A stretch of DNA of 64,000 bases from Atopobium massiliense. GTDB taxonomy: Bacteria > Actinomycetota > Coriobacteriia > Coriobacteriales > Atopobiaceae. The stretch covers positions 124,001 through 188,000 of the forward strand of contig OPYK01000001.1 in NCBI GenBank assembly GCA_900343135.1, written 5' to 3'. The translations under genes and the position numbers were made by a program. Shown here one piece after another: positions 1 through 64,000 of the stretch (the first letter of the stretch is position 1; every line of letters begins with the position of its first letter). Under the pieces are notes generated by a model, which was not told the origin of the DNA, made no database searches, and saw only the letters and a list, made by a program, of their open reading frames with translations.

Positions 1-2703
1 CTCGCATGATACGGCATCTGCGGACTCAAGCGCAACTTCAGAGCACACAAAAAGCTCAGCTAAATCGAGCGCGGCATACGATTGCAAGTTGTCTACTACC
101 GACGCAGGGGCTTTTACAACGCAGCGTGTTGCCTGTGTTGAATTTTCGGCAATATCACCCTGTGTACGTGCAGCTTCGTAGGCTTTCGTATAGGCGCTGC
201 GGAGCGTTACGGCGTTGGTGTAGGCCTCTTCGTTGTGCGCAATAAACTCAGCACCTACCGGCAGCTCAAACCACGACAACAGAGCAGCAAATTGCTGATT
301 GTCGCGCAGCGATGCTGGCATGTGGCTCATAGCTTCGTCGCAGGTAAACACCAAAATTGGTTGCAAATCGCGAACAAGCATGCTTAACAAATATGCCCAG
401 GTAGTTTGCGCACTCTTGCGAGCATGTCCGGTTGCTTTGCCACAATACATGCGGTCTTTTGTAGCGTTAAGGTAGCCTTGTGAAAGTTCAACAACCACAA
501 AATCGTATAGCAGGCGATATACCTGGTTAAACTTGTAGTTTTCGTACGCACGCGTAACTTCGTTATGAACAGTACACATGCGCGCAAGCATGAGTTTATC
601 TAAATCTTCAAGATCATCGGGACTCACACCATCACGCTCAAACGAGAACTGATCTTCGAGCTCGCCAAGCAAGAAACGAATGGTATTCCTAAAGTGACGG
701 TATGCGTTGCCAACGTGCGACAAAATATCATCGTCACACGCAACATCGACCGAGGTATCAACCGATGCCACCCACAAACGAATGATGTCGGCACCTTGAG
801 TTGCGCATACTTTATTGGGATCGATAACATTGCCAAGACTCTTCGACATTTTTCTGCCCTGACCATCGAGGGTAAAGCCCTGAGAAACAACGGCCTTGTA
901 GGGCGCAACGCCATATGCGCCAACACTCGTCATAAGCGAGCTCATAAACCAGCCGCGGTGCTGATCGGAGCCTTCAAGATACATATCCGCAGGAAAATGC
1001 AGGTTTTTGCGATGCTTACAAACGGCAGTGTGGCTTACACCAGAATCCCACCACACGTCGAGAATGTCGGTAGTGGCGGTCAAATTGTGCGAGCCGCACG
1101 CAGGACACACGCAGGCATCTCCTAAATAATCGCTGGGCTTATCGGTAAACCAAGCATCGGAGCCTTTTTGCTTGAATAGCGCGATAACACAATCGAGAGT
1201 ATCGTCATTCATAACAAGCTCGCCGCAATCGTCGCAGGTAAATGCAGGAATTGGAACGCCCCAGTTACGCTGACGAGAAATGCACCAGTCGGGACGACCC
1301 TCAACCATCGAACCTATGCGTTTGCGCGCATGATTGGGGTAAAACGCCACCGAATCAAGGCAGGTAGCTGCTTGTTTGCGAAGCTGCGTTTTGTCCATAG
1401 ATACAAACCATTGGCTAGTTGCTCTAAAAATAACAGGTTTTTTACAGCGCCAGCAGTGCGGATATGAGTGGCTGATGTCTTCGTGCAAAATGAGGGTACC
1501 ACGCTCGCGCAAAAGGTCGATTACCTTGGGGTTTGCGTCGTTTACATTCATTTTAGAGAAGATACCACCTGTACCGATGCCCTCACCTTCGTAAAAACAA
1601 CCGTTGTCGTCAACAGGCATAACAACATCAATGTTAAATTTACAGCCGGCAATATAGTCGTCGACACCATGACCAGGTGCGCAGTGAACAACACCCGTAC
1701 CGTCGTCAAGCGTAACGTAGTCGGCATAAATGAACTCGCCTTGCTTTTCTGCGGTATCAAAAATCGGCAATTTATAGGTGTTGTGCACGAGCTCCTTGCC
1801 CGTTTTTTGCCAAAGCTCACCTGACGGCAAATGGTAAAGCTCAACTTCGCCGTAGCCAAATTTTTCACAACAGTGCTGATAGAGCGCTTCAGCCATAATT
1901 TCAAGTTGACCGTTGTGCTTAACAGCTACATACGTTGCCTCAGGATGCAAGATAACGCACATGTCGGCAGGCAACGTCCAGGGCGTCGTTGTCCAGATGT
2001 CAACGTAAATGTTGCCGCTAAAGTCTTCAAGCCCACAAGGCGTGCTCGAAAGCTCAAAACGCACATAAATAGCAGGCGAAACTTCGTCGGAGTACTCAAT
2101 TTCAGCTTCGGAAAGTGCGGTATGACAGTACATGCACCAGTGCACGGGCTTGCGGCCGCGATACACACTACCGTTGTCGAATAGCGCTTTAAAAATTTCG
2201 ATATCGCAAGCGTCGTAGTCGTGAACATACGTAAGATAAGGATTATCCCACTCGCCCAACACACCCAAGCGCTTAAAACCCTGACGCTGGGTATCTACCT
2301 GCTCGACAGCCATTTTACGGCAAAGCTCACGGATTTTTGCCACGGGCAGCGCGTTAAATTTTTCGGTACCAAGCATGGTTTCAACCTTGTGCTCAATGGG
2401 CTGACCATGGCAGTCCCACCCAGGCACAAAGGGTGTTTGATAGCCGCGCATCGACCAATAACGGTTGATAATGTCTTTTGAAATTTTGTTCATAGCATGA
2501 CCCAAGTGAATGGGGCCATTGGCGTAGGGAGGACCATCGTGCAACACAAATTTTTTGTTGCCCTCATTCTTTTTGAGCAACAGCTCATACACGTTGTTTT
2601 GCTCCCAAACACTCAGGCGCTCGGGCTCGTGTTGTGCAAGTCCAGCGCGCATTGAAAATGAGGTTTTTGGCAAGTTCATTGATTGCTTGAATTCTTGTGC
2701 CAT
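1..2703 (-). CDS. ileS: Isoleucyl-tRNA synthetase, 3' end beyond the window
   Basis: Class I synthetase that charges tRNA-Ile in the cytosol and edits misactivated valine. The frame is open from an ATG at 2703, preceded by an AAAGGG ribosome site, to the left edge, giving about 900 codons; the C-terminal zinc region is therefore missing from view. The HIGH-type motif appears as HLGH near residues 66-69 in a PPYANGPIHLGH context, and the KMSKS loop (GRKMSKSLGN) is encoded near 850. A connecting editing domain with TTPWTLPA lies between them. The gene stands alone behind a long structured leader that looks like a T-box. Family assignment is very secure. Confidence 0.97.
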   Translation of the reverse strand, partial: MAQEFKQSMNLPKTSFSMRAGLAQHEPERLSVWEQNNVYELLLKKNEGNKKFVLHDGPPYANGPIHLGHAMNKISKDIINRYWSMRGYQTPFVPGWDCHGQPIEHKVETMLGTEKFNALPVAKIRELCRKMAVEQVDTQRQGFKRLGVLGEWDNPYLTYVHDYDACDIEIFKALFDNGSVYRGRKPVHWCMYCHTALSEAEIEYSDEVSPAIYVRFELSSTPCGLEDFSGNIYVDIWTTTPWTLPADMCVILHPEATYVAVKHNGQLEIMAEALYQHCCEKFGYGEVELYHLPSGELWQKTGKELVHNTYKLPIFDTAEKQGEFIYADYVTLDDGTGVVHCAPGHGVDDYIAGCKFNIDVVMPVDDNGCFYEGEGIGTGGIFSKMNVNDANPKVIDLLRERGTLILHEDISHSYPHCWRCKKPVIFRATSQWFVSMDKTQLRKQAATCLDSVAFYPNHARKRIGSMVEGRPDWCISRQRNWGVPIPAFTCDDCGELVMNDDTLDCVIALFKQKGSDAWFTDKPSDYLGDACVCPACGSHNLTATTDILDVWWDSGVSHTAVCKHRKNLHFPADMYLEGSDQHRGWFMSSLMTSVGAYGVAPYKAVVSQGFTLDGQGRKMSKSLGNVIDPNKVCATQGADIIRLWVASVDTSVDVACDDDILSHVGNAYRHFRNTIRFLLGELEDQFSFERDGVSPDDLEDLDKLMLARMCTVHNEVTRAYENYKFNQVYRLLYDFVVVELSQGYLNATKDRMYCGKATGHARKSAQTTWAYLLSMLVRDLQPILVFTCDEAMSHMPASLRDNQQFAALLSWFELPVGAEFIAHNEEAYTNAVTLRSAYTKAYEAARTQGDIAENSTQATRCVVKAPASVVDNLQSYAALDLAELFVCSEVALESADAVSCE

Positions 2704-2705
2704 CG

Positions 2706-3050
2706 CTACCCTTTCTGTTTGCACAGGGCGTTGAACTAACGCCCGTCTCCTAGCTGGGACGAAGCGTTGTAAGCACAAGGTGCGCAGCTTCGATATATAC
2801 CCAGCGAGCGAAAACTCCACGTTCGCTTTACTCGGTTGATCGGTTTCGTCGATCGGACGGTAGTGCCTACTAGTACATACACGTATGCGCAAACACGAAA
2901 GGCACAAAGGCCAGACGCGTAGCGGCGCAAAATGCAGGTATGTTCGGGCTACTGCTCAAAGGTGATATCGCTTAACAGCTCTCGTACAACATCTCAGCAT
3001 CTGTTGCTCTCTGTAACGTGCATCGTTAAGCGACGCGTCCTTCTCATCGC
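2706..3050 (-). promoter_or_regulatory. T-box leader of ileS with AUC specifier
   Basis: Read on the minus strand, this leader shows the order expected of a T-box Stem I: a GATGAG-type opening, the conserved CAGAGAGC stretch, a short hairpin (CAACA/TGTTG), and then an AUC isoleucine triplet at 2964-2966 followed by ACC. Further down, two hairpins surround the ileS ribosome site: CGTCC paired across AGGAGACG at about 2746-2765, and a perfect 7-bp stem GGGCGTT/AACGCCC at 2726-2744. No U-tract follows, so control is probably translational, as known for actinobacterial ileS. I could not place the tRNA-end-binding T-box sequence with confidence. Confidence 0.7.
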
Positions 3051-3113
3051 ACGCGTACCATAGTACCACCATGTGCGCAATTTCGTTTGATGTAACACAA
3101 GAATTTACATGCT

Positions 3114-3131
3114 TATGATAGAAATATCATA
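3114..3131. repeat. Perfect 7-4-7 inverted repeat, operator-like
   Basis: TATGATA and TATCATA face each other across GAAA in the gap between nadD and the ileS leader. It lacks the GC-rich stem and T-run of a terminator. A repeat of the same geometry lies upstream of the aroQ fusion at 33076-33093. It may be a protein-binding site or just an AT-rich hairpin. Confidence 0.4.
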
Positions 3132-3204
3132 GGATTGAAATATATGAAGAAAAGATAACCATACTACCTGCACAAACGCACACGCCGCAGGTAAACACAA
3201 GCAG

Positions 3205-3891
3205 CTAAAGCGAACCCAAGGGCTTGTACACAGAAAGTACGGTGCCGTATAAGCCGTGCTTATGAATATACCCTGTTACCGAATCGGGCGTAAGATAGCG
3301 CAGCGACTGCTGTTTTTCAATGCGCGAACGCAGATAGCTCGACGAAATAGCAAGTGCAGGCACTTCAAGGTAGCGTACGTCAAAATGCATCGCTGCATGC
3401 TCAAGCTTTCGCTGCGTGGGCTCTAAATCATAACCGGGACGCGTAGCTGCAACAAGTGTGGCTTCGCTTGCCAATGACTCGGCATTATGCCAGGTAAGGA
3501 TTTCGGAAATGGCATCAGCACCCGTGATAAAAAAGAGTTCAACATTTTCGGGATAAAAATCGCGCATCATATGCAGAGTATCTGCGGTATACGTAACACC
3601 CGGACGGTCAATCTCAAAACGCGACGCAACAAAATGCGGATTATCCGCCGTGGCAAGCAGCGTCATAGCATACCTATCTTCGGCGGGGCTCACCTGTTTT
3701 TTTCGCTTGAACGCAGGAACACCAGCAGGCATAAAAATAACAAGGTCGAGCTCAAGAGCATCGTAGGCCGTTTCGGCTGCCACCAAGTGACCATTATGGA
3801 TAGGATCGAACGTGCCACCCATAATGCCCAAACGGTAGTGTTTATGCGGGTTTTCACCAATTTGCGGGAGTGCGCGGTAGGTAGAAATCAC
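3205..3891 (-). CDS. nadD: Nicotinate-nucleotide adenylyltransferase
   Basis: Transfers AMP from ATP to nicotinate mononucleotide, the step before NAD synthetase. The 228-residue product has the nucleotidyltransferase motif GGTFDPIHNGH at residues 25-35 and the C-terminal ISSSYLRSR element, both diagnostic, and normal family length. The start is a GTG at 3891; its ribosome site (GGGTAGGGC) overlaps the obg stop codon, which points to translational coupling. The obg-nadD order is common. The usual downstream rsfS is absent; ileS follows after a long regulatory gap. Confidence 0.95.
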   Translation of the reverse strand: MISTYRALPQIGENPHKHYRLGIMGGTFDPIHNGHLVAAETAYDALELDLVIFMPAGVPAFKRKKQVSPAEDRYAMTLLATADNPHFVASRFEIDRPGVTYTADTLHMMRDFYPENVELFFITGADAISEILTWHNAESLASEATLVAATRPGYDLEPTQRKLEHAAMHFDVRYLEVPALAISSSYLRSRIEKQQSLRYLTPDSVTGYIHKHGLYGTVLSVYKPLGSL

Positions 3892-3900
3892 AAAACTGCC

Positions 3901-5406
3901 CTACCCGTCTATATCGTCGCACGCAGCAGCTGCTTCAACAGCCGTGGGAACATCGTCCGCGCAAACAGCAGTATCGCTGCTGCTCTCATCACAATCAAGC
4001 TCAAACGCTGCCGTGTGAGCAGCATCAAGTTCATCATCACCTGCACATTCATTGGCAAATTCCGACTCAAGATCATCTGCAGTTTCAAACGTAAACGAAT
4101 ACCCTAAAATGCGAATTTCATCACCCTTATGCGCACCCGCCTTAAGCAGGCGATCTTCGAGCTTAAGCCTGTCAAAGCGATGTTGCAAATACATAAGCGC
4201 TTCATCGTTATCCCAATCGGTTTGAATAACCATGCGCTCAATAAGCTCACCAGAAACACGCCAAATACCAGTGGATTCTTGCGCAATATGAATAATGCGC
4301 TCACGATGTTGTTGCTGGAAGCGCACGTGCTCTGCCGCTTCAAGCGAGTCTTGCGAAACGTATGCATCGATAGACGGACGAAGACGCGACACAACCTGCG
4401 CGATGGTTTCGATAGCAGCATCAACACCCATACCCGTAAGCGCAGACATTTCGATACAGTTAAACCCGTCTTGTTTGGCAGCTGCACGCAGGCGCTCTAT
4501 GGGTTTTGTATCGGTTAGCATGTCGCACTTGTTGGCAATAACAAGTTGCGTGCGCTCAGCAAGCATAGGCGCATACGCGGCAAGCTCGTTATTAATGGTG
4601 TGATAATCGGCAACAGGATCGCGACCTTCAAACCCGCCCGTCATGTCAACAACATGCAAAATAACAGCCGAGCGTTCGATATGACGTAAAAATTGATGGC
4701 CAAGACCTTTGCCGCAGCTCGCACCTTCGATAAGACCGGGCACGTCAGCAACAACAAACGATGCGCCCGAACACGCACGTACCATGCCTAAATTGGGCGT
4801 GAGCGTGGTAAAGGGATAATCGGCAATTTTTGGACGAGCAGCAGATATACGTGCAATAATAGAGCTTTTACCAACCGATGGCATGCCCACGAGCGCGGCA
4901 TCGGCAAGAAGCTTCATTTCAAGTTCAATTTCGTGTTCGCGAGCAGGCTCACCTTTTTCTGAAAAGGCAGGTGATCTACGCACCGACGTAACAAAGTGAA
5001 TGTTACCGCGACCGCCTACACCGCCTTTTGCAACAACAACTTCCATGCCTGCATGACACATATCAGCAATCACATAGAGGGGTTTTTTTGTTTTTGGATC
5101 AACTTCGCGCACAACAGTACCAAGCGGCACATCGAGAACCATGTCTTTTCCATCGCTACCCGCTTTACGTGCACCCTGACCATGCGTTCCGCGCTCAGCC
5201 TTAAAATGATGCTTAAAACGGTATGCAACCAGGGACGATACCTGCGGATTTGCACGCAAAATTATGTTTGCACCATGCCCACCGTCGCCGCCATCAGGCC
5301 CGCCTTTAGGCACGTAAGCTTCACGGCGAAATGATGTACAGCCAGCTCCGCCATCGCCGCCTTTTACAAAAATGCGACAAATATCAGTAAAGGTGTTTGT
5401 TGGCAC
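3901..5406 (-). CDS. obg: Obg family GTPase with acidic C-terminal tail
   Basis: Ribosome-associated essential GTPase. I chose the GTG at 5406 because AAAGGAGA lies six to eight bases upstream; an ATG 16 codons earlier has no such site. The product is then 501 residues: a glycine-rich OBG domain (about 1-160), a G domain with GMPSVGKS (174-181), DVPG (221-224) and NKCD (292-295), an OCT-type domain, and a last stretch of about 60 residues rich in Asp and Glu. It sits 54 bases after ecfT with no terminator between them, rather than next to rplU-rpmA as is usual, so it may partly depend on transcripts from the transporter operon. Confidence 0.95.
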   Translation of the reverse strand: MPTNTFTDICRIFVKGGDGGAGCTSFRREAYVPKGGPDGGDGGHGANIILRANPQVSSLVAYRFKHHFKAERGTHGQGARKAGSDGKDMVLDVPLGTVVREVDPKTKKPLYVIADMCHAGMEVVVAKGGVGGRGNIHFVTSVRRSPAFSEKGEPAREHEIELEMKLLADAALVGMPSVGKSSIIARISAARPKIADYPFTTLTPNLGMVRACSGASFVVADVPGLIEGASCGKGLGHQFLRHIERSAVILHVVDMTGGFEGRDPVADYHTINNELAAYAPMLAERTQLVIANKCDMLTDTKPIERLRAAAKQDGFNCIEMSALTGMGVDAAIETIAQVVSRLRPSIDAYVSQDSLEAAEHVRFQQQHRERIIHIAQESTGIWRVSGELIERMVIQTDWDNDEALMYLQHRFDRLKLEDRLLKAGAHKGDEIRILGYSFTFETADDLESEFANECAGDDELDAAHTAAFELDCDESSSDTAVCADDVPTAVEAAAACDDIDG

Positions 5407-5460
5407 AATGTCTCCTTTAAGTATTACTGCTTGTAGGTGCGCATACATACGCACATTTCA

Positions 5461-6207
5461 TTATATAAGGATTGCAGCAATAATTAAACAGCATCCAACA
5501 CTAACCAAAAGTGCATCACACAGATGTACAGGATATGTTTTTGAGCACGAGTGAGCCTGCCGCAAATAAAAGCCACGCTGCTGTGCTGCAAGGGCAATCA
5601 TATCGGCTTTTCGCACCGACACAACAAGCAAAGGCACAATAAGCGGCATCATAAGCTTGAGTTTTTTAAGAGGATTTGTGGTATCAAATTCTACCCCACG
5701 TGCTGTTTGCACATCGGTGATATGTTTCATTTCGCTCGAAAAAATGGGAACAAACCGAATTGCCGTCATGAGCGTAAACACGTAGGTGTACGGAACATGC
5801 AGGTACATAACCACACAATTGGCAAGATCTTCTAAGCGCGTAAGCGCAAAACAACACACGAGCGGCAGCGCAAAACACCACAGACGAAGTGTTGCACGCG
5901 CGCCTGTTATAAGTCCCAAATTGGTAATAAACAACGCGAGCACATCGCCATGCCTATTAAGCGCACATTGGATAATGAGCATAACCAACGATAGCCCGAT
6001 AAGCGCAGATAGCAGCGATTTAAGCTGCGAAAAAAGACCACAGCTGACGCTAGTTGCAAGAATAATAATGCAAAGTGCACCTAGCACATACAGTTTATCG
6101 GTTAAAAACGCAGCAATAATAACCGAAAATGCAAGAAGCAACTTTGCGAGAGGATGCGCACGGTGAAGCAGCGTAGTGCCAGCTGTATATTCAAAAAAAC
6201 TAGTCAT
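5461..6207 (-). CDS. ecfT: ECF transporter transmembrane subunit EcfT
   Basis: Membrane scaffold that couples the ATPase subunits of an energy-coupling-factor transporter to the substrate-binding S-component. The protein has about 248 residues with several hydrophobic helices, followed by the cytoplasmic coupling elements TARGV and AQQRG, which match the paired Ala-Arg-Gly motifs of EcfT. The ATG at 6207 follows AGAAAGGCG and overlaps the ecfA stop by eight bases, so the two are coupled. A longer frame adds 38 residues but has no ribosome site. With the two upstream genes it forms a complete dedicated ECF transporter. Confidence 0.85.
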   Translation of the reverse strand: MTSFFEYTAGTTLLHRAHPLAKLLLAFSVIIAAFLTDKLYVLGALCIIILATSVSCGLFSQLKSLLSALIGLSLVMLIIQCALNRHGDVLALFITNLGLITGARATLRLWCFALPLVCCFALTRLEDLANCVVMYLHVPYTYVFTLMTAIRFVPIFSSEMKHITDVQTARGVEFDTTNPLKKLKLMMPLIVPLLVVSVRKADMIALAAQQRGFYLRQAHSCSKTYPVHLCDALLVSVGCCLIIAAILI

Positions 6208-8149
6208 GGCACGCCTTTCTATTATGCTGCGCAGCAGTAATAACAATCTGTGCAAGCGCTGCAGCATCGTATGTGGTAGAACATGCAAGCCCGCAGGTAG
6301 TACTAAGCTGAAGCGCAACATCTACCAACAGCGGTGGGCGCAAACACGCGCGCTGGCACAGCGCATCTTGAGAAAAAATGTCGGAGATGCTTCCTTGTGC
6401 CACAAGCTCTCCATCAGCAAGCACAACCATACGTGTTGCATTGTCAAGCACCACTTCCATATCGTGACACACCATAACAACGCAGCAGCCGCGCTTGCGC
6501 AAATCTTGAACAACACGCATAACGTAGCAGCATTCAGCATAATCAAGACCGCAGGTAGGCTCATCTAAAATGAGCACCTTAGGCTCGGTAACAATTGTTG
6601 CCGCAAGTGCAACAATGTGGCGCTGTCCTGCCGATAACACAAAAGGATTTGCCTCAGGATTAAGATGTAGCTGGTGAATAACGCGCAGGCTGCGCTCACG
6701 CGCGTCTTGAGGCGTATATCCAACAAGCGTGCACGAGAGCATAACCTCATCGAGCACAGTTTCACACGAAAGCATTCTGTCGGGATTTTGAAAAAGCGTT
6801 GAAACACTGCGTGCAATCGTACTTGTTTTTACGGTGTTTGTTTTGGTGCCGTCGATGTACACGCTGCCAGAACACGGCTTCAAAAGACCATTAATTAGCT
6901 TGGTTATAGTTGTTTTACCTGCACCGTTTTGGCCAACAAGACACAAAATTTCAGATGGGTATGCCTCAAAGGAAACGTCTTTAAGCGAGTACGTGTTAGT
7001 TGGATAGGAAAACGATACATGAGAAAATTGAACTACAGGCTTATGCTCTGTGCACATTGAACCAGCTTTTGAACTTGAACGTAAGGTTGAACTGGAACTG
7101 GAACTTGAACCTGAACTTGACGTTGAACCCGGCGCGCGAGCGAATGTAGGATCCGAGTTAATTATGCGGCTGGCAAAATGAACCGTGTCATCAACACGCA
7201 CACAAAGGGGCGTATCCGCTTCAAAGCCCGCCTGTTTTACATAACGCACAAACCGCGTGGTTCGAGGATAACTAATACCAATAGCATCAAGGGTATCTAT
7301 CTGCGAAAGTACATCCGACGTTGTACCATATGCCGCAAGCGACCCTGCGTTCAGCACAGCTAAATGCGAACAAAACTCACTTAAGAGCGCCACTTTTTGC
7401 TCAATAGCAATAATCGTAATACCAAAGCTGCGATTAAGCTCACTCAAAAGCTCATAGATGGTACGCGAGGATGCAGGATCAAGCGCACAGGTGGGCTCAT
7501 CGAGCACTAATACCGAAGGCTTAAGGGCAATAATAGCAGCAAGCGCAACTTTTTGTTTTTGCCCGCCTGAAAGCGTAGCTATGGTGCGATTGCGTAAGGG
7601 TTCGATACCAATACGATGCAGTGCTTCCTCAATACGCGAAGGAATATCCCCTGCCGGCACACCAAAGTTTTCAAGACCAAACAACAGCTCGTCTTCAACA
7701 ACACTAGCAACCATTTGCGCATCGATATCCTGCATAACAAGACCAACAAAGCGCGCAATGTCGGTAAGGCTAAGCGCCTTCGTATCGTGCGAAAACAGCT
7801 GAACGGTGCCTGAGAGCTCGCCAACATAATGGTGCGGTATAGCGCCTGAAAATAAACAGGCAAGCGTAGTTTTTCCAGCACCCGAAGGCCCAATGATGCC
7901 TAAAAAATCACCGCGCTCAATCGAAAGATTAATGTGCGACAGCGCACGCGGTGCCTGCCTCGCAGCGTCTGCATAAGCAGCTGCATCAGCAGGCGAACCA
8001 TCAGCGCCGCCACCATGCTCACTACTATCGGCGCTTTCAGCTCCATCTGATGCGGCAAGCGCATAGCGAAACGACACATCATCTAACAAAAGCGCAGGAC
8101 ATGATGCATCGCAGGATGCATCATGCGAGCGCGCAGACATAGTTTCCAT
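6200..8149 (-). CDS. ecfA: ECF transporter double ATPase (EcfA1-EcfA2 fusion)
   Basis: One 649-residue chain carries both ATP-binding cassettes of the ECF motor. Domain 1 has GPSGAGKTT (87-95), LSGGQ (193-197) and DEPT (217-220); domain 2 has GQNGAGKTT (406-414), LSAGQ (505-509) and DEPT (529-532). A Ser-rich linker (about 342-360) joins them, and domain 1 carries an insertion of about 40 low-complexity residues before its Walker A. Domain 1 has Gln251 where the switch histidine is expected and domain 2 has the degenerate signature, so the composite site formed by these two halves is probably weak and the other canonical. The ATG follows AAGG and lies three bases after the S-component gene. 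Confidence 0.92.
   Translation of the reverse strand: METMSARSHDASCDASCPALLLDDVSFRYALAASDGAESADSSEHGGGADGSPADAAAYADAARQAPRALSHINLSIERGDFLGIIGPSGAGKTTLACLFSGAIPHHYVGELSGTVQLFSHDTKALSLTDIARFVGLVMQDIDAQMVASVVEDELLFGLENFGVPAGDIPSRIEEALHRIGIEPLRNRTIATLSGGQKQKVALAAIIALKPSVLVLDEPTCALDPASSRTIYELLSELNRSFGITIIAIEQKVALLSEFCSHLAVLNAGSLAAYGTTSDVLSQIDTLDAIGISYPRTTRFVRYVKQAGFEADTPLCVRVDDTVHFASRIINSDPTFARAPGSTSSSGSSSSSSSTLRSSSKAGSMCTEHKPVVQFSHVSFSYPTNTYSLKDVSFEAYPSEILCLVGQNGAGKTTITKLINGLLKPCSGSVYIDGTKTNTVKTSTIARSVSTLFQNPDRMLSCETVLDEVMLSCTLVGYTPQDARERSLRVIHQLHLNPEANPFVLSAGQRHIVALAATIVTEPKVLILDEPTCGLDYAECCYVMRVVQDLRKRGCCVVMVCHDMEVVLDNATRMVVLADGELVAQGSISDIFSQDALCQRACLRPPLLVDVALQLSTTCGLACSTTYDAAALAQIVITAAQHNRKACHD
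7072..7127. repeat. GAACTT/GAACCT hexamer-like repeat inside ecfA
   Basis: The plus strand runs through GAACTT, GAACTG and GAACCT units. The gene reads the other strand as TTCAAG and TTCAGG, which gives Ser with some Gly. Very similar units occur in yraN and in the glycosyltransferase gene at 56.6 kb, but there the coding strand carries the GAACCT sense and yields Glu-Pro. Confidence 0.7.
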
Positions 8150-8152
8150 ATA

Positions 8153-8764
8153 TTACCTTGAACGAACGGTGGCTGTTTTTGATACAACCGCATTAAGTGG
8201 ACGAATAAGCACTTCGACAACAAGTGCATTTGCAACAGCGGTGCTTACTACCAGCGGTGCCATACCTAGCAGCGCAACGGGCTCAAGCTTAAGGAAAAAC
8301 AAAACCGCGCAGGTTGCAAAAATAAAACCGGAAATAAGCGTAGTTACAAAGGTGAGTGCTGCAGGAACAATCGGCTTTAAGCTGTGTTTACCAAACGCAC
8401 TAATAGCAAGCGCACAAATTGCAGCAGCGGGAATATCGCACACAAACTCAAGACCAGGAATTGACGTGTTAAGCTGAATGAGCGCAGCAGCAAGCAATCC
8501 AACAATAGCCGCTTGGTGAAACTTAAGACGCAATAAAAGCAGTGCAAGGCAGTAGGACGAAATAATAAACTCAGGCTGAATACCGGTAATAGCAAGCGCT
8601 TTTCCAACAGTAAAGTCAAGAATAAACCCTGCTGCAAGCAGTACTGCAACAATGGTAAGCGATGCAATGTCGATGCTCGATTTTTTAACGGTTGTGCTGC
8701 CAGGTACAGGTGTTGTAGCGACGTTTGTAGTAGCAGTTGTGGTTTCAAATGATTGAGAAGACAT
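8153..8764 (-). CDS. trpP: ECF S-component, probable tryptophan transporter TrpP
   Basis: A 203-residue membrane protein with a Thr/Ser-rich N-terminus (about 1-30) and roughly six hydrophobic segments. Patterns such as IQPEFIISSY and the N-terminal hydrophobic LLAAGFIL resemble the TrpP family of tryptophan transporters. It is followed at once by its own ATPase and EcfT genes, as expected for an S-component. The regulatory sequence upstream encodes three consecutive Trp codons in an attenuator, which independently points to tryptophan as substrate. The start has an AAGGAG site five bases upstream. Membrane S-component is secure; tryptophan specificity is inferred. Confidence 0.75.
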   Translation of the reverse strand: MSSQSFETTTATTNVATTPVPGSTTVKKSSIDIASLTIVAVLLAAGFILDFTVGKALAITGIQPEFIISSYCLALLLLRLKFHQAAIVGLLAAALIQLNTSIPGLEFVCDIPAAAICALAISAFGKHSLKPIVPAALTFVTTLISGFIFATCAVLFFLKLEPVALLGMAPLVVSTAVANALVVEVLIRPLNAVVSKTATVRSR

Positions 8765-8904
8765 GGTAACTCCTTAAAACTCAAGTTATGGTGTGTGCTT
8801 TGATTTACACCGATATGGTCGCGGGCGCGAAAAAATACAATATGCAAACCAAAGGACAACAGATACGGAACGTACGTGCAAAAAAATAGGACGCAAAAAA
8901 TCAT

Positions 8905-8937
8905 AAAAAAGGACTTTCAAAGTTACTCTGAAAGTCC
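8905..8937 (-). terminator. Attenuator terminator of the trpP-ecf operon
   Basis: On the minus strand a perfect 9-bp stem, GGACTTTCA with TGAAAGTCC around a 9-base loop, is followed directly by six T residues. It lies between the Trp leader peptide and the transporter genes, so it would stop transcription before them. Its 5' arm overlaps the antiterminator pairing. Confidence 0.92.
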
Positions 8938-8966
8938 GCACAAATCATGGATGTGTGTATCAGAGT
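8925..8966 (-). promoter_or_regulatory. Antiterminator pairing of the Trp attenuator
   Basis: ACTCTGA, which begins two bases after the leader stop codon, is exactly complementary to TCAGAGT at 8925-8931. This 7-bp helix would consume the 5' arm and loop of the terminator, so the two structures exclude each other. A ribosome stalled at the Trp codons would leave ACTCTGA free to pair; a ribosome reaching the stop codon would cover it and allow termination. Confidence 0.85.
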
Positions 8967-8967
8967 C

Positions 8968-9042
8968 CTATGAAATTGTACGCCACCACCATGCGCAAAA
9001 CTGTGATGAGTATGAAACGACGCGAGCATTTTGAGCAATCAT
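8968..9042 (-). CDS. Tryptophan attenuator leader peptide, 24 residues
   Basis: A short open frame of 24 codons and a TAG stop, ending in CAWWWRTIS, with TGG-TGG-TGG at codons 18-20. It has a strong ribosome site (AAGGAGGT) six bases before the ATG. The stop is two bases before the antiterminator arm, the spacing needed for a ribosome stalled on Trp codons to decide between the two hairpins. Three tandem Trp codons in 24 are far beyond chance. Its role is to sense charged tRNA-Trp; the peptide itself need have no function. Confidence 0.92.
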   Translation of the reverse strand: MIAQNARVVSYSSQFCAWWWRTIS

Positions 9043-9105
9043 GGTGACCTCCTTGAACGTTGAGTTGTGTTCTCTACGCTGTAGTAAATCACATCAACAC
9101 GCACA

Positions 9106-9134
9106 ATGCTATGGAGTTGTGGTTTGTTTATCAA
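9106..9134 (-). promoter_or_regulatory. Promoter for the trpP-ecf attenuated operon
   Basis: TTGATA and TAGCAT are separated by exactly 17 bases on the minus strand. The start point would be near 9099, leaving about 57 bases of leader before the Trp leader peptide. Confidence 0.65.
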
Positions 9135-9161
9135 GTTGAAACAAAAACGTGCAAATTCTCG

Positions 9162-10496
9162 CTAGCTAAATTTACGCCACTCGGGATCGCTAATAATACG
9201 TGCCACGATAAGACCAAGTGGCAGCGCTAACACGATAAGCAGCGATTCCAAAAACCAGTGCGAGCCGGTGGGAATATTAAGCGAGCCAAAGCTATACATC
9301 GCGCGATACATATACAAACCGGGAACCATAATAACAATCGACGGCACGGTAAGAGCAATGCGAGGAAAACCAATGCGTTTGCGTACAAAAGATGCCATCA
9401 TGCCTGCTATAAGCGCGCCGATAAATGCGGCAATACAGGCAGGAACAAGTGTCCACGATACAAGACTAAGGCGGATAGTATTGGCTACGGCGCCAATGGC
9501 AGCCGTGAGCATAGCCATTTTGCATTCGGTATTAAACATAATCGAAAAGCCAAATACACCACACCAGCTAGTAATAAGACGAAGAATGGTAAGGGTGAGT
9601 GGCGTTAAGCCTGCAAGCGGAATAAGATCGTGCGGCTGCAAATTAAGAGCAAGGGCGCATGTCCACCCTACCACCGTTGCAACAACGATAATAATAAGCG
9701 CGTATACTAGCCGCTCAATACCAGAGCGCATGTCTAGCTTTGCTAAGTCGAGACCAGCAGTAATAAAAGGAAAGCCTGGAATAACAAAAAGCAGCGCACC
9801 AATGTACCCTTCAAGGTGAGGACCTGCTGGATGAAGGCACATCATAAGCAGCGTATGCACCAGAACATATACCACGCACGCCGAAGCAACACCGCCTGCT
9901 ACCTGGGCAATAAGGGTAATTTTGTGATCGATAAGCTTGCGGCGCACATAATTACCCACGGCTGCGCCAAAAAAGCAGCAAATCATCTCGTAAATGCCCG
10001 CACCAAGCAAAAAGATAAAGCCTGCACACGCAAGCCCCGATGCAAACGCCACTTGAAGGGCACTATAATTAAGCGGCAAATGTTCAACATCATCAAGCTG
10101 CTCGATAAACTCGCCCAACGTGTAAGTATCAGCATTGGCAACAAAGCGGTCGACAAACAATTCCATTTGATGCAGCTTTGAGGTGTTAACACCTGTTGTG
10201 GCAAGGCTGAGCGCCTGCGTGTAGCTATGTCCTTCGTCGTCGATGCACGTGTAATCGAGCGACACAAGGCCAATATCAGCGCTGCACGTAAGGTTGAGTA
10301 CGCGCGCGATAGCGTTCATACTTTGGCGCACGCGCCAAGCTCCTGTGCCGTACGACAAAAGCATCATGCCCACATGTCCCACAATCGACGCACGCTCGTG
10401 AAAACGCAGATGCTTCATGGGGCACGAAGGATTACTGTCGAGCAAATTATGCCAGCGAATATGCATGTGATGATGGTGCGATACATGAGATGTCAT
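9162..10496 (-). CDS. ThrE-family threonine/serine exporter-like protein
   Basis: The first half is a soluble domain of the DUF1212 type (GTGAWRV, then DIGL) ending at the first membrane segment near residue 170; the rest holds about ten hydrophobic segments, including IPGFPFITAGLDLA and the VPSIVIMVPGLYMYRAMY segment typical of the second ThrE half. Members export threonine and serine by proton exchange; the substrate here is not shown. The N-terminus is His-rich (HHHHMH). I chose the ATG at 10496; a weak AGAAGGG lies rather far upstream. An upstream GTG falls inside the rpmA terminator and is unlikely. Confidence 0.8.
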   Translation of the reverse strand: MTSHVSHHHHMHIRWHNLLDSNPSCPMKHLRFHERASIVGHVGMMLLSYGTGAWRVRQSMNAIARVLNLTCSADIGLVSLDYTCIDDEGHSYTQALSLATTGVNTSKLHQMELFVDRFVANADTYTLGEFIEQLDDVEHLPLNYSALQVAFASGLACAGFIFLLGAGIYEMICCFFGAAVGNYVRRKLIDHKITLIAQVAGGVASACVVYVLVHTLLMMCLHPAGPHLEGYIGALLFVIPGFPFITAGLDLAKLDMRSGIERLVYALIIIVVATVVGWTCALALNLQPHDLIPLAGLTPLTLTILRLITSWCGVFGFSIMFNTECKMAMLTAAIGAVANTIRLSLVSWTLVPACIAAFIGALIAGMMASFVRKRIGFPRIALTVPSIVIMVPGLYMYRAMYSFGSLNIPTGSHWFLESLLIVLALPLGLIVARIISDPEWRKFS

Positions 10497-10537
10497 AACT
10501 ACACTAAATGCCCTTCTATATTCCCTTCCACTATCAT

Positions 10538-10569
10538 TAAAAAAACCGCTCACCGGATGGTAAGCGGTT
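10538..10569 (-). terminator. Terminator of rplU-rpmA
   Basis: On the minus strand AACCGCTTACC pairs with GGTGAGCGGTT (one T-G wobble) across ATCC, followed by a run of T residues. It lies just after the rpmA stop. Confidence 0.9.
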
Positions 10570-10592
10570 GTTTACGTGCTATAACGCAACTG

Positions 10593-10841
10593 TTATGCGG
10601 TGCGAACGTGTACATAGTGCTTAGCACCACGAACAAATTCTACAACACCATCTTTAAGTGCAAACAGCGTGTCGTCTTTACCACGGCCAACGTTTTCGCC
10701 AGGAGTAATATGCGTACCACGTTGACGAACGATGATTTGACCAGCCTTAATAGATTGACCACCGTATACCTTGGTGCCAAGACGCTGTGCGTTGGAATCG
10801 CGTCCGTTACGAGATGATCCCAAACCTTTCTTGTGAGCCAT
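10593..10841 (-). CDS. rpmA: 50S ribosomal protein L27
   Basis: Large-subunit protein near the peptidyl-transferase centre. The 82-residue sequence begins [16 protein letters not shown] and contains [14 protein letters not shown], both standard for L27, at the normal length. It follows rplU by 47 bases and is closed by a strong terminator. The N-terminus lacks the cleavable extension seen in Firmicutes. Confidence 0.98.
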
Positions 10842-10888
10842 GTTTTACCTACCTTCGTAATCGTTATCTAACAAATGAGCAATAACCG

Positions 10889-11242
10889 TTATGCTTCGTC
10901 TTGTGCTGTGTCAGCTTTTTTTGCTGCTGCACGAGTGGTGGGCATGCTCGAAACCATAAGCTTGGTGAGGTTTTGACGGTGACCACGAGTGCGGTGATAG
11001 CGCTTACGCTTTTTAAGTTTAAAGACGATAACCTTTTTATCTTTGTATTGATCGAGAACTTCGCATGTGACTTTCTTTTTTGCTAAGGTAGCAGCATCAA
11101 CGATAGTTTTTTTGCCGTCGTTAAGCAAAAGAACGTCAAGTTTAACCTTGTCGCCAGGCTGCGCGTCGAGCTTCTCAACACTAAAGATATCGCCCTTGGC
11201 AACCTTATACTGCTTGCCACCAGTGGTAACGATTGCGTACAT
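10889..11242 (-). CDS. rplU: 50S ribosomal protein L21
   Basis: Large-subunit protein, first gene of the rplU-rpmA pair. The start is the ATG at 11242 after GAAGGGTAG, giving MYAIVTTGGKQYKV; the open frame extends six codons further without a ribosome site. The 117-residue product contains the expected KRKRYHRTRGHRQ segment and then a C-terminal tail of about 15 residues rich in Ala, Lys and Asp, slightly longer than the usual protein of about 103 residues. Confidence 0.97.
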   Translation of the reverse strand: MYAIVTTGGKQYKVAKGDIFSVEKLDAQPGDKVKLDVLLLNDGKKTIVDAATLAKKKVTCEVLDQYKDKKVIVFKLKKRKRYHRTRGHRQNLTKLMVSSMPTTRAAAKKADTAQDEA

Positions 11243-11282
11243 GTGTCTACCCTTCATCATTAATTGTGTACAACAGCTCTAC

Positions 11283-11311
11283 ATCATAGCCATCCACAAA
11301 GGTAAGGTCAA
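11283..11311 (-). promoter_or_regulatory. Near-consensus promoter of rplU-rpmA
   Basis: TTGACC, a 17-base spacer and TATGAT lie on the minus strand about 40 bases before the L21 start. This is the strongest sigma70-type promoter match I noticed in the window, fitting a ribosomal protein operon. Confidence 0.8.
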
Positions 11312-11435
11312 TATGCGACCACAAGGCGTATGTAGCGTGTTGTAACGTACATATGAGTATGTTGGTGTCTTTTACAGCTAGCGGTGTGAGGTGTGCCTCC
11401 CCAAATAAGACAGTATAGATGCACCACAAAGCCTG

Positions 11436-12605
11436 CTAAGAACTTGTGATATCTATGTACTCACGCGTATGTAGCTGTTGAGCATTAAAAGACAGCTCCT
11501 TATTATCTTGCATGTTGCTCAATTTTGCATCCGTTTCTTGGTGATATACATAAGATTTGCATGTTTGTGTAGGCGCAGGTGCAGGAGCTTGGAAAAGAGC
11601 TGCGCGTTGCGTGGGTGCTACGGGGGTTGTAGGTGCTGCTGGTGCTGTAGGCGCTGCTGGTGCGCCCTCGTTTGTATGAGAAGACGTGTGCGCCAAACGA
11701 TGCGGCTCAGTTGACGCCATGCAGGTACTCAGCAGGTACGCATACCCAAACACATACGTACACAAAGACGCAATAGCAGGACGCACGAGAAAACCACCAA
11801 ACGGCACACGGCGCGTTATACCGCGCGCGCACGCACGTGCACCAAAGGCACAGCAGGCAAGTGCGCATAAAAGCGCCGGATGAAATGATGCCTGTGAAGA
11901 TGAGCTGCGCGCTGTAAGGCCTTGATTTTGCAAACGCTGCACCATAGACAGTTGCTCAAACAACATAAAGGGCATATCGCCAATACGAAATATCCGTGGC
12001 AAAAAAGGCACCACAAGGCGCTTTTTTTCGCTCATGGCACGCACGCTGGTAGCGCTTGTTGAAATAAGTGTGTGCGCAGCGCGCATGTGGCAGCAGGCAA
12101 ACGCGGCACAATACAACGCTGCAGATGGAGTATGCAAGAGCATGTCAATAAGCTGCATACACAGCGTGCGTGGTTCGGGCGACGTAAACACCTGCCACGA
12201 CATCGTTGTGCCAACATTCCCTGCTTGACGTGCAAGATAAGCAAGCGGAAGCTCACGGACAGAAGACGCAAGTACAACAAGGTTGCAGCCAGAACGCTCA
12301 ACATACGACACAACACGCTCGGCATCATCGTTTGCACGCAGCTGAGCAGCCGCACGAAAAGAAGCATCGTGCGCATGAGTCGTAGCAGGCGCAGGCGCGT
12401 AGGCAAGATGTACAACGTAATTTGCGCGATAGCGCACAAGAGATGCAGGCGTTGTGACTTCTACCGTAACATCGCGCGTACGCGGCACAAACGCTAAGCG
12501 AAGCCGCGAAACAAGGGTGGCAGATGCGCCTGATGATACACAAAATACCAGCACCTGCGGCGCTGAATGGAGGTGAGAAGCAGTGTGTGATGCGTGTTGT
12601 ATCAT
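11436..12605 (-). CDS. Protein of unknown function with two membrane segments
   Basis: I do not recognise this protein. From the ATG at 12605 (AAAGGATC upstream) it has 389 residues. The N-terminal part reads like an alpha/beta fold (VLVFCVSSGAS, then NLVVLASSVREL) with no clear nucleotide-binding motif. Two hydrophobic segments follow (near PALLCALACCAFG and SLCTYVFGYAYLL), then a repeated Ala-Pro-Thr tract (about 310-330) and a charged tail. It lies 73 bases after rodA, so it may belong to the cell-shape cluster. An upstream in-frame start would overlap rodA and lacks a ribosome site. Confidence 0.6.
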   Translation of the reverse strand: MIQHASHTASHLHSAPQVLVFCVSSGASATLVSRLRLAFVPRTRDVTVEVTTPASLVRYRANYVVHLAYAPAPATTHAHDASFRAAAQLRANDDAERVVSYVERSGCNLVVLASSVRELPLAYLARQAGNVGTTMSWQVFTSPEPRTLCMQLIDMLLHTPSAALYCAAFACCHMRAAHTLISTSATSVRAMSEKKRLVVPFLPRIFRIGDMPFMLFEQLSMVQRLQNQGLTARSSSSQASFHPALLCALACCAFGARACARGITRRVPFGGFLVRPAIASLCTYVFGYAYLLSTCMASTEPHRLAHTSSHTNEGAPAAPTAPAAPTTPVAPTQRAALFQAPAPAPTQTCKSYVYHQETDAKLSNMQDNKELSFNAQQLHTREYIDITSS

Positions 12606-12678
12606 AATACGATCCTTTTGAGCACGGCGTTTGTTGATGCACGGGTGGAGGCCGCGCGCTGGGCGCCGAGCACGGCGT

Positions 12679-14088
12679 TTAAGCGGCTTTTGGTATGTGT
12701 CGCCACACCGACTGCACAAGACCAACAGCAAGCAGCTGCGCTACCATCGATGATGAGCCAAACGAAATAAACGGAAGCGGTATGCCAGTAATCGGCATAA
12801 TACCAATACACATACCAACATTTTGTAACAGCTGGAACATCCACATCGTAGCACAGCCAACTAATATCAGTTTACCAAAAGCATTTTCGAGACGCTGCGC
12901 CAACAGATACGTCGAGAAAATAAGTGTGCCAAAAAGCCCAAGCAGCACGGCAGAGCCCATAAAGCCAAACTCCTCTGCAAGCAGGGCAAATACAAAGTCG
13001 GTATGTGCTTCGGGTAAAAAGCCACTTACCGATTGCGTTGCATTACCTATCCCCTTGCCAAACATACCGCCCGATCCAACGGCAATTTTTGCCTGCTGCA
13101 AGTTATAACCAAAACCCGAAGGGTCAACAGACGAATCGATAAACACAATAAGACGATGTAACTGATAGGGCTTAAGAATATGCGGCAAACCTTCAATGGA
13201 GGACGTAACGATAACCAGCGCACTTAAGCCCACAAGCGCACACACGGTGACAAATATCCACAGCCGTTTTGCACCTGAACAAATAATGATAGTGGCACCG
13301 CTAATAAGCACGATAAGTCCGGTGCCCAAGTCGGGCTGAAGCAAAATAAGCAAAAATGGAATGGAGAGAATGCCGCAAAGCTTGTAATACTCTTTAAGTT
13401 CGGTGATTTTTCCGTTGTAAGCAGAGCCCATAGCAGCCATAAGCAAAATGGTGACAATTTTGGAAGGTTCGGAAGGCTGAAAGCGAAGACCAATGAGCGG
13501 CAGCTTTACCCATCCGGTAAGACCTTTTGCATGATAGCCAATGCCTGGTATCATCGGCATAACAATAAGCACAACATTAAGGATGAGCAGTGCATAGGTA
13601 AACCGGCGCAAGTTGCGATAATCGTAGCGCCACATGGCAATAGCAGCGATAACGCCAAGTGCAATACCAAACAAATGACGCACAAACGATACCTTAGGAA
13701 TTGCCAGCGACGCAGTGTACATAACAAACGTACCAAAAATAAGCAAGCCGAGCACGCAAATAAGATTGGGCACATACACGGGTGCTTTTCCGCGCGAAAA
13801 GATCCTACTCATGCCCCCTACCTTGGCATATGCCACAGCAAGACTGGTAGAAAGACCAAAAAACGAAGGCATGCGCGATCCGCGCGAAAGCTGAGCACGC
13901 GCTTTTTCGCTGCGCTTATGGGAATGGTTGCGCGCCTGTGTTTGTGCGCGCACGGGATTAGGAGCGCCCACGCCTAAGGTATTCGAAGGCTGCAAGTGAC
14001 CGCCCCTTTTTTTGGACATTGCACGTTGTATATGCAACGGTTTTCTGTGCATGTGCGATGAAGAGTGGAATTGAGGAATTTGTGCCAT
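12679..14088 (-). CDS. rodA: Rod-shape peptidoglycan glycosyltransferase RodA
   Basis: SEDS-family polymerase that works with PBP2 in lateral wall synthesis. The start chosen is the ATG at 14088, four bases after the mrdA stop; a longer frame would run deep into mrdA. The 469-residue product has a basic cytoplasmic leader of about 110 residues, then some ten membrane segments with family motifs such as FQPSEPSK, LLQPDLGTG and the C-terminal TGIPLPFISFGSSS. The long N-terminal leader is unusual for RodA and also occurs in actinobacterial FtsW-like proteins, but the mre context favours RodA. Confidence 0.92.
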   Translation of the reverse strand: MAQIPQFHSSSHMHRKPLHIQRAMSKKRGGHLQPSNTLGVGAPNPVRAQTQARNHSHKRSEKARAQLSRGSRMPSFFGLSTSLAVAYAKVGGMSRIFSRGKAPVYVPNLICVLGLLIFGTFVMYTASLAIPKVSFVRHLFGIALGVIAAIAMWRYDYRNLRRFTYALLILNVVLIVMPMIPGIGYHAKGLTGWVKLPLIGLRFQPSEPSKIVTILLMAAMGSAYNGKITELKEYYKLCGILSIPFLLILLQPDLGTGLIVLISGATIIICSGAKRLWIFVTVCALVGLSALVIVTSSIEGLPHILKPYQLHRLIVFIDSSVDPSGFGYNLQQAKIAVGSGGMFGKGIGNATQSVSGFLPEAHTDFVFALLAEEFGFMGSAVLLGLFGTLIFSTYLLAQRLENAFGKLILVGCATMWMFQLLQNVGMCIGIMPITGIPLPFISFGSSSMVAQLLAVGLVQSVWRHIPKAA

Positions 14089-14092
14089 AATG

Positions 14093-16135
14093 CTAGTCTC
14101 TCGATGCTTTGCCAATAGACGCCGTATCGGGTTCGTTATACAGCGCGCCAAGTATGTCGCGCACAACATACAGCGCACTATCGCCACCAAACCCACCGTT
14201 TTCGATAAGCGACACAACAACGTATTGCGGCTTATCGGCTGGCGCATATGCCACAAACCAGCCGGTCGGATCTTTTTTATTGGTTTCGGCGGTACCCGTT
14301 TTACCAGCTATTTTTTCTTTCATATTGGTAAAATGAGCAGCCTGCGCCTGCGACTCTTCATAGATAACACCTGTAAGGCTTGTGTGAATCATCGACATCG
14401 TAGGTTCGTCTTCGGTAACGGTAAAGCGAACTTCAGGCTTATAATCGATAACCGAACCAGAATTTGTACTCGACTTTATCGACTTTAAAATATGCGGCTT
14501 CATACACGTGCTGCCCGTTGCAAGCGCACAGTAGGCACAAGCAAGCTGCAACGGTGTAACAAGCAAATCGCCCTGCCCGATGGCAAGGTTGGTTAAGTCG
14601 CCGCCACGCCACGCGCGTGCTTGTGCGTCGTAGGACGAAAAGTACTGTTCTTTCCAAGCGGCATCGGGAATACGCCCTGCAACTTCGCCCGGCAAATCAA
14701 TGTTAGACAATGCACCCAAACCGTAGCGCTTAAAGGTTTTTTGCAGTCCCTCGTTATCGGACGAATTAAAGAAGCCCTTGCCTACCTCGTAAAATACCAC
14801 GTCGCATGAATAGGTAATGCCCGATTGCAAAGTCATAGGTCCATGCCCTGTGTGAAGCCAGCAGTACTGACCATAGTTTTTACCAAAGCCCGTCCAAAAA
14901 CCCGTACACATGTAGGTTGACTGAAGCGTGGAAATGCCATAATTGAGTGCGGCTATAGCACTTAAGGGTTTTATGGTTGATGCCGAAGGATACAGTCCAC
15001 CAATTGCACGGTTAAGGAGCGGGTTGTTGCTAGTAGGGCTGCTGAGCGCATCCCAATCGTCGTTTGAAATGCCACCTACAAACACGTTGGGCGAAAACGT
15101 TGGCGCCGAGGCAAGCGCAATAATATCGCCGTTTGTTACATCAACAACAATCGCGCAGCCCGAACGACAATCTGTGCGACCGCTTTGCTGAAGTCGAGTA
15201 AGATGTGTTTGAAGTGCCGTTTCCGCAGCTTGTTGCACCTTTGAATCGAGCGTAAGCACCACATCCGAGCCCGCTTGTGCATCAACAGAGCCGCTCCGAT
15301 TGAGGATGTTACCATCGGCATCTACGTGAACAACTTGTTCGCCTTTGATGCCCTGAAGCACATTTTCGTACTGCGCTTCTACACCCGCCTGCCCTACAAT
15401 GTCGCCCGTTTCGTAGATAATGCTGCCATCGCTGGCGTCAGGGTCTTGGTTTTGCGCGGCGGCTTTAATTTGCTCTTCGGTGATAGCGCCCGTGTAGCCA
15501 AGTACATGAGCAGCTAAACTCCCCTTTGGATAGGAGCGCTGGGAGCGATCTTCAATGAACACACCCTCAAACACCGATTGGTGTGCACTCACAAACGCCA
15601 CCACGCGGCGTGAAATATCAACTGCAATACAGCGCGGTTTTTGTGGACCTTGCGCCGTATCTTGTATTTTAAGACGAATAACCTGCTCAGGAATACCAAC
15701 AAGGTTGGATACCAAACGGACTTCGATGGGATCGTCTTGCACATGTGGCTGCGCACACACGCAAAGCGACGGACGGTTTGCCACAAGCACTTCGCCATTG
15801 CGGTCGAGGATACGACCGCGCGCAGCAGTAAGAGCAATCGTACGCGTGCGGTTCATTTCGGCTTGCTTGATATACGACTCGTTTGAGAGAAGCTGCATAT
15901 TCCACAGCCGTGTGGCAAGCGTTGCAATAACGGCGCCACATGCCACTTGACATGCGATTATGCGCGTTTTAAACGTACTGTGCGGCGACACCTGCACGCC
16001 ACCTGCCGCACGCGGCACCGATCCACCAATATCAAATGTAAACTTTTTTGAGCGCTTGCCAAGTACAATAAACACAACAAGAAACGCAATAAGAAGACAG
16101 GCAAGAACTATAACGATGAGACCGACAACACTCAT
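14093..16135 (-). CDS. mrdA: Penicillin-binding protein 2, class B transpeptidase
   Basis: Membrane-anchored transpeptidase that cross-links peptidoglycan in the elongation complex with RodA. The 680-residue product carries the active-site SASTIK, the second motif SCD (the S-x-D variant of PBP2) and KTGTAE near the C-terminus, plus the class B N-terminal dimerisation segment (RGRILDRNG). Two hydrophobic segments lie at about 4-26 and 58-77; most PBP2 proteins have only the one that corresponds to the second. It starts five bases after mreD with a GGGTAGGG site overlapping the mreD stop. Confidence 0.95.
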   Translation of the reverse strand: MSVVGLIVIVLACLLIAFLVVFIVLGKRSKKFTFDIGGSVPRAAGGVQVSPHSTFKTRIIACQVACGAVIATLATRLWNMQLLSNESYIKQAEMNRTRTIALTAARGRILDRNGEVLVANRPSLCVCAQPHVQDDPIEVRLVSNLVGIPEQVIRLKIQDTAQGPQKPRCIAVDISRRVVAFVSAHQSVFEGVFIEDRSQRSYPKGSLAAHVLGYTGAITEEQIKAAAQNQDPDASDGSIIYETGDIVGQAGVEAQYENVLQGIKGEQVVHVDADGNILNRSGSVDAQAGSDVVLTLDSKVQQAAETALQTHLTRLQQSGRTDCRSGCAIVVDVTNGDIIALASAPTFSPNVFVGGISNDDWDALSSPTSNNPLLNRAIGGLYPSASTIKPLSAIAALNYGISTLQSTYMCTGFWTGFGKNYGQYCWLHTGHGPMTLQSGITYSCDVVFYEVGKGFFNSSDNEGLQKTFKRYGLGALSNIDLPGEVAGRIPDAAWKEQYFSSYDAQARAWRGGDLTNLAIGQGDLLVTPLQLACAYCALATGSTCMKPHILKSIKSSTNSGSVIDYKPEVRFTVTEDEPTMSMIHTSLTGVIYEESQAQAAHFTNMKEKIAGKTGTAETNKKDPTGWFVAYAPADKPQYVVVSLIENGGFGGDSALYVVRDILGALYNEPDTASIGKASRD

Positions 16136-16140
16136 AAGCC

Positions 16141-16806
16141 CTACCCGCGCAGCTTATAGCGACTTTTGTGAGAGACGTGCAGTTTTGAATGCGAATGAGG
16201 CATGTGAGCAACCGTACGCTTTTTTGAAAAGGTAGTTGCAATGCTTGAGGCAATGTGCGAGCTGAGCGATTGAGCGTTGCTGGGGCGCGCGTGAGAACCC
16301 TCAAGCGCAGGTGCAGCAACATATTTTCGATACAGCCACGCGGCAGGAACAAAGGCAAGCGACGTTAAGATCCACACCGAAAGCACGCGGTAGATGAGTG
16401 CTGCAATAAAATCGGTTACATACCCTGCAGCAAGCATGCATACAAGCTGAACAACAACAACAGCAAGGCATGCAGCAGAAAACAGCGATGATGCAACAAG
16501 GAGATTGCCTTGTATGCGGTTGCGCTGGTCGGCGCCCAAACAAAAAGCAGCGATGCAGAGCAACAAACTGAGCATACCCCATGCCCCTGGCGCATATATA
16601 TCAAACAACAAGCCCGAAAAAAAGCCTGCCCAAATGCCACGTGTGCCGCCTTCACTTAAGCTTACAAGGCCGGTAAAAATAAGCGCCATATGAATGTGTC
16701 CTGCTCCAAGCGTAATAGCAGGTACAAACGCTAAGTGAATAACAAAGCAGATAAGCGCGCATAATGTAAGTGAGCGTGGAGCTAATGAGTGCGTTGCAAG
16801 TCGCAT
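16141..16806 (-). CDS. mreD: Rod-shape determining protein MreD
   Basis: Integral membrane partner of MreC in the elongation complex. The 221-residue protein has five to six hydrophobic helices, with the typical GGTRGIWAGFFSGLLFDIYAP segment in the first half, and a basic, Ser/His-rich tail of about 50 residues. It begins one base after mreC with AAAGGAG upstream and is followed at once by mrdA, the usual order. MreD is weakly conserved, so position supports the call as much as sequence. Confidence 0.88.
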   Translation of the reverse strand: MRLATHSLAPRSLTLCALICFVIHLAFVPAITLGAGHIHMALIFTGLVSLSEGGTRGIWAGFFSGLLFDIYAPGAWGMLSLLLCIAAFCLGADQRNRIQGNLLVASSLFSAACLAVVVVQLVCMLAAGYVTDFIAALIYRVLSVWILTSLAFVPAAWLYRKYVAAPALEGSHARPSNAQSLSSHIASSIATTFSKKRTVAHMPHSHSKLHVSHKSRYKLRG

Positions 16807-16807
16807 A

Positions 16808-18004
16808 CTAGTGCTCCTTTTCGCTTAGATACGTATCCGCAAAAGACCAGCTTGGCACAATAAAGCCACCGGCAGATGAGCCCGATTGTGCCTTTTTATT
16901 AGATGCATCTGCAGATGATTTGTTGCTTGTAGCATTATCACCTGATGGCTTTTTGCCCTGCTGCGTGTGAGACGTCGAGGCATCCTTACCATGTGCATCC
17001 TTGCTCTCGCCATTGTTTGCAGGTGTATGCGCATCGGGCGCATTCGTTGCAGACACGGGACGCTCTTTTATCGAAGCAACATCTTGATTGGTGGCAGTAT
17101 CCTGCTCATTTGCTTTTGCCATATCGCCATCAGTGGCTTTTTGCTCTTCGGTAAGCGACGTTACAACAAGTACTTCTTCAAGGTTTTCGGTTTGCGACAG
17201 GGGCGTTATGCGAATGTCGTAATACAGTGATCCTGGAGTTTTATTAACCGAAGCAATTTTACCGATAGGAATACCTTTAGGGAAAATGCCACCAAGGCCG
17301 CTTGTTACAACAATATCGCCAACATGTGCTTCGAGGTTGGTGTTAATAAAGCGCAGCTTAACGGTGCCGTCAATAGAGCCTTGAATAATGCCTTGCGCGC
17401 GGTTCGACTGGATCATGGCAGAAATACTCGATTTTTCGTCGGAGATAAGACGCACAACAGACGAAGTTACATCACACTCAATAATTTGCCCAATAGCGCC
17501 GTTAGAATCGACTACCGGCATGCCCACGCGAAGGCCATGTGCAGAGCCTTTATCGATGGTAACGGTGGATTCCCACGAGGTGTGCGAGCCTGCAATAATG
17601 CGCGCGGCAACGGATTGCAAATTGTATGAACTTTTAAGCGCAAGCAAATCTTGCAAGCGCTGTGCGGTAAGCGCAGTTTCTTTGAGCTCAGCTATTTGTG
17701 AGGTAAGTTTGGCGTTTTCTTCTTTCAGCTCAGAGAGCGTTTGGCTATCAGCGCCGGCATTACCAAACCATGTGCCAGCTGTACGAAAAGGTGCGCCTAC
17801 CAGAGCAGCAACATACTGCACGGGCATAGCAACCACTGCGGCAACACTGCGCACGCCCATAACAGGAATTTGCGCAAAACTTCTTGTTGTAACAATAAGC
17901 AATGCAACAGAAAGCACAACACACACTATTAGAGTGCGCAGAGCATTATCTTGAGGGCGCGCAATAGTTCCACGGTGTTTTGTGCGCTCAAAGAGTGAAG
18001 GCAT
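16808..18004 (-). CDS. mreC: Rod-shape determining protein MreC with long C-terminal tail
   Basis: Links MreB to the periplasmic part of the elongation machinery. One membrane segment lies at about 25-43, followed by a coiled coil (SELKEENAKLTSQIAELKE) and the beta-barrel region with VVDSNGAIGQI and GDIVVTSGLGGIFPKGIPIG, all standard. The last 110 or so residues are a Lys/Ser/Asp-rich low-complexity tail not found in most MreC proteins. The ATG follows GGAGGT. It lies 11 bases after mreB. Confidence 0.94.
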   Translation of the reverse strand: MPSLFERTKHRGTIARPQDNALRTLIVCVVLSVALLIVTTRSFAQIPVMGVRSVAAVVAMPVQYVAALVGAPFRTAGTWFGNAGADSQTLSELKEENAKLTSQIAELKETALTAQRLQDLLALKSSYNLQSVAARIIAGSHTSWESTVTIDKGSAHGLRVGMPVVDSNGAIGQIIECDVTSSVVRLISDEKSSISAMIQSNRAQGIIQGSIDGTVKLRFINTNLEAHVGDIVVTSGLGGIFPKGIPIGKIASVNKTPGSLYYDIRITPLSQTENLEEVLVVTSLTEEQKATDGDMAKANEQDTATNQDVASIKERPVSATNAPDAHTPANNGESKDAHGKDASTSHTQQGKKPSGDNATSNKSSADASNKKAQSGSSAGGFIVPSWSFADTYLSEKEH

Positions 18005-18015
18005 GAGTACCTCCG

Positions 18016-19059
18016 CTAATTGGAGCTTTGTACAAAACCGCCCGAAAGAGCATTTGCTTCAAGCACCTTTGCGCAACCATTCACAACGTTTTCGAGTGAG
18101 GTAGGACTTACATTAACGGGTACACCGGTTTCGTCGCGAAGGCGCTGGTCGAGCCCGCGTAGCAGACCGCCACCACCGGTAAGGAGCACGCCGTAGTACA
18201 TAAGGTCGCTGGCAAGATCGGGAGGTGTAAGGTCGAGTGCATCTTTTACCGTTTTGGTAACTTCGTCCAACGGTTTGTCGAGTGCACGGCGAATTTCTTC
18301 GCTTTCGATACGCACGGTTTTTGGCAAACCGCTCATAACGTCACGGCCGTTTACCTCAACGTCGAGCTCTTCGGCAAGAGGAGCAGCACTACCAACTTTA
18401 ATTTTAATGTCCTCGGCTGTGCGCTCACCAATCGACAGGTTGTAAGCATCACGGACGTGTTCAAGAATAGTTTGATCGAATTCATCGCCCGCCGTACGAA
18501 TGGACTGCGACACAACAATACCGCCCATAGCAATAACGGCAACCTCGGTGGTACCACCACCAATATCAACAACCATCGATCCGGTTGGGTCTTCGATAGG
18601 TAAATCGGCGCCAATAGCAGCAGCCATAGGCTCTTCAATAAGGTATGCCTGACGCGCACCAGCAGAAATAGTTGCCTCGAATACGGCACGTTTTTCAACT
18701 GACGTTACACCCGAAGGAACACAAACAACCACACTTGGACGCGGACTCCAAGGGTGACGACGCTTACCGCGCGCCTTTTCGATAAAGTAGCGCAACATAA
18801 CTTCGGTTACATCAAAATCGGCAATAACGCCATCCTTCAGTGGGCGCTCGGCGGTAATAGAGCCTGGTGTACGACCAATCATCCGCTTTGCATCGGCGCC
18901 AACCGCAAGCACACGATCTTCGCTTTTATCGATAGCAACAACAGACGGCTCGTTAAGCACGATGCCCTGGCCACGCACGGCAACAAGCGTGTTGGCTGTA
19001 CCCAAATCGATGGCTAAATCGCCTTCATATTCGCCAAAAAATGAATCGAACAGAGACAT
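18016..19059 (-). CDS. mreB: Cell-shape determining actin-like protein MreB
   Basis: Actin-like ATPase that organises lateral wall synthesis. The 347-residue product has the phosphate-1 motif DLGTANTLV near residue 18, IGADLPIEDPTGSMVVDIGGGTTEV at the phosphate-2 loop, and LLTGGGGLLRGLD near the end, all diagnostic. Length is normal. The start follows TAAGGA. It heads mreB-mreC-mreD-mrdA-rodA on the minus strand, so the host is probably rod-shaped. Confidence 0.98.
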   Translation of the reverse strand: MSLFDSFFGEYEGDLAIDLGTANTLVAVRGQGIVLNEPSVVAIDKSEDRVLAVGADAKRMIGRTPGSITAERPLKDGVIADFDVTEVMLRYFIEKARGKRRHPWSPRPSVVVCVPSGVTSVEKRAVFEATISAGARQAYLIEEPMAAAIGADLPIEDPTGSMVVDIGGGTTEVAVIAMGGIVVSQSIRTAGDEFDQTILEHVRDAYNLSIGERTAEDIKIKVGSAAPLAEELDVEVNGRDVMSGLPKTVRIESEEIRRALDKPLDEVTKTVKDALDLTPPDLASDLMYYGVLLTGGGGLLRGLDQRLRDETGVPVNVSPTSLENVVNGCAKVLEANALSGGFVQSSN

Positions 19060-19194
19060 AGTGTTCCTTACGCTAGAATACGGACGTCACGATGCACGAA
19101 TGATGTGCAGGTGGTGCAGCACATAAACAACAGCAATACCAGGCATCATGCACGGCTGCAAGGCTGCACGGCTGGGCGCAAACGACGCCGTGGT

Positions 19195-20508
19195 TTATGT
19201 TAACGTAGAGCTCGTAGAAGTTTTAGATGCATACTCAACAGTTACATCGCTTACTTTCCACTCAATGCCTTCGCGCACAAAACTAATGGTGTAATCTTGT
19301 TTTCCACCTTTTGAAAGTGTGGCTGTTGCATAAATGGTTGAGCTGTTCATATCGCGATCGATACCTTTAATATCAACCGTAGCGCCATCGCGCGGAAGCA
19401 GCGACTCAATTGATTGCTTGGTTGACATGCTAACCTGGCTAGACAACAAAGGTGCAGTAGATTTACCCTGCGAAACAGAGGAAAACAGCTCTTTGGTAAT
19501 AGTTTCTTGAGTTGGCCAACCATACCCTTTATAAAAGGCAAAACACACACCGCCAGCAGCCAAAAGGAGAATAAGCACTATCACCAAAAAAGCGATAAGC
19601 CCGCCATGGTGCTTTTTGCGGCGCACCTTGCGTTGTTCTTTGTCTTGCTGAACGAGGTCTTCTTCTTTAATTGAGAAAAATCCAGTGTCCTCAGGTGACG
19701 GCATAAATGCGCCCGATTTACCTGTTGGATCGAGAGGATCAACCATGGAAGATGAGCCGTAGCCGGCAGCTGCAAGCAGCGCATCGGTTTCGGAAGGACC
19801 TGAACCGGTTGCGTTTGACAGCGCTTTGCGGGCAGCGTCAAATGCTTTTTGCTGCTCTTGCGTAAGCGTAAAATTGCCATCTTTAACTGCGTGATTGAAG
19901 GCATCAACCGCTTCGCTCATACGGTTTGCAGCAATGTACGCCAATCCCAAATCGGCATAAATGGCATGCTGATCGGCAAGCGGTGTTGCAAAATCGAGAG
20001 CGGTACGATAGGCCTCGATAGCATCGACAGCGCGACCAAGTAGAATAAAGCAGCGACCAAGGTGCTTAAGCGCTTCGGCCGGCTTAGGGTTTGCAGCGTC
20101 GATAGCAGCGCTTCTATAGGCAACACCCGCATCACGTGTATTGTTAAGTGACATATATGCACTACCGAGCGCCATATATGCCTTATAGGGTGTTTTATAT
20201 GTTTCGTCTTTAAGCGCGCAGGTAAGCGACGCAATAGCATCTTGCGGCTTGTGTGCTGCTAAAAAGGCGCGGCCACGGTTACACGCAACAGATCCTACAT
20301 GACCATAGGAACTATCACGCAGTGCATCGCCATACGCAAACGCAGCGCGCTCAAATTGCGACATCTTCATGTAGCAATTGCCTAACAAGTGATCGACCTG
20401 ACCGCAAAGCTCACCTGGGTTCTTTGCTGCTGTAAGCGAGGCGATAGCCTCGGGTATATTGCCTTGTTGATACGCTTGTTTAGCGCGTTCATATGCTTGT
20501 TGATTCAC
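19195..20508 (-). CDS. TPR-repeat protein with a C-terminal membrane segment
   Basis: The GTG at 20508 is chosen because AAAGGAG lies five bases upstream; the longer frame lacks a site. The 437-residue protein has about five tetratricopeptide repeats over residues 1-220 (for example AGVAYRSAAIDA, then KALKHLGRCFIL-like helices), a linker, a basic stretch (RRKKHHGG) and one membrane helix near 305-325, then an outside domain of about 110 residues. The repeats would therefore be cytoplasmic and act as a protein-binding scaffold. The specific role is unknown; it lies upstream of mreB. Confidence 0.75.
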   Translation of the reverse strand: MNQQAYERAKQAYQQGNIPEAIASLTAAKNPGELCGQVDHLLGNCYMKMSQFERAAFAYGDALRDSSYGHVGSVACNRGRAFLAAHKPQDAIASLTCALKDETYKTPYKAYMALGSAYMSLNNTRDAGVAYRSAAIDAANPKPAEALKHLGRCFILLGRAVDAIEAYRTALDFATPLADQHAIYADLGLAYIAANRMSEAVDAFNHAVKDGNFTLTQEQQKAFDAARKALSNATGSGPSETDALLAAAGYGSSSMVDPLDPTGKSGAFMPSPEDTGFFSIKEEDLVQQDKEQRKVRRKKHHGGLIAFLVIVLILLLAAGGVCFAFYKGYGWPTQETITKELFSSVSQGKSTAPLLSSQVSMSTKQSIESLLPRDGATVDIKGIDRDMNSSTIYATATLSKGGKQDYTISFVREGIEWKVSDVTVEYASKTSTSSTLT

Positions 20509-20545
20509 GGTGTCTCCTTTGGGAAACAATGGTTAAACAAATGAA

Positions 20546-21088
20546 TTATTGAACGGAAGGAGCACGATGCTCAATGCGAATGCTTTTGATACCATCGCCT
20601 TGACGAAGACTACCAATTACATCCTTGCCTTCAATAGTTTGTCCAAATACAGTATAACCCGAATCGAGCTCATGTTGAGCGCCTAGACAAAAGTAAAATT
20701 GAGAACCTGCAGAATCGGGCATCTGCGAGCGCGCCATAGCAAGCGCGGCATCTTCATGCGAGTTACGCGGATTTGTAGTAAATTCCTGCTTAATGCAGTA
20801 ACCAGGACCACCAGTACCAGGCATGCCATCGGGACCTGCACCGCCCGCTGCAACTTGCTGAGGCGTCATTGAACGCGTATTGGGGCAACCTCCCTGAATA
20901 ACAAAACCGGGAACGTAGCGATGAAACTTAAGATTGTCATAAAATCCGCTTTGGGCAAGCTCACAGAAGTTTGCTACATGAATAGGTGCTCCCTCTCCGT
21001 CAAGACGCACAACAATAGTGCCTTTCGTCGTGTCAAAAATAGCAACCTCATCACCTAATACGTGGTAAGCAGGCGTATATGTTTGCAT
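20546..21088 (-). CDS. Cyclophilin-type peptidyl-prolyl isomerase
   Basis: Catalyses cis-trans isomerisation of proline peptide bonds. The 180-residue protein shows the cyclophilin active-site segment FHRYVPGFVIQGG, followed by SAGSQFYFCL and the GYTVFGQ stretch. No signal peptide is seen, so it is cytoplasmic. The ATG at 21088 follows GAGGT; a longer frame adds 11 residues without a site. It resembles the short cytosolic PpiB type. Confidence 0.93.
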   Translation of the reverse strand: MQTYTPAYHVLGDEVAIFDTTKGTIVVRLDGEGAPIHVANFCELAQSGFYDNLKFHRYVPGFVIQGGCPNTRSMTPQQVAAGGAGPDGMPGTGGPGYCIKQEFTTNPRNSHEDAALAMARSQMPDSAGSQFYFCLGAQHELDSGYTVFGQTIEGKDVIGSLRQGDGIKSIRIEHRAPSVQ

Positions 21089-21273
21089 GAGCAACCTCAT
21101 TTCGTTTTGGACATGCCGCACGTGAGCACATCGTGTATATCACGGGCATAATACCTTACTTGTACGTTATAGTACCTTATTATAGTTCCTTTAATGATAT
21201 CAAGCCTTGCGCACATTCACATTTTTGGCAAATTAGCACGGCGCGCGATGCACATACGCAAGCTGCCACACCC

Positions 21274-22377
21274 CTACTTTTTTGGCTCCTTATAAACAGG
21301 TTTATACTCGTCGTAGTGCGTCTCAAACAAATTTTTGTAGGTATCCTGATTATTCGTTGAATCGTCCGTACCCAATTTTGCATCAACGCGTGCTTTCAAA
21401 TCGCGTGCACGTGGCTGTTTAGCTGCGTAATCACACAGCTTAGAGAGCGTATCGCAATAGTTGCGAAGCCAGTTTCCAAGAGTAGTAAGGCGCGACTTTT
21501 CGTCTTCGTAGGTGTGCGTTTCTACATTTACATGTTGCACCGACGCAATGATGTTGCTCACAGCAATCGACGCGCCACGCACCCGTGATGCAATATCACT
21601 GTAGGAGTCGCTTTGCTGATTAGCTACAGCGTTTCGAAAAGTACTTTCAAGATCGTGTAGTGCAACCTGCTGCTTTCCTAACTTTTCGTAGGCGCTTTTA
21701 AGCTGGTCATAGGATTGGTCATCGGCTTTTACATCGCCATTAGTGGCATTGTTTTTATCTTGACTCGAAAGCTCCTTAATAACGCCTGGCGAACCTGCTT
21801 GTGACATGTCTTGTCCCACGCGTGCTTTAGTATCATACGCATACGGATCCCACGGATGAGTAATAGCAAGCACCGTTGATGTAACAAATACCACGGCGCA
21901 CACCAGTGCCCATATTAGCATGCGCATGCGAGGAAATCTGTCGTGAGGTGAGGTAATGTCGTTAGCCGCTGGAGCACTTGGAATAGCGCTTACTATCTGC
22001 GACGATGGATGGGGGCTGCGCGCGGGTGCTGCGGGCGCAGAAGCGCCGTGATGAACAGTATCGCGAGCACTATCCATAAACTTTGCATCAGAAGATGTAG
22101 ATGATGCGTCTTGAACATCAGACGAAACAGAGCACGCAGACGCAGCTTGTGGAGCGTGGCTTGCCGCAGCTGCTGGAATACGTGGTTGAAATGCAACTTC
22201 ACACGGCGTATTGCAATGTGAACATACGTGTGCATCGCGCTCAAGCGTAGCGCCGCAGGTACTGCAAAAACGCACAGACAGCCGCGTCATCATACGCGTA
22301 TGTTCAACATCCGCACGACACGCAGGACAGCGAAGCGCTGTATCGGGTATATGTGCCTGACAACTAGGGCAAATCAC
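21274..22377 (-). CDS. Zinc-ribbon protein with one membrane segment, unknown role
   Basis: The N-terminus holds two CXXC pairs (CPSC at 3-6, CPAC at 17-20) and then two more (CSTC at 38-41, CSHC at 52-55), so two zinc ribbons. A disordered Ala/Ser/Pro stretch follows, then one membrane helix near 152-172. The remaining 190 or so residues contain charged heptad-like stretches, probably coiled coil outside the membrane. The topology suggests a cytoplasmic zinc module tethered to an external helical domain. I recognise no named family. It lies downstream of the P-type ATPase gene. Confidence 0.7.
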   Translation of the reverse strand: MICPSCQAHIPDTALRCPACRADVEHTRMMTRLSVRFCSTCGATLERDAHVCSHCNTPCEVAFQPRIPAAAASHAPQAASACSVSSDVQDASSTSSDAKFMDSARDTVHHGASAPAAPARSPHPSSQIVSAIPSAPAANDITSPHDRFPRMRMLIWALVCAVVFVTSTVLAITHPWDPYAYDTKARVGQDMSQAGSPGVIKELSSQDKNNATNGDVKADDQSYDQLKSAYEKLGKQQVALHDLESTFRNAVANQQSDSYSDIASRVRGASIAVSNIIASVQHVNVETHTYEDEKSRLTTLGNWLRNYCDTLSKLCDYAAKQPRARDLKARVDAKLGTDDSTNNQDTYKNLFETHYDEYKPVYKEPKK

Positions 22378-22505
22378 AAAACAATCCTTTCAAAACCACA
22401 TACACAATCACAGGTACACAGCCGCGGGGTGCGAAGCAAAGCAAACGCGTGCGTAAAGACGCACGGCTAAGAACGCACGCCCACGTAAGAAACGCTACGT
22501 CTCGC

Positions 22506-24926
22506 CTACCGCTTTTTTAAAGAAAGTGCAGCTAAAAGTGGGTAGTGCTTTTCGGCATACGCATAAAACACAAAAAAGAACACAACGCCAACAAATGAGA
22601 TTGCTGCACAGAGCATCATCATTGAAGACGTAAGCGCGCCCATGCGTAAAAAGTCGGATAAGCATGTATACCCAATTATAACAATAGCAATACTGAAAAA
22701 CAGAACGCAGCTACGCAGCATATTAAGCGGCGTTGAGATGCGGTAGATAAGAGCGATGCCCACACAAGACATTTCTATCATGCACAACGTGGAGATGCTG
22801 CTATCGGGAATAGCGCAGGCGCGGCCATACAGCATCGTAAACACAAGCTGTGCAACGATAACAATTGACGCAGGTATACTTCGTACCAGCACGTGCGCAA
22901 GAAACGAGCCTTCGACGCGCGCACGATTTACCTCTAGCGCAAGCAAAAATGACGGCAATCCAATTGCAGCAACATTAATGAGCGACATTTGAATAGGAAT
23001 AAACGGATAGGGCGGGCACAAAAGACAGATAAGTGCAAGCAGCCCCGAATAAACCGTTTTGGTTAAAAAGAGTGCGGCAGAACGCTGCAAATTGTTGATG
23101 GAGCGACGGCCTTCAACCACGATGTCGGGGATGTGCGAAAAGTCGTTATCGGCAAGCACGAGCTCAGACACATTGCGCGCGGCCGCCGACCCTTGTGCCA
23201 TGGCAATAGAACAATCGGCTTCTTTAAGGGCAAGGATGTCGTTTACACCATCGCCCGTCATAGCAACAATATGCCCCTGATGCTGAAGCGCAGTAACTAA
23301 ACGCTGTTTAATCTGCGGAGTTACGCGACCAAACACGTGATACTGCATGGCAGCGCGCGAAATAGCCTCATCGCCTTCAAGCGAAGAGCAATCGATATAC
23401 TTATCGGCATCGACGACGCCCACCGTTTGTGCAATTTGCGAAACACTGCGAGGGTCATCGCCCGAAATAACGCGCACGTCTACCCCCTCTTGCTTGAAAT
23501 ATGCAATGGTAGAAGGTGCACTTTCGCGAATTTCCTCGGCAATACCAACAAAGCCAAGCACACGCACGCCATCTTCAGATGCATCGTTGCACGCGTGTAG
23601 AATGTGACCATGGTCATCAAAGCCCGCGCACTCGGCAACAACAAGCACGCGTGTCATAGCAGCAAACGACTCGATGGCACTGTTGTAGTTGTCCGCACGC
23701 GCGCCCAATACAAATTGAGGTGCACCCATCACATACGCGTGTCCATCGGTTGTAATGCAGCCGGAATATTTTGTACGTGACGAAAACGGAATACTACGCG
23801 CAATATCTGCGCTGCTAAAGGACGCAATATCCACAAAGTCGATAAGCGCACGTGCTGTTTCATTGGCAGCATCACGCGTTGCAAACGAAATAGCCGACAC
23901 AGCGCGACAAAGTGGACGCGTATGTGCCTCATCATCACTCCCTGCAGCATCGATAACACGGGTTACACGCATGTGACCTGTGGTAATGGTTCCCGTTTTA
24001 TCAAGACACACAACATCAACACGCGCAAGCGTTTCAACACAATAGCTTTGCTGAACAAGCACGTGCTTGTAGGCAAGCTTTGTGGTAGCTATAGCAAAAA
24101 TGGTAGACGTAAGCAACACCAAGCCTTGCGGAATCATCCCCACCGTAGCAGCTACTGCTTGCAAAATAGCGTCGTTGTACGATTGATGATCGATGCAAAA
24201 CATGCGGATAAACAACAATATTCCAAGAGGAATAAGCACCATTGTTGAATAGGAAATAATCGTTTTTATTGTAATAACAATTTCGCTCGAAAGCGGTTTT
24301 ACGTATTTTGCCGCATTATTAATTTTAGCAGCATAACAATCGCCTGCTACATGCTCAACCTTATAGAGCATACTGCCCGAATCGACAAACGAACCCGAGT
24401 AAATGGGAGCGCCTTTTGTTTTTTCGATAGGATTACTTTCGCCCGTAAGCAAGCTTTCGTCCATAGACGCAGCACCTGCGATAACGCTGCCGTCGGCGGG
24501 CGCCTGCTCACCGCGGGATAACAGCACATAATCGCCGAGAACAATATCGTTTATATGGATAGATTGCTGCGTATGATCGCGAATAACGCGCACCTTTTTT
24601 GCACTCACAATAGACAGCTTATCAACAAGGAGCTTGGCGCGGATTTCTTGCGAAATACCAATCACAAGGTTGAGAAACACAATAACCATAAACAAGATAT
24701 TGCGAAACTGCCCTGTTGTGAGCACCAAAATAGCAAGCACAATGTTTACAACATTAAAAAGGGTAAGCGCGTGCGTGGCAACAATTTGCGAGATGCTTTT
24801 TGTTTTGATGTCGGAATTAGTATTGCAAAGCCCCTGCTGAATGCACGTGGTAACCTGCGCCGAGCTTAAGCCTTCATAAGCGTCGAACGCAGACGAAACG
24901 TTCTGTGTATGAGCAGTTGTAACCAT
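22506..24926 (-). CDS. P-type cation ATPase, CtpE-like
   Basis: An 806-residue ATP-driven cation pump. The actuator loop TGES is at 161-164, the phosphorylated Asp is in DKTGT (D309), and the hinge motif is TGDGVND. Around eight to ten membrane helices are visible. Helix 4 carries MIPQGL (264-269), as in the CtpE group, some of which move calcium. No CPx motif is present, so it is not a copper or zinc pump of the P1B class. The ATG follows AGGAG. The transported ion is inferred from family similarity only. Confidence 0.88.
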   Translation of the reverse strand: MVTTAHTQNVSSAFDAYEGLSSAQVTTCIQQGLCNTNSDIKTKSISQIVATHALTLFNVVNIVLAILVLTTGQFRNILFMVIVFLNLVIGISQEIRAKLLVDKLSIVSAKKVRVIRDHTQQSIHINDIVLGDYVLLSRGEQAPADGSVIAGAASMDESLLTGESNPIEKTKGAPIYSGSFVDSGSMLYKVEHVAGDCYAAKINNAAKYVKPLSSEIVITIKTIISYSTMVLIPLGILLFIRMFCIDHQSYNDAILQAVAATVGMIPQGLVLLTSTIFAIATTKLAYKHVLVQQSYCVETLARVDVVCLDKTGTITTGHMRVTRVIDAAGSDDEAHTRPLCRAVSAISFATRDAANETARALIDFVDIASFSSADIARSIPFSSRTKYSGCITTDGHAYVMGAPQFVLGARADNYNSAIESFAAMTRVLVVAECAGFDDHGHILHACNDASEDGVRVLGFVGIAEEIRESAPSTIAYFKQEGVDVRVISGDDPRSVSQIAQTVGVVDADKYIDCSSLEGDEAISRAAMQYHVFGRVTPQIKQRLVTALQHQGHIVAMTGDGVNDILALKEADCSIAMAQGSAAARNVSELVLADNDFSHIPDIVVEGRRSINNLQRSAALFLTKTVYSGLLALICLLCPPYPFIPIQMSLINVAAIGLPSFLLALEVNRARVEGSFLAHVLVRSIPASIVIVAQLVFTMLYGRACAIPDSSISTLCMIEMSCVGIALIYRISTPLNMLRSCVLFFSIAIVIIGYTCLSDFLRMGALTSSMMMLCAAISFVGVVFFFVFYAYAEKHYPLLAALSLKKR

Positions 24927-25367
24927 GCAAAACTCCTAGCTGCTGCTTTTTTAGCGTAACGATAGCGTGCGCATACGCATGGTGCGGCAAGCACATACGC
25001 GTGCGCATTGGTATTACTATAAAGCACGCGCAAAAAGCTGATACAACTTGTAACTAAATAACATAATATGAGTAAGGCATACATATACTCTCCACCAACA
25101 ACAAAAACGCTCGCAGCGGCTGCACGCCGAGCATCCACAAGCGTGCAGAACCATGGCGCGGCTGTGCGCCACGCATGCATCTTAGTGGTACGTGTGTGTC
25201 TTGGGTTTCTTCGTTTTCGTAAGATATAATTAATAAGAAATTTACGCGTAGCTGCGCCATATCACCTGCTGCACATGGTACACTAATGACCATTGATATG
25301 TGCGCTGTGCCATGCACGTGCTTTGTGCATGTGCGTGAGCGTTTGTGCACGCGTTTGTATACCATCT
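24927..25367. other. Divergent intergenic region, ATPase gene and tRNA-Arg
   Basis: No gene is convincing here. It separates the left minus block from the plus-strand aromatic block. The minus-strand side has only weak promoter matches for the ATPase gene (a TATAGT near 25015). The plus-strand side has a good promoter at 25201-25230. An open frame at 25286 runs through the tRNA gene and is not credible. Confidence 0.6.
25201..25230 (+). promoter_or_regulatory. Promoter for tRNA-Arg and the aromatic operon
   Basis: TTGGGT, an 18-base spacer and a perfect TATAAT. Transcription would start near 25237, about 130 bases before the tRNA, and no terminator is seen between the tRNA and tyrA. Confidence 0.65.
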
Positions 25368-25444
25368 GGCCCCGTAGCTCAGTGGATGAGAGCGTTCGCC
25401 TCCGGAGCGAAAGGTCGCGGGTTCGAACCCCGCCGGGGTCACCA
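25368..25444 (+). tRNA. tRNA-Arg (anticodon CCG)
   Basis: A full cloverleaf: acceptor GGCCCCG with CGGGGTC, D arm GCTC/GAGC, anticodon stem TTCGC/GCGAA with loop CTCCGGA, T arm GCGGG/CCCGC, and an encoded CCA. Anticodon CCG (25402-25404) reads CGG. It stands 80 bases before tyrA on the same strand. Confidence 0.97.
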
Positions 25445-25524
25445 CATACAAACCTACCCTCATACCCCATAACGTAGCAGGTAAAACACCATTAAGATGC
25501 CACGTTAATAGTTGCACAAACGAG

Positions 25525-26514
25525 GTGACAGTTATTTCTGCTCAACACAACCAGAATGCACAACAGGGTGCGAAGCAGGGTACAGATACCCAACAAAACC
25601 AGCACCCCACAGCATTTATTCCGCGTACCATAGGTGTAGTAGGTTTGGGACTTATTGGCGGTTCGTTTGCAAAAGCATTTGCCGCTGCTGCTCAAAACTC
25701 ACATAATCCATCGCACTCAACTCAGCTGTACATATATGAGCGAAACCCCAATACGCGCGCGCTCGCGTTAGATGAGCTTGGATGCGGCACACTTACACCC
25801 GACACCATTCCTTTTTGTGAACTTATTATTCTTGCGTTATATCCGCATGCAAACCAAGAGTGGCTTGTGCGTAATGCTCAGTATATAAGCCCCGATGCGC
25901 TTGTTATTGATACTGCAGGTGTAAAGCGTGCTACCTGCGATTATTGTTTTTCACTCGCCAAAAATTATGCGTGGCATTTTATTGGCTGCCACCCTATGGC
26001 AGGTACCCAATATTCGGGCTTTGCTCATGCACGCGCAAACATGTTTAACAAAGCACCCATGGTTGTATGCTGCGCAGATAATACAACAAAGCCACAAGCC
26101 GATGCACACACGCTGGCAGCACGTCTGCAGGCGCTTTTGGAGCCTTGTGGTTTTGCTTCGTACTGCAACGCAACACCACAATTCCACGACCAACAAATTG
26201 CTTACACATCACAGCTGGCACACGTGGTCTCAAACGCGTACGTAAAGAGTCCGGCAGCGCAAATGCACAAAGGATTTTCAGCCGGATCGTATAAAGATCT
26301 CACGCGCGTAGCCAGGCTCAATCCCGTTATGTGGTGCGAACTTTTTATGGACAACCGCGATAATCTCTCCCACGAAATTGACCTGCTCATACACGAGCTT
26401 GCGCGCTACAAACAAGCGCTCGACGATGCAGATGCAGAAACGCTTACGCAGCTTCTTGAACAGGGCGATGCGCTTAAACGACAAGCAGAACGAAAGGCTG
26501 AGAAGAGCTCATGA
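25525..26514 (+). CDS. tyrA: Prephenate dehydrogenase
   Basis: Oxidises prephenate to 4-hydroxyphenylpyruvate in tyrosine synthesis. The NAD fold starts VVGLGLIGGS (about 38-47), and GCHPMAGT holds the active-site His. The 329-residue length includes a Gln-rich N-terminal stretch of about 30 residues before the fold. No fused chorismate mutase or ACT domain is seen, so feedback by tyrosine through ACT is not expected. The start is uncertain: the GTG at 25525 overlaps a GAGGTG that would make a better ribosome site for a codon just downstream, where only ATT is in frame. The stop overlaps aroB by four bases. Confidence 0.93.
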   Translation: MTVISAQHNQNAQQGAKQGTDTQQNQHPTAFIPRTIGVVGLGLIGGSFAKAFAAAAQNSHNPSHSTQLYIYERNPNTRALALDELGCGTLTPDTIPFCELIILALYPHANQEWLVRNAQYISPDALVIDTAGVKRATCDYCFSLAKNYAWHFIGCHPMAGTQYSGFAHARANMFNKAPMVVCCADNTTKPQADAHTLAARLQALLEPCGFASYCNATPQFHDQQIAYTSQLAHVVSNAYVKSPAAQMHKGFSAGSYKDLTRVARLNPVMWCELFMDNRDNLSHEIDLLIHELARYKQALDDADAETLTQLLEQGDALKRQAERKAEKSS

Positions 26515-27617
26515 GTATCCATGATAACAATCACGACGCCATTATGGTGTCGTATGCAAGTAAACGCTACCCCATTGTTGTTGAAACGGGTGCTCTCTCC
26601 CATATAGCCAAGCTGGTAATGAGTGTTACAGACGCTTCACGTATATGCGTTATCAGTGATAGCACGGTTGCTGCGCTCTACGGGCATATAGTGTGTAATG
26701 CGCTTAACGAGGCTGGTGTTCTTGCTCATCTTGTGGAGTTTCCTGCAGGCGAGCAGCATAAAACCATTCCTACCTGCGCACGTATGCTTGAGCGTATCGC
26801 AGGCTATGAACTTACACGCTCCGATTGCATTATTGCACTTGGTGGCGGTGTTACGGGCGATATGGGCGGTTTGTGCGCAGCGCTTTACATGCGCGGCATT
26901 CAACTTATACATATTCCAACGTCGCTTTTAGCCATGGTTGATTCGTCTATTGGCGGCAAAACAGCAGTCGATTTAGAGGCTGGCAAAAATCTTGTGGGTA
27001 GCTTTACTCAGCCTCAAGCAGTTATTATCGACCCTGCTACCCTTACTACCCTGCCAAAAAACGTGCTTCATGATGCGTGTGGTGAAGTAATTAAGTATGG
27101 CGCGATGGCTGATGCAGCACTTTTTGAGGAGCTTTCTTCTCATCGCCTTACCGATGATATTCACGCAAACGAGCCTATAAGCGCGCACACCTGTGCGTCG
27201 ATTCGTCGCTGCGCAGAAATTAAAGCGCAAGTGGTTTCTCAAGATGAATGTGAATCGAGCATACGTCAGGTGCTCAATTTTGGCCATACGATTGGACATG
27301 CCATTGAAGCAGCATCGAACTTTAGCATTGGCCATGGGAGCTGTGTTGGTATGGGCATGTGCTACATGATGCGTGCAGCCGCACGCAAAGGCTGGGCTGA
27401 TAGCAACATTGCACGCCAGCTTGAGGACATTCTTACCAGCTACGAGCTGCCTATTCGCACGCCGTTTTTGCCAAATGAACTCTATCCGTTTATTTTGCAT
27501 GATAAAAAGCGCCGCGGCGACACCATTACCATTGTACTTACGCCAACCATTGGCCACGCAGAGCTTAAAACGATTCCCATACAAGAAATGCGCGAGCTGC
27601 TCGAACTTGGCGCATAA
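26511..27617 (+). CDS. aroB: 3-Dehydroquinate synthase
   Basis: Converts DAHP to 3-dehydroquinate using NAD and a divalent metal. The 368-residue protein shows LGGGVTGDMGG (NAD binding), MVDSSIGGKTAVD and FGHTIGHAIE with further metal-binding His in GHGSCVGMGM. Length is normal. Its ATG overlaps the tyrA stop (ATGA), so translation is coupled. It is the second step of the shikimate pathway and lies with the later enzymes. Confidence 0.97.
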   Translation: MSIHDNNHDAIMVSYASKRYPIVVETGALSHIAKLVMSVTDASRICVISDSTVAALYGHIVCNALNEAGVLAHLVEFPAGEQHKTIPTCARMLERIAGYELTRSDCIIALGGGVTGDMGGLCAALYMRGIQLIHIPTSLLAMVDSSIGGKTAVDLEAGKNLVGSFTQPQAVIIDPATLTTLPKNVLHDACGEVIKYGAMADAALFEELSSHRLTDDIHANEPISAHTCASIRRCAEIKAQVVSQDECESSIRQVLNFGHTIGHAIEAASNFSIGHGSCVGMGMCYMMRAAARKGWADSNIARQLEDILTSYELPIRTPFLPNELYPFILHDKKRRGDTITIVLTPTIGHAELKTIPIQEMRELLELGA

Positions 27618-27723
27618 CGCGCGTCATGTACACCGGTCTCGTGCGCGCGTAACGTGAGATGCGCACGAAGCATAAGCTGCATAAAAGGCACACAGAGCAA
27701 AGCAACACACGAAAGGCATAACA

Positions 27724-29067
27724 TTGAACGTTATCATTGAGCCACATCAATTATCGGGTACCATTCGTGCGATATCGTCAAAATCGATGGCACACCGTAT
27801 TTTAATTCTTGCCGCATTAAGCGATGGGATAGTTGATGTAGATTGCACGACAACGTCGCAAGACATCGACACCACGGTATCATGCCTCGAAGCGCTCGGT
27901 GCGCGCATTACCAAAACAAAACGTGGCTGGCGCATACGCGGCATACGCTCGCAATATTCTTCTGCGCCAAAAGAGGTCATATCCGCCGACAACACCCCCG
28001 CTCGCTTAGAAGACATGCCTATACTCAACTGCAAAGAGTCGGGTTCAACATTTCGCTTCATGGTTGCTGTGTGTGCTGCCCTTGGTGGCTCATTTTGTTT
28101 TGTTGGTGCAAAGCGCCTGGCACAGCGCCCGCTCGAGCCACTCTATTCTCTTTTGAGCAATGCAGGTATTACCCTTTCCGAGCAGGGCGAATTTCCTTTT
28201 ACACTTTCGGGCGCGCTTACTGCAACAACATTTAAGCTCAAAGGAAACGTGTCAAGCCAGTATATCTCAGGGCTGCTTCTTGCTGCATGTGCAGCTCAAG
28301 CAGCGTTTACAATTGTGGTTGAAGCACCCTTTGAATCGCAAGACTACGTATCGATGACCATACAAGCACTGTCATACTTTGGTGTGCAGGTAGAAGTTAC
28401 CAAACCAGAGAACACGTCCGATCCGTGGGTATTTGCCGCAGATGGCACGCAGATGCGCTGTCCGCTCCAGCCTGTTGTAGTTGAAGCCGATTGGTCGAAT
28501 GCAAGTTTTTGGCTCGCTGCCGGCGCTATGGGTCATAACGTTCGTGTTGAGGGCCTTAACCTTGCAAGTCTACAGGGAGATAGGCGTATTCTTTCATGTC
28601 TTATGAACTTTGGCGCGCATGTAGAACAACAAGAACACGCTGTTGAAGTACATGCAAAACTCATGCGCGGCTGCACACTTGAGCTTAACGATATTATCGA
28701 TCTTGCTCCCCCACTAGCCGCAACAGCGTGTTTTGCCTGGGGTAATACAACACTTACAGGCGCGCATCGTCTGCAGCTCAAAGAATCAAATCGCATTGTA
28801 GCAATTACACGCGCGCTAAGTGCCCTGGGCGCCGACATTACCGCTGATGATGATGCTATTTATATTCACGGTCGCGGGCGGCTTAATGGCGCGGGTACCG
28901 TGTCGTGTGCAAACGACCATCGCATTGCTATGATGGCTGCTATTTGCGCAGCTGGTTCAAGCCGTTCCTGCACTCTTATTGGAGCCGAATGTGTTGCCAA
29001 ATCGTATCCGTCGTTTTTTGAAGACTTCATTGAACTTGGCGGTTATATCGAAATTAAGGAGGATTAA
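27724..29067 (+). CDS. aroA: EPSP synthase (3-phosphoshikimate 1-carboxyvinyltransferase)
   Basis: Joins shikimate-3-phosphate with phosphoenolpyruvate. The 447-residue product has SKSMAHR near residue 19, the central NCKESGSTFRF segment and LKESNRI near the end, as expected. The start is TTG at 27724 with GAAAGG upstream. A gap of 106 bases separates it from aroB; it holds an imperfect GC-rich inverted repeat (ACGCGCG/CGCGCGT, 27616-27652) but no clear terminator. The next gene, aroC, starts two bases after the stop. Confidence 0.96.
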   Translation: MNVIIEPHQLSGTIRAISSKSMAHRILILAALSDGIVDVDCTTTSQDIDTTVSCLEALGARITKTKRGWRIRGIRSQYSSAPKEVISADNTPARLEDMPILNCKESGSTFRFMVAVCAALGGSFCFVGAKRLAQRPLEPLYSLLSNAGITLSEQGEFPFTLSGALTATTFKLKGNVSSQYISGLLLAACAAQAAFTIVVEAPFESQDYVSMTIQALSYFGVQVEVTKPENTSDPWVFAADGTQMRCPLQPVVVEADWSNASFWLAAGAMGHNVRVEGLNLASLQGDRRILSCLMNFGAHVEQQEHAVEVHAKLMRGCTLELNDIIDLAPPLAATACFAWGNTTLTGAHRLQLKESNRIVAITRALSALGADITADDDAIYIHGRGRLNGAGTVSCANDHRIAMMAAICAAGSSRSCTLIGAECVAKSYPSFFEDFIELGGYIEIKED

Positions 29068-29069
29068 CC

Positions 29070-30317
29070 ATGTCATCGAGCATTGGTACCCGTCTTACTC
29101 TTTCGATATTTGGTCAGTCGCATAGCGATGCCATTGGCTGCGTGCTCGACGGTTTTCCCGCAGGGTTTACCCCAAACTTGGAAGCATTGACGCAGTTTAT
29201 GCAACGACGCGCACCCGGCTTTGCTTCATTTGCAACGCCGCGCAAAGAAGCCGACACTGTGCACTTTGTTTCGGGTTTTTCGGCACAGGGCACAAGCTGT
29301 GGCGCTCCTATCTGCGGCATTATCCAAAATACCAACACGCGCTCGGGCGATTATGCAACGCTCAGTCATATACTTCGCCCCGGGCACAGCGATTATGCTG
29401 CCTGGCGGCGCTATCATGGTTTTCAAGACATAAGCGGTGGCGGACATTTTTCGGGCCGGCTTACTGCAGGTATATGCATTGCAGGCGGTCTTGCAAAGCA
29501 ATATTTGCAGGCTCATGGCGTGCGCGTAATGGCACACGTGGCGTCTATTGGCACTATTCATGACGACACATTTGCATTTGCCGATAGAAGCAAACACGGT
29601 CGTAGCGTGCTTAAAGCACAGCTGCAAACGCTTGAAGAGCGCACGTGCGCACATCCTCACGAACTATGCACCATTAACGCCGACGCTGCACAAGCCATGA
29701 GCGCGTATATAGATGACGCGCGGCGCGATGCTGATAGCGTAGGCGGCACCATAGAATGTGTGTGCACCGGCGTTCCTGCAGGTATTGGCAGCGGTATGTT
29801 TGGCGGCTTGGAAAACAAGCTCGCGTGCGCACTCTTTGGTATTCCTGCTGTTAAAGCCGTTGAATTTGGCGAAGGATTTGGCGCGTGCCTCATGCGCGGA
29901 TCGGAACACAACGACCAGATGACCTATGCCGCAGACACATCAGATGCTACAAACGCGGCAGCCGCAAACGCGCACGACACATCTACCTGTGAAAACGACA
30001 CCAATCCTCAAGATGATGTTGAGAACTGGCGTCGCCGCTCATACGCGCATGCACGCGACGTTATCTTTGAAACCAATCATGCAGGCGGCGTGCTTGGCGG
30101 TATAAGTACAGGTGAACCCGTATTTGTGCGCGTTGGTATAAAACCCACACCATCGATAGGTCATGTACAACAGTCGGTTGATATAGCAACAAAACAACCG
30201 GCTCTTTTGCGCATTTCTGGTCGTCACGACCCGTGCATCGTTCCCCGTGCATGCGTTGTTGTTGAAGCTATGTGCGCATTTACAATTATGGATATGCTCC
30301 TAGACGAGCAGCAATAA
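29070..30317 (+). CDS. aroC: Chorismate synthase with an internal low-complexity insert
   Basis: FMN-dependent enzyme that makes chorismate. The N-terminus FGQSHSDAIG, the HSDYAAWRRY stretch and SGGGHFSGRLTAG are standard, and GSEHND and ETNHAGGVLGGIS mark the second half. At 415 residues it is longer than most, because an Ala/Asp/Thr/Asn-rich insert of about 40 residues (about 290-330) sits between GSEHND and the ETNHAGG segment. The gene starts two bases after aroA with AAGGAGG upstream, so coupling is strong. Confidence 0.95.
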   Translation: MSSSIGTRLTLSIFGQSHSDAIGCVLDGFPAGFTPNLEALTQFMQRRAPGFASFATPRKEADTVHFVSGFSAQGTSCGAPICGIIQNTNTRSGDYATLSHILRPGHSDYAAWRRYHGFQDISGGGHFSGRLTAGICIAGGLAKQYLQAHGVRVMAHVASIGTIHDDTFAFADRSKHGRSVLKAQLQTLEERTCAHPHELCTINADAAQAMSAYIDDARRDADSVGGTIECVCTGVPAGIGSGMFGGLENKLACALFGIPAVKAVEFGEGFGACLMRGSEHNDQMTYAADTSDATNAAAANAHDTSTCENDTNPQDDVENWRRRSYAHARDVIFETNHAGGVLGGISTGEPVFVRVGIKPTPSIGHVQQSVDIATKQPALLRISGRHDPCIVPRACVVVEAMCAFTIMDMLLDEQQ

Positions 30318-30341
30318 ACGACAAATAAAAGATAGGTACGT

Positions 30342-31553
30342 ATGCAACATCACTCTTCGTCACCAAATACTACAAAGCCCGTGCAAATGCCGCAGGCACA
30401 TGAGGATACAAACGCCTTGCTTGCTGCGCGCGACGAGATAAACACTATCGACACCACCCTTGTTGAGCTGCTTAAACAACGCCTTGACTGCGCCGAGCGC
30501 ATTGCTGCATACAAACGCGCGCATAAGCTGCCCATCCTCGACAGCGCACGCGAGCGCGAGCACCTTTATGCGCTGTATGCCATAAGCCCAAAAGAGCATA
30601 CCGAAGAATTTCAAACAATTTTTGAGCTTATTATGGAGCTCTCACGCAATCATCAAGCAGGACGCAAGAGCGAAACGCCGGCAATGCTTCAGCGTATCAT
30701 TAATGCGCAGCATGAAACAGCGAACGCATTCCCGCCTGTTGCGCGCGTTGCGCTGCAGGGTGCAGAAGGCGCATATCAGCAGCTTGCCGCGGACAAACTC
30801 TTTAACCATGCACAACTTACCTACTATCCGCATTTTGAAGACGTGTTTGACGCAGTTGAGAAAGGTGAATGTGAATACGGCATTGTGCCGCTTGAAAACA
30901 GCACCGCAGGCTCGGTAACGCAGGTATTCGACCTTATGCGCAAACATGCCTTTAGTATTGCTCGAACAACACGCCTTAAAATTGATCACACGCTGCTTGC
31001 AAAAAAAGAATTGCCGCTCGATGAGATTACTCATATCTACTCTCACCCACAGGCTCTGTCGCAATGCACCAACTTTTTGCAAACGATGCCACACGCTGAA
31101 ATTCACCGCGTTAAAAATACAGCTATTGCTGCGCAAATGGTTGCCACGTCGCAAGATACACACGTTGCAGCTATTGCCTCGGCTTCGTGTGCCGATTTAT
31201 ACAAGCTCAAAGTGCTAAAAGAGGACATTCAAGACTCCGATAACAACTACACACGTTTTGCCTGCATTACCAAAACGCTCGAAATTTATCCAGGTGCAGA
31301 TAGAACAAGCCTTATGCTTACTGCCGCGCACCAGCCAGGCAGCTTATACAAAATTTTGCGCTGTTTTTACGCGCTTGGCATAAATATAATTAAGCTCGAA
31401 AGTAGACCAATTGTGGGTCACGATTTTGAGTTTATGTTTTACTTCGACATAAAATGCCCTGTTGTTGCGCCAGAATTTGATGCGCTTATTCGGGCGCTTC
31501 TCAACGTATGTAGTGATGTTCGCTATCTTGGTTCATATACTGAGGTGATATAA
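30342..31553 (+). CDS. pheA: Chorismate mutase / prephenate dehydratase (P-protein)
   Basis: A 403-residue bifunctional protein that takes chorismate to phenylpyruvate. Domain 1 (about 25-105) is an AroQ-type mutase (RDEINTIDTTLVELLKQR, then SAREREHL). Domain 2 (about 130-310) is the dehydratase, with VPLENSTAGSV and NNYTRF. Domain 3 is an ACT regulatory domain with GSLYKILRCF and IKLESRP, the site where phenylalanine normally binds, so feedback inhibition is likely. It supplies prephenate for tyrA in the same operon. The stop abuts the next gene directly. Confidence 0.96.
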   Translation: MQHHSSSPNTTKPVQMPQAHEDTNALLAARDEINTIDTTLVELLKQRLDCAERIAAYKRAHKLPILDSAREREHLYALYAISPKEHTEEFQTIFELIMELSRNHQAGRKSETPAMLQRIINAQHETANAFPPVARVALQGAEGAYQQLAADKLFNHAQLTYYPHFEDVFDAVEKGECEYGIVPLENSTAGSVTQVFDLMRKHAFSIARTTRLKIDHTLLAKKELPLDEITHIYSHPQALSQCTNFLQTMPHAEIHRVKNTAIAAQMVATSQDTHVAAIASASCADLYKLKVLKEDIQDSDNNYTRFACITKTLEIYPGADRTSLMLTAAHQPGSLYKILRCFYALGINIIKLESRPIVGHDFEFMFYFDIKCPVVAPEFDALIRALLNVCSDVRYLGSYTEVI

Positions 31554-32888
31554 ATGACAGCGCAAAACAACCATGCTCAATTTGGGTTACTGGGTCGCAC
31601 GCTTGCACACAGCTGGTCGCCCTACATCCACAAACAGCTTGGGAGCTATCCCTATGCACTGTTTGAACAAGAGCCCGATGAAGTTGCGTCGTTTGTTACA
31701 CACGGAGCCTGGCGCGGACTTAACGTTACCATTCCCTATAAACAGGTTGTTTGCAACCTAAGCACACGCAAAAGCATGCTGGTGGAGCTTACCGGCGCGG
31801 CAAATACCTTGGTTAAGCAAGCCGATGGTAGTATTTTTGCAGAAAATACCGACGTGCTTGGCTTTACGATGATGCTGCTTGAGTTTTTGGCAACCAACAA
31901 TTGTATTCCCGCCGTTGATATTGACGACATTATTCAAGTTATGACAACTGCTCCTAAAGGATACAAAAGCAATCTGCTTGCGCACCACAAGGTTGTTATT
32001 TGTGGCAATGGCGGCGCTTCACGTGCCGTGCAAACGGCGCTCGGGCTGCTTGGCGCATCTATGGTAGTGGCAGATACTCAAGGCGCAACGTCATACGACG
32101 AGATTATGCGGGCGCATACCGATGCCACTATCATGGTAAACACAACGCCTGTTGGCATGTATCCAGCCTGCCCGCAGTCGATTCTCTCGCTCGAACAGCT
32201 GCGCTCGTTTTCTTCGCTAAAAGCCGTGGTAGATGTGGTATATAATCCCCTTCGCAGCAGCTTATGCATGGCAGCAGAAACGCTTGGTATTCCTTATGTT
32301 CAGGGTTTGTATATGCTTGTTGCGCAGGCGCTATTCTCAAGCAATCTCTTTTTAGACACACACCACGATGTAGCACGCATTATGCCTATCGTAAAGCAAA
32401 TTTGTGCCAATGAGCAATCGATTGCACTTATTGGCATGCCGGGCGTAGGCAAAACTACCTGTGGGCGCGCGCTGGCCGCGCTCTGCGGTAAAACCTTTGT
32501 CGACCTTGACGCTGAATTTACGGCAACGTATGCTGCGGCTCCCCATGAATTTATACAGCAGTATGGTGAAGATGCTTTTCGCGAAAAAGAGCATGCCGTG
32601 TGTGCCAAGGTGGCAAAAGAACCCTCACGCGTTATTGCCTGCGGTGGCGGTATTGTGTGCCGAGAAGAAAACTATGCATGCTTGCATCAACAAGCTGCTA
32701 TTGTGCTGCTTACACGCCCGCTTGAATTGCTCTCGTTGTATAAACGCCCGCTTTCAACCTCGGTTGGCGTTGAAGAGCTGGCACGCAGGCGCATGCCGCG
32801 CTATACCGCGTGGGCAGATTATACCTGCGCACTTGACGCAACACCCCAAGAAAGCGCACGCCATATACTTGCCTGTATAACGCACTAA
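31554..32888 (+). CDS. aroE/aroK: Fused shikimate dehydrogenase / shikimate kinase
   Basis: One 444-residue chain performs two successive pathway steps. Residues 1-285 are shikimate dehydrogenase, with SWSP (20-23), catalytic Lys63 (IPYK), Asp100 (ENTD), the NADP loop GNGGAS (151-156) and an insertion of about 20 residues before that loop. Residues 288-444 are shikimate kinase, with Walker A GMPGVGKT (294-301), DLD (317-319), Arg343 and GGG (364-366). Both active sites look intact. The ATG immediately follows the pheA stop and has GAGGTG upstream. Confidence 0.95.
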   Translation: MTAQNNHAQFGLLGRTLAHSWSPYIHKQLGSYPYALFEQEPDEVASFVTHGAWRGLNVTIPYKQVVCNLSTRKSMLVELTGAANTLVKQADGSIFAENTDVLGFTMMLLEFLATNNCIPAVDIDDIIQVMTTAPKGYKSNLLAHHKVVICGNGGASRAVQTALGLLGASMVVADTQGATSYDEIMRAHTDATIMVNTTPVGMYPACPQSILSLEQLRSFSSLKAVVDVVYNPLRSSLCMAAETLGIPYVQGLYMLVAQALFSSNLFLDTHHDVARIMPIVKQICANEQSIALIGMPGVGKTTCGRALAALCGKTFVDLDAEFTATYAAAPHEFIQQYGEDAFREKEHAVCAKVAKEPSRVIACGGGIVCREENYACLHQQAAIVLLTRPLELLSLYKRPLSTSVGVEELARRRMPRYTAWADYTCALDATPQESARHILACITH

Positions 32889-32952
32889 TGCGCCCGCTGC
32901 TGTGGACAAGTCGGACACAGCGGCAATGTTGCAGCAGGCAGCTATCCGAAAT

Positions 32953-32985
32953 ACATATCATACGAACGATTTACGTACATATCAT
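32953..32985 (+). repeat. Direct repeats ACATATCAT before the aroQ fusion
   Basis: ACATATCAT occurs at 32953-32961 and again at 32977-32985, 24 bases apart, in the 231-base gap before the EIIB-aroQ gene. A CATATCATG pair also occurs upstream of proS. It could be a regulator-binding motif. Confidence 0.4.
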
Positions 32986-33075
32986 GAAGATATGCGCGAT
33001 GGGCTGTCACTCACGGCGAAAATTGCCGCGTTTACAAAATAACAGGCTGCTATACAGCACAACAAGGCCTTCTAT

Positions 33076-33093
33076 TCGTATACTTCTATACGA
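33076..33093. repeat. Perfect 7-4-7 inverted repeat before the aroQ fusion
   Basis: TCGTATA and TATACGA flank CTTC, about 27 bases before the start of the EIIB-aroQ gene, where an operator over its promoter would lie. It has the same arm and spacer lengths as the repeat at 3114-3131. Confidence 0.45.
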
Positions 33094-33119
33094 TATTGTT
33101 TTAGATCAAGGAAGTTGCT

Positions 33120-34289
33120 ATGACCTACGAAGAGATTGCCGCCTCAATTCTTGCGTGTTTAGGCGGTAAAAATAATATTCGAGCTAATGCACTGTGTATG
33201 ACGCGCCTGCGTGTGCACGTTGCCACGCCAACGCTTATCGATGCAGAAGGTATCGAAAACCTCTCGGGCGTTCTTGGTCTTCTTCAACGAAACGATACCA
33301 GCTACGAAATTGTATGTAGACCAACAAAAGTGCAAAACATTTTTTCGGCATTTTGCAATATAACAGGCTTGCCAAACGATCTTACAGCCTGCGATAGCAC
33401 TGCGGGCGCACAAAAACCAGCAGGTGCGCGCATGACAAACAAACCTGCACTTGACGTCCACGTACATGACTCGCATACAAACACACAAAACGTGCCAGAC
33501 GAGCACACCTACCAGGCACACAATGTAAGTGATGCGGTGCGCCCCTATGGGCAGCTGCACACAAAAGGTGCTACAGGCGCCTTCCAATGTGCGGGACTAT
33601 CAGAAGCAGAAGAGCTTACACGCATGCTGCTGTTAAGCGAGCCAGGTGCACATGAAGCGGGCGAGCAAAAATCCAATGCACCCGCACAAAATACCAAGCA
33701 ACCCTCAGGGCAGGCTGGTGCAAACGATACGCTTCTTAATTTCGACGTAGTAGACGATGAGCACGCACAAACTGCGTATACACATGCGCGGAAAAGTGCG
33801 CATGACGAGCTTCATGTTCTTGTACTTAACGGTCCCAATATCAATTTATTGGGCTTGCGTGAGCCGGGCATTTATGGCAATCAAACATACTCGCATCTTA
33901 TTGACGTGTGCGAAACGTCGGCGCAGCGCGAAGGCTTTGCCAGCTGTGTGTGTTTCCAATCGAATCACGAAGGCGAGCTTGTAGATGCAATTCAGCAAGC
34001 CCGCGGAGTGTATGAGGGCATTGTGTTTAATCCGGCAGCATACACGCACACATCAATTTCACTGCTCGATGCCCTTAAAGCTGTAAACATCCCAACAGTT
34101 GAAGTCCATATTTCTGATGTTCCTGCACGTGAAGACTTCCGTCAAATTTCATACATTCGACCAGCGTGTATTGCAACCGTAATGGGTAAGGGTATCGACG
34201 GATATGCCGAAGCGATGCATCTGCTAGCGCAGCACATACGCAAAGCGCACACACGTAAGCCGGCAGATAAGAAGGAGCCGCGTGCGTAA
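33120..34289 (+). CDS. aroQ: PTS EIIB domain fused to type II 3-dehydroquinase
   Basis: One uninterrupted 389-residue frame. Residues 1-80 match glucose-family PTS EIIB domains: ILACLGGKNNI, then ALCMTRLRV with the phospho-acceptor Cys at position 26. Residues 85-230 are a polar, low-complexity linker. Residues 231-380 are a type II dehydroquinase: LVLNGPNINLLG, Arg247, the catalytic Tyr252 (IYG), AYTHTS, EVHIS (His330) and Arg337, all conserved. It dehydrates 3-dehydroquinate, the step missing from the operon upstream. The ATG follows AAGGAAG. No in-frame ATG or ribosome site precedes the AroQ part, so the fusion is translated as one chain. What the EIIB domain does is unknown. Confidence 0.93.
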   Translation: MTYEEIAASILACLGGKNNIRANALCMTRLRVHVATPTLIDAEGIENLSGVLGLLQRNDTSYEIVCRPTKVQNIFSAFCNITGLPNDLTACDSTAGAQKPAGARMTNKPALDVHVHDSHTNTQNVPDEHTYQAHNVSDAVRPYGQLHTKGATGAFQCAGLSEAEELTRMLLLSEPGAHEAGEQKSNAPAQNTKQPSGQAGANDTLLNFDVVDDEHAQTAYTHARKSAHDELHVLVLNGPNINLLGLREPGIYGNQTYSHLIDVCETSAQREGFASCVCFQSNHEGELVDAIQQARGVYEGIVFNPAAYTHTSISLLDALKAVNIPTVEVHISDVPAREDFRQISYIRPACIATVMGKGIDGYAEAMHLLAQHIRKAHTRKPADKKEPRA

Positions 34290-34368
34290 AGTTCGCTGCA
34301 TTAAGCTCGATTGTCTAAACAATGCGGCGGCATCACATCCATTCCTTGCGCAGTACATAATACAAACT

Positions 34369-34400
34369 ATGCACCCAAGAACATACGCTCTTGGGTGCAT
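34369..34400. terminator. 12-bp hairpin between convergent aroQ and proS
   Basis: ATGCACCCAAGA and TCTTGGGTGCAT form a perfect 12-bp stem with an 8-base loop. It lies between convergent genes, where a two-way terminator is expected, but no clear T-run follows on either strand. Confidence 0.6.
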
Positions 34401-34437
34401 TAGTATACACACTATGTTTTATCGAACATGTGCCGCC

Positions 34438-34492
34438 ATAGTGCACTGTGTTTGGCGGCATGTTAGGCACATCGCCACCGTGCGTGCACTAT
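34438..34492. repeat. Second inverted repeat between aroQ and proS
   Basis: ATAGTGCAC and GTGCACTAT pair over a 37-base interior that itself holds a TGGCG/CGCCA pair. The GGCGGCA/TGCCGCC word also recurs at about 34326 and 34431, so the whole gap can form a larger structure. Confidence 0.5.
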
Positions 34493-34511
34493 ACAATGCA
34501 GCATGAACTTG

Positions 34512-36236
34512 TTACTTAAGAAGTTCTTTGTCGTGCGCAATGCGCCGCTCAAGCTCGGATACAATGGCGTTAATTGCCACTTCAACACGTGAACCATCAG
34601 CACGGCACTTAAGCTCAACACAACCGCGCTCAAGTGCTTTTTTACCGCACACAACCTGGTACGGAAAGCCCATAAGATCGGCATCGTTAAACTTAACACC
34701 AGGACGAAGCTCACGATCATCAACAATAACTTCAATACCGCGCGCGGTAAGATTCTCAGCAATAGCTGTTGCCTGCGGCCAAATAACATCGTCATTGGTG
34801 TCAAGCGCAATAACCTCTACCTCATAAGGAGCAACGGAAATAGGCCAAATAATGCCGTGTTCGTCGTAGTGTTGCTCAACCACAGCAGCAAGCGTGCGCG
34901 AAACGCCAATGCCGTAGCAACCCATAATAAAGGGCTTTTCAGAGCCATCCTCGTCCATAAAGGTGGCGCCCATCGCGCTCGAGTATTTGGTACCAAGCTG
35001 AAATACCTGCGAAATTTCGATACCGCGAGCCGATTTAAGTGAAGCTGCACAGCGAGGGCAACCGTCGCCTGCTTGTGCGCTTACTACGTCGACATACTCA
35101 CCGAGTTCAAAATCGCGACCAGGCACAGCGCCTACTAGGTGATAATCAATTTCATTTGCGCCACAAATCCACGTAGTTGCATCTTTAAGGCTAATATCCT
35201 GATATACGTGTACATCTTGAGGTAAATTAACCGGTCCGATAAAGCCTTTTACCAAGCCAAACTGTGTGAGTTCTTCATCATCCATCATGTGGTATTCACC
35301 AAACACATGACTTGCTTTTACATCGTTAAGCGTACGGTTGCCGGGTACAAAAACAACACAGGCTCTACCATCTTCGGCAACAAGCGCAAGCGCTTTACGC
35401 GTTTGTAGTGCATCAACACCAAGTTGCGCTGCCAAGTCATCAATGGTTGAGCACTGCGGCGTATGCACTTTTTCAAGCGTCGTTTGAGTGGTGTTTTCGA
35501 TAGCAATATGCGTGGTTGCCGCTTCTGCATCGGCAGCATAACCGCAGCTATCGCAGTATACAAGCTCGGCTTCGCCTGCATCGGCAAGCGCCATAAACTC
35601 AACGCTCGTATCGCCACCAATCTGACCCGAATCGGCAACAACAGGAAGCGCACGAATACCACAACGACGCGCAACGTTTGCATAGGCTTGTTTTTGGTCG
35701 TCGTAGCATTGCTGCAAGCTTTCTTGTGTGGCACAAAATGAATACGCATCTTTCATAATAAATTCGCGGCTGCGCATAAGTCCAAAACGAGGACGGCGCT
35801 CGTCTCTAAATTTATCCTGAATATGGTAGAGCGTAACAGGCAACTGCTTGTAGCTGCGCAGCTCGCTTCGAATAAGGTCTACATAGGTTTCTTCATGAGT
35901 TGGACCTAAGGCATATTCGTGATCGTGACGATCGGTAAGGCGCATGAGTTCAGGACCGTAAACGTCCCATCTTCCGCTTTGATGCCACAGCTCTGCCGAC
36001 GTTAAAATAGGCGTAAGCATTTCTTGGCAATCGATAGCTTCCATCTCATCGCGAATGATACCTTCAATTTTGAGGATAGATCGCCATGCAAGCGGCAAAT
36101 ATGTATACAAGCCCGACGCAGCTTTGCGAATCATACCAGCGCGACACAATAAACGATGGCTTGCAATGTCGGCGTCAACAGGATTTTCTTTAAGCGTAGG
36201 CGCATAGAGCCTTGACATAGTTGCGTAACGTTTCAA
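34512..36236 (-). CDS. proS: Prolyl-tRNA synthetase, bacterial type
   Basis: Class II synthetase that charges tRNA-Pro. The 574-residue product has the N-terminal class II core (GLYTYLPLAWR, then TSAELWHQSGRWD and FRDERRPRFGLMRSREF), a central insertion domain of the editing type (about 230-390, around GANEIDYHLVGAV) and the C-terminal anticodon domain. The insertion defines the bacterial ProS form. The start used is TTG at 36236, eight bases after AAAGGGG; an ATG six codons later lacks a site. It follows ispG after a 166-base gap. Confidence 0.96.
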   Translation of the reverse strand: MKRYATMSRLYAPTLKENPVDADIASHRLLCRAGMIRKAASGLYTYLPLAWRSILKIEGIIRDEMEAIDCQEMLTPILTSAELWHQSGRWDVYGPELMRLTDRHDHEYALGPTHEETYVDLIRSELRSYKQLPVTLYHIQDKFRDERRPRFGLMRSREFIMKDAYSFCATQESLQQCYDDQKQAYANVARRCGIRALPVVADSGQIGGDTSVEFMALADAGEAELVYCDSCGYAADAEAATTHIAIENTTQTTLEKVHTPQCSTIDDLAAQLGVDALQTRKALALVAEDGRACVVFVPGNRTLNDVKASHVFGEYHMMDDEELTQFGLVKGFIGPVNLPQDVHVYQDISLKDATTWICGANEIDYHLVGAVPGRDFELGEYVDVVSAQAGDGCPRCAASLKSARGIEISQVFQLGTKYSSAMGATFMDEDGSEKPFIMGCYGIGVSRTLAAVVEQHYDEHGIIWPISVAPYEVEVIALDTNDDVIWPQATAIAENLTARGIEVIVDDRELRPGVKFNDADLMGFPYQVVCGKKALERGCVELKCRADGSRVEVAINAIVSELERRIAHDKELLK

Positions 36237-36354
36237 AACTCATTCCCCTTTCACGTGGTGTATACATATGACAATGGTTTATCATATATCGAACCTGCAG
36301 CATGCACACGTATATGCATGCAATTTATATAAAACTTCCGAAGATTATGCATGT

Positions 36355-36385
36355 CATATCCATGATATGCTCCAACATGATATGC
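36355..36385. repeat. Repeated CATGATATGC upstream of proS
   Basis: CATGATATGC occurs at 36361-36370 and 36376-36385, one and a half helical turns apart, and the first copy is part of an inverted repeat CATATC-CAT-GATATG (36355-36369). It lies in the gap between ispG and proS and may be an operator. Confidence 0.45.
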
Positions 36386-36402
36386 ATACCGCCGCGCGGG
36401 CG

Positions 36403-37560
36403 CTACACATCGCTTACATCAATGCCATACCTATCTTGAATTTCCTGAAACAGCTCATCAACAATACGATCGGATGGAACACTACGTATGGGCTTGCCAT
36501 TTTGAAAGATAACACCCTTGTTGTTTCCGCAGGCAACACCTAAATCGGCATCGCGGGCTTCGCCTGGACCATTCACGGCGCAGCCCATAACGGCAACTGA
36601 TATAGGTGCTTTAATGCGGGCGAGCCTATCGGATACAACCTGTGCCATTTCTATCATGTCAACCTGACAACGACCACAGGTAGGACAGCTCACCAATTCG
36701 GGTGTTAGCCTACGCATACCAAGCGCTGAGAGCAAGTCCCACGCAACGTATACTTCTTCTACAGGATCGCAGGTAAGCGAAAGACGTATAGTGTCGCCAA
36801 TGCCCTGCTCAAGCAAAATACCAACACCCACAGAATTTTTAACGGTGCCCTGACGCTGTGTGCCAGCTTCGGTAACACCCACATGAAGGGGCACGTCGGG
36901 AAGCGCGGCCGATAGCGCACGATAGGTTTCGAGCGTTGTTGGCACCGAATGCGCTTTTGCCGAAAGCACAATGTCGTTAAAGTCGCGCGCACGAAAATGC
37001 TCAACGTAGCCGCGCGCAGACGCAATAAGCTTTTGAGAAAGTGACAGATCGGTTCTCGTGTCAAGCGCCTTGTCGATGGAGCCTGCATTGACGCCAATGC
37101 GAATGGGAATGTGTGCCTTTCGCGCGGCATCGATAACGGCATCAACTTTATCCATAGAGCCAATGTTGCCTGGGTTAATACGCAGCGCCGAGGCTCCGGC
37201 TTGGGCAGCTGCAATAGCAAGCTTATAATCGAAATGGATATCAGCTACAACAGGAAGCGGGCTTTTTTTGCAAATTTCGCTAAACCCGTGTAATACCGAA
37301 GGCGTTGGAATGGCAACACGAATAATCTCGCAGCCAGCTTCCATAAGCTTGGTAATTTGAGCAAGCGTAGCTTCAGCGTCGCTGGTTTTGGTGGTACACA
37401 TCGACTGCACGGATACAGGGGCACCGCCGCCAACAGGCACCGGGCCTACATGTACCTGGTGCGTTTGGTTGCGCGCAGGTATGGGTGCACACACAGGCGT
37501 GTCCTGCAGCGCGGCTGCGTGTTGGTGTATTTGTGTATCGTTATTACGTGTATCGAGCAT
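36403..37560 (-). CDS. ispG: 4-Hydroxy-3-methylbut-2-enyl diphosphate synthase
   Basis: Iron-sulfur enzyme of the MEP isoprenoid pathway. The product of 385 residues shows VSVQSMCTTKT near the N-terminus, and the cluster ligands CPTC plus the Cys in GCAVNGPGEA near the end. Start choice: the ATG at 37560 (MLDTRNND) has a TAGG-rich sequence just upstream; the frame extends 21 codons further with no better site. It shares the operon with rseP and dxr, the latter from the same pathway. Confidence 0.95.
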   Translation of the reverse strand: MLDTRNNDTQIHQHAAALQDTPVCAPIPARNQTHQVHVGPVPVGGGAPVSVQSMCTTKTSDAEATLAQITKLMEAGCEIIRVAIPTPSVLHGFSEICKKSPLPVVADIHFDYKLAIAAAQAGASALRINPGNIGSMDKVDAVIDAARKAHIPIRIGVNAGSIDKALDTRTDLSLSQKLIASARGYVEHFRARDFNDIVLSAKAHSVPTTLETYRALSAALPDVPLHVGVTEAGTQRQGTVKNSVGVGILLEQGIGDTIRLSLTCDPVEEVYVAWDLLSALGMRRLTPELVSCPTCGRCQVDMIEMAQVVSDRLARIKAPISVAVMGCAVNGPGEARDADLGVACGNNKGVIFQNGKPIRSVPSDRIVDELFQEIQDRYGIDVSDV

Positions 37561-37564
37561 AAAA

Positions 37565-37601
37565 CCTAAACTACCTAACCTACCTAGTAACCTAACTCTA
37601 A
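37565..37601 (-). repeat. CCTAA-type short repeats at the ispG ribosome site
   Basis: The stretch just before the ispG start repeats CCTAA or CCTAC about six times; on the minus strand this is a ladder of GGTTAGG and GGTAG words that resemble ribosome-binding sites. Copy number may affect the ribosome site. Confidence 0.45.
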
Positions 37602-37647
37602 CGCGCGTGAGAGCGACGCGCAAAAGAATAGCGTGCCGGCATACATC

Positions 37648-39162
37648 CTACAACATGGGCGCTATATCGTTATACAGCGCAAAAAGAAAGATAACGCCAA
37701 TAAAAGCAAGACCAATATACAAAACAACCGCTTGAACTTTTTGTGAAACAGGACGGCGCGTTATCGCTTGAATAATTTCAAAAAGCGCTTTTCCCCCATC
37801 GAGCGGCGGAATGGGCAACAAGTTCATACAGCCAAGCGACATGGAAATCATAGCGCAAAACATAAGCAAACTTTCAAGGCCGCGCTCAGCAGCCTGAGCA
37901 GCAAAGCGCGATATGCCAACAACAGATGAGCTCTGGGATATGGTTTCGAGCGTGTGTTGAGGAATAAAAAGATTTACAATAAATTCCATGGTTGATGAAA
38001 AATAGCGCCACGCAACGGTTATAGACTGAAGCGGCGAAAGATGCGTGAGTGCAAATTGCGCGTATATGCCAAAATGTTGCTTACACTGCGATGGATCGAC
38101 ATCAACATGTTTGTGCACGTCATCACGGGTATATTCAAGCGAAAAAGGTTTTTGCTCGCGCATATGCGTCGTAATAGCAGCTACAACGTCGCTCCACGTT
38201 GGTGTAGGAACATCGTTAACAGCAATAATGGTATCACCAGCAGACATGCCAAGCTGTGCTGCATACGAGTTGGGATCTACTGCGCCCAAGGTGTTTGAGT
38301 TAGTAGGAGCATCAAAACCAATAATGCTTAGTGCAACTACCACAATTACAAATGCACCAATAATGTTAAACACCGGGCCTGCTGCAAGCGCCAGCATGCG
38401 CGGCACAAATCCTTTACCGTTATAGGTGGAGCGCATCTCGGACACATAAAACGCATGGGCATCTGCCTGCGGGTTTGGCGCACCCTGCAGATGCGTGTTA
38501 GGACCAGTAAAATTATGCCCCGTGTCGAACATTGTGCGATTGTGCGCATCACGCTGCATTGTTTCAAAATACACCGTGCTATACCATGAACGTTCCGCAG
38601 CATAGGCATCCTGGGGATTGTCTTGGTTTTCATGGTGATCTTCGAGGTGCAGATCTTTTTGCAGGTCTTTTTGCAGGTCGTACTGTGCGCCTTCGGCTGA
38701 GTCGTGCTGCGTGTTAGAGCACGCTGCGAGCTTCTCTGCCTGCGCAGGTGAAACTTTGCGAATGGAACACCAATCGGCAAGCATCATAAGCGCATCGTAT
38801 GCTTCATCTTCGCTACATTGAACGGCGCGAGCACACTCGGATATCGAGCATCTACCAACGCTATACACATACGCAAGTACCGTTTCGGCATAAGGGCTTT
38901 GATACGTGCTCATACCGCAAATACGCGTATAGCCACCAAGCAACAAAGGCGTAATACCAACCTCGGTGCCCCAATGGCGAAGGTGGAGGGATGCTTTAAT
39001 TTTGCATGGCATGCCCACAAAAAATTCGCTTACACGCATACCACACACGCGCGCCAAGATGAAGTGTCCCGCTTCGTGGAGAACAACAAGAAGCGATAAT
39101 ACAAGAACGCCCCAAAATACCATGCTTGCGATGGATATAATGACTGGTATCACCGTATTCAC
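37648..39162 (-). CDS. rseP: Site-2 zinc metalloprotease RseP with a large insertion
   Basis: Intramembrane protease. HEAGH at 29-33 lies in the first membrane segment, a PDZ domain follows (around AQLGMSAGDTIIAVNDV), and LLPIPPLDGGK carries the second active-site Asp. The unusual part is residues 85-248, between the GGYTRICGM loop and the next membrane helix: about 165 residues, against roughly 30 in most homologs. It begins with a helical unit resembling a winged helix (SISECARAVQCSEDEAYDAL) and includes a DLQK tandem repeat. The start is probably a GTG at 39162, but its ribosome site is weak. It is in the dxr-ispG operon, as in many bacteria. Confidence 0.92.
   Translation of the reverse strand: MNTVIPVIISIASMVFWGVLVLSLLVVLHEAGHFILARVCGMRVSEFFVGMPCKIKASLHLRHWGTEVGITPLLLGGYTRICGMSTYQSPYAETVLAYVYSVGRCSISECARAVQCSEDEAYDALMMLADWCSIRKVSPAQAEKLAACSNTQHDSAEGAQYDLQKDLQKDLHLEDHHENQDNPQDAYAAERSWYSTVYFETMQRDAHNRTMFDTGHNFTGPNTHLQGAPNPQADAHAFYVSEMRSTYNGKGFVPRMLALAAGPVFNIIGAFVIVVVALSIIGFDAPTNSNTLGAVDPNSYAAQLGMSAGDTIIAVNDVPTPTWSDVVAAITTHMREQKPFSLEYTRDDVHKHVDVDPSQCKQHFGIYAQFALTHLSPLQSITVAWRYFSSTMEFIVNLFIPQHTLETISQSSSVVGISRFAAQAAERGLESLLMFCAMISMSLGCMNLLPIPPLDGGKALFEIIQAITRRPVSQKVQAVVLYIGLAFIGVIFLFALYNDIAPML
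38654..38677 (-). repeat. 12-bp tandem duplication in rseP
   Basis: TCTTTTTGCAGG occurs twice in tandem and encodes the DLQK duplication inside the rseP insertion. The period is a multiple of three, so copy number changes would keep frame. Confidence 0.8.
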
Positions 39163-39314
39163 AATCTATACCTGCAACAATCTGTTGTATGAACCTTACC
39201 GTGCAGCACTGTTACGCGCCACACACAGCCCGGGCGCTGCAGCGCACACCAAACGGGCGCAGCGTGAGCACGTTGCAATGCACGCTATCTAACGTCATAC
39301 ACGCAGCGTTTGTG

Positions 39315-40649
39315 TTAGCACTGCGCGTCTGTATGGGATACGATACCCAAAAATTCGCGTGCTTGTGCGCGGCACGCAGCATCTACATCTTCGAGCATTT
39401 CAATACTTTCTACAGAAAGCGGCGTGTGATGCTCCATAACGTGCGCAACGGTGGCTTCTATATCAAGAAACGAACAGTCGCCACGGCGAAACGCAGCATT
39501 TGCCACTTCGTTTGCCGCATTCATAGCGCAGGGCATAGTTTTTCCAATTCGACCAGCCTGCCGCGCCAAACGAAGGCAGCCGAACGCATCCTCATCTGCA
39601 GAATCGAACGAAAGTGGCGCAATTGTATGCCAATCAAGACGCGGCTGTGTAGGCGTATCCCACCTTTTGGGGTAGCTTAACGCATATTGAATAGCGATGC
39701 GCATATCCGAGGCTCCAAGCTGGGCTTTTAGCGAACCATCAACAAATTCAACCATAGAATGAATAGTGCTTTGGCGATGAACAAGCACCTCAATTGCATC
39801 GATAGGCACCTCAAACAGGCGCGCAGCCTCAAGAATTTCAAGCCCCTTATTCATGAGCGTAGCCGAGTCGATAGTTATTTTTGCGCCCATACGCCATGTT
39901 GGATGAGCAAGCGCTTGCTGCGGCGTTACCGCATTAAGCTGGTTTTTTGTAAAGCCAAAAAAAGGGCCACCCGAGCACGTAAGCCATATTTTTTGAATTG
40001 GAGAAAGCCCCTCGCCTACCAAGCATTGAAAAATTGCACTGTGCTCGGAATCGACTGGCACAAGGTTGTATGGTGTTACAAGCGGCATGAGTAAATCGCC
40101 CGCTACAACAAGCGATTCCTTGTTTGCGTAGGCAAGTTTCTTGCCCGCTTTAAGTGCAGCGTACCCCACACGCACACCCGCAAACCCCACAACGGCGCAG
40201 ACGACGCAATCGATGTCATCGGCATACACAAGCTCTTCTAACGCACGCGCGCCGCAGGTAAGCATAGTTGTAGACGGTAGCTGCTGCAATATAGCGTCGT
40301 GCGCATGAGCCATATCAGAAACAACTGCATAGCGCGGCTTAAATTCCTGCGCCTGCGCCGTAAGCTTATCTGTAGACGAGTGCACCGAAAGCGCCACTAC
40401 ATCAATTTTGTCGGCATGCCGGCGACAGACGTCGAGTGTTTGCGTGCCTATAGAGCCCGACGAACCTAAAATAGCAACGCGCAGCTTTGCATGAGGTTTT
40501 ACCTGCGGCTTTGCGGACACAGGTTCGTGTACATGTGAGGATTGCAACGATGCTGACGCGCGGGACGACAAATCCGTACCAGGTGCGTTGTTGCATTCCG
40601 CATTGGGTGTTTGCATATCCATTGAGGTGGAAGAAGAAAACAAACTCAA
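39315..40649 (-). CDS. dxr: 1-Deoxy-D-xylulose 5-phosphate reductoisomerase
   Basis: Second step of the MEP isoprenoid pathway, NADPH-dependent. The 444-residue product has the dinucleotide motif GSSGSIGTQTLDV near residue 64, VPVDSEHSAIFQ with the metal ligands, and MGAKITIDSATLMNKGLE. The first 55 or so residues are a Ser/Ala-rich extension absent from most homologs. The start is TTG at 40649, six bases after AGGAGG and overlapping the cdsA stop; this ribosome site decides the start. Confidence 0.96.
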   Translation of the reverse strand: MSLFSSSTSMDMQTPNAECNNAPGTDLSSRASASLQSSHVHEPVSAKPQVKPHAKLRVAILGSSGSIGTQTLDVCRRHADKIDVVALSVHSSTDKLTAQAQEFKPRYAVVSDMAHAHDAILQQLPSTTMLTCGARALEELVYADDIDCVVCAVVGFAGVRVGYAALKAGKKLAYANKESLVVAGDLLMPLVTPYNLVPVDSEHSAIFQCLVGEGLSPIQKIWLTCSGGPFFGFTKNQLNAVTPQQALAHPTWRMGAKITIDSATLMNKGLEILEAARLFEVPIDAIEVLVHRQSTIHSMVEFVDGSLKAQLGASDMRIAIQYALSYPKRWDTPTQPRLDWHTIAPLSFDSADEDAFGCLRLARQAGRIGKTMPCAMNAANEVANAAFRRGDCSFLDIEATVAHVMEHHTPLSVESIEMLEDVDAACRAQAREFLGIVSHTDAQC

Positions 40650-41602
40650 AGGATGCCTCCTATATGTAAGAGTAAATAGGCCATCGTGCAGCCAAAAAGC
40701 ATGGAATCGTTCCTATCGAGCAAGCCACCATGACCAGGGATAATGTTGCCAGAATCTTTAAGATTAACGGAGCGCTTAATGCGCGATTCAAACAAATCGC
40801 CAACAACAGAAATAACGCCAACGCATACGCCACACAAGGCAGCAAAAGGAAGCTCAACAGGAATAAAGTTAAGATATGCGGCTATCAGCCATATTGCAAC
40901 ACAGCCAACAAGACCGCCAAAAAAACCTTCAACACTTTTATTAGGCGAAATGGTAGGCGCCAGACGGTGCCGACCAAAATTGCAGCCTACAAAGTATGCC
41001 GCGGCGTCTTCAACCCACACCGATCCCATAACAGCAAGGGTAATGATGCCAAGCGGCTGCGTGACTTCTGCCGTGCGAATAAGCACAATGTGAGAAAGCA
41101 TAAGCGAGCAGTATAAAGGCCCTATAAAACTAAGTGCAATATCGGCAATTGTTGCTTTTGGCGTAATGATGTAATACGCGGCAAGCACCATTGCGTAAAT
41201 TACAACAACGCAGGTAAGGTATACAACACTACCAAGCTGCGCCACAACAGGAAATACGAGAGCTACAAAAAGGCCGATAAATTCATTAGGCGCATAGCCC
41301 GCTTTGTGAGCCATACGAAAAAATTCCGAGCAGCACAGCCACGCCATGCCGGCAATCGCAAGCGCAAGGGCACTTGTATCCAAAAAAATGCATGCAACAA
41401 TAGCAATGGCATACACAGCGCCCGAAAGCGTGCGAATGAGGACCTTTTCTGTCCACGCGCGCGCAATCTGACCTTTTAATTCACCACGTTTACGTGCGGG
41501 TTCTTTTTTGTCGCGGCGCTTTTCCAAACGATTAATACCGCGCTCAAGACCTTGACCAACGCGTGTGCGTTTTGAGTATACCGTTCGCTTTGCTTTTATC
41601 AT
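40646..41602 (-). CDS. cdsA: Phosphatidate cytidylyltransferase
   Basis: Makes CDP-diacylglycerol from phosphatidate and CTP in the membrane. The C-terminal signature SRIKRSVNLKDSGNIIPGHGG with LDRND is complete. The start chosen is ATG at 41602, just after uppS, giving 318 residues with about 50 basic N-terminal residues and then some eight membrane helices. A TTG 18 bases earlier would overlap uppS and has no site. The last codons overlap dxr. Confidence 0.94.
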   Translation of the reverse strand: MIKAKRTVYSKRTRVGQGLERGINRLEKRRDKKEPARKRGELKGQIARAWTEKVLIRTLSGAVYAIAIVACIFLDTSALALAIAGMAWLCCSEFFRMAHKAGYAPNEFIGLFVALVFPVVAQLGSVVYLTCVVVIYAMVLAAYYIITPKATIADIALSFIGPLYCSLMLSHIVLIRTAEVTQPLGIITLAVMGSVWVEDAAAYFVGCNFGRHRLAPTISPNKSVEGFFGGLVGCVAIWLIAAYLNFIPVELPFAALCGVCVGVISVVGDLFESRIKRSVNLKDSGNIIPGHGGLLDRNDSMLFGCTMAYLLLHIGGIL

Positions 41603-41606
41603 GCGT

Positions 41607-42407
41607 CTACAAACCCCCAAAGCGGCGGGTGCGTGTTTGATACGCTATAACAGCACGCAAATAATCCCAGCGCGAAAAATCGGGCCACAGAACAGGCGTA
41701 ACATACAGCTCACTATACGCAAGCTGCCACAATAAATAGTTAGATAAGCGCATCTCTCCAGATGTGCGAATAAGCAAATCGGGATCGGGAAGCTGTGCGG
41801 TGTATAACTTGCTGGCAATGGTGTCCTCAGTTATATCATTAACGGCAAGCGTGCCATCTTGTACCTGCTTGCAACACAGTTTAAGTGCCCGTGTTATTTC
41901 GCTACGCGAACCATAATTAACCGCAAGTGCAAACACCATACCTGTGTTGTGCTTTGTTTCCTCAAGACCTTGCGCAAATACATCCTGCGTTGCCTGCGGC
42001 AATTGCGTTAGATCACCAATAAACATAAGACGCACGTTTTCCTGATGAAACAACGGCAGCTCACGGACAAGCGTTGTTCCAAAAAGATGCATAAGCAAGT
42101 TCACTTCTGCTTGCGGACGCTTCCAATTTTCGGTAGAAAATGCGTATACGCTTAACACGTCAATACCTAAGCGAACACTGGTAGTAACAGTCTCACGCAG
42201 GGCTGCAACACCAGCTTTATGACCCTGCGAACGATCTTTTCCCCGGGCTTGCGCCCAGCGACCATTACCATCCATAATAATGGATACGTGCTTTGGGATG
42301 CACTCAAGATTAAGGCGCTCTAAAAGCTCGCGCGGGCTATCTGCCTGGTTAGTTTTAGGGTCGTCTGCGGCAAAGTATTCGTATAAAAGCGCTGTATCTA
42401 CCTGCAC
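41607..42407 (-). CDS. uppS: Undecaprenyl diphosphate synthase (cis-prenyltransferase)
   Basis: Builds the C55 lipid carrier for cell wall synthesis. The 266-residue product has the catalytic IIMDGNGRWA motif, VLSVYAFSTENWKRP and, near the end, DLLIRTSGEMRLSNYLLWQ with the conserved RxSGExRxSN motif. The start is GTG at 42407, right after the frr stop, with GGAG six bases upstream. An N-terminal stretch of about 35 residues precedes the fold. Confidence 0.96.
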   Translation of the reverse strand: MQVDTALLYEYFAADDPKTNQADSPRELLERLNLECIPKHVSIIMDGNGRWAQARGKDRSQGHKAGVAALRETVTTSVRLGIDVLSVYAFSTENWKRPQAEVNLLMHLFGTTLVRELPLFHQENVRLMFIGDLTQLPQATQDVFAQGLEETKHNTGMVFALAVNYGSRSEITRALKLCCKQVQDGTLAVNDITEDTIASKLYTAQLPDPDLLIRTSGEMRLSNYLLWQLAYSELYVTPVLWPDFSRWDYLRAVIAYQTRTRRFGGL

Positions 42408-42953
42408 TTAAATCTCCATAACCTCAGCCGATTTCGTTTTCAGCAACTCGTCTACCTGGGCAATAAATTCGTCAGTAATCTTTTGAATAGCTTTTTTCTC
42501 GCGCGAAACACCATCTTCGCTCAACTCTTCATCGCGCTCAGCTTTGCCATTTGCATCACGGCGCGCATTACGAATAGCAACTTTAGCATCCTCAGCATAT
42601 TGCTTGCACTCTTTTACAAGCTCAAGACGGCGCTGCTGCGTAGGCTTAGGAAATGGCAAACGAATAGTTACACCATCGTTACTTGGTGTAATACCCAAAT
42701 CGGAAGCCTCAATTGCCTTCTCGATAGCTTTAAGCGAACTTTTATCCCACGGCTCAACAGCAAGCACGGTAGGCTCGGGCACCTTAATGCCTGCAAGCTG
42801 CAAAATGGGCGTTGGCTGACCGTAATAATCTACCTTAATACCATCAAGTACCTGCGGATTAGCACGACCGGTGCGAACCTTCGAAAAATTGGTTTTGAGC
42901 GCGCTAATTGCCTTAGTCATGTGCGACTTTGCAAAATCGGTATATTCACTCAT
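42408..42953 (-). CDS. frr: Ribosome recycling factor
   Basis: Releases ribosomes from mRNA after termination, with EF-G. The ATG at 42953 is five bases after AAAGGAG; the frame extends nine codons more with no site. The 181-residue product has the usual length and motifs (RTGRANPQVLDGIKVDYYG, then ITPSNDGVTIRLPFP and VRIRNARRDA-like KVAIRNARRDA). The order rpsB-tsf-pyrH-frr is the common bacterial arrangement. Confidence 0.98.
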   Translation of the reverse strand: MSEYTDFAKSHMTKAISALKTNFSKVRTGRANPQVLDGIKVDYYGQPTPILQLAGIKVPEPTVLAVEPWDKSSLKAIEKAIEASDLGITPSNDGVTIRLPFPKPTQQRRLELVKECKQYAEDAKVAIRNARRDANGKAERDEELSEDGVSREKKAIQKITDEFIAQVDELLKTKSAEVMEI

Positions 42954-43049
42954 TGTTACTCCTTTACCATGTAGCTGCATACAAGGCCATGAATTATGCT
43001 TATACGACTATACCAAGAAAATTGCGTGGTATATGTGCAATGGGCAAAC

Positions 43050-43766
43050 TTATTCGCAAACGGTAGTGCCAACGGCTTCGCCCTTAAGTGCTCGGTCGAA
43101 AATACCACGCGCATCCAGGTTAAACACCATAATTGGCATGTGGTTGTCATGGCATAACGCCGTTGCGGTGGTATCCATTACCTGCAAATTCTTATTGAGC
43201 ACATCCATATACGAAATAGTAGTAAAGCGTTTTGCCGATGGATTTTTAACGGGATCACTGTCATAGATGCCGTCTACCTTAGTGGCTTTCATAAGCACTT
43301 CTGCACCAATTTCGCAGGCACGAAGCGCAGCTGCTGTGTCGGTAGTAAAGTATGGATTACCTGTACCAGCTGCAAAAATAGTGATACGGCCTTTTTCGAG
43401 ATGACGAATTGCACGCCTGCGAATGTAAGTTTCGGACACTTGGTGCATTTCAATGGCACTCATTACGCGGCACTGCATATCGTTGTGTTCAAACGTATCT
43501 TGAAGCGCAAGCGCATTGATAACAGTAGCCAGCATGCCCATATTGTCGCCCTGTGCGCGATCCATACCTGCTGCTGCACCCTGCAGACCGCGAAAAATGT
43601 TTCCGCCGCCAACAACAACAGCAATTTGAAGACCAGCATCATAGGCAGCTTTAAGCTCGCGGGCTATATGCTGAGGAACATCTGGGTCAATACCAAAATC
43701 CTTATCGCCCATAAGAGCTTCACCAGAAAGCTTAAGAAGAACGCGTTTATACTTGTATGAATCCAT
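43050..43766 (-). CDS. pyrH: UMP kinase
   Basis: Phosphorylates UMP to UDP, an amino-acid-kinase-fold enzyme regulated by UTP and GTP. The ATG at 43766 follows AGAGAGGA and gives 238 residues; the upstream 32 codons of the frame have no site. [20 protein letters not shown] and the [12 protein letters not shown] segment are diagnostic. It lies after a terminator that closes rpsB-tsf, so it needs its own promoter; a TACACT box near 43800 is the best candidate. Confidence 0.97.
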
Positions 43767-43920
43767 AGACTTATTCCTCTCTGTAAATACTGTTGTATGT
43801 AGTGTAACAAAGCACGGCTGCAGGAACGCGCGACTAGTACACAAGACAAGAAAGAAACGCAATTACACAGAAGAACGGATGCGTACGAGTAGAAGCAATT
43901 GATGTGGACCATACACATAC

Positions 43921-43953
43921 AAAACCCCGCCAGCATCATCTGCCGGCGGGGTT
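43921..43953 (-). terminator. Terminator after rpsB-tsf
   Basis: On the minus strand a 13-bp stem with one mismatch (AACCCCGCCGGCA against TGCTGGCGGGGTT) is followed by four T residues. It separates tsf from pyrH. Confidence 0.8.
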
Positions 43954-43960
43954 AGTTACA

Positions 43961-43987
43961 AGATAGAGCTATAAAGATAGAGCTATA
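43961..43987. repeat. 13-bp tandem repeat AGATAGAGCTATA
   Basis: Two exact copies at 43961-43973 and 43975-43987, one base apart, in the tsf 3' region before the terminator. Confidence 0.75.
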
Positions 43988-43991
43988 TGCG

Positions 43992-44011
43992 TTGCAATAA
44001 TATTATTGCAA
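43992..44011. repeat. Perfect 20-bp palindrome TTGCAATAAT/ATTATTGCAA
   Basis: A perfect palindrome with no spacer between the tsf stop and its terminator. Its TTATTGCA half recurs three times in the iteron-like region at 63060-63116, which suggests a shared binding protein. Confidence 0.7.
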
Positions 44012-44032
44012 GCTTACACATTACGCTGAACG

Positions 44033-44905
44033 TTACTCACCAAACGAGTAGCGCACAAAGGAAACAATCTCAATGGAGTCGTCGCCAACGCTCTTGCCAA
44101 CCTTTTTAGCAAGCTCACGTACGGTAAGTGAAGAATCCTTAATGAACTCTTGCTCAGAAAGAACGCTTTCTTTAAAGAACTTCTCGAGCTTGCCTTCTGC
44201 CATTTTCTCTTGAATGAACTCAGGCTTACCGCTTTCTGCAGCTTGAGCCATGTAGATGCTCTTCTCGTGAGCAATAACATCGGCAGGTACATCCTCACGA
44301 CGTGCAGATACAGGATTTGCAGCAGCAATTTGCATAGCTACGTCGTGGGCAAAGGTTTTGAACTCGTCGTTTTGAGCGGTTGCAGCATTAGCAAAGCTAA
44401 ACTCACAAATGTCGGCAAGCTTGCCGCCAAGGTGAATGTAGCTGCTCAATGCGCCATTGTTGGCAACAACGCGCTGGAAACGCAGCACCTTCATGTTTTC
44501 ACCGATAACGTGAATCATTTCAGTGAGCTCGGCGTCTACCGTAGAGCCATCCAGCGAACACGCTTTAAGTGCATCAACATCGGAAGGATCGTTCTCTGCA
44601 ACAACTTGAGCAAGCTTCATAGCAAAGCCGGTAAACTTGGGGTTGGTGCCCACAAAGTCGGTTTCGCAGCTAAGCTCAAGCAATGCACCGGTTTTGCCGT
44701 CTTCAGATACATACGCAGCAATGGTGCCTTCGTTGGTGTCGCGACCAGCGCGTTTAACAGCCTTGGCTACACCCATCTTACGAAGAACATCTACAGCAGC
44801 GTCGATATCGCCGTCTGCCTCAACAAGTGCCTTTTTGCACTCCATCATAGGAGAGTCGGTCATTTCGCGTAATTGTTTTACCAATGCAGCGGTAACTTGT
44901 GCCAT
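44033..44905 (-). CDS. tsf: Elongation factor Ts
   Basis: Nucleotide exchange factor for EF-Tu. The ATG at 44905 follows TTGGAGA; the frame extends four codons more. The 290-residue product has the N-terminal UBA-type segment ending MMECKKALVEADGD, GRDTNEGTIAAYVSEDGKTG, and the core ELSCETDFVGTNPKF, all standard. It lies 71 bases after rpsB, and the pair is closed by a terminator. Confidence 0.98.
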   Translation of the reverse strand: MAQVTAALVKQLREMTDSPMMECKKALVEADGDIDAAVDVLRKMGVAKAVKRAGRDTNEGTIAAYVSEDGKTGALLELSCETDFVGTNPKFTGFAMKLAQVVAENDPSDVDALKACSLDGSTVDAELTEMIHVIGENMKVLRFQRVVANNGALSSYIHLGGKLADICEFSFANAATAQNDEFKTFAHDVAMQIAAANPVSARREDVPADVIAHEKSIYMAQAAESGKPEFIQEKMAEGKLEKFFKESVLSEQEFIKDSSLTVRELAKKVGKSVGDDSIEIVSFVRYSFGE

Positions 44906-44976
44906 GGTCATCTCCAATCGTAATGAACACGTACGTGTTCGGGATTATATGTAATTGAGTAATTACTCAGCGTAAC

Positions 44977-45753
44977 TTACGCGTTATTTGCTTCAGCGTT
45001 TTCTGCGTCGGCAGTTTCTACAGCTGCAGTTGTTTCGCCTGCCTTCATTTCCTCTTCAGAAATTTGTTCCTTACCAGAACCAGCCAAAATAGCATCTGCA
45101 ACAAGTTCGCACATAAGGTTTACCGAACGAATAGCATCGTCGTTTGCAGGAATGCCATAATCAACAAGGTCGGGATCGGAGTTGGTGTCGAGAAGCGCAA
45201 CCACAGGAATGTGGAGACGGCGAGCTTCACGAATGGCAATCTCTTCACGCTTGGAGTCTACGATAAACAGAGCTTGAGGAAGGGTGTGCATATCACGTAC
45301 GCCACCGAGGTTGCGCTGGAGCTTTTCGAGCTCTTTGGTAAGAACTGCTTGCTCTTTTTTAGGCAGTGTGGCCATAACGCCATTTTCTACCATAGCTTCA
45401 AGCTCTTCCATACGATCGATACGCGAGCGCATCGTTACAAAGTTGGTAAGCATACCACCCAACCAGCGCTGATTAATGTAAGGCATATTGCAGCGTGCAG
45501 CCTGCTCAGAAATAGGCTCTTGTGCTTGTTTTTTAGTACCAACAAACAGAATGTTGCCATGCTTTGAAGCAACGTCTTTAAGGAAGCTGTATGCCTTATC
45601 GGCGCACAGAACCGTTTGTTTAAGGTCGAGAATATAAATGCCGTTACGATCACCAAAAATGTATGGTTTCATCTTTGGGTTCCAACGGCGCGTTTGGTGT
45701 CCGTAGTGACAACCCGCTTCGAGAAGCGTACGAATGTTAATTTTTACAGCCAT
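44977..45753 (-). CDS. rpsB: 30S ribosomal protein S2
   Basis: Small-subunit protein. The ATG at 45753, eight bases after TGGAGG, gives MAVKINIRTLLEAGCHYGHQTRRWNPKM, a classic S2 start (the open frame extends 16 codons upstream without a site). Length is 258 residues with an acidic Ala/Glu-rich tail of about 35 residues after the conserved IPANDDAIRS segment. First gene of the rpsB-tsf pair. Confidence 0.98.
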   Translation of the reverse strand: MAVKINIRTLLEAGCHYGHQTRRWNPKMKPYIFGDRNGIYILDLKQTVLCADKAYSFLKDVASKHGNILFVGTKKQAQEPISEQAARCNMPYINQRWLGGMLTNFVTMRSRIDRMEELEAMVENGVMATLPKKEQAVLTKELEKLQRNLGGVRDMHTLPQALFIVDSKREEIAIREARRLHIPVVALLDTNSDPDLVDYGIPANDDAIRSVNLMCELVADAILAGSGKEQISEEEMKAGETTAAVETADAENAEANNA

Positions 45754-46128
45754 GTGTAACCTCCATTGGTTGAACCTCCGCGCGATATCATTCCTGAACA
45801 CAAACTTCTAGCTTGGCTGTTGCTAAAAGCACCAACGTGCGCAAGTCGTCGCGCGTGCGAAATATACGTGCTGTATACGCACCATGCAAGCGTGCATACA
45901 AGCTCGATGGGCATAAATCAGCAACAAAACAGTATACCAGCACTTTTTGCGTTATTTATCCGCAATAAGCAACCTTTAGCGCGGTACATACAACATGCAT
46001 AATTTGTGTCCATTCACAAAGCACAAAAGATGCACAAGGAACGCAACCTGAAGGCTGTACAAGACACAACGCATTCATCGTGCAGGCATGTCTATCCTAA
46101 TAACAGTATGTACGTGCGCAGGATACAC
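45754..46128. other. Gap between xerC and rpsB
   Basis: No gene is seen in these 375 bases. The minus strand holds the extended -10 promoter for rpsB at 45931-45939, leaving a leader of about 170 bases before the ribosome site; such a long leader could host autoregulation by S2, but I found no structure I can name. I saw no terminator after xerC. Confidence 0.55.
45931..45939 (-). promoter_or_regulatory. Extended -10 promoter for rpsB
   Basis: TGG followed directly by TATACT matches an extended -10 element on the minus strand; no convincing -35 lies upstream. Confidence 0.5.
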
Positions 46129-47169
46129 CTACTTGTGGCGTTTAGTTTCGGCTTCTGCACGTGGATGTGCTTGTTTAACAGCTCGTTTCATGGCGTCAAT
46201 CGATACGTGCGTATAAATTTGCGTAGTGCTGAGACTCCTGTGCCCCAGCAGCTCTTGCACGCTGCGCAAATCTGCGCCACCGCTCAACAAATCGGTAGCA
46301 AAGGTATGACGCATGCTGTGCGGCGATAATGAAGCCGGAAGGTTCGTTTTTGCAATGTAACTATCAAACACATACCGAAGTGCTGTTGCGCTCATAGGAT
46401 TGCCGCGCGTGGAAATAAACAACCGATTGCTTGCACCAGTGGCAGTTGTATCCCGCGTTGCGTCAGCAGTACTTTTACCTGCGCCGCGGCGGCGAGAAGC
46501 AACTGTGCGGGCTGCCAGCAGCCGAGGTCTTGCCTTGGTAATGTACTCAGAAAGCTCATCTAAACATTCCTTATACACAGGAACAATACGCATTTTTGAG
46601 CCTTTTCCAAAAAGCCGAATCTGCGCCTCATGCATGTCAATATCGCCTAAGGTAAGCTGCGCTGCTTCTGAAATGCGGCAGCCAGTAGCATATAACACTT
46701 CAACAAAGCATCTATCGCGCACACCTTCTGGCGTACTTTCATCAAACGCATTGAACAGTGTTGCAATATCGTTATGGTTCAGCACGCGCGGCAGCGTTTT
46801 TGGGTTTTTTGGACTTGCAAGCGCTGCGGGCGCATCACTCGTTGTGTAGCCTTGCCACACAAACCACTTATACCACGAGCGTATTGCCGACAGATGCCTG
46901 TTAATCGTACGCGTTGCATATCCCTTACTCGAAAGCCAAGCCAGATATTCACGCAGCTGACGATGGGTTATAGAAAGTGCATCGTATTGCCTTGCAAGCA
47001 CCCAAGTAATATAGGCATCTAAATCGATTGAGTAGGCGCGCAGCGTATTATGTGAAAGATTGCGTGTTGATGATAAATGGCTCATAAATTCCTGTTTGAG
47101 CTTCATTAAAAACGCTCGTACACACGTTGCATCATACGTGGAGCTTGCATGGGTACCTTCAGGTTTCAT
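46129..47169 (-). CDS. xerC: Tyrosine recombinase XerC-like
   Basis: Site-specific recombinase probably acting in chromosome dimer resolution. The 346-residue protein has an N-terminal SAM-like domain (about 20-115) and a catalytic domain with Arg165 (GCRISEA), Lys189, His284 and Arg287 (SPHSMRHTF), His310 (LLGHRSLSTTQ) and Tyr319. An insertion of about 30 basic residues (about 218-248) precedes NRLFISTRG. It directly follows trmFO, as in several Gram-positive genomes, which supports a core XerC rather than a mobile-element integrase. Confidence 0.9.
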   Translation of the reverse strand: MKPEGTHASSTYDATCVRAFLMKLKQEFMSHLSSTRNLSHNTLRAYSIDLDAYITWVLARQYDALSITHRQLREYLAWLSSKGYATRTINRHLSAIRSWYKWFVWQGYTTSDAPAALASPKNPKTLPRVLNHNDIATLFNAFDESTPEGVRDRCFVEVLYATGCRISEAAQLTLGDIDMHEAQIRLFGKGSKMRIVPVYKECLDELSEYITKARPRLLAARTVASRRRGAGKSTADATRDTTATGASNRLFISTRGNPMSATALRYVFDSYIAKTNLPASLSPHSMRHTFATDLLSGGADLRSVQELLGHRSLSTTQIYTHVSIDAMKRAVKQAHPRAEAETKRHK

Positions 47170-47189
47170 AGTTAGCGCTCACGCTTCTT

Positions 47190-48530
47190 CTACATTGTTG
47201 GAATGTCAAGATACGAATGATTTACAATCCAGCTCGACATATCGGCACACGCTCGTTTGGCATACGCGGCATACCGCTCTTTTTTGTTGCGAATAGGTGC
47301 AGACAAGGGCGGCATAAGTCCAAAGTTAACATGCATGGGCTGAAAGTTAATGGTATCGGCGCTTGTTGCATATTGTACCAGCGACCCAAATGCACTGGTG
47401 ACAGGCAAAAGCGCGCACGGCTTTTCGATAAGCTCGGCGTAACAATTGAGCGCAGCATACAATCCGGAAGCAATGGCTTCTACGTAGCCTTCGGTACCCG
47501 TTATCTGACCAGCAAAACGAAGGGTTGAATCGGGCAGTGCAAACGTGGCATTAAGTACGTGAGGCGAATCGATAAACGAATTGCGATGCATTACTCCGTA
47601 ACGGAAAAATTCCGCATGCTCAAGTCCTGGTATCAGACGAAATACACGCTTTTGCTCCGGCCAGGTAAGATTTGTTTGAAATCCAACAAGGTTGTACGCC
47701 GTTTTATTGGCATTTTCGGCTCTAAGCTGCACGTTTGCATAGGGACGCGCATACGTTGAGCGCCCTTGTGGATAACGTATGCCAACCGGTTTTAGAGCAC
47801 CATAGCGCAGGGCATCTATCCCCGTTTTTGCGACTTCTTCAATTGGCTGACACGCGCAAAACAAGTCGGATTGTTCAAAATCTTTTGTGATCGTACGCTC
47901 CGCCGCAATAAGTTCATTATAAAAATGAATGTACGAGTCTTTTTCAAACGGGCAATTCAGATAATCGGCACTGTCGTGTTCATCCTGATAGCGTGATTGT
48001 TCAAACGCAATATCACGGTTAATAGAAAGCGCATCTACAATCGGTGCCGCTGCATCATAAAATGATCGGGATTGCATTCCAATACGTGCACCAATATCAT
48101 CAAACAGCTCATCTGCACACAAAGGACCTGCGCAAATCACCACACGTCCTTCTGGAATGTGCGTTACACGCTGTCTATGAACATGGATATACGGATTTTT
48201 CTCAATGAGCGCCGTAACCGCTGCAGAAAACGCTTCTCTATCAACCGCAAGGGCACTACCTGCAGACACGCGGTTGTCATACGCGCATTGCAATACATAC
48301 GACCCAAGCTGCGCAAGTTCATGTTTTAACAAACCGCTCGCACTATCCTCGCGCATGCTTTTCAGGGAATTTGAACACACAAGCTCAGCACATAAGCTCG
48401 TATGATGAGCAGGACTTGTATGATATGGACGCATCTCATAGAGGTTAACATTCACTCCCCGTGCAGCAAGCTGGAGCGCGCACTCACTACCCGCAAGACC
48501 TGCGCCAATAATAGTTACTTGTCCGTGCAT
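47190..48530 (-). CDS. trmFO: Folate- and FAD-dependent tRNA (m5U54) methyltransferase
   Basis: Methylates uridine 54 of the tRNA T-loop with methylene-tetrahydrofolate. The FAD site VTIIGAGLAGSECALQLAARG opens the protein, followed by CAELVCSNSLKS with its conserved Cys. Length is about 446 residues. I chose the ATG at 48530 (MHGQVT), eight bases after AAGGA; an ATG three codons earlier overlaps that site. The xerC neighbour is a familiar partner. Confidence 0.96.
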   Translation of the reverse strand: MHGQVTIIGAGLAGSECALQLAARGVNVNLYEMRPYHTSPAHHTSLCAELVCSNSLKSMREDSASGLLKHELAQLGSYVLQCAYDNRVSAGSALAVDREAFSAAVTALIEKNPYIHVHRQRVTHIPEGRVVICAGPLCADELFDDIGARIGMQSRSFYDAAAPIVDALSINRDIAFEQSRYQDEHDSADYLNCPFEKDSYIHFYNELIAAERTITKDFEQSDLFCACQPIEEVAKTGIDALRYGALKPVGIRYPQGRSTYARPYANVQLRAENANKTAYNLVGFQTNLTWPEQKRVFRLIPGLEHAEFFRYGVMHRNSFIDSPHVLNATFALPDSTLRFAGQITGTEGYVEAIASGLYAALNCYAELIEKPCALLPVTSAFGSLVQYATSADTINFQPMHVNFGLMPPLSAPIRNKKERYAAYAKRACADMSSWIVNHSYLDIPTM

Positions 48531-48590
48531 AGCTATCATCCTTATCTAAACCACTTGTTGTATTGTTGGTGCATATCCTATCGTATGCCC

Positions 48591-49502
48591 CTAGTGCTTT
48601 TGATTATACATGAGCGCCTGTTCTGTGGGTGAAAAGCGTCCATCGAGCATACGCTTTACCAAACCTTGAATTTCATAATCGCCAAGCGCCGACAGCACCG
48701 AAACAATTGGTTCATCAAGTGCACGAGCAAGCTCATCGGCTCTCATGGGGTTTGCAATAAGCGCAGCTAACATGCGACCTTCACGCTCGTGTTCTTCTGC
48801 ATCAATTAACCGTAAACAGCCATAGTCCATCGAAATACGGCATTCAAGATCGGCTTTTGAGCAAATCATGGCAGCGCCATCCGAGATAAGCGCGTTTACC
48901 CCGGTAGATAAGGGCGAAAAAATTGAGCCGGGGCAGGCATAGAGTGTGCGTCCTAAATTCATGGCAACTTCTGCTGTAGTCATCGTTCCCGACTTATGCG
49001 CAGCTTCGGTAATAATAAGCACGTGTGACAGCGCAGCAATAATGTGATTGCGCTTGGGAAACGAGTACTTACGCGGCGGCGTTGCCCAGGTTTCGAGCGA
49101 AACAATACATCCCCTATCGGTTTTTGCATACTCAAACACATCGCGCGACGACGCAGGATACACCACATCAGCACCTGAACCAGGCACCACGCAAATACAT
49201 CCGCCCGCGTCACGCGCAGCGCGCAGCGCGGCTGCATCACACCCTATAGCGCCACCCGAAACAACCACTAAGTTACATTCAGCACTAATTCTACCTGCCA
49301 TTTTAGCAATCGCAAGCCCGTAGGGTGTGGCTCTGCGTGCACCGATAATTGAAATGCACGGACGCTGCAAAATCTCCCAATTACCCATACCATATAACGT
49401 TTCGGGCTCATGCGGCATATCGTTAAGCATAAGTGGCCAGCGCACATCACCGCGGTGCAACTCCCAGCTTAATTGTGGCGGTATACGCGCGTGAGTTCTC
49501 AT
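48591..49502 (-). CDS. dprA: DNA processing protein DprA
   Basis: Binds incoming single-stranded DNA and loads RecA during transformation. The Rossmann-like core shows IIGARRATPYG, VVVSGGAIGCDAAALRAA and NGLSRVVVI-equivalent ALSHVLIITEA with KSGTMTTAEVA. A winged-helix segment ends the 303-residue chain (about 235-290). Compared with many homologs it lacks an N-terminal SAM domain. Its ATG overlaps the comM stop by four bases, so the two competence-linked genes are coupled. Confidence 0.93.
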   Translation of the reverse strand: MRTHARIPPQLSWELHRGDVRWPLMLNDMPHEPETLYGMGNWEILQRPCISIIGARRATPYGLAIAKMAGRISAECNLVVVSGGAIGCDAAALRAARDAGGCICVVPGSGADVVYPASSRDVFEYAKTDRGCIVSLETWATPPRKYSFPKRNHIIAALSHVLIITEAAHKSGTMTTAEVAMNLGRTLYACPGSIFSPLSTGVNALISDGAAMICSKADLECRISMDYGCLRLIDAEEHEREGRMLAALIANPMRADELARALDEPIVSVLSALGDYEIQGLVKRMLDGRFSPTEQALMYNQKH

Positions 49503-51031
49503 AGTGCACCTCCTCTGTTACGCACCATACAAGCCTCAAGCACATCACTAACTTCAATATTTTCATGCTCTTCTAAGTCGGCGATGGTGCGCGCAACACG
49601 AACAAGTCGCTTAATTGCGCGACCACCCAAGCATAAGCGCTGCGCAATACTCTCAAGTTGAGCTTGAGCCTTTATCGCCATCCACTCTTGCAGTACAACG
49701 GTTGAGCTATCAGACTGTTTAATTTCCGATAATGCAGGAGTAGCGCGGCGTTTTGCCTCACGTATACGATCTAATCGAAACGCTAATGCTCCCTCTACCT
49801 GCGTGCGCATCTCACTTGATGATAAGCCCGAAGCTGCATGCACAATCTTCGAGGGGTCGGGGCGGGCAATGTCCAAACAGATGTCAATACGATCGACGAG
49901 AGGTCCTGCCAGCTTAGATTGATACCGCGCAATACGCGGCTCGGGACAAATGCATGCATGACCACTATCGCCTAAATGACCGCACGGACATGGATTTGCC
50001 GCAGCCAAAAACATAAAATCGCAAGGGAACACATAGGTACCCTCAGCACGAACAAGACGCACACACCGCTCTTCAAGCGGCTGGCGCAGCGCTTGCAATA
50101 CATTATTCGCAAACTCGGGAAGCTCATCTAAAAAGAGCACGCCTTTATGAGCAAGGCATATTTCACCTGGTAATACGGGCTTTCCCCCACCAATCATACC
50201 CGCTTGCGAAATAGAATGATGTGGTGCGCGAAATGGCCGGCGTTTAGCATTAAGCTTTTCTGTTGGAAGTCCGGCAACCGATGCAATAAGCAGCGCTTCT
50301 TCGAGATCACTTTCGCCTAATGGCGATAAGATTGTTGGCATACGCGACGCAAGCATCGTTTTACCTGCACCGGGAGGTCCTATCATAAGCATGCCGTGAT
50401 TGCCTGCAGCGGCAATAATGCACGCACGTTTTGCCGCCTCCTGATCGTACACATCACTAAAATCGGCCGTATCAACAGAAGCGCAGATACCAAAGGTTGC
50501 GCTGTCTGCTGGTTTACAATGTGAACGCATCCAGGTAACACCTTTGGCAACCTCAGATAAGGTGGAGCACAAAAGAGTGTTTTCGGCAATATGAGTTCCT
50601 TGCACATCGTTAGAACACACCAGTTGAAGCCCCATATCGTGCGCAAGTTTTTGGTACGCCAGCATACCACGCGTAGCACACAGGCTCCCATCTAAGGCAA
50701 GCTCGCCTACAAACAGACACTGCGAAAGATTATCTTGTGGCATTTGCTTGGTAATACTCAAAATAGCGATGGCAATAGGTAAATCGAATGCAGCGCCTGA
50801 TTTTTTGAGATCACCAGGCGCCAAACTAATCGTAATGTGCTCGCGCGGCACAGAAAAACCGCAGCTCTTCAAGGCGCAGCGTACACGAAATCGTGCATCC
50901 ATAATAGAAATATCGGGATTGCCAACAAGGGTAATGCCAGGTATTCCCTGGGACGACGATGCTTCAACGGTAATGGGAATGGCTTCTATGCCGCGCAGCA
51001 TCGCGCAATGTATAACTGTTTGGCCGCTCAT
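49499..51031 (-). CDS. comM: ComM-like Mg-chelatase-type AAA+ ATPase
   Basis: Hexameric helicase implicated in branch migration during natural transformation. The 510-residue protein has an N-terminal ChlI-like domain (about 20-140), Walker A GPPGAGKTML, the Walker B FLDELPEF, a four-Cys-type loop (NPCPCGHLGDSGHACICP) and the C-terminal Mg-chelatase lid. All are typical. The start overlaps the yraN stop and its own stop overlaps dprA, so all three are one translational unit. Confidence 0.95.
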   Translation of the reverse strand: MSGQTVIHCAMLRGIEAIPITVEASSSQGIPGITLVGNPDISIMDARFRVRCALKSCGFSVPREHITISLAPGDLKKSGAAFDLPIAIAILSITKQMPQDNLSQCLFVGELALDGSLCATRGMLAYQKLAHDMGLQLVCSNDVQGTHIAENTLLCSTLSEVAKGVTWMRSHCKPADSATFGICASVDTADFSDVYDQEAAKRACIIAAAGNHGMLMIGPPGAGKTMLASRMPTILSPLGESDLEEALLIASVAGLPTEKLNAKRRPFRAPHHSISQAGMIGGGKPVLPGEICLAHKGVLFLDELPEFANNVLQALRQPLEERCVRLVRAEGTYVFPCDFMFLAAANPCPCGHLGDSGHACICPEPRIARYQSKLAGPLVDRIDICLDIARPDPSKIVHAASGLSSSEMRTQVEGALAFRLDRIREAKRRATPALSEIKQSDSSTVVLQEWMAIKAQAQLESIAQRLCLGGRAIKRLVRVARTIADLEEHENIEVSDVLEACMVRNRGGAL

Positions 51032-51660
51032 TCATTGCTCATTTCAAATGCATTTTGCAGATGACGAAGCTTTGCGAGATGCTCTTCCACAATAAGGATA
51101 GCTATCACATCAAAGCGATACGTCAGTACCTCGGGACGCTCGCGTGACCATAGGCGCGCCATATTGATGTAGCGCTCTTGCTTTTTTTCGTCTACAGCAA
51201 GCTCAGGGAACATGGTAATACGACCGCCCATGGCATTACGCGTTTTTACTTCAACAAATACGCAGGTATCGCCATCCATTGCCACAATATCCGCCTCACC
51301 GTACGGCGTGCGCCAGTTTGTTTTACACAAGCGATAATTATTTTTTATTAAAAATTGTTGAGCGAGTTTTTCTCCCAATGCACCTATTTCTTTATCGTCG
51401 AGCTCACACGCTGGTTTTTGAGCGGGTTCAGGTTCAGATTCAGGTTCAGATTCAGGTTCGGGTTCAGACGCACATTCAGGTTCAACGTTAGACTCTCGCG
51501 CACCCGCAAGCTCTGGTTCAAATTCAGGTTCAGGCGCAGCTGCAGCGGGTGCGCACGATGCATCATCAAACGCGAGCGTAGGTTGTTGCTCTTTATTGCT
51601 AACACGTTTTCTTGAGCGCGGCTTTGTGGTGGCATGAGCGGGTGTAGTAGTTGTTGCCAT
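51028..51660 (-). CDS. yraN: YraN/UPF0102 nuclease-fold protein with a Glu-Pro repeat tract
   Basis: The C-terminal 110 residues are a UPF0102 domain: GALGEKLAQQFLIKNNYRL, then GEADIVAMDGDTCVFVEVKTR, the restriction-endonuclease-like GEhD...EVK core. The N-terminal 100 residues are unrelated to the family: a basic stretch and then a tract rich in EPEPES units. The ATG at 51660 is chosen for AAAGGAG upstream. Function of the family is uncertain; proximity to comM and dprA fits a DNA-processing role. Confidence 0.9.
   Translation of the reverse strand: MATTTTPAHATTKPRSRKRVSNKEQQPTLAFDDASCAPAAAAPEPEFEPELAGARESNVEPECASEPEPESEPESEPEPAQKPACELDDKEIGALGEKLAQQFLIKNNYRLCKTNWRTPYGEADIVAMDGDTCVFVEVKTRNAMGGRITMFPELAVDEKKQERYINMARLWSRERPEVLTYRFDVIAILIVEEHLAKLRHLQNAFEMSNE
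51426..51486 (-). repeat. GAACCTGAATCT 12-bp repeat in yraN
   Basis: On the plus strand GGTTCAGATTCA occurs as exact tandem copies at 51431 and 51443, with degenerate GGTTC units around them; on the coding strand this is GAACCT and GAATCT, giving the Glu-Pro-Glu-Ser tract. Nearly identical units occur in the glycosyltransferase gene at 57.87-58.01 kb. Confidence 0.85.
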
Positions 51661-51839
51661 GACAGTCTCCTTTGTATTGTTGGCAGTATTCGTACTGCAA
51701 CTATACAAAAGGAACGCAGCGCTTCTCTCACGTGTTACTTGCAGCATGTGCGCAAGCGATTATCAAATAGCATGTTATGCACATATTCAGGCAAACTGAC
51801 AAATAAATGCGCAGGAAATGGGGGTACTACGAAGGAGTG

Positions 51840-52655
51840 CTACGACACAAAATGCGTGCAAAAACTTTTTCGATGAATGGCAGATAATCCATACGTTTTA
51901 ATGGCGTGAATATGTTCGGATGAGCCATAGCCCTTATTTTGAGCAAAGTGGTACTGCGGGTATTGATCACTTATGCTAGACATATATGCGTCACGCTCAA
52001 CTTTTGCAACAATGGACGCTGCGGCAATAGCAGCAATTTTGCAATCGCCCTTTACAATAGTTTGTTCTAGGGGGTGTACGTGCACCGGATTGCCATCAAT
52101 AAGGACCGCTGTAGGATCAATGTCTATATGTTCAATGGCTGTGCGCATTGCCTCTTTAAGGGCGCAGCTTATCCCCTTTTCATCAATAACAGCAGGTGGA
52201 ATGTGCACCACTGCAACAGCGCGGGCTTCTTTACGTATACGTGCGGCAAGTTCGCTACGGGTACGCGAAGAGAGCTGCTTTGAATCATTTAGTCCCCAAA
52301 TGCATGGCTCATCGTTAAGCACAACAGCTCCCACAGAAAGAGGGCCTGCAAGAGGACCTCTGCCCACTTCATCAACACCAATAACGGCGCCGCCATGTGC
52401 CATTGAACGCTGCAGCGCATACATCGCACGCACGCGCTTACGCTCGCACGCCTCATGATCGTAGCGTCGCTGCGCCTGCGCGCACGCGTTTTGAACGCCC
52501 GCGCGCGAATCGGCTGCAAGCACAGTAAGTACTGCTGGCATATCAACAAAAGACACCGTGTGCAAAAAGCGAACTATCTGCTGCACGCTCATAGAGGAAT
52601 ATGAGCGCAAAACAACAGGTACATCCATTGATGCCGAATTATTTTCGAAGTCCAT
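51840..52655 (-). CDS. rnhB: Ribonuclease HII
   Basis: Removes ribonucleotides from RNA-DNA hybrids. The ATG at 52655, after AAGGAG, gives 271 residues. The DEVGRGPLAGP motif near residue 92 holds the first two acidic residues; KGDCKIAAIAAASIVAKVERD and the Asp in LIDGNPV complete the site. An N-terminal extension of about 85 residues precedes the catalytic fold; such extensions occur in some RNase HII proteins. The open frame extends 52 codons upstream with no site. Confidence 0.95.
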   Translation of the reverse strand: MDFENNSASMDVPVVLRSYSSMSVQQIVRFLHTVSFVDMPAVLTVLAADSRAGVQNACAQAQRRYDHEACERKRVRAMYALQRSMAHGGAVIGVDEVGRGPLAGPLSVGAVVLNDEPCIWGLNDSKQLSSRTRSELAARIRKEARAVAVVHIPPAVIDEKGISCALKEAMRTAIEHIDIDPTAVLIDGNPVHVHPLEQTIVKGDCKIAAIAAASIVAKVERDAYMSSISDQYPQYHFAQNKGYGSSEHIHAIKTYGLSAIHRKSFCTHFVS

Positions 52656-52771
52656 GCTTCTCCTTAGCTGCAACACGCACAAACGCCTCCAAACACACAA
52701 ACGCAAAACCTGTAGGGATGCTGCAGTGTGACAGGCGCAATACGTGATATTCAGTCTGAAAAATTCGCATG

Positions 52772-52796
52772 AAAAAAGCCACACAAGGTGGCTTTT
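52772..52796 (-). terminator. Terminator of rplS
   Basis: On the minus strand AAAAGCCAC pairs with GTGGCTTTT over a 5-base loop, followed by more T residues. It lies 16 bases after the rplS stop. Confidence 0.92.
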
Positions 52797-52811
52797 AACT
52801 GCGAAGAACAA

Positions 52812-53153
52812 TTAGCGTTTCTCGCGAATACGAGCGGCTTTACCAATGCGCTCACGCAGGTAGTAAAGCTTCGAGCGATGAACGTCACCGTGACGTACAA
52901 CTTCGAGCTTAGCAATCTTAGGTGAGTGAAGCGGGAATGTACGCTCAACACCAACACCAAAGCTCATCTTGCGAACAGTAAAGGTTTCGCGAGCACCGCT
53001 ACCACTCAGACGGATAACGTCGCCTTGAAATACCTGTTCACGCTCACGGTCGCCTTCTTTAATGCGATAGTGAACTCTTACATGATCGCCAGGAATTACA
53101 CGAGGAATGTCCTCGCGAATTTGTTGGCGCTCAATTGCGCGAATGTAATCCAT
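52812..53153 (-). CDS. rplS: 50S ribosomal protein L19
   Basis: Large-subunit protein at the 30S-50S interface. The ATG at 53153 has an AGG six bases upstream; the frame extends 15 codons more without one. The 113-residue product has [49 protein letters not shown] and [15 protein letters not shown], all standard. It has its own terminator, and trmD and rimM are not adjacent here. Confidence 0.98.
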
Positions 53154-53374
53154 TACAATCCTATCTCTAGAGGTGTCTGTTATAGAAAAACGACACATAG
53201 TTACACAAACAACGTGATAGTTTACCGTATATCACGCGTCGTTTGCAAGCATGGAGCACACACCTTCAAAAAATGCACGAATTTACGCAGCAGCGAAAAA
53301 CTGCCAATGCCAGTAAACACTATCGCACGCAGCATTAGCCACACAGCTGCAGCGTTCGAGCGTATCATCGAGCC

Positions 53375-53409
53375 AAATAAAGGGAGCACATGGCGTGTGC
53401 TCCCTTATT
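53375..53409 (-). terminator. Terminator of ppdK
   Basis: A strong hairpin, AAGGGAGCACA with TGTGCTCCCTT around GCCA-type loop bases, extended by AATAA/TTATT, follows the ppdK stop on the minus strand. The symmetric A/T flanks mean it could work in both directions. Confidence 0.88.
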
Positions 53410-53450
53410 GTTATGCGTACATGTTAGAACCCATGCAAGCAACCAGGTAG

Positions 53451-56216
53451 TTATTTAACTTTGGCAGGACCGCCGTTAGAGTTAATCTTTGCCTGAGCAC
53501 CAGCCAAACGTGCAATAGGTACACGATATGGTGAGCAGGAAACGTAGTCGAGACCAAGGTCGTAGTACATCTGAATTGACGCAGGATCGCCACCAGTTTC
53601 GCCGCATACGCCGCATACGATGGTTGGATTAGCCTCGTGACCGCCCTTAACTGCAATATCAACAAGCTTTGCAACACCGTAATCGAGCGTTTCGAATGGA
53701 TTTGCTTTAAGAATCTTCTTGTTGAGGTATTGAGGAATAAAGGCACTTTCAACGTCGTCGCGCGAGAAACCAAATACGGTTTGCGTAAGGTCGTTAGTAC
53801 CAAAGCTAAAGAAGTCGGCATAGTGACCAATTTCGTCGGCGGTTACCGCGGCACGAGGAAGCTCAATCATGCAACCAACAGGAATGTTAAGCTCAACACC
53901 CTCACTGTCGGCAACTTCTTGAACCTCAGATTCAATTTGTGCACGAACAAGTTTAAGCTCTTCTACGCTTGAGATAAGCGGCACCATAATTTCCGGCTTA
54001 GGATCAAAACCCTCTTTCTTAAGACGGGCAGCAGCGCCAGCAATAGCACGTACCTGCATGTCGTTAAGCTCAGGATATACAATACCCAAACGGCAGCCAC
54101 GAAGACCAAGCATGGGGTTTGCTTCCTGGAAAGAATCAAGACGAGCTAGGTGCGCACGCATAGCTTTAATGGTTGTGTCGTGCTCACCACGTGCCTCAGC
54201 TTGTGCCAGCTTAATAGCAACAGCGCGAGGATTGTCGAGGAACTCGTGCAGTGGCGGGTCGAGCAAACGAACGATAACCGTACGGCCGTTCATTGCTTTG
54301 AACATGCCAACAAAGTCTTCAGTTTGAACACGCAGAAGCTGACCGAGTGCCTGCTGTTTTGCACCGTCGGTTTCAGCCAAAATAAACGACTGAATGATTT
54401 CCTTACGCTCGCCCAAGAACATGTGCTCGGTACGGTCCAAACCAATACCGTCGGCACCAAAGTCTACAGACAGCTGAGCATCTTCGGGGTTATCGGCGTT
54501 GGTGCGTACACCAAAGATGCGGCCACGACTCGCGTCGCGACGAACATCGTCTGCCCACTCAAGGATGGTTTCAAGGTCGCCAGTAAGCTCAGGACGTGTA
54601 AGAGCAACTTCGCCCAAAATAATGTCGCCCGTAGTACCGTTAATTGAGATAATGTCGCCTTCATGCAGCACAATGTTGGTACCAGCAATGCTTACTTCTT
54701 TTGCTTTTGCGTCGATGCGCAATGCTTCGGCACCACATACGCATGGTGCACCCATACCACGTGCAATTACAGCAGCGTGCGACGTTTTACCACCGTGCGA
54801 CGTAAGAATACCTTCGGCTGCAACCATACCCGAAAGGTCGTCTGGCGTAGTTTCCCAACGAACCAAAATGCAGGGTTTTTCCCTATTTGCATACGATACA
54901 GCAGTCTTAGACGAGAATACAACGGCACCTACGGCAGCACCTGGTGATGCATTCATACCCTTGGCAACAACATCGTATTTTGCCTTCGGGTCGAATTGCG
55001 GGTGAAGCAGCTGGTCGAGCTGGTCGGGGGCAACACGCATAATAGCTTGCTCGCGAGTAATACGTCCCTCTTCAACCATTTGGATAGCAACACGCAGCGC
55101 AGACAATGCGGTACGTTTGCCAACACGCGTCTGAAGCATCCAAAGTTTGCCTTGCTCGATGGTAAACTCAATGTCCATCATGTCGGCATAGTGGTCTTCA
55201 AGAATTTCAAATACGTGGAAGAGCTCTTTACCAGCTTTTTTAAGCGCGGGAACCTTTACCAAATCGGAAATAGGCTCAGTGTTGCGGATACCAGCAACAA
55301 CGTCCTCACCCTGTGCGTTAATGAGGAAGTCGCCGTAACGCTCGTTTGTACCGTCGGCAGGGTTACGAGTAAATGCAACACCAGTTGCAGAAGTTTCACC
55401 CTTGTTACCAAATACCATAACCTGAACGTTTACTGCAGTACCAAGTGAATCGTCAATTTTGTTTTGTTTACGATAAATAATGGCACGCTCGTTGTTCCAG
55501 CTACCAAATACTGCTTGCTCGGCCAAGCGAAGTTGCAGGTATGGGTCTTGCGGGAACGCAGCTTTACCATTTGGAGCAACCTCAGGATGTGCCTGCGAGT
55601 CTACGTGCTTTGCAAACAAAGCTTTAAAGGTTTGTGTAAGGTCTTTAAGATCGTCGGCTGTAAGTTCGGTGTCGAGTTTTACGCCGCGCTCTTCCTTTTT
55701 CTCATTAATGGCATCTTCGAACAGGTCGCCGTCAAGACCCATAACAACGCCCGAGAACATCTGAACAAAACGACGATATGAGTCCCAAGCAAAACGCTCG
55801 TTATTGGTTTGCTTAATTAAGCCCTGTACGGAAACATCGTTAAGACCGAGGTTTAAAACCGTGTCCATCATACCAGGCATTGAGAACGGTGCACCGGAAC
55901 GAACACTTACCAACAGAGGATCGTTTGAATCACCAAGTTTTTTGCCCATGCGCTTTTCAAGGTCTTCGCGCGCGCGGTCGATTTCATCGAGTACGCCCGC
56001 TGGCCACGTGTTATTGTTTCCTGCGTACGCAACACAGGTTTGACAACTAATGGTAAATCCTGGAGGAACGGGCAAGCCAATGTTAGCCATTTCGGCAAGG
56101 TTTGCACCCTTTCCACCGGTGATCCACTTCGCTTCATCAACAGAAGCGCCCGCTACTTCGGTAACATTCTTACCGTTTTCGTCGTTACCAAAGCGGTAAA
56201 CGTGTTTTTCTGCCAT
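53451..56216 (-). CDS. ppdK: Pyruvate, phosphate dikinase
   Basis: Interconverts pyruvate, ATP and phosphate with phosphoenolpyruvate, AMP and pyrophosphate through a phosphohistidine. The 921-residue product has the N-terminal ATP-grasp region (GGKGANLAEM), the swivelling His domain (GGKTSHAAVIARGMG, around residue 460) and the C-terminal PEP/pyruvate barrel with VCGVCGETGGDP holding the catalytic Cys. The ATG follows GAGAGG. It stands alone between its own promoter and terminator. It would supply PEP, a substrate of aroA. Confidence 0.97.
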   Translation of the reverse strand: MAEKHVYRFGNDENGKNVTEVAGASVDEAKWITGGKGANLAEMANIGLPVPPGFTISCQTCVAYAGNNNTWPAGVLDEIDRAREDLEKRMGKKLGDSNDPLLVSVRSGAPFSMPGMMDTVLNLGLNDVSVQGLIKQTNNERFAWDSYRRFVQMFSGVVMGLDGDLFEDAINEKKEERGVKLDTELTADDLKDLTQTFKALFAKHVDSQAHPEVAPNGKAAFPQDPYLQLRLAEQAVFGSWNNERAIIYRKQNKIDDSLGTAVNVQVMVFGNKGETSATGVAFTRNPADGTNERYGDFLINAQGEDVVAGIRNTEPISDLVKVPALKKAGKELFHVFEILEDHYADMMDIEFTIEQGKLWMLQTRVGKRTALSALRVAIQMVEEGRITREQAIMRVAPDQLDQLLHPQFDPKAKYDVVAKGMNASPGAAVGAVVFSSKTAVSYANREKPCILVRWETTPDDLSGMVAAEGILTSHGGKTSHAAVIARGMGAPCVCGAEALRIDAKAKEVSIAGTNIVLHEGDIISINGTTGDIILGEVALTRPELTGDLETILEWADDVRRDASRGRIFGVRTNADNPEDAQLSVDFGADGIGLDRTEHMFLGERKEIIQSFILAETDGAKQQALGQLLRVQTEDFVGMFKAMNGRTVIVRLLDPPLHEFLDNPRAVAIKLAQAEARGEHDTTIKAMRAHLARLDSFQEANPMLGLRGCRLGIVYPELNDMQVRAIAGAAARLKKEGFDPKPEIMVPLISSVEELKLVRAQIESEVQEVADSEGVELNIPVGCMIELPRAAVTADEIGHYADFFSFGTNDLTQTVFGFSRDDVESAFIPQYLNKKILKANPFETLDYGVAKLVDIAVKGGHEANPTIVCGVCGETGGDPASIQMYYDLGLDYVSCSPYRVPIARLAGAQAKINSNGGPAKVK

Positions 56217-56637
56217 AGATACACCTCTCTATTCTTGTAGCACACATGTGTACAACCAATAGCTACATCGCACAGGCAAACAGGATCTGTCTACATTACT
56301 TACGTTTACGTATGACGTTTGATGCAGAAAAGTCTGTATTTGTACAACGATTCATTTTAGCTGTGTGACAGCAAAATGCACGATGTATACGGTGAGCGGA
56401 CGATATTTTTCTGTAAATAGTTTTGGTGTGCACACTTTGTAAAAATGAGTTATAGTTAATGTGATTTCGCAAAAATTCCCGCGCTATAAATACTTCATAA
56501 ATTGCCGTATGAGCTCATGTGTGCATGCAAACACAGCGTTTGGGTGGCGCTAGTATCACGCTACCCTACACCACGCAGCATACAGATATGCTTCGTATAC
56601 AAGGCTGTAAACACGCATGCCTGTAAGCACGCGCAAC
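56217..56637. other. Gap upstream of ppdK
   Basis: About 420 bases without a gene. It contains the ppdK promoter candidate at 56414-56443 with its GTGTGCACAC palindrome, leaving a leader of about 190 bases. I saw no terminator for the glycosyltransferase gene on the other side and no structured RNA I can name. Confidence 0.55.
56414..56443 (-). promoter_or_regulatory. ppdK promoter with a palindrome in the spacer
   Basis: TTTACA and TATTTA are 18 bases apart on the minus strand. The perfect palindrome GTGTGCACAC (56426-56435) sits inside the spacer, where a bound repressor or spacer-altering regulator would act. Confidence 0.5.
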
Positions 56638-58056
56638 TTAATTGTATGATGAGCGACCAAGCAGTTTGCAGACAAGACGCTTGGCACATGCTACAATACC
56701 ACGCCGCAGTACATAAAACATGGTAATAGACTGCATAGTAAGCGGCGTTTTGCCCTCTGCCGCAGCACATACCAGCTGCAACGTGCGATGCAAGACAGCA
56801 TCCTTATCAGCAATATCTGCCAGCGTTTTGGGCGTAGCATCCGTAAATGCACATAGGACGTCGCGCAAAAATACAAGCGCACGGTGCCTGGCGTCAGGCG
56901 CAAGCGAAAGCATATCAAATAACACAAAATCGCACGCCCAGCTTGCAAATGCCGCACGCTCAGCAGCAGCCCACGGTTTGTGATACCAATCGGCACAAAT
57001 AACGTCAATAACGTCAAGATGCTGCATTACTTTTTTGTAGCGCGCTTCGCTCTGTGCCGATTGCGCAGAAATGCTATGCACAACGCTGGTATCGCGCATG
57101 ACATACTCGTACAAATGCTGGGAGATAACCTGCGTTTTTGCACTACGCGGATATACGTAAAAGAACCATTCCATATCTTCGCCTAAGGAAAGCGAGGTAT
57201 GAAAACGCGCATGAGCACGCAGCAAAAATGAACGTGCATACGCCGAACGGCAAACAAATGGCTTGGTAGTTTGGCTAAACATAAGCGCGGGTGAAAACTT
57301 AAAATACATGGCTGCGTGCGGGGTTCGAAGCGCATGTATGCTTGAGAGCCACGACTCTTTTGGCACCACATCAAAGCCAAATACCAGCACGTCCCAGTGT
57401 GCTTGTATATACGTTTCCACTGCTATTTGAAACGTCGTTGGCTTATAGCTGTCGTCGGCATCCAAAAAGAGTACGAGCGTGCCGTGCGCGCGGGCAAGCC
57501 CATAATTACGCGCTGCTGAAACACCACTATTGTTTTGCGTATACATCACAAACCGCGCATCGCTCTTGCAGAAACGTGAGCATACCTGCGCGCTTGCGTC
57601 GGTTGAGCCGTCGTTAACAATAATACACTCAAAGTTGGTATGTGTTTGTGCCTGTATGCTTACAAGCGTACGCTCAATAGTATCCTCGTTATTCCACATG
57701 GGAATAATCACCGATACGCAGATAGACGCCGCCGTCTGCGGTGTGTGCATACGCTGCATATCCTGAGGATGCATAACAAATTGCATAAATTCTTTTGCTT
57801 TTTGTTGAGAAGTACGCGCAGAGCCCGCTGCACGCACGCTGGACGTAGGTGCCGTTGGTTGGTGGCGAGGTTCAGATTGCAGCTTAGGTTCGGACGCACC
57901 CTGATATTCAAGTTCAGATTCAGTCCGCAGTTCAGATTCAGGTTCAACTTGTAATTCAGATTCAGGTTCAGCCTGCGGTTCAAGTTCAAGTTCAGGCTCA
58001 ACCTGAGGTTCACCTTGTGGTTTAGCGTGTAGAGCTTCGGTATCTAAGGTACTCAT
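56638..58056 (-). CDS. Family 2 glycosyltransferase with a Glu-Pro repeat N-terminus
   Basis: The catalytic GT-A domain begins near residue 110 (SVIIPMWNNEDTIERTLVSI), with NDGSTD and the metal-binding DADDSY. The preceding 60-70 residues are a Glu-Pro/Glu-Leu repeat like that in YraN. The C-terminal 200 residues are helical and without a membrane anchor. I chose ATG 58056, which overlaps the upstream gene by four bases and has GGGAG upstream; an ATG four codons earlier is also possible. It is probably the last enzyme of the surface polysaccharide cluster; donor and acceptor are unknown. Confidence 0.85.
   Translation of the reverse strand: MSTLDTEALHAKPQGEPQVEPELELEPQAEPESELQVEPESELRTESELEYQGASEPKLQSEPRHQPTAPTSSVRAAGSARTSQQKAKEFMQFVMHPQDMQRMHTPQTAASICVSVIIPMWNNEDTIERTLVSIQAQTHTNFECIIVNDGSTDASAQVCSRFCKSDARFVMYTQNNSGVSAARNYGLARAHGTLVLFLDADDSYKPTTFQIAVETYIQAHWDVLVFGFDVVPKESWLSSIHALRTPHAAMYFKFSPALMFSQTTKPFVCRSAYARSFLLRAHARFHTSLSLGEDMEWFFYVYPRSAKTQVISQHLYEYVMRDTSVVHSISAQSAQSEARYKKVMQHLDVIDVICADWYHKPWAAAERAAFASWACDFVLFDMLSLAPDARHRALVFLRDVLCAFTDATPKTLADIADKDAVLHRTLQLVCAAAEGKTPLTMQSITMFYVLRRGIVACAKRLVCKLLGRSSYN
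57869..58013 (-). repeat. GAACCT/GAATCT repeat in the glycosyltransferase gene
   Basis: Degenerate 6- to 12-base units (TTCAGATTCA, GGTTCAACTT on the plus strand) run for about 145 bases and encode the Glu-Pro/Glu-Leu/Glu-Ser tract. They match the repeat units in yraN and, in the opposite sense, in ecfA. Confidence 0.8.
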
Positions 58057-59213
58057 CTGCGCTCCCATCGTTCCTGCAAAGCGGCGCGTACGCCACGCAA
58101 GCCGCCCAGCACAAAAGCATAGTGCAATTTTGAGCGCGTGGAATCATGCCGCCTTTCGCGTGCACGTACAAAACGCTCTGGATTAGATTGTACGGCATTT
58201 AACTGCAAAGATCGCCACGCATCAACACCTGCAAGCGAAGCGCCATACGTATCTTTAAGTGCATGTATATGCTCACTCATGCGCTTAGCAAAGGTATGCT
58301 GCATACGAGCATCAAATTTATCAAAATACCACAGCATGCCATTTGAATACACCGTCCACGACAGTGCATAAAGACGCCGCGCATAATCGGCTGCGTGATT
58401 GTGCGTACCGCTCGCCGACGCAGTATTCGCCGCGCGCCCCATGCTATCCGACCATCGAAAAATTTCATCGTACTCGCCCATAAGAGCATCTGCTTTGGTA
58501 ACATCGTGAATTGATGACGTCTCACGATCTTGTCGATAATTTATAAGAGGAACGTTGTCTACCAGGCAGCTTTCCGCGCAGGCGTACACTTTAAACACAA
58601 ACGACGTGTCTTGAAATGCGGCCCCCTTTGTGGAGCGAAAGCCAATAGCATGCGATTGCAAAAACGAACGCTTATATAACCCCGCCCACACGCTGGGCAT
58701 ACATAAGAATAACGACATCGCGCACGCACGCTCTGCATATACGGGACGGAGCGGCTTAAGCTGAGATGCACCCGTACAATACGCAACCAACCGTTGGTTA
58801 AAGGCAATATAGGGCTTTTTTGTATCGGTTTTGCTCCACCAAAACATAAACGCACCATGGTATACATCGCAACAGGTAGCATCTACGCGCGAAACCATGT
58901 GCATAAGTGCACCTTCGCGCATCACGTCATCCGACTCCAAAATGCCTATATACTCCCCGCGCGCGCGATTCAATCCACACATAAGCGTATCGCCATACCC
59001 ACTGTTTTCTTTACGAATATACAAAAAACGCGGGTCGCGATCGGCATACGATTTTGCAATTTCAACAGATTCATCGCTTGAACCGTCATCGAGCAATAGT
59101 GCTTCGTAATTGGTGTACGACTGAGCCTCAAGCGAACGCAAACATTCCTCAAGATACGCGCCAACGTTATAGATAGGAACAAGCATACTGACATGCGGCT
59201 TTGGTGTGTTCAT
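58053..59213 (-). CDS. Family 2 glycosyltransferase
   Basis: GT-A type enzyme of 386 residues: SMLVPIYNVGAYLEECLRSL, LLDDGSSDES and GILESDD (in place of DADD) mark the nucleotide-sugar site. A long C-terminal region follows with no membrane helix. The start at 59213 is uncertain: an AGCAGG lies a little far upstream; a GTG at 59291, adjacent to the previous stop, would add 26 residues. It shares its overall form, including the E-S/P-DD motif, with the next gene, so the two probably arose by duplication. Confidence 0.85.
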   Translation of the reverse strand: MNTPKPHVSMLVPIYNVGAYLEECLRSLEAQSYTNYEALLLDDGSSDESVEIAKSYADRDPRFLYIRKENSGYGDTLMCGLNRARGEYIGILESDDVMREGALMHMVSRVDATCCDVYHGAFMFWWSKTDTKKPYIAFNQRLVAYCTGASQLKPLRPVYAERACAMSLFLCMPSVWAGLYKRSFLQSHAIGFRSTKGAAFQDTSFVFKVYACAESCLVDNVPLINYRQDRETSSIHDVTKADALMGEYDEIFRWSDSMGRAANTASASGTHNHAADYARRLYALSWTVYSNGMLWYFDKFDARMQHTFAKRMSEHIHALKDTYGASLAGVDAWRSLQLNAVQSNPERFVRARERRHDSTRSKLHYAFVLGGLRGVRAALQERWERR

Positions 59214-59291
59214 ATGCAGGTACCTGCTTTCTTCTATCTCACGTGCGGGCATCCATGTGTGCGTAAGCGCCGGAAAGCGCCAGATGGGCAC

Positions 59292-60488
59292 TTATGAATG
59301 ATGGCGTCTGCGGGCAAAACGATGACCTGCAAAACGACGAAGCCCTCGTGCAACATGAGCAATACCATAGCACGAAAGTTGATGCAGTGCATCACGGCTG
59401 AGTGCTGCATAGAGCTGCTTTGAAGAATAGTGTACATTACTTGCGTTTGTGCACAGCGCAAAACGTTCTTTTGCTGCGCGCGAAATATATGGCATGCGCG
59501 CAACGATGCGCGGATCCATGCAGGCATACACGCCATTCATAAGACACAGGATTTTGTCGTGACACAGCTGAAGAGCACCTCGTGAAATAGCATCTTCAAT
59601 ATAGTTAAAACCAATAGTGTATAAGCCCTGCAAAATGCCTTCATCGGTAATATGCAAATCGCGTGCAATGGTATACATGTTATTCCAACGAATAAATGGC
59701 AAATCAAATGAACGAAGCGCTGACGACGAGCCCGCAAGTTCACTTCGGTAGTGGTAAAAGGGCGTATCGGTATACACAATGCTGCGCGCAAGACACAGCG
59801 CCTTAAAGTTAAAGGGTGTATCGACCCAGCCGCCACCTTTTTCCTCCATAAAGCGCAAATCATGTGCGCGCAAAAATTCAGCATTATACATGCACGACCA
59901 AATGGATGGATGATGCTCCAATATACGCGGATAATCGGCAAGTACAAATGGCTGATGCGTTATGCACAACTTTTTATAATAGCTGCACGGCGTTGTGTAC
60001 TCGCTTTTTGTATCGGGATTATGAACACACCAAAACGCCGATTTAACAATATCGGGATAGTCGTAGCGCACGGCAAGCGCATAGAGTTCATCATACATAT
60101 GCGCGTCTTCCCAATCGTCGGGCTCTAAAATGGCAATGTAACGCCCACGCGCCATGGCAAGGCCGCGATTTACGGTGGCTCCATATCCCTCGTTGGGCTT
60201 GTCGATAACGCGAATACGTGCATCTTTTTTAGCATGCGCGTTCATTATGGCAAGGGAATTATCGGTTGAACCATCGTTAAACACCAAAAACTCAATGCTC
60301 AGCATATCGTTTTGTTCAAGCGATGTGAGTGCCTGGTTAAGAAAACGCTCAGTGTTGTAACACGGCACAATAACGCTTACATTGAGCTGGGGTTTTTGCG
60401 ACGCAGGTGAAGCGGGTCGCAGCGGGGCTTCAATTTTTGAGGCTGCTGGTGTTGCTGCGTGTGTTGATTCCAACGTATCTAACGCCAT
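59292..60488 (-). CDS. Family 2 glycosyltransferase
   Basis: A 398-residue GT-A type enzyme with SVIVPCYNTERFLNQALTSL, FNDGSTDNS and AILEPDDW. The acidic motif EPDD parallels ESDD in its neighbour. The ATG at 60488 is chosen because TTGGAG lies upstream, in the last codons of wzt; a longer frame adds 17 residues into wzt. The order wzm-wzt-three transferases suggests a polymer made in the cytoplasm and exported by the adjacent ABC transporter. Confidence 0.88.
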   Translation of the reverse strand: MALDTLESTHAATPAASKIEAPLRPASPASQKPQLNVSVIVPCYNTERFLNQALTSLEQNDMLSIEFLVFNDGSTDNSLAIMNAHAKKDARIRVIDKPNEGYGATVNRGLAMARGRYIAILEPDDWEDAHMYDELYALAVRYDYPDIVKSAFWCVHNPDTKSEYTTPCSYYKKLCITHQPFVLADYPRILEHHPSIWSCMYNAEFLRAHDLRFMEEKGGGWVDTPFNFKALCLARSIVYTDTPFYHYRSELAGSSSALRSFDLPFIRWNNMYTIARDLHITDEGILQGLYTIGFNYIEDAISRGALQLCHDKILCLMNGVYACMDPRIVARMPYISRAAKERFALCTNASNVHYSSKQLYAALSRDALHQLSCYGIAHVARGLRRFAGHRFARRRHHS

Positions 60489-60489
60489 G

Positions 60490-61674
60490 TTAACGCTCCA
60501 AATTCTTATATGCGGCACAGACTTCTTGTGACGAACCAATTTTTACCAGCGAACCGTGCTCAATCCAGCATGCACGATTACAAATGCGTTCAACCAAATC
60601 AATTGAATGGCTTACCAGCAGCACCGTTACGTTTTGCGATTCCACAAGCTGCTGAATACGCTTTTCACACTTTTTCTGAAAGAGAAAATCGCCTACAGAT
60701 AGCGTTTCATCAACAATAAGAATATCGGGCTCGGTAATGGTTGCAATAGCAAACGCAATGCGCGCAACCATACCGCTCGAATAATTTTTGAGCGGCATAT
60801 CCATAAAGTCGCGTAGCTCGGCAAAATCGATAATTTCGTCGAAGTGCTCGTCAATGAACTCCTTTTTGTAACCAAGCAACGCGCCGTTAAGATAGATGTT
60901 TTCGGCACAGGTAAGTTCAAGGTCGAAGCCAGCACCAAGCTCAATAAGCGGCGCTATCGTGCCATGCACGTTGCAAGTACCTTTAGACGCTTCGAGCACA
61001 CCCGCGATGATTTTAAGCATGGTTGATTTACCCGAACCGTTTGTTCCAACAAGGCCAAATGCTTCGCCTTTACGCACCTGAAACGAAATGTCTTTAAGTG
61101 CATAAAACGGCTTAAAGTGCAGCTCACGCCTAAGCGCGGCAATGGCATACTCCTTAAGCGAGTTAAATTGCTCGGATGCTATGTTAAACATCATCGATAC
61201 ATGCGACACATCGATAACAACAGGACCTTGCGAGGCAGGACGACGTGAGAGAACTTGTTCGTCTTCAAAACTGTGAGGCTCGCCGCACCACACCCAGCAC
61301 GACTGCGTTTTAGTAGCGCCCGTATCATCAAACACTTCAACACTGAGCAAATAGCGGCCCTCTTCTGGAGCAATAAAACCCCAGGCAGGTTTACCTGCAG
61401 GAGCACCGCTATTACCTGCTAGATAGCCGTTATCACTCGTCCAGTGAAACCGATAGGTAAAGCCGCTCGGATGGCACAGGCCGTCGGGCGCAAAATTATA
61501 CCGCGTAAACATGTCAGCAGGCGTTTGTGCATCGATATCCTGAATGTCGATGTTTAAAATGGTTTGCTCGCCCAAAGGAAACACATCACGCGTAAGATGA
61601 ATGTACGGCGTCCAAGAAGGCTCACAAGCTGGGACAACACGCGTAAAAGTAAGAGACTGTGGTGTAGTAGACAT
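60490..61674 (-). CDS. Polysaccharide ABC transporter ATPase (Wzt-like) with an N-terminal beta domain
   Basis: The ATPase occupies about residues 152-394: Walker A GTNGSGKST (210-218), signature YSSGM, and Walker B ILIVDETLSVGD, matching the Wzt/TagH group that powers lipid-linked polysaccharide export. Residues 1-145 are an added domain that looks like an Ig-type beta sandwich (for example WGFIAPEEGRYLLSVEVFDD). Wzt proteins usually carry their extra sugar-binding domain at the C-terminus, so this placement is unusual. It lies between wzm and three glycosyltransferase genes. Confidence 0.88.
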   Translation of the reverse strand: MSTTPQSLTFTRVVPACEPSWTPYIHLTRDVFPLGEQTILNIDIQDIDAQTPADMFTRYNFAPDGLCHPSGFTYRFHWTSDNGYLAGNSGAPAGKPAWGFIAPEEGRYLLSVEVFDDTGATKTQSCWVWCGEPHSFEDEQVLSRRPASQGPVVIDVSHVSMMFNIASEQFNSLKEYAIAALRRELHFKPFYALKDISFQVRKGEAFGLVGTNGSGKSTMLKIIAGVLEASKGTCNVHGTIAPLIELGAGFDLELTCAENIYLNGALLGYKKEFIDEHFDEIIDFAELRDFMDMPLKNYSSGMVARIAFAIATITEPDILIVDETLSVGDFLFQKKCEKRIQQLVESQNVTVLLVSHSIDLVERICNRACWIEHGSLVKIGSSQEVCAAYKNLER

Positions 61675-61689
61675 ATGATCCTTTTGTTG

Positions 61690-62562
61690 TTAAATGTACA
61701 AAATAAACTTACGTTCAAAACGAGCAAACACTACCCAACCAATTGCAAGCGCTGCAAGAGAAAAGCCAATGCACCAAAGGTTAAGCTCGAGGTTTGGCAC
61801 TCGCGCATACAGTAAAATTTCACGAATATAGCGTACGTAATGGTACATGGGGTTGGCAATTTCGAGCGAAAGCAGCCAGTGGGGCAAAATACTTTCGGGA
61901 TAAAACAGTGGCGTTGCGTATGTCCATGCAGTAAGCACAATCGTCCACAAATGCATAATATCGCGGAAAAATACCGCAAGCGCACTTAACAGAAGCGAAA
62001 GACCAACACAAAACGTTCCAATGTACAGCATAAACACGGGCAAAAAGGCGGCTTGCCAGCTAGGAATAATGCCAACGACAACCATAACAATGCCCACTGC
62101 AATAAGCGAAATTGCAAAGTTTACCAGGCCAAATAAGACCTTCTCGATAGGAAACACAAAGCGGTTAATTTTAACTTTTTTGATAAGAGCAGCGTTATCC
62201 ACAATGGAGTGCATGCCTGAACCCGTGGAATCGGCCATAAGCGTAAATGCAATATTACCGAGGATAATATACAGCGGAAACGACGGGATATCCGAAGACG
62301 AAAAACGAAGCATGTTGGTAAACACCAACGCCATGACGCTCATCATAAGCAGCGGATTAAGCACGCTCCACAACACGCCTAATGCCGAGCGGCGAAATTT
62401 AAGCTTGAAGTCGCGGCTTGTAAGCTGCTGAATAATAAACAGATCACGCGCTTGAGCATACGACCAGGTGCCGCTATGTGAGACGGTTTGCGTAGGTTCA
62501 GCAGCAGACGCGGCAGTCTGCGCAGCGTCGCGCGGAGACGTGGATGGTTGATTGTTAGGCAC
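61690..62562 (-). CDS. Polysaccharide ABC transporter permease (Wzm-like)
   Basis: ABC-2 type membrane subunit that pairs with the Wzt-like ATPase. The GTG at 62562 is decided by AGGAGG five bases upstream; an open frame of 85 more codons has no site. The 290-residue protein has a short polar N-terminus, then the amphipathic entry segment (DLFIIQQLTSRDFKLKFRRS) and six membrane helices, with LGVLWSVLNPLLMM in the first, as in Wzm and TagG. It is the first gene of the cluster in transcription order. Confidence 0.88.
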   Translation of the reverse strand: MPNNQPSTSPRDAAQTAASAAEPTQTVSHSGTWSYAQARDLFIIQQLTSRDFKLKFRRSALGVLWSVLNPLLMMSVMALVFTNMLRFSSSDIPSFPLYIILGNIAFTLMADSTGSGMHSIVDNAALIKKVKINRFVFPIEKVLFGLVNFAISLIAVGIVMVVVGIIPSWQAAFLPVFMLYIGTFCVGLSLLLSALAVFFRDIMHLWTIVLTAWTYATPLFYPESILPHWLLSLEIANPMYHYVRYIREILLYARVPNLELNLWCIGFSLAALAIGWVVFARFERKFILYI

Positions 62563-62837
62563 ATATCCTCCTGTTGTAGTAATGCCAGCACTATCATCAT
62601 ACGCAGCATGGTAGCTGCAGCGCAGTGTAACAGACAAAGATAGCGTTATACACAGTGTAATATAGCGCGCATAGCGAAGCGCTGCTATTGCATAATACAC
62701 GGTAAAACTAAATAATACCGAAGGCAACTGCGCGTGCAGGCGCCCTGGGGTATAGGTCTTTTTATAAGGCTCTCTTGCTATGCGCATACGTAAGCGAGCG
62801 CTGTAAACCTTGAGCAATCAAGTTTCGTGGGCACATG
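62563..62837. other. Leader region upstream of the Wzm-like gene
   Basis: About 275 bases with no credible gene; an upstream in-frame extension of the permease runs through it without a ribosome site. Weak promoter-like boxes (TACACT, TATTAT) occur on the minus strand but none has a good -35. Confidence 0.45.
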
Positions 62838-62926
62838 TGATATACTAAACGCCAGTAAGGCGTAGCTACCGTCGGGGAGTCAGCCCCGTCGGGGTTACGT
62901 CTTACTACGTAAGATTACTCTTTTTT
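62838..62926 (+). ncRNA. Candidate structured small RNA with own promoter and terminator
   Basis: On the plus strand an extended -10 (TGA-TATACT, 62838-62846) is followed within ten bases by a compact structure: a 10-bp outer stem (62855-62864 with 62896-62905, one wobble) enclosing a CGGGG/CCCCG hairpin (62873-62888). The 3' arm of the outer stem can instead form TTACGT/ACGTAA (62895-62912) or TCTTAC/GTAAGA (62900-62914), followed by CTCTTTTTT. The two folds exclude each other, as in a riboswitch or attenuator, but no plus-strand gene follows. I cannot match it to a known RNA family. Confidence 0.55.
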
Positions 62927-63054
62927 GATAAATTGTTCATTTTACATGCATACAAATAGCAAGACTGTCTGACCTGCCTAGCAATTGGGAAAGTCTAATC
63001 CTCAATAAGGAACTTTTAGGCGTGGAATGCTTCGCATCTCGCAATATTTAGCTC

Positions 63055-63116
63055 AATAGTTATTGCAAAATTATTGCATGAGCTTTTGGCGGGAAAATAA
63101 TTGAATAGTTATTGCA
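63055..63116 (+). repeat. Iteron-like repeats of TTATTGCA
   Basis: AATAGTTATTGCA occurs exactly at 63055-63067 and 63104-63116, with a third TTATTGCA at 63071-63078. The surrounding 250 bases are AT-rich and hold no gene. The same half-site forms the palindrome at 43992-44011. Confidence 0.65.
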
Positions 63117-63178
63117 CCAGTTAAACACTGGTAATTTACACTTATGCACACTTAGCGCACCATACTATAAAAACAGAT

Positions 63179-63205
63179 AAAAAAAGAGCGCCTTTTGGAC
63201 GCTCT
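63179..63205 (-). terminator. Terminator of tRNA-Cys
   Basis: On the minus strand AGAGCGTCC pairs with GGCGCTCT (one bulged T) across AAAA, followed by seven T residues. Confidence 0.92.
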
Positions 63206-63221
63206 ACCTGCGAATTTGCGT

Positions 63222-63295
63222 TGGAGGCGAGACCCGGATTCGAACCGGGGATAAAGGCTTTGCAGGCCTCTGCCTTACCACTTGGCCATCTCGCC
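63222..63295 (-). tRNA. tRNA-Cys (anticodon GCA)
   Basis: Acceptor GGCGAGA with TCTCGCC, anticodon stem GAGGC/GCCTT with loop CTGCAAA, T arm CCCGG/CCGGG, discriminator T and an encoded CCA. It lies between two terminators, downstream of tRNA-Gly. Confidence 0.97.
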
Positions 63296-63299
63296 GTAT

Positions 63300-63323
63300 A
63301 AAAAAGGCCGAATATATCCGGCC
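63300..63323 (-). terminator. Terminator between tRNA-Gly and tRNA-Cys
   Basis: GGCCG and CGGCC pair across GATATATT on the minus strand, followed by six T residues. It would reduce transcription from tRNA-Gly into tRNA-Cys. Confidence 0.85.
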
Positions 63324-63334
63324 GTTAAAATCAA

Positions 63335-63410
63335 TGGAGCGGGCTACGGGGTTCGAACCCGCGACCTCAACCTTGGCAAGGTTGCGCGCTACCAACTGCG
63401 CTAAGCCCGC
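63335..63410 (-). tRNA. tRNA-Gly (anticodon GCC)
   Basis: Acceptor GCGGGCT with AGCCCGC, anticodon stem CAACC/GGTTG with loop TTGCCAA, T arm GCGGG/CCCGT-type pairing, and an encoded CCA. It is the first gene after the promoter at 63424-63452. Confidence 0.97.
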
Positions 63411-63423
63411 GAACGCAAGAAGT

Positions 63424-63452
63424 ACTATACGCAAGATTTACCGTCGGCGCAA
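63424..63452 (-). promoter_or_regulatory. Promoter of tRNA-Gly
   Basis: TTGCGC and TATAGT with a 17-base spacer on the minus strand. The start point would fall about seven bases before the tRNA. Confidence 0.75.
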
Positions 63453-63572
63453 GCCTTAATACGAAAAAATTTTGAATTGGTTTCTCAAAAAAATGAGACA
63501 CGCCAAAAAATACCTAACTTAAGCTGTGCAAACGGCAGATTAGAAACAAAGTAACAATGAGTTGACACGAAG

Positions 63573-63995
63573 TTACACCTTAAGCAACTTCACAAGATGA
63601 ACACGTGTGCCACGATGACATACACGCTTGGTGATAGAAACTTCATCAACCAAAATACGCATAAGCTGAATACCACGACCGCGCTCGGCATAGCTATGCT
63701 CCGGTGCAGACGGCGCGGTTTGTGCATTATCCAGGGCAAAACCCTGCCCACAATCGGATACATCCATCGCAACCCTATCGGCATACACAGAAATTTGCAC
63801 CATAGCGCAATCACTGTGCGCGTGGTCGGCAACGTTGCCCATAGCCTCACCTATGGCGAGCATCATATCAAAACGCATATCATCGCTGCATTGGATGTCG
63901 TTTAACACATCCTGCACACGCGCACGCGTGGCGGCTAAATCGCTGGTAGTTATTTCGACAACACGCTGCCATAGCGCTTCAGCATGAGTATCCAC
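63573..63995 (-). CDS. RsbW/SpoIIAB-like serine kinase ATPase, possibly cut at the window edge
   Basis: Histidine-kinase-like ATPase fold of the anti-sigma factor type: the N-box EAMGNVADHAH, G1 box DCGQGF and G2 box RGRGIQLM are all present in order in 140 residues. Such proteins bind a sigma factor or phosphorylate an anti-anti-sigma partner. A GTG at 63995 is the first possible start in view, but the frame remains open to the window edge, so the true start may lie outside. No partner gene is visible. Confidence 0.85.
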   Translation of the reverse strand: MDTHAEALWQRVVEITTSDLAATRARVQDVLNDIQCSDDMRFDMMLAIGEAMGNVADHAHSDCAMVQISVYADRVAMDVSDCGQGFALDNAQTAPSAPEHSYAERGRGIQLMRILVDEVSITKRVCHRGTRVHLVKLLKV

Positions 63996-64000
63996 ATCGG

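Follow-up and report, generated by a model that had tools for sequence, protein, structure and literature searches.

In the 64,000-nucleotide stretch of the Atopobium massiliense genome analysed here (the window), a transporter operon and a gene for a ThrE-like exporter lie on the minus strand between rplU-rpmA and obgE (3901–11260). A single operon encodes the S-component, both ECF ATPase domains and EcfT of an ECF transporter with a dedicated module; a preliminary description made from the sequence had named the double ATPase and EcfT, and both are borne out by family assignment (TIGR04520, TIGR04521 and PF02361). An intrinsic terminator sits between a short leader ORF and the structural gene, and the parts of the attenuator are all on the minus strand, at 9054–8905 (Table 1). 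The window has a single S gene; many relatives' operons carry two tandem TrpP-like S genes. At the other end, obgE follows close behind the EcfT gene, and read-through of the attenuator might also affect the ObgE GTPase unless obgE has a promoter of its own.

Table 1. Leader elements and transporter genes, with positions counted along the window.
Feature	Position	Strand	Basis
Candidate promoter, TTGATA-17-TAGCAT	9106–9134	−	9/12 in the consensus scan, which does not exceed shuffles; not established
Shine-Dalgarno sequence, AAGGAGGT	9047–9054	−	Sequence; 4 bases 5′ of the ATG
Leader peptide ORF, MIAQNARVVSYSSQFCAWWWRTIS, 24 aa, ATG 9042 to TAG 8968	8968–9042	−	Sequence; WWW leaders conserved before orthologues
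Three consecutive Trp codons (TGG), TGGTGGTGG	8983–8991	−	Sequence
Antiterminator 5′ arm, ACTCTGA	8960–8966	−	Sequence; folding with stalled ribosome
Antiterminator 3′ arm, TCAGAGT, within terminator 5′ arm and loop	8925–8931	−	Sequence; folding
Intrinsic terminator hairpin, 12 pairs (one G-U), loop TAA	8911–8937	−	Terminator scan, folding
Terminator T-run, TTTTTT (six T)	8905–8910	−	Sequence, terminator scan
S-component (TrpP-like), 203 aa	8153–8764	−	Relatives match PF17099; predicted S-component fold; no direct family match
Fused double ECF ATPase, 649 aa	6200–8149	−	PF00005 twice; TIGR04520 and TIGR04521 above cut-off
EcfT transmembrane component, 248 aa	5461–6207	−	PF02361 (CbiQ)

The ribosome site, the 24-residue leader and its three consecutive tryptophan codons are present as the preliminary description had it, and so is the 7-bp antiterminator just past the leader stop codon (TAG, 8970–8968, minus strand); its 5′ arm begins at the second base after this codon, and ACTCTGA and TCAGAGT form 7 of 7 Watson-Crick pairs. 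TCAGAGT comprises the upper part of the terminator's 5′ arm together with one base of the loop; because antiterminator and terminator share positions 8931–8925, the two stems are mutually exclusive. Judged by sequence and folding, the antiterminator 5′ arm would be left free by a ribosome stalled on the Trp codons and covered by one that has reached the stop. The terminator with its T-run, exclusive with the antiterminator, had also been described correctly apart from the stem, which was put at 9 bp and for which the scanning tool counts 12 pairs. The leader RNA folds with z = −2.78, and 1 of 200 shuffles folds equally well; a search with Rfam models found neither a T-box (RF00230) nor any other Rfam element in the window's leader. 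The promoter that had been claimed is not established: shuffled DNA yields 1.3 promoter matches on average and the match TTGATA-17-TAGCAT is no rarer, so that the transcript could also start upstream.

In the window, TGGTGGTGG is found twice, against 0.21 expected. Over the 1.55-Mb genome there are 23 sites, the same number as for the reversed control pattern (10+13 vs 8+15), and among these 23 only the copy at 8991 sits within a short ORF that has a ribosome site and is followed by a T-run.

The element in the window is very probably a ribosome-mediated attenuator through which a shortage of charged tRNA-Trp switches on a tryptophan importer of the ECF type. Under scarcity, a ribosome would stall at the three Trp codons, leaving the stretch past the leader stop free to pair, as antiterminator, with the terminator's 5′ half; polymerase would then read on into the genes for S, the double ATPase and T. 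With charged tRNA-Trp available, the ribosome would reach the stop codon and cover the stretch past it, the terminator would form and the pump would not be made. Stalling, read-through and the transport of tryptophan are what we infer.

A comparison with relatives, proposed in the preliminary description as a check on the Trp codons and the pairings, shows WWW leaders with terminator and antiterminator before orthologous S genes across the Coriobacteriia, and the claim withstood this check. In oriented upstream regions, a WWW leader is present in 20 of 25 relatives and at two further Olsenella loci; close to the stop these leaders carry the motif NWWWR-x(5)-GR, and most of their terminators are of the form GGCTCCCGG-TTTGACCGGGAGCC-TTTTT. 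When 23 leaders were folded from just past the Trp codons, a long antiterminator usually resulted, in which CGGUCGA...GAGUC pairs with GGCUC...UUGACCG; a fold begun beyond the stop codon, corresponding to a ribosome at the stop, leaves the top hairpin of the terminator, L050 being an exception. RNA pairing thus accounts for the conserved GR at the end of the leader peptide. The 5′ arm of the antiterminator lies across the stop codon in the relatives and just behind it in the window. Pairing of the 5′ arms with their own terminators has a mean of −23.0 kcal/mol versus −20.5 kcal/mol when swapped, with 3 of 20,000 permutations as good and with relatedness still contained in the comparison; of all the terminators, it is its own with which the window's 5′ arm pairs best.

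Covariation was assessed in 35 gapless leader/terminator segments from a close family. There, the outer helix is paired in 91.4% of cells versus at most 46% when slid, and its covariation is modestly above that of shuffles (8 of 500 reach the score); covariation of the full antiterminator in the same segments is not above that of column shuffles (82.1% paired, equal to shuffled; few double changes). The antiterminator appears to be well supported, by conservation and by divergent members and not by formal covariation.

A covariance model built from the leaders of 20 relatives was searched against 398 Coriobacteriia genomes; 128 of these contain strong matches (E ≤ 6.3e-8), 130 in all. By coordinates, 116 of the matches are located within 1.5 kb 5′ of an S gene (median 124 bases), and four more (G263, G358, G122 and G211) were placed before an S gene by inspection, which gives a total of at least 120. 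Seven strong matches, all in genus g62, precede an NSS-family transporter that is a candidate tryptophan symporter (PF00209 in the three loci scanned; the others were assigned by a near-identical start sequence), and three are unplaced, at contig ends or with unlisted coordinates. None of the strong matches in the Coriobacteriia genomes was seen before trpE. Three weaker matches are WWW leaders before TrpB-like enzymes, two of which (at L121 and L127) match NF009057 and TIGR01415 while the third (L128) is assigned from its start sequence only; this suggests that WWW leaders control indole salvage as well. As further targets, the NSS transporter and the TrpB-like enzymes fit the reading as a tryptophan attenuator. 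In genome G041 the S gene is found about 1.6 kb past the WWW leader, and the sequence between them reads like a TrpB-like enzyme. Against the model built from relatives, the window's own copy scores low (13.1 bits, E 0.065), but it is still the sole match in the window. In a phylum-wide sample, no strong matches were found outside the Coriobacteriia. Three weak matches outside the class were rejected, as the sequence shown for them contains no WWW leader and they resemble simple terminators; seven weak matches within the class are likewise without a WWW leader.

In sister lineages the transporter operon is preceded by a T-box. Of 30 further S-operon loci, three (L130, L131, L139) have a WWW leader and the other 27 of 27 a T-box motif upstream of S; with two cases beyond the 30 (L057, L059), the T-box loci are L057, L059, L132–L138 and L140–L159. 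They were found by motif and relaxed scan, a T-box scan at gathering score missing most Coriobacteriia T-boxes. UGG specifiers are visible in many of these T-boxes, and alignment confirms two (L142, L159). Since the S operon carries, depending on the lineage, Trp leader codons or UGG T-boxes, tryptophan is independently backed as the signal.

A maximum-likelihood tree built from 54 S proteins sets the leader clade apart from the T-box clade; G041, G038 and G122 carry a leader though they are inside the T-box clade, and branches with good support require a minimum of four changes between leader and T-box. The window's S protein forms the longest branch. One T-box genome, G357, is a member of the family to which the window belongs; its S protein groups within family f2, which is the placement that transfer of the entire operon would give. 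Before the S gene of the pair G036/G006 (L039, L040), a terminator with the family sequence is found and the WWW leader is gone; there the attenuator has apparently either degenerated or turned constitutive.

The source genome also encodes a complete trpEGDCFBA operon (L068:4842–11948, on contig C9 of G000), with a T-box upstream of it (L068:4431–4708; RF00230, 93.7 bits) whose specifier position is UGG, within CAAAUGGACC. Eight other trpE genes were found in relatives, all eight with a T-box motif just upstream, and the specifier is UGG in all three trpE T-boxes aligned (L069, L070, L071). A TPP riboswitch (L069:2809–2916, minus strand) is located near the trp operon T-box of genome G028. Synthesis and uptake thus appear each to be tied to tRNA-Trp in the source genome, by two different devices. 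The earlier statement that uptake, and not synthesis, is regulated fits the window element and falls short for the genome, where synthesis would be controlled too, by the separate UGG T-box.

For the substrate, the evidence comes from relatives. The window's S protein, which the preliminary description called TrpP-like, has itself no meaningful match in Pfam, NCBIfam or PDB sequences; its relatives (34–55% identical) match TrpP over almost the entire length. TrpP (PF17099) is the only Pfam family matched in the S alignment, by 17 of 27 members (17 of 26 relatives, the window protein being none of them), and it is matched at S genes in 19 of the 60 genomes searched, in eight of them above the curated cut-off. 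The predicted structure of the S protein (mean pLDDT 84) resembles RibU, ThiT and BioY with TM of about 0.5–0.6, and in Foldseek the best probabilities are 0.9–1.0, yet with no significant E-value. The kinship with TrpP accordingly runs through a chain of homology, with tryptophan as the presumed substrate. An attenuator working as described might instead control a pump for a relative of tryptophan, be it an indole compound or another aromatic amino acid. The missing family match of the window's protein would allow for this, as would a fold that matches RibU, ThiT and BioY equally loosely, so that the substrate is unreadable from it; and in C. glutamicum a different protein named TrpP proved not to be a simple tryptophan transporter (PMC11995493). 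Still, such a cargo is unlikely, considering the near full-length TrpP matches with eight genomes above the cut-off, and the Trp leader codons or UGG T-boxes on the operon, which point to tryptophan itself.

Two other explanations concern the leader. The Trp residues are near the C-terminus of a short peptide, as would befit a TnaC-type arrest peptide, responsive to free tryptophan and not to codon starvation; but there are three Trp codons in tandem, the rest of the peptide is variable in relatives, the conservation at its end follows the RNA pairing, and an importer induced by excess tryptophan makes little sense, all of which leaves this explanation with hardly any credit. Somewhat less remote, though improbable, is that the window's copy is a decaying attenuator which no longer responds; its low score against the family model and the G036/G006 pair, which has lost the leader yet keeps the family terminator, would be in line with decay, whereas the parts in the window are all intact and its altered terminator is matched by an antiterminator that pairs with it.

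For the Coriobacteriia as a whole, we lean towards a scheme in which tryptophan synthesis is under a UGG T-box and tryptophan acquisition (ECF TrpP, NSS symporter, TrpB-like salvage) is under WWW attenuators, with the attenuator as a cassette that would have been swapped with the T-box at the transporter operon at least four times, in either direction. If this is true, classical tryptophan attenuation extends from biosynthesis to uptake and salvage, and a divergent S-component family becomes tied to tryptophan in host-associated bacteria. It would also provide a natural side-by-side of two tRNA-Trp sensors, in two operons of one genome and at one operon in sister lineages, by which the consequences of sensor placement (speed, threshold, translation dependence) become directly testable.

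In Actinobacteria, leader-peptide attenuators for tryptophan are known before trp operons and trpS, as described in the consulted portion of a study of actinobacterial attenuators (PMC1262725), which does not name the lineages treated here. Those of Corynebacterium and Streptomyces resemble the present element in having two or three tandem UGG codons, an antiterminator overlapping the terminator, and a T-run; according to the same portion their targets are trp operons and trpS, whereas here the target is an ECF transporter operon and synthesis is under a T-box (PMC1262725). The trpP gene (yhaG) of B. subtilis is likewise a regulated tryptophan uptake gene of the TrpP family, but it is controlled at translation by TRAP, which blocks it, and not by leader peptide and terminator as here (PMC11255114). 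Tryptophan T-box leaders (RF00230) also sense the charging of tRNA-Trp and are found here on the trp operons and on transporter operons of sister lineages; unlike them, the window element is without T-box features. Genes that bear a T-box in some lineages and a leader peptide in others are a recognised pattern, known from hisS and others (PMC2965389), and in some Peptostreptococcaceae a histidine transporter is under a T-box and histidine synthesis under an attenuator (PMC9413887). As in these cases, one gene has a different RNA sensor depending on the lineage (PMC2965389, PMC9413887); with the attenuator on uptake and the T-box on synthesis, the arrangement for tryptophan is the mirror image of the histidine split in the Peptostreptococcaceae (PMC9413887). 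Among open-access papers we found none that reports a leader attenuator for tryptophan in Coriobacteriia or before ECF transporter genes; subscription papers lie outside that search, and priority is unproven. Tryptophan attenuators and T-box/leader swaps are thus known as such; a tryptophan attenuator on a presumed ECF tryptophan importer, split from T-box-controlled synthesis, does not seem to have been described in the literature covered. The element is classical by its anatomy, and what sets it apart is its target and its partition from T-box-controlled synthesis.
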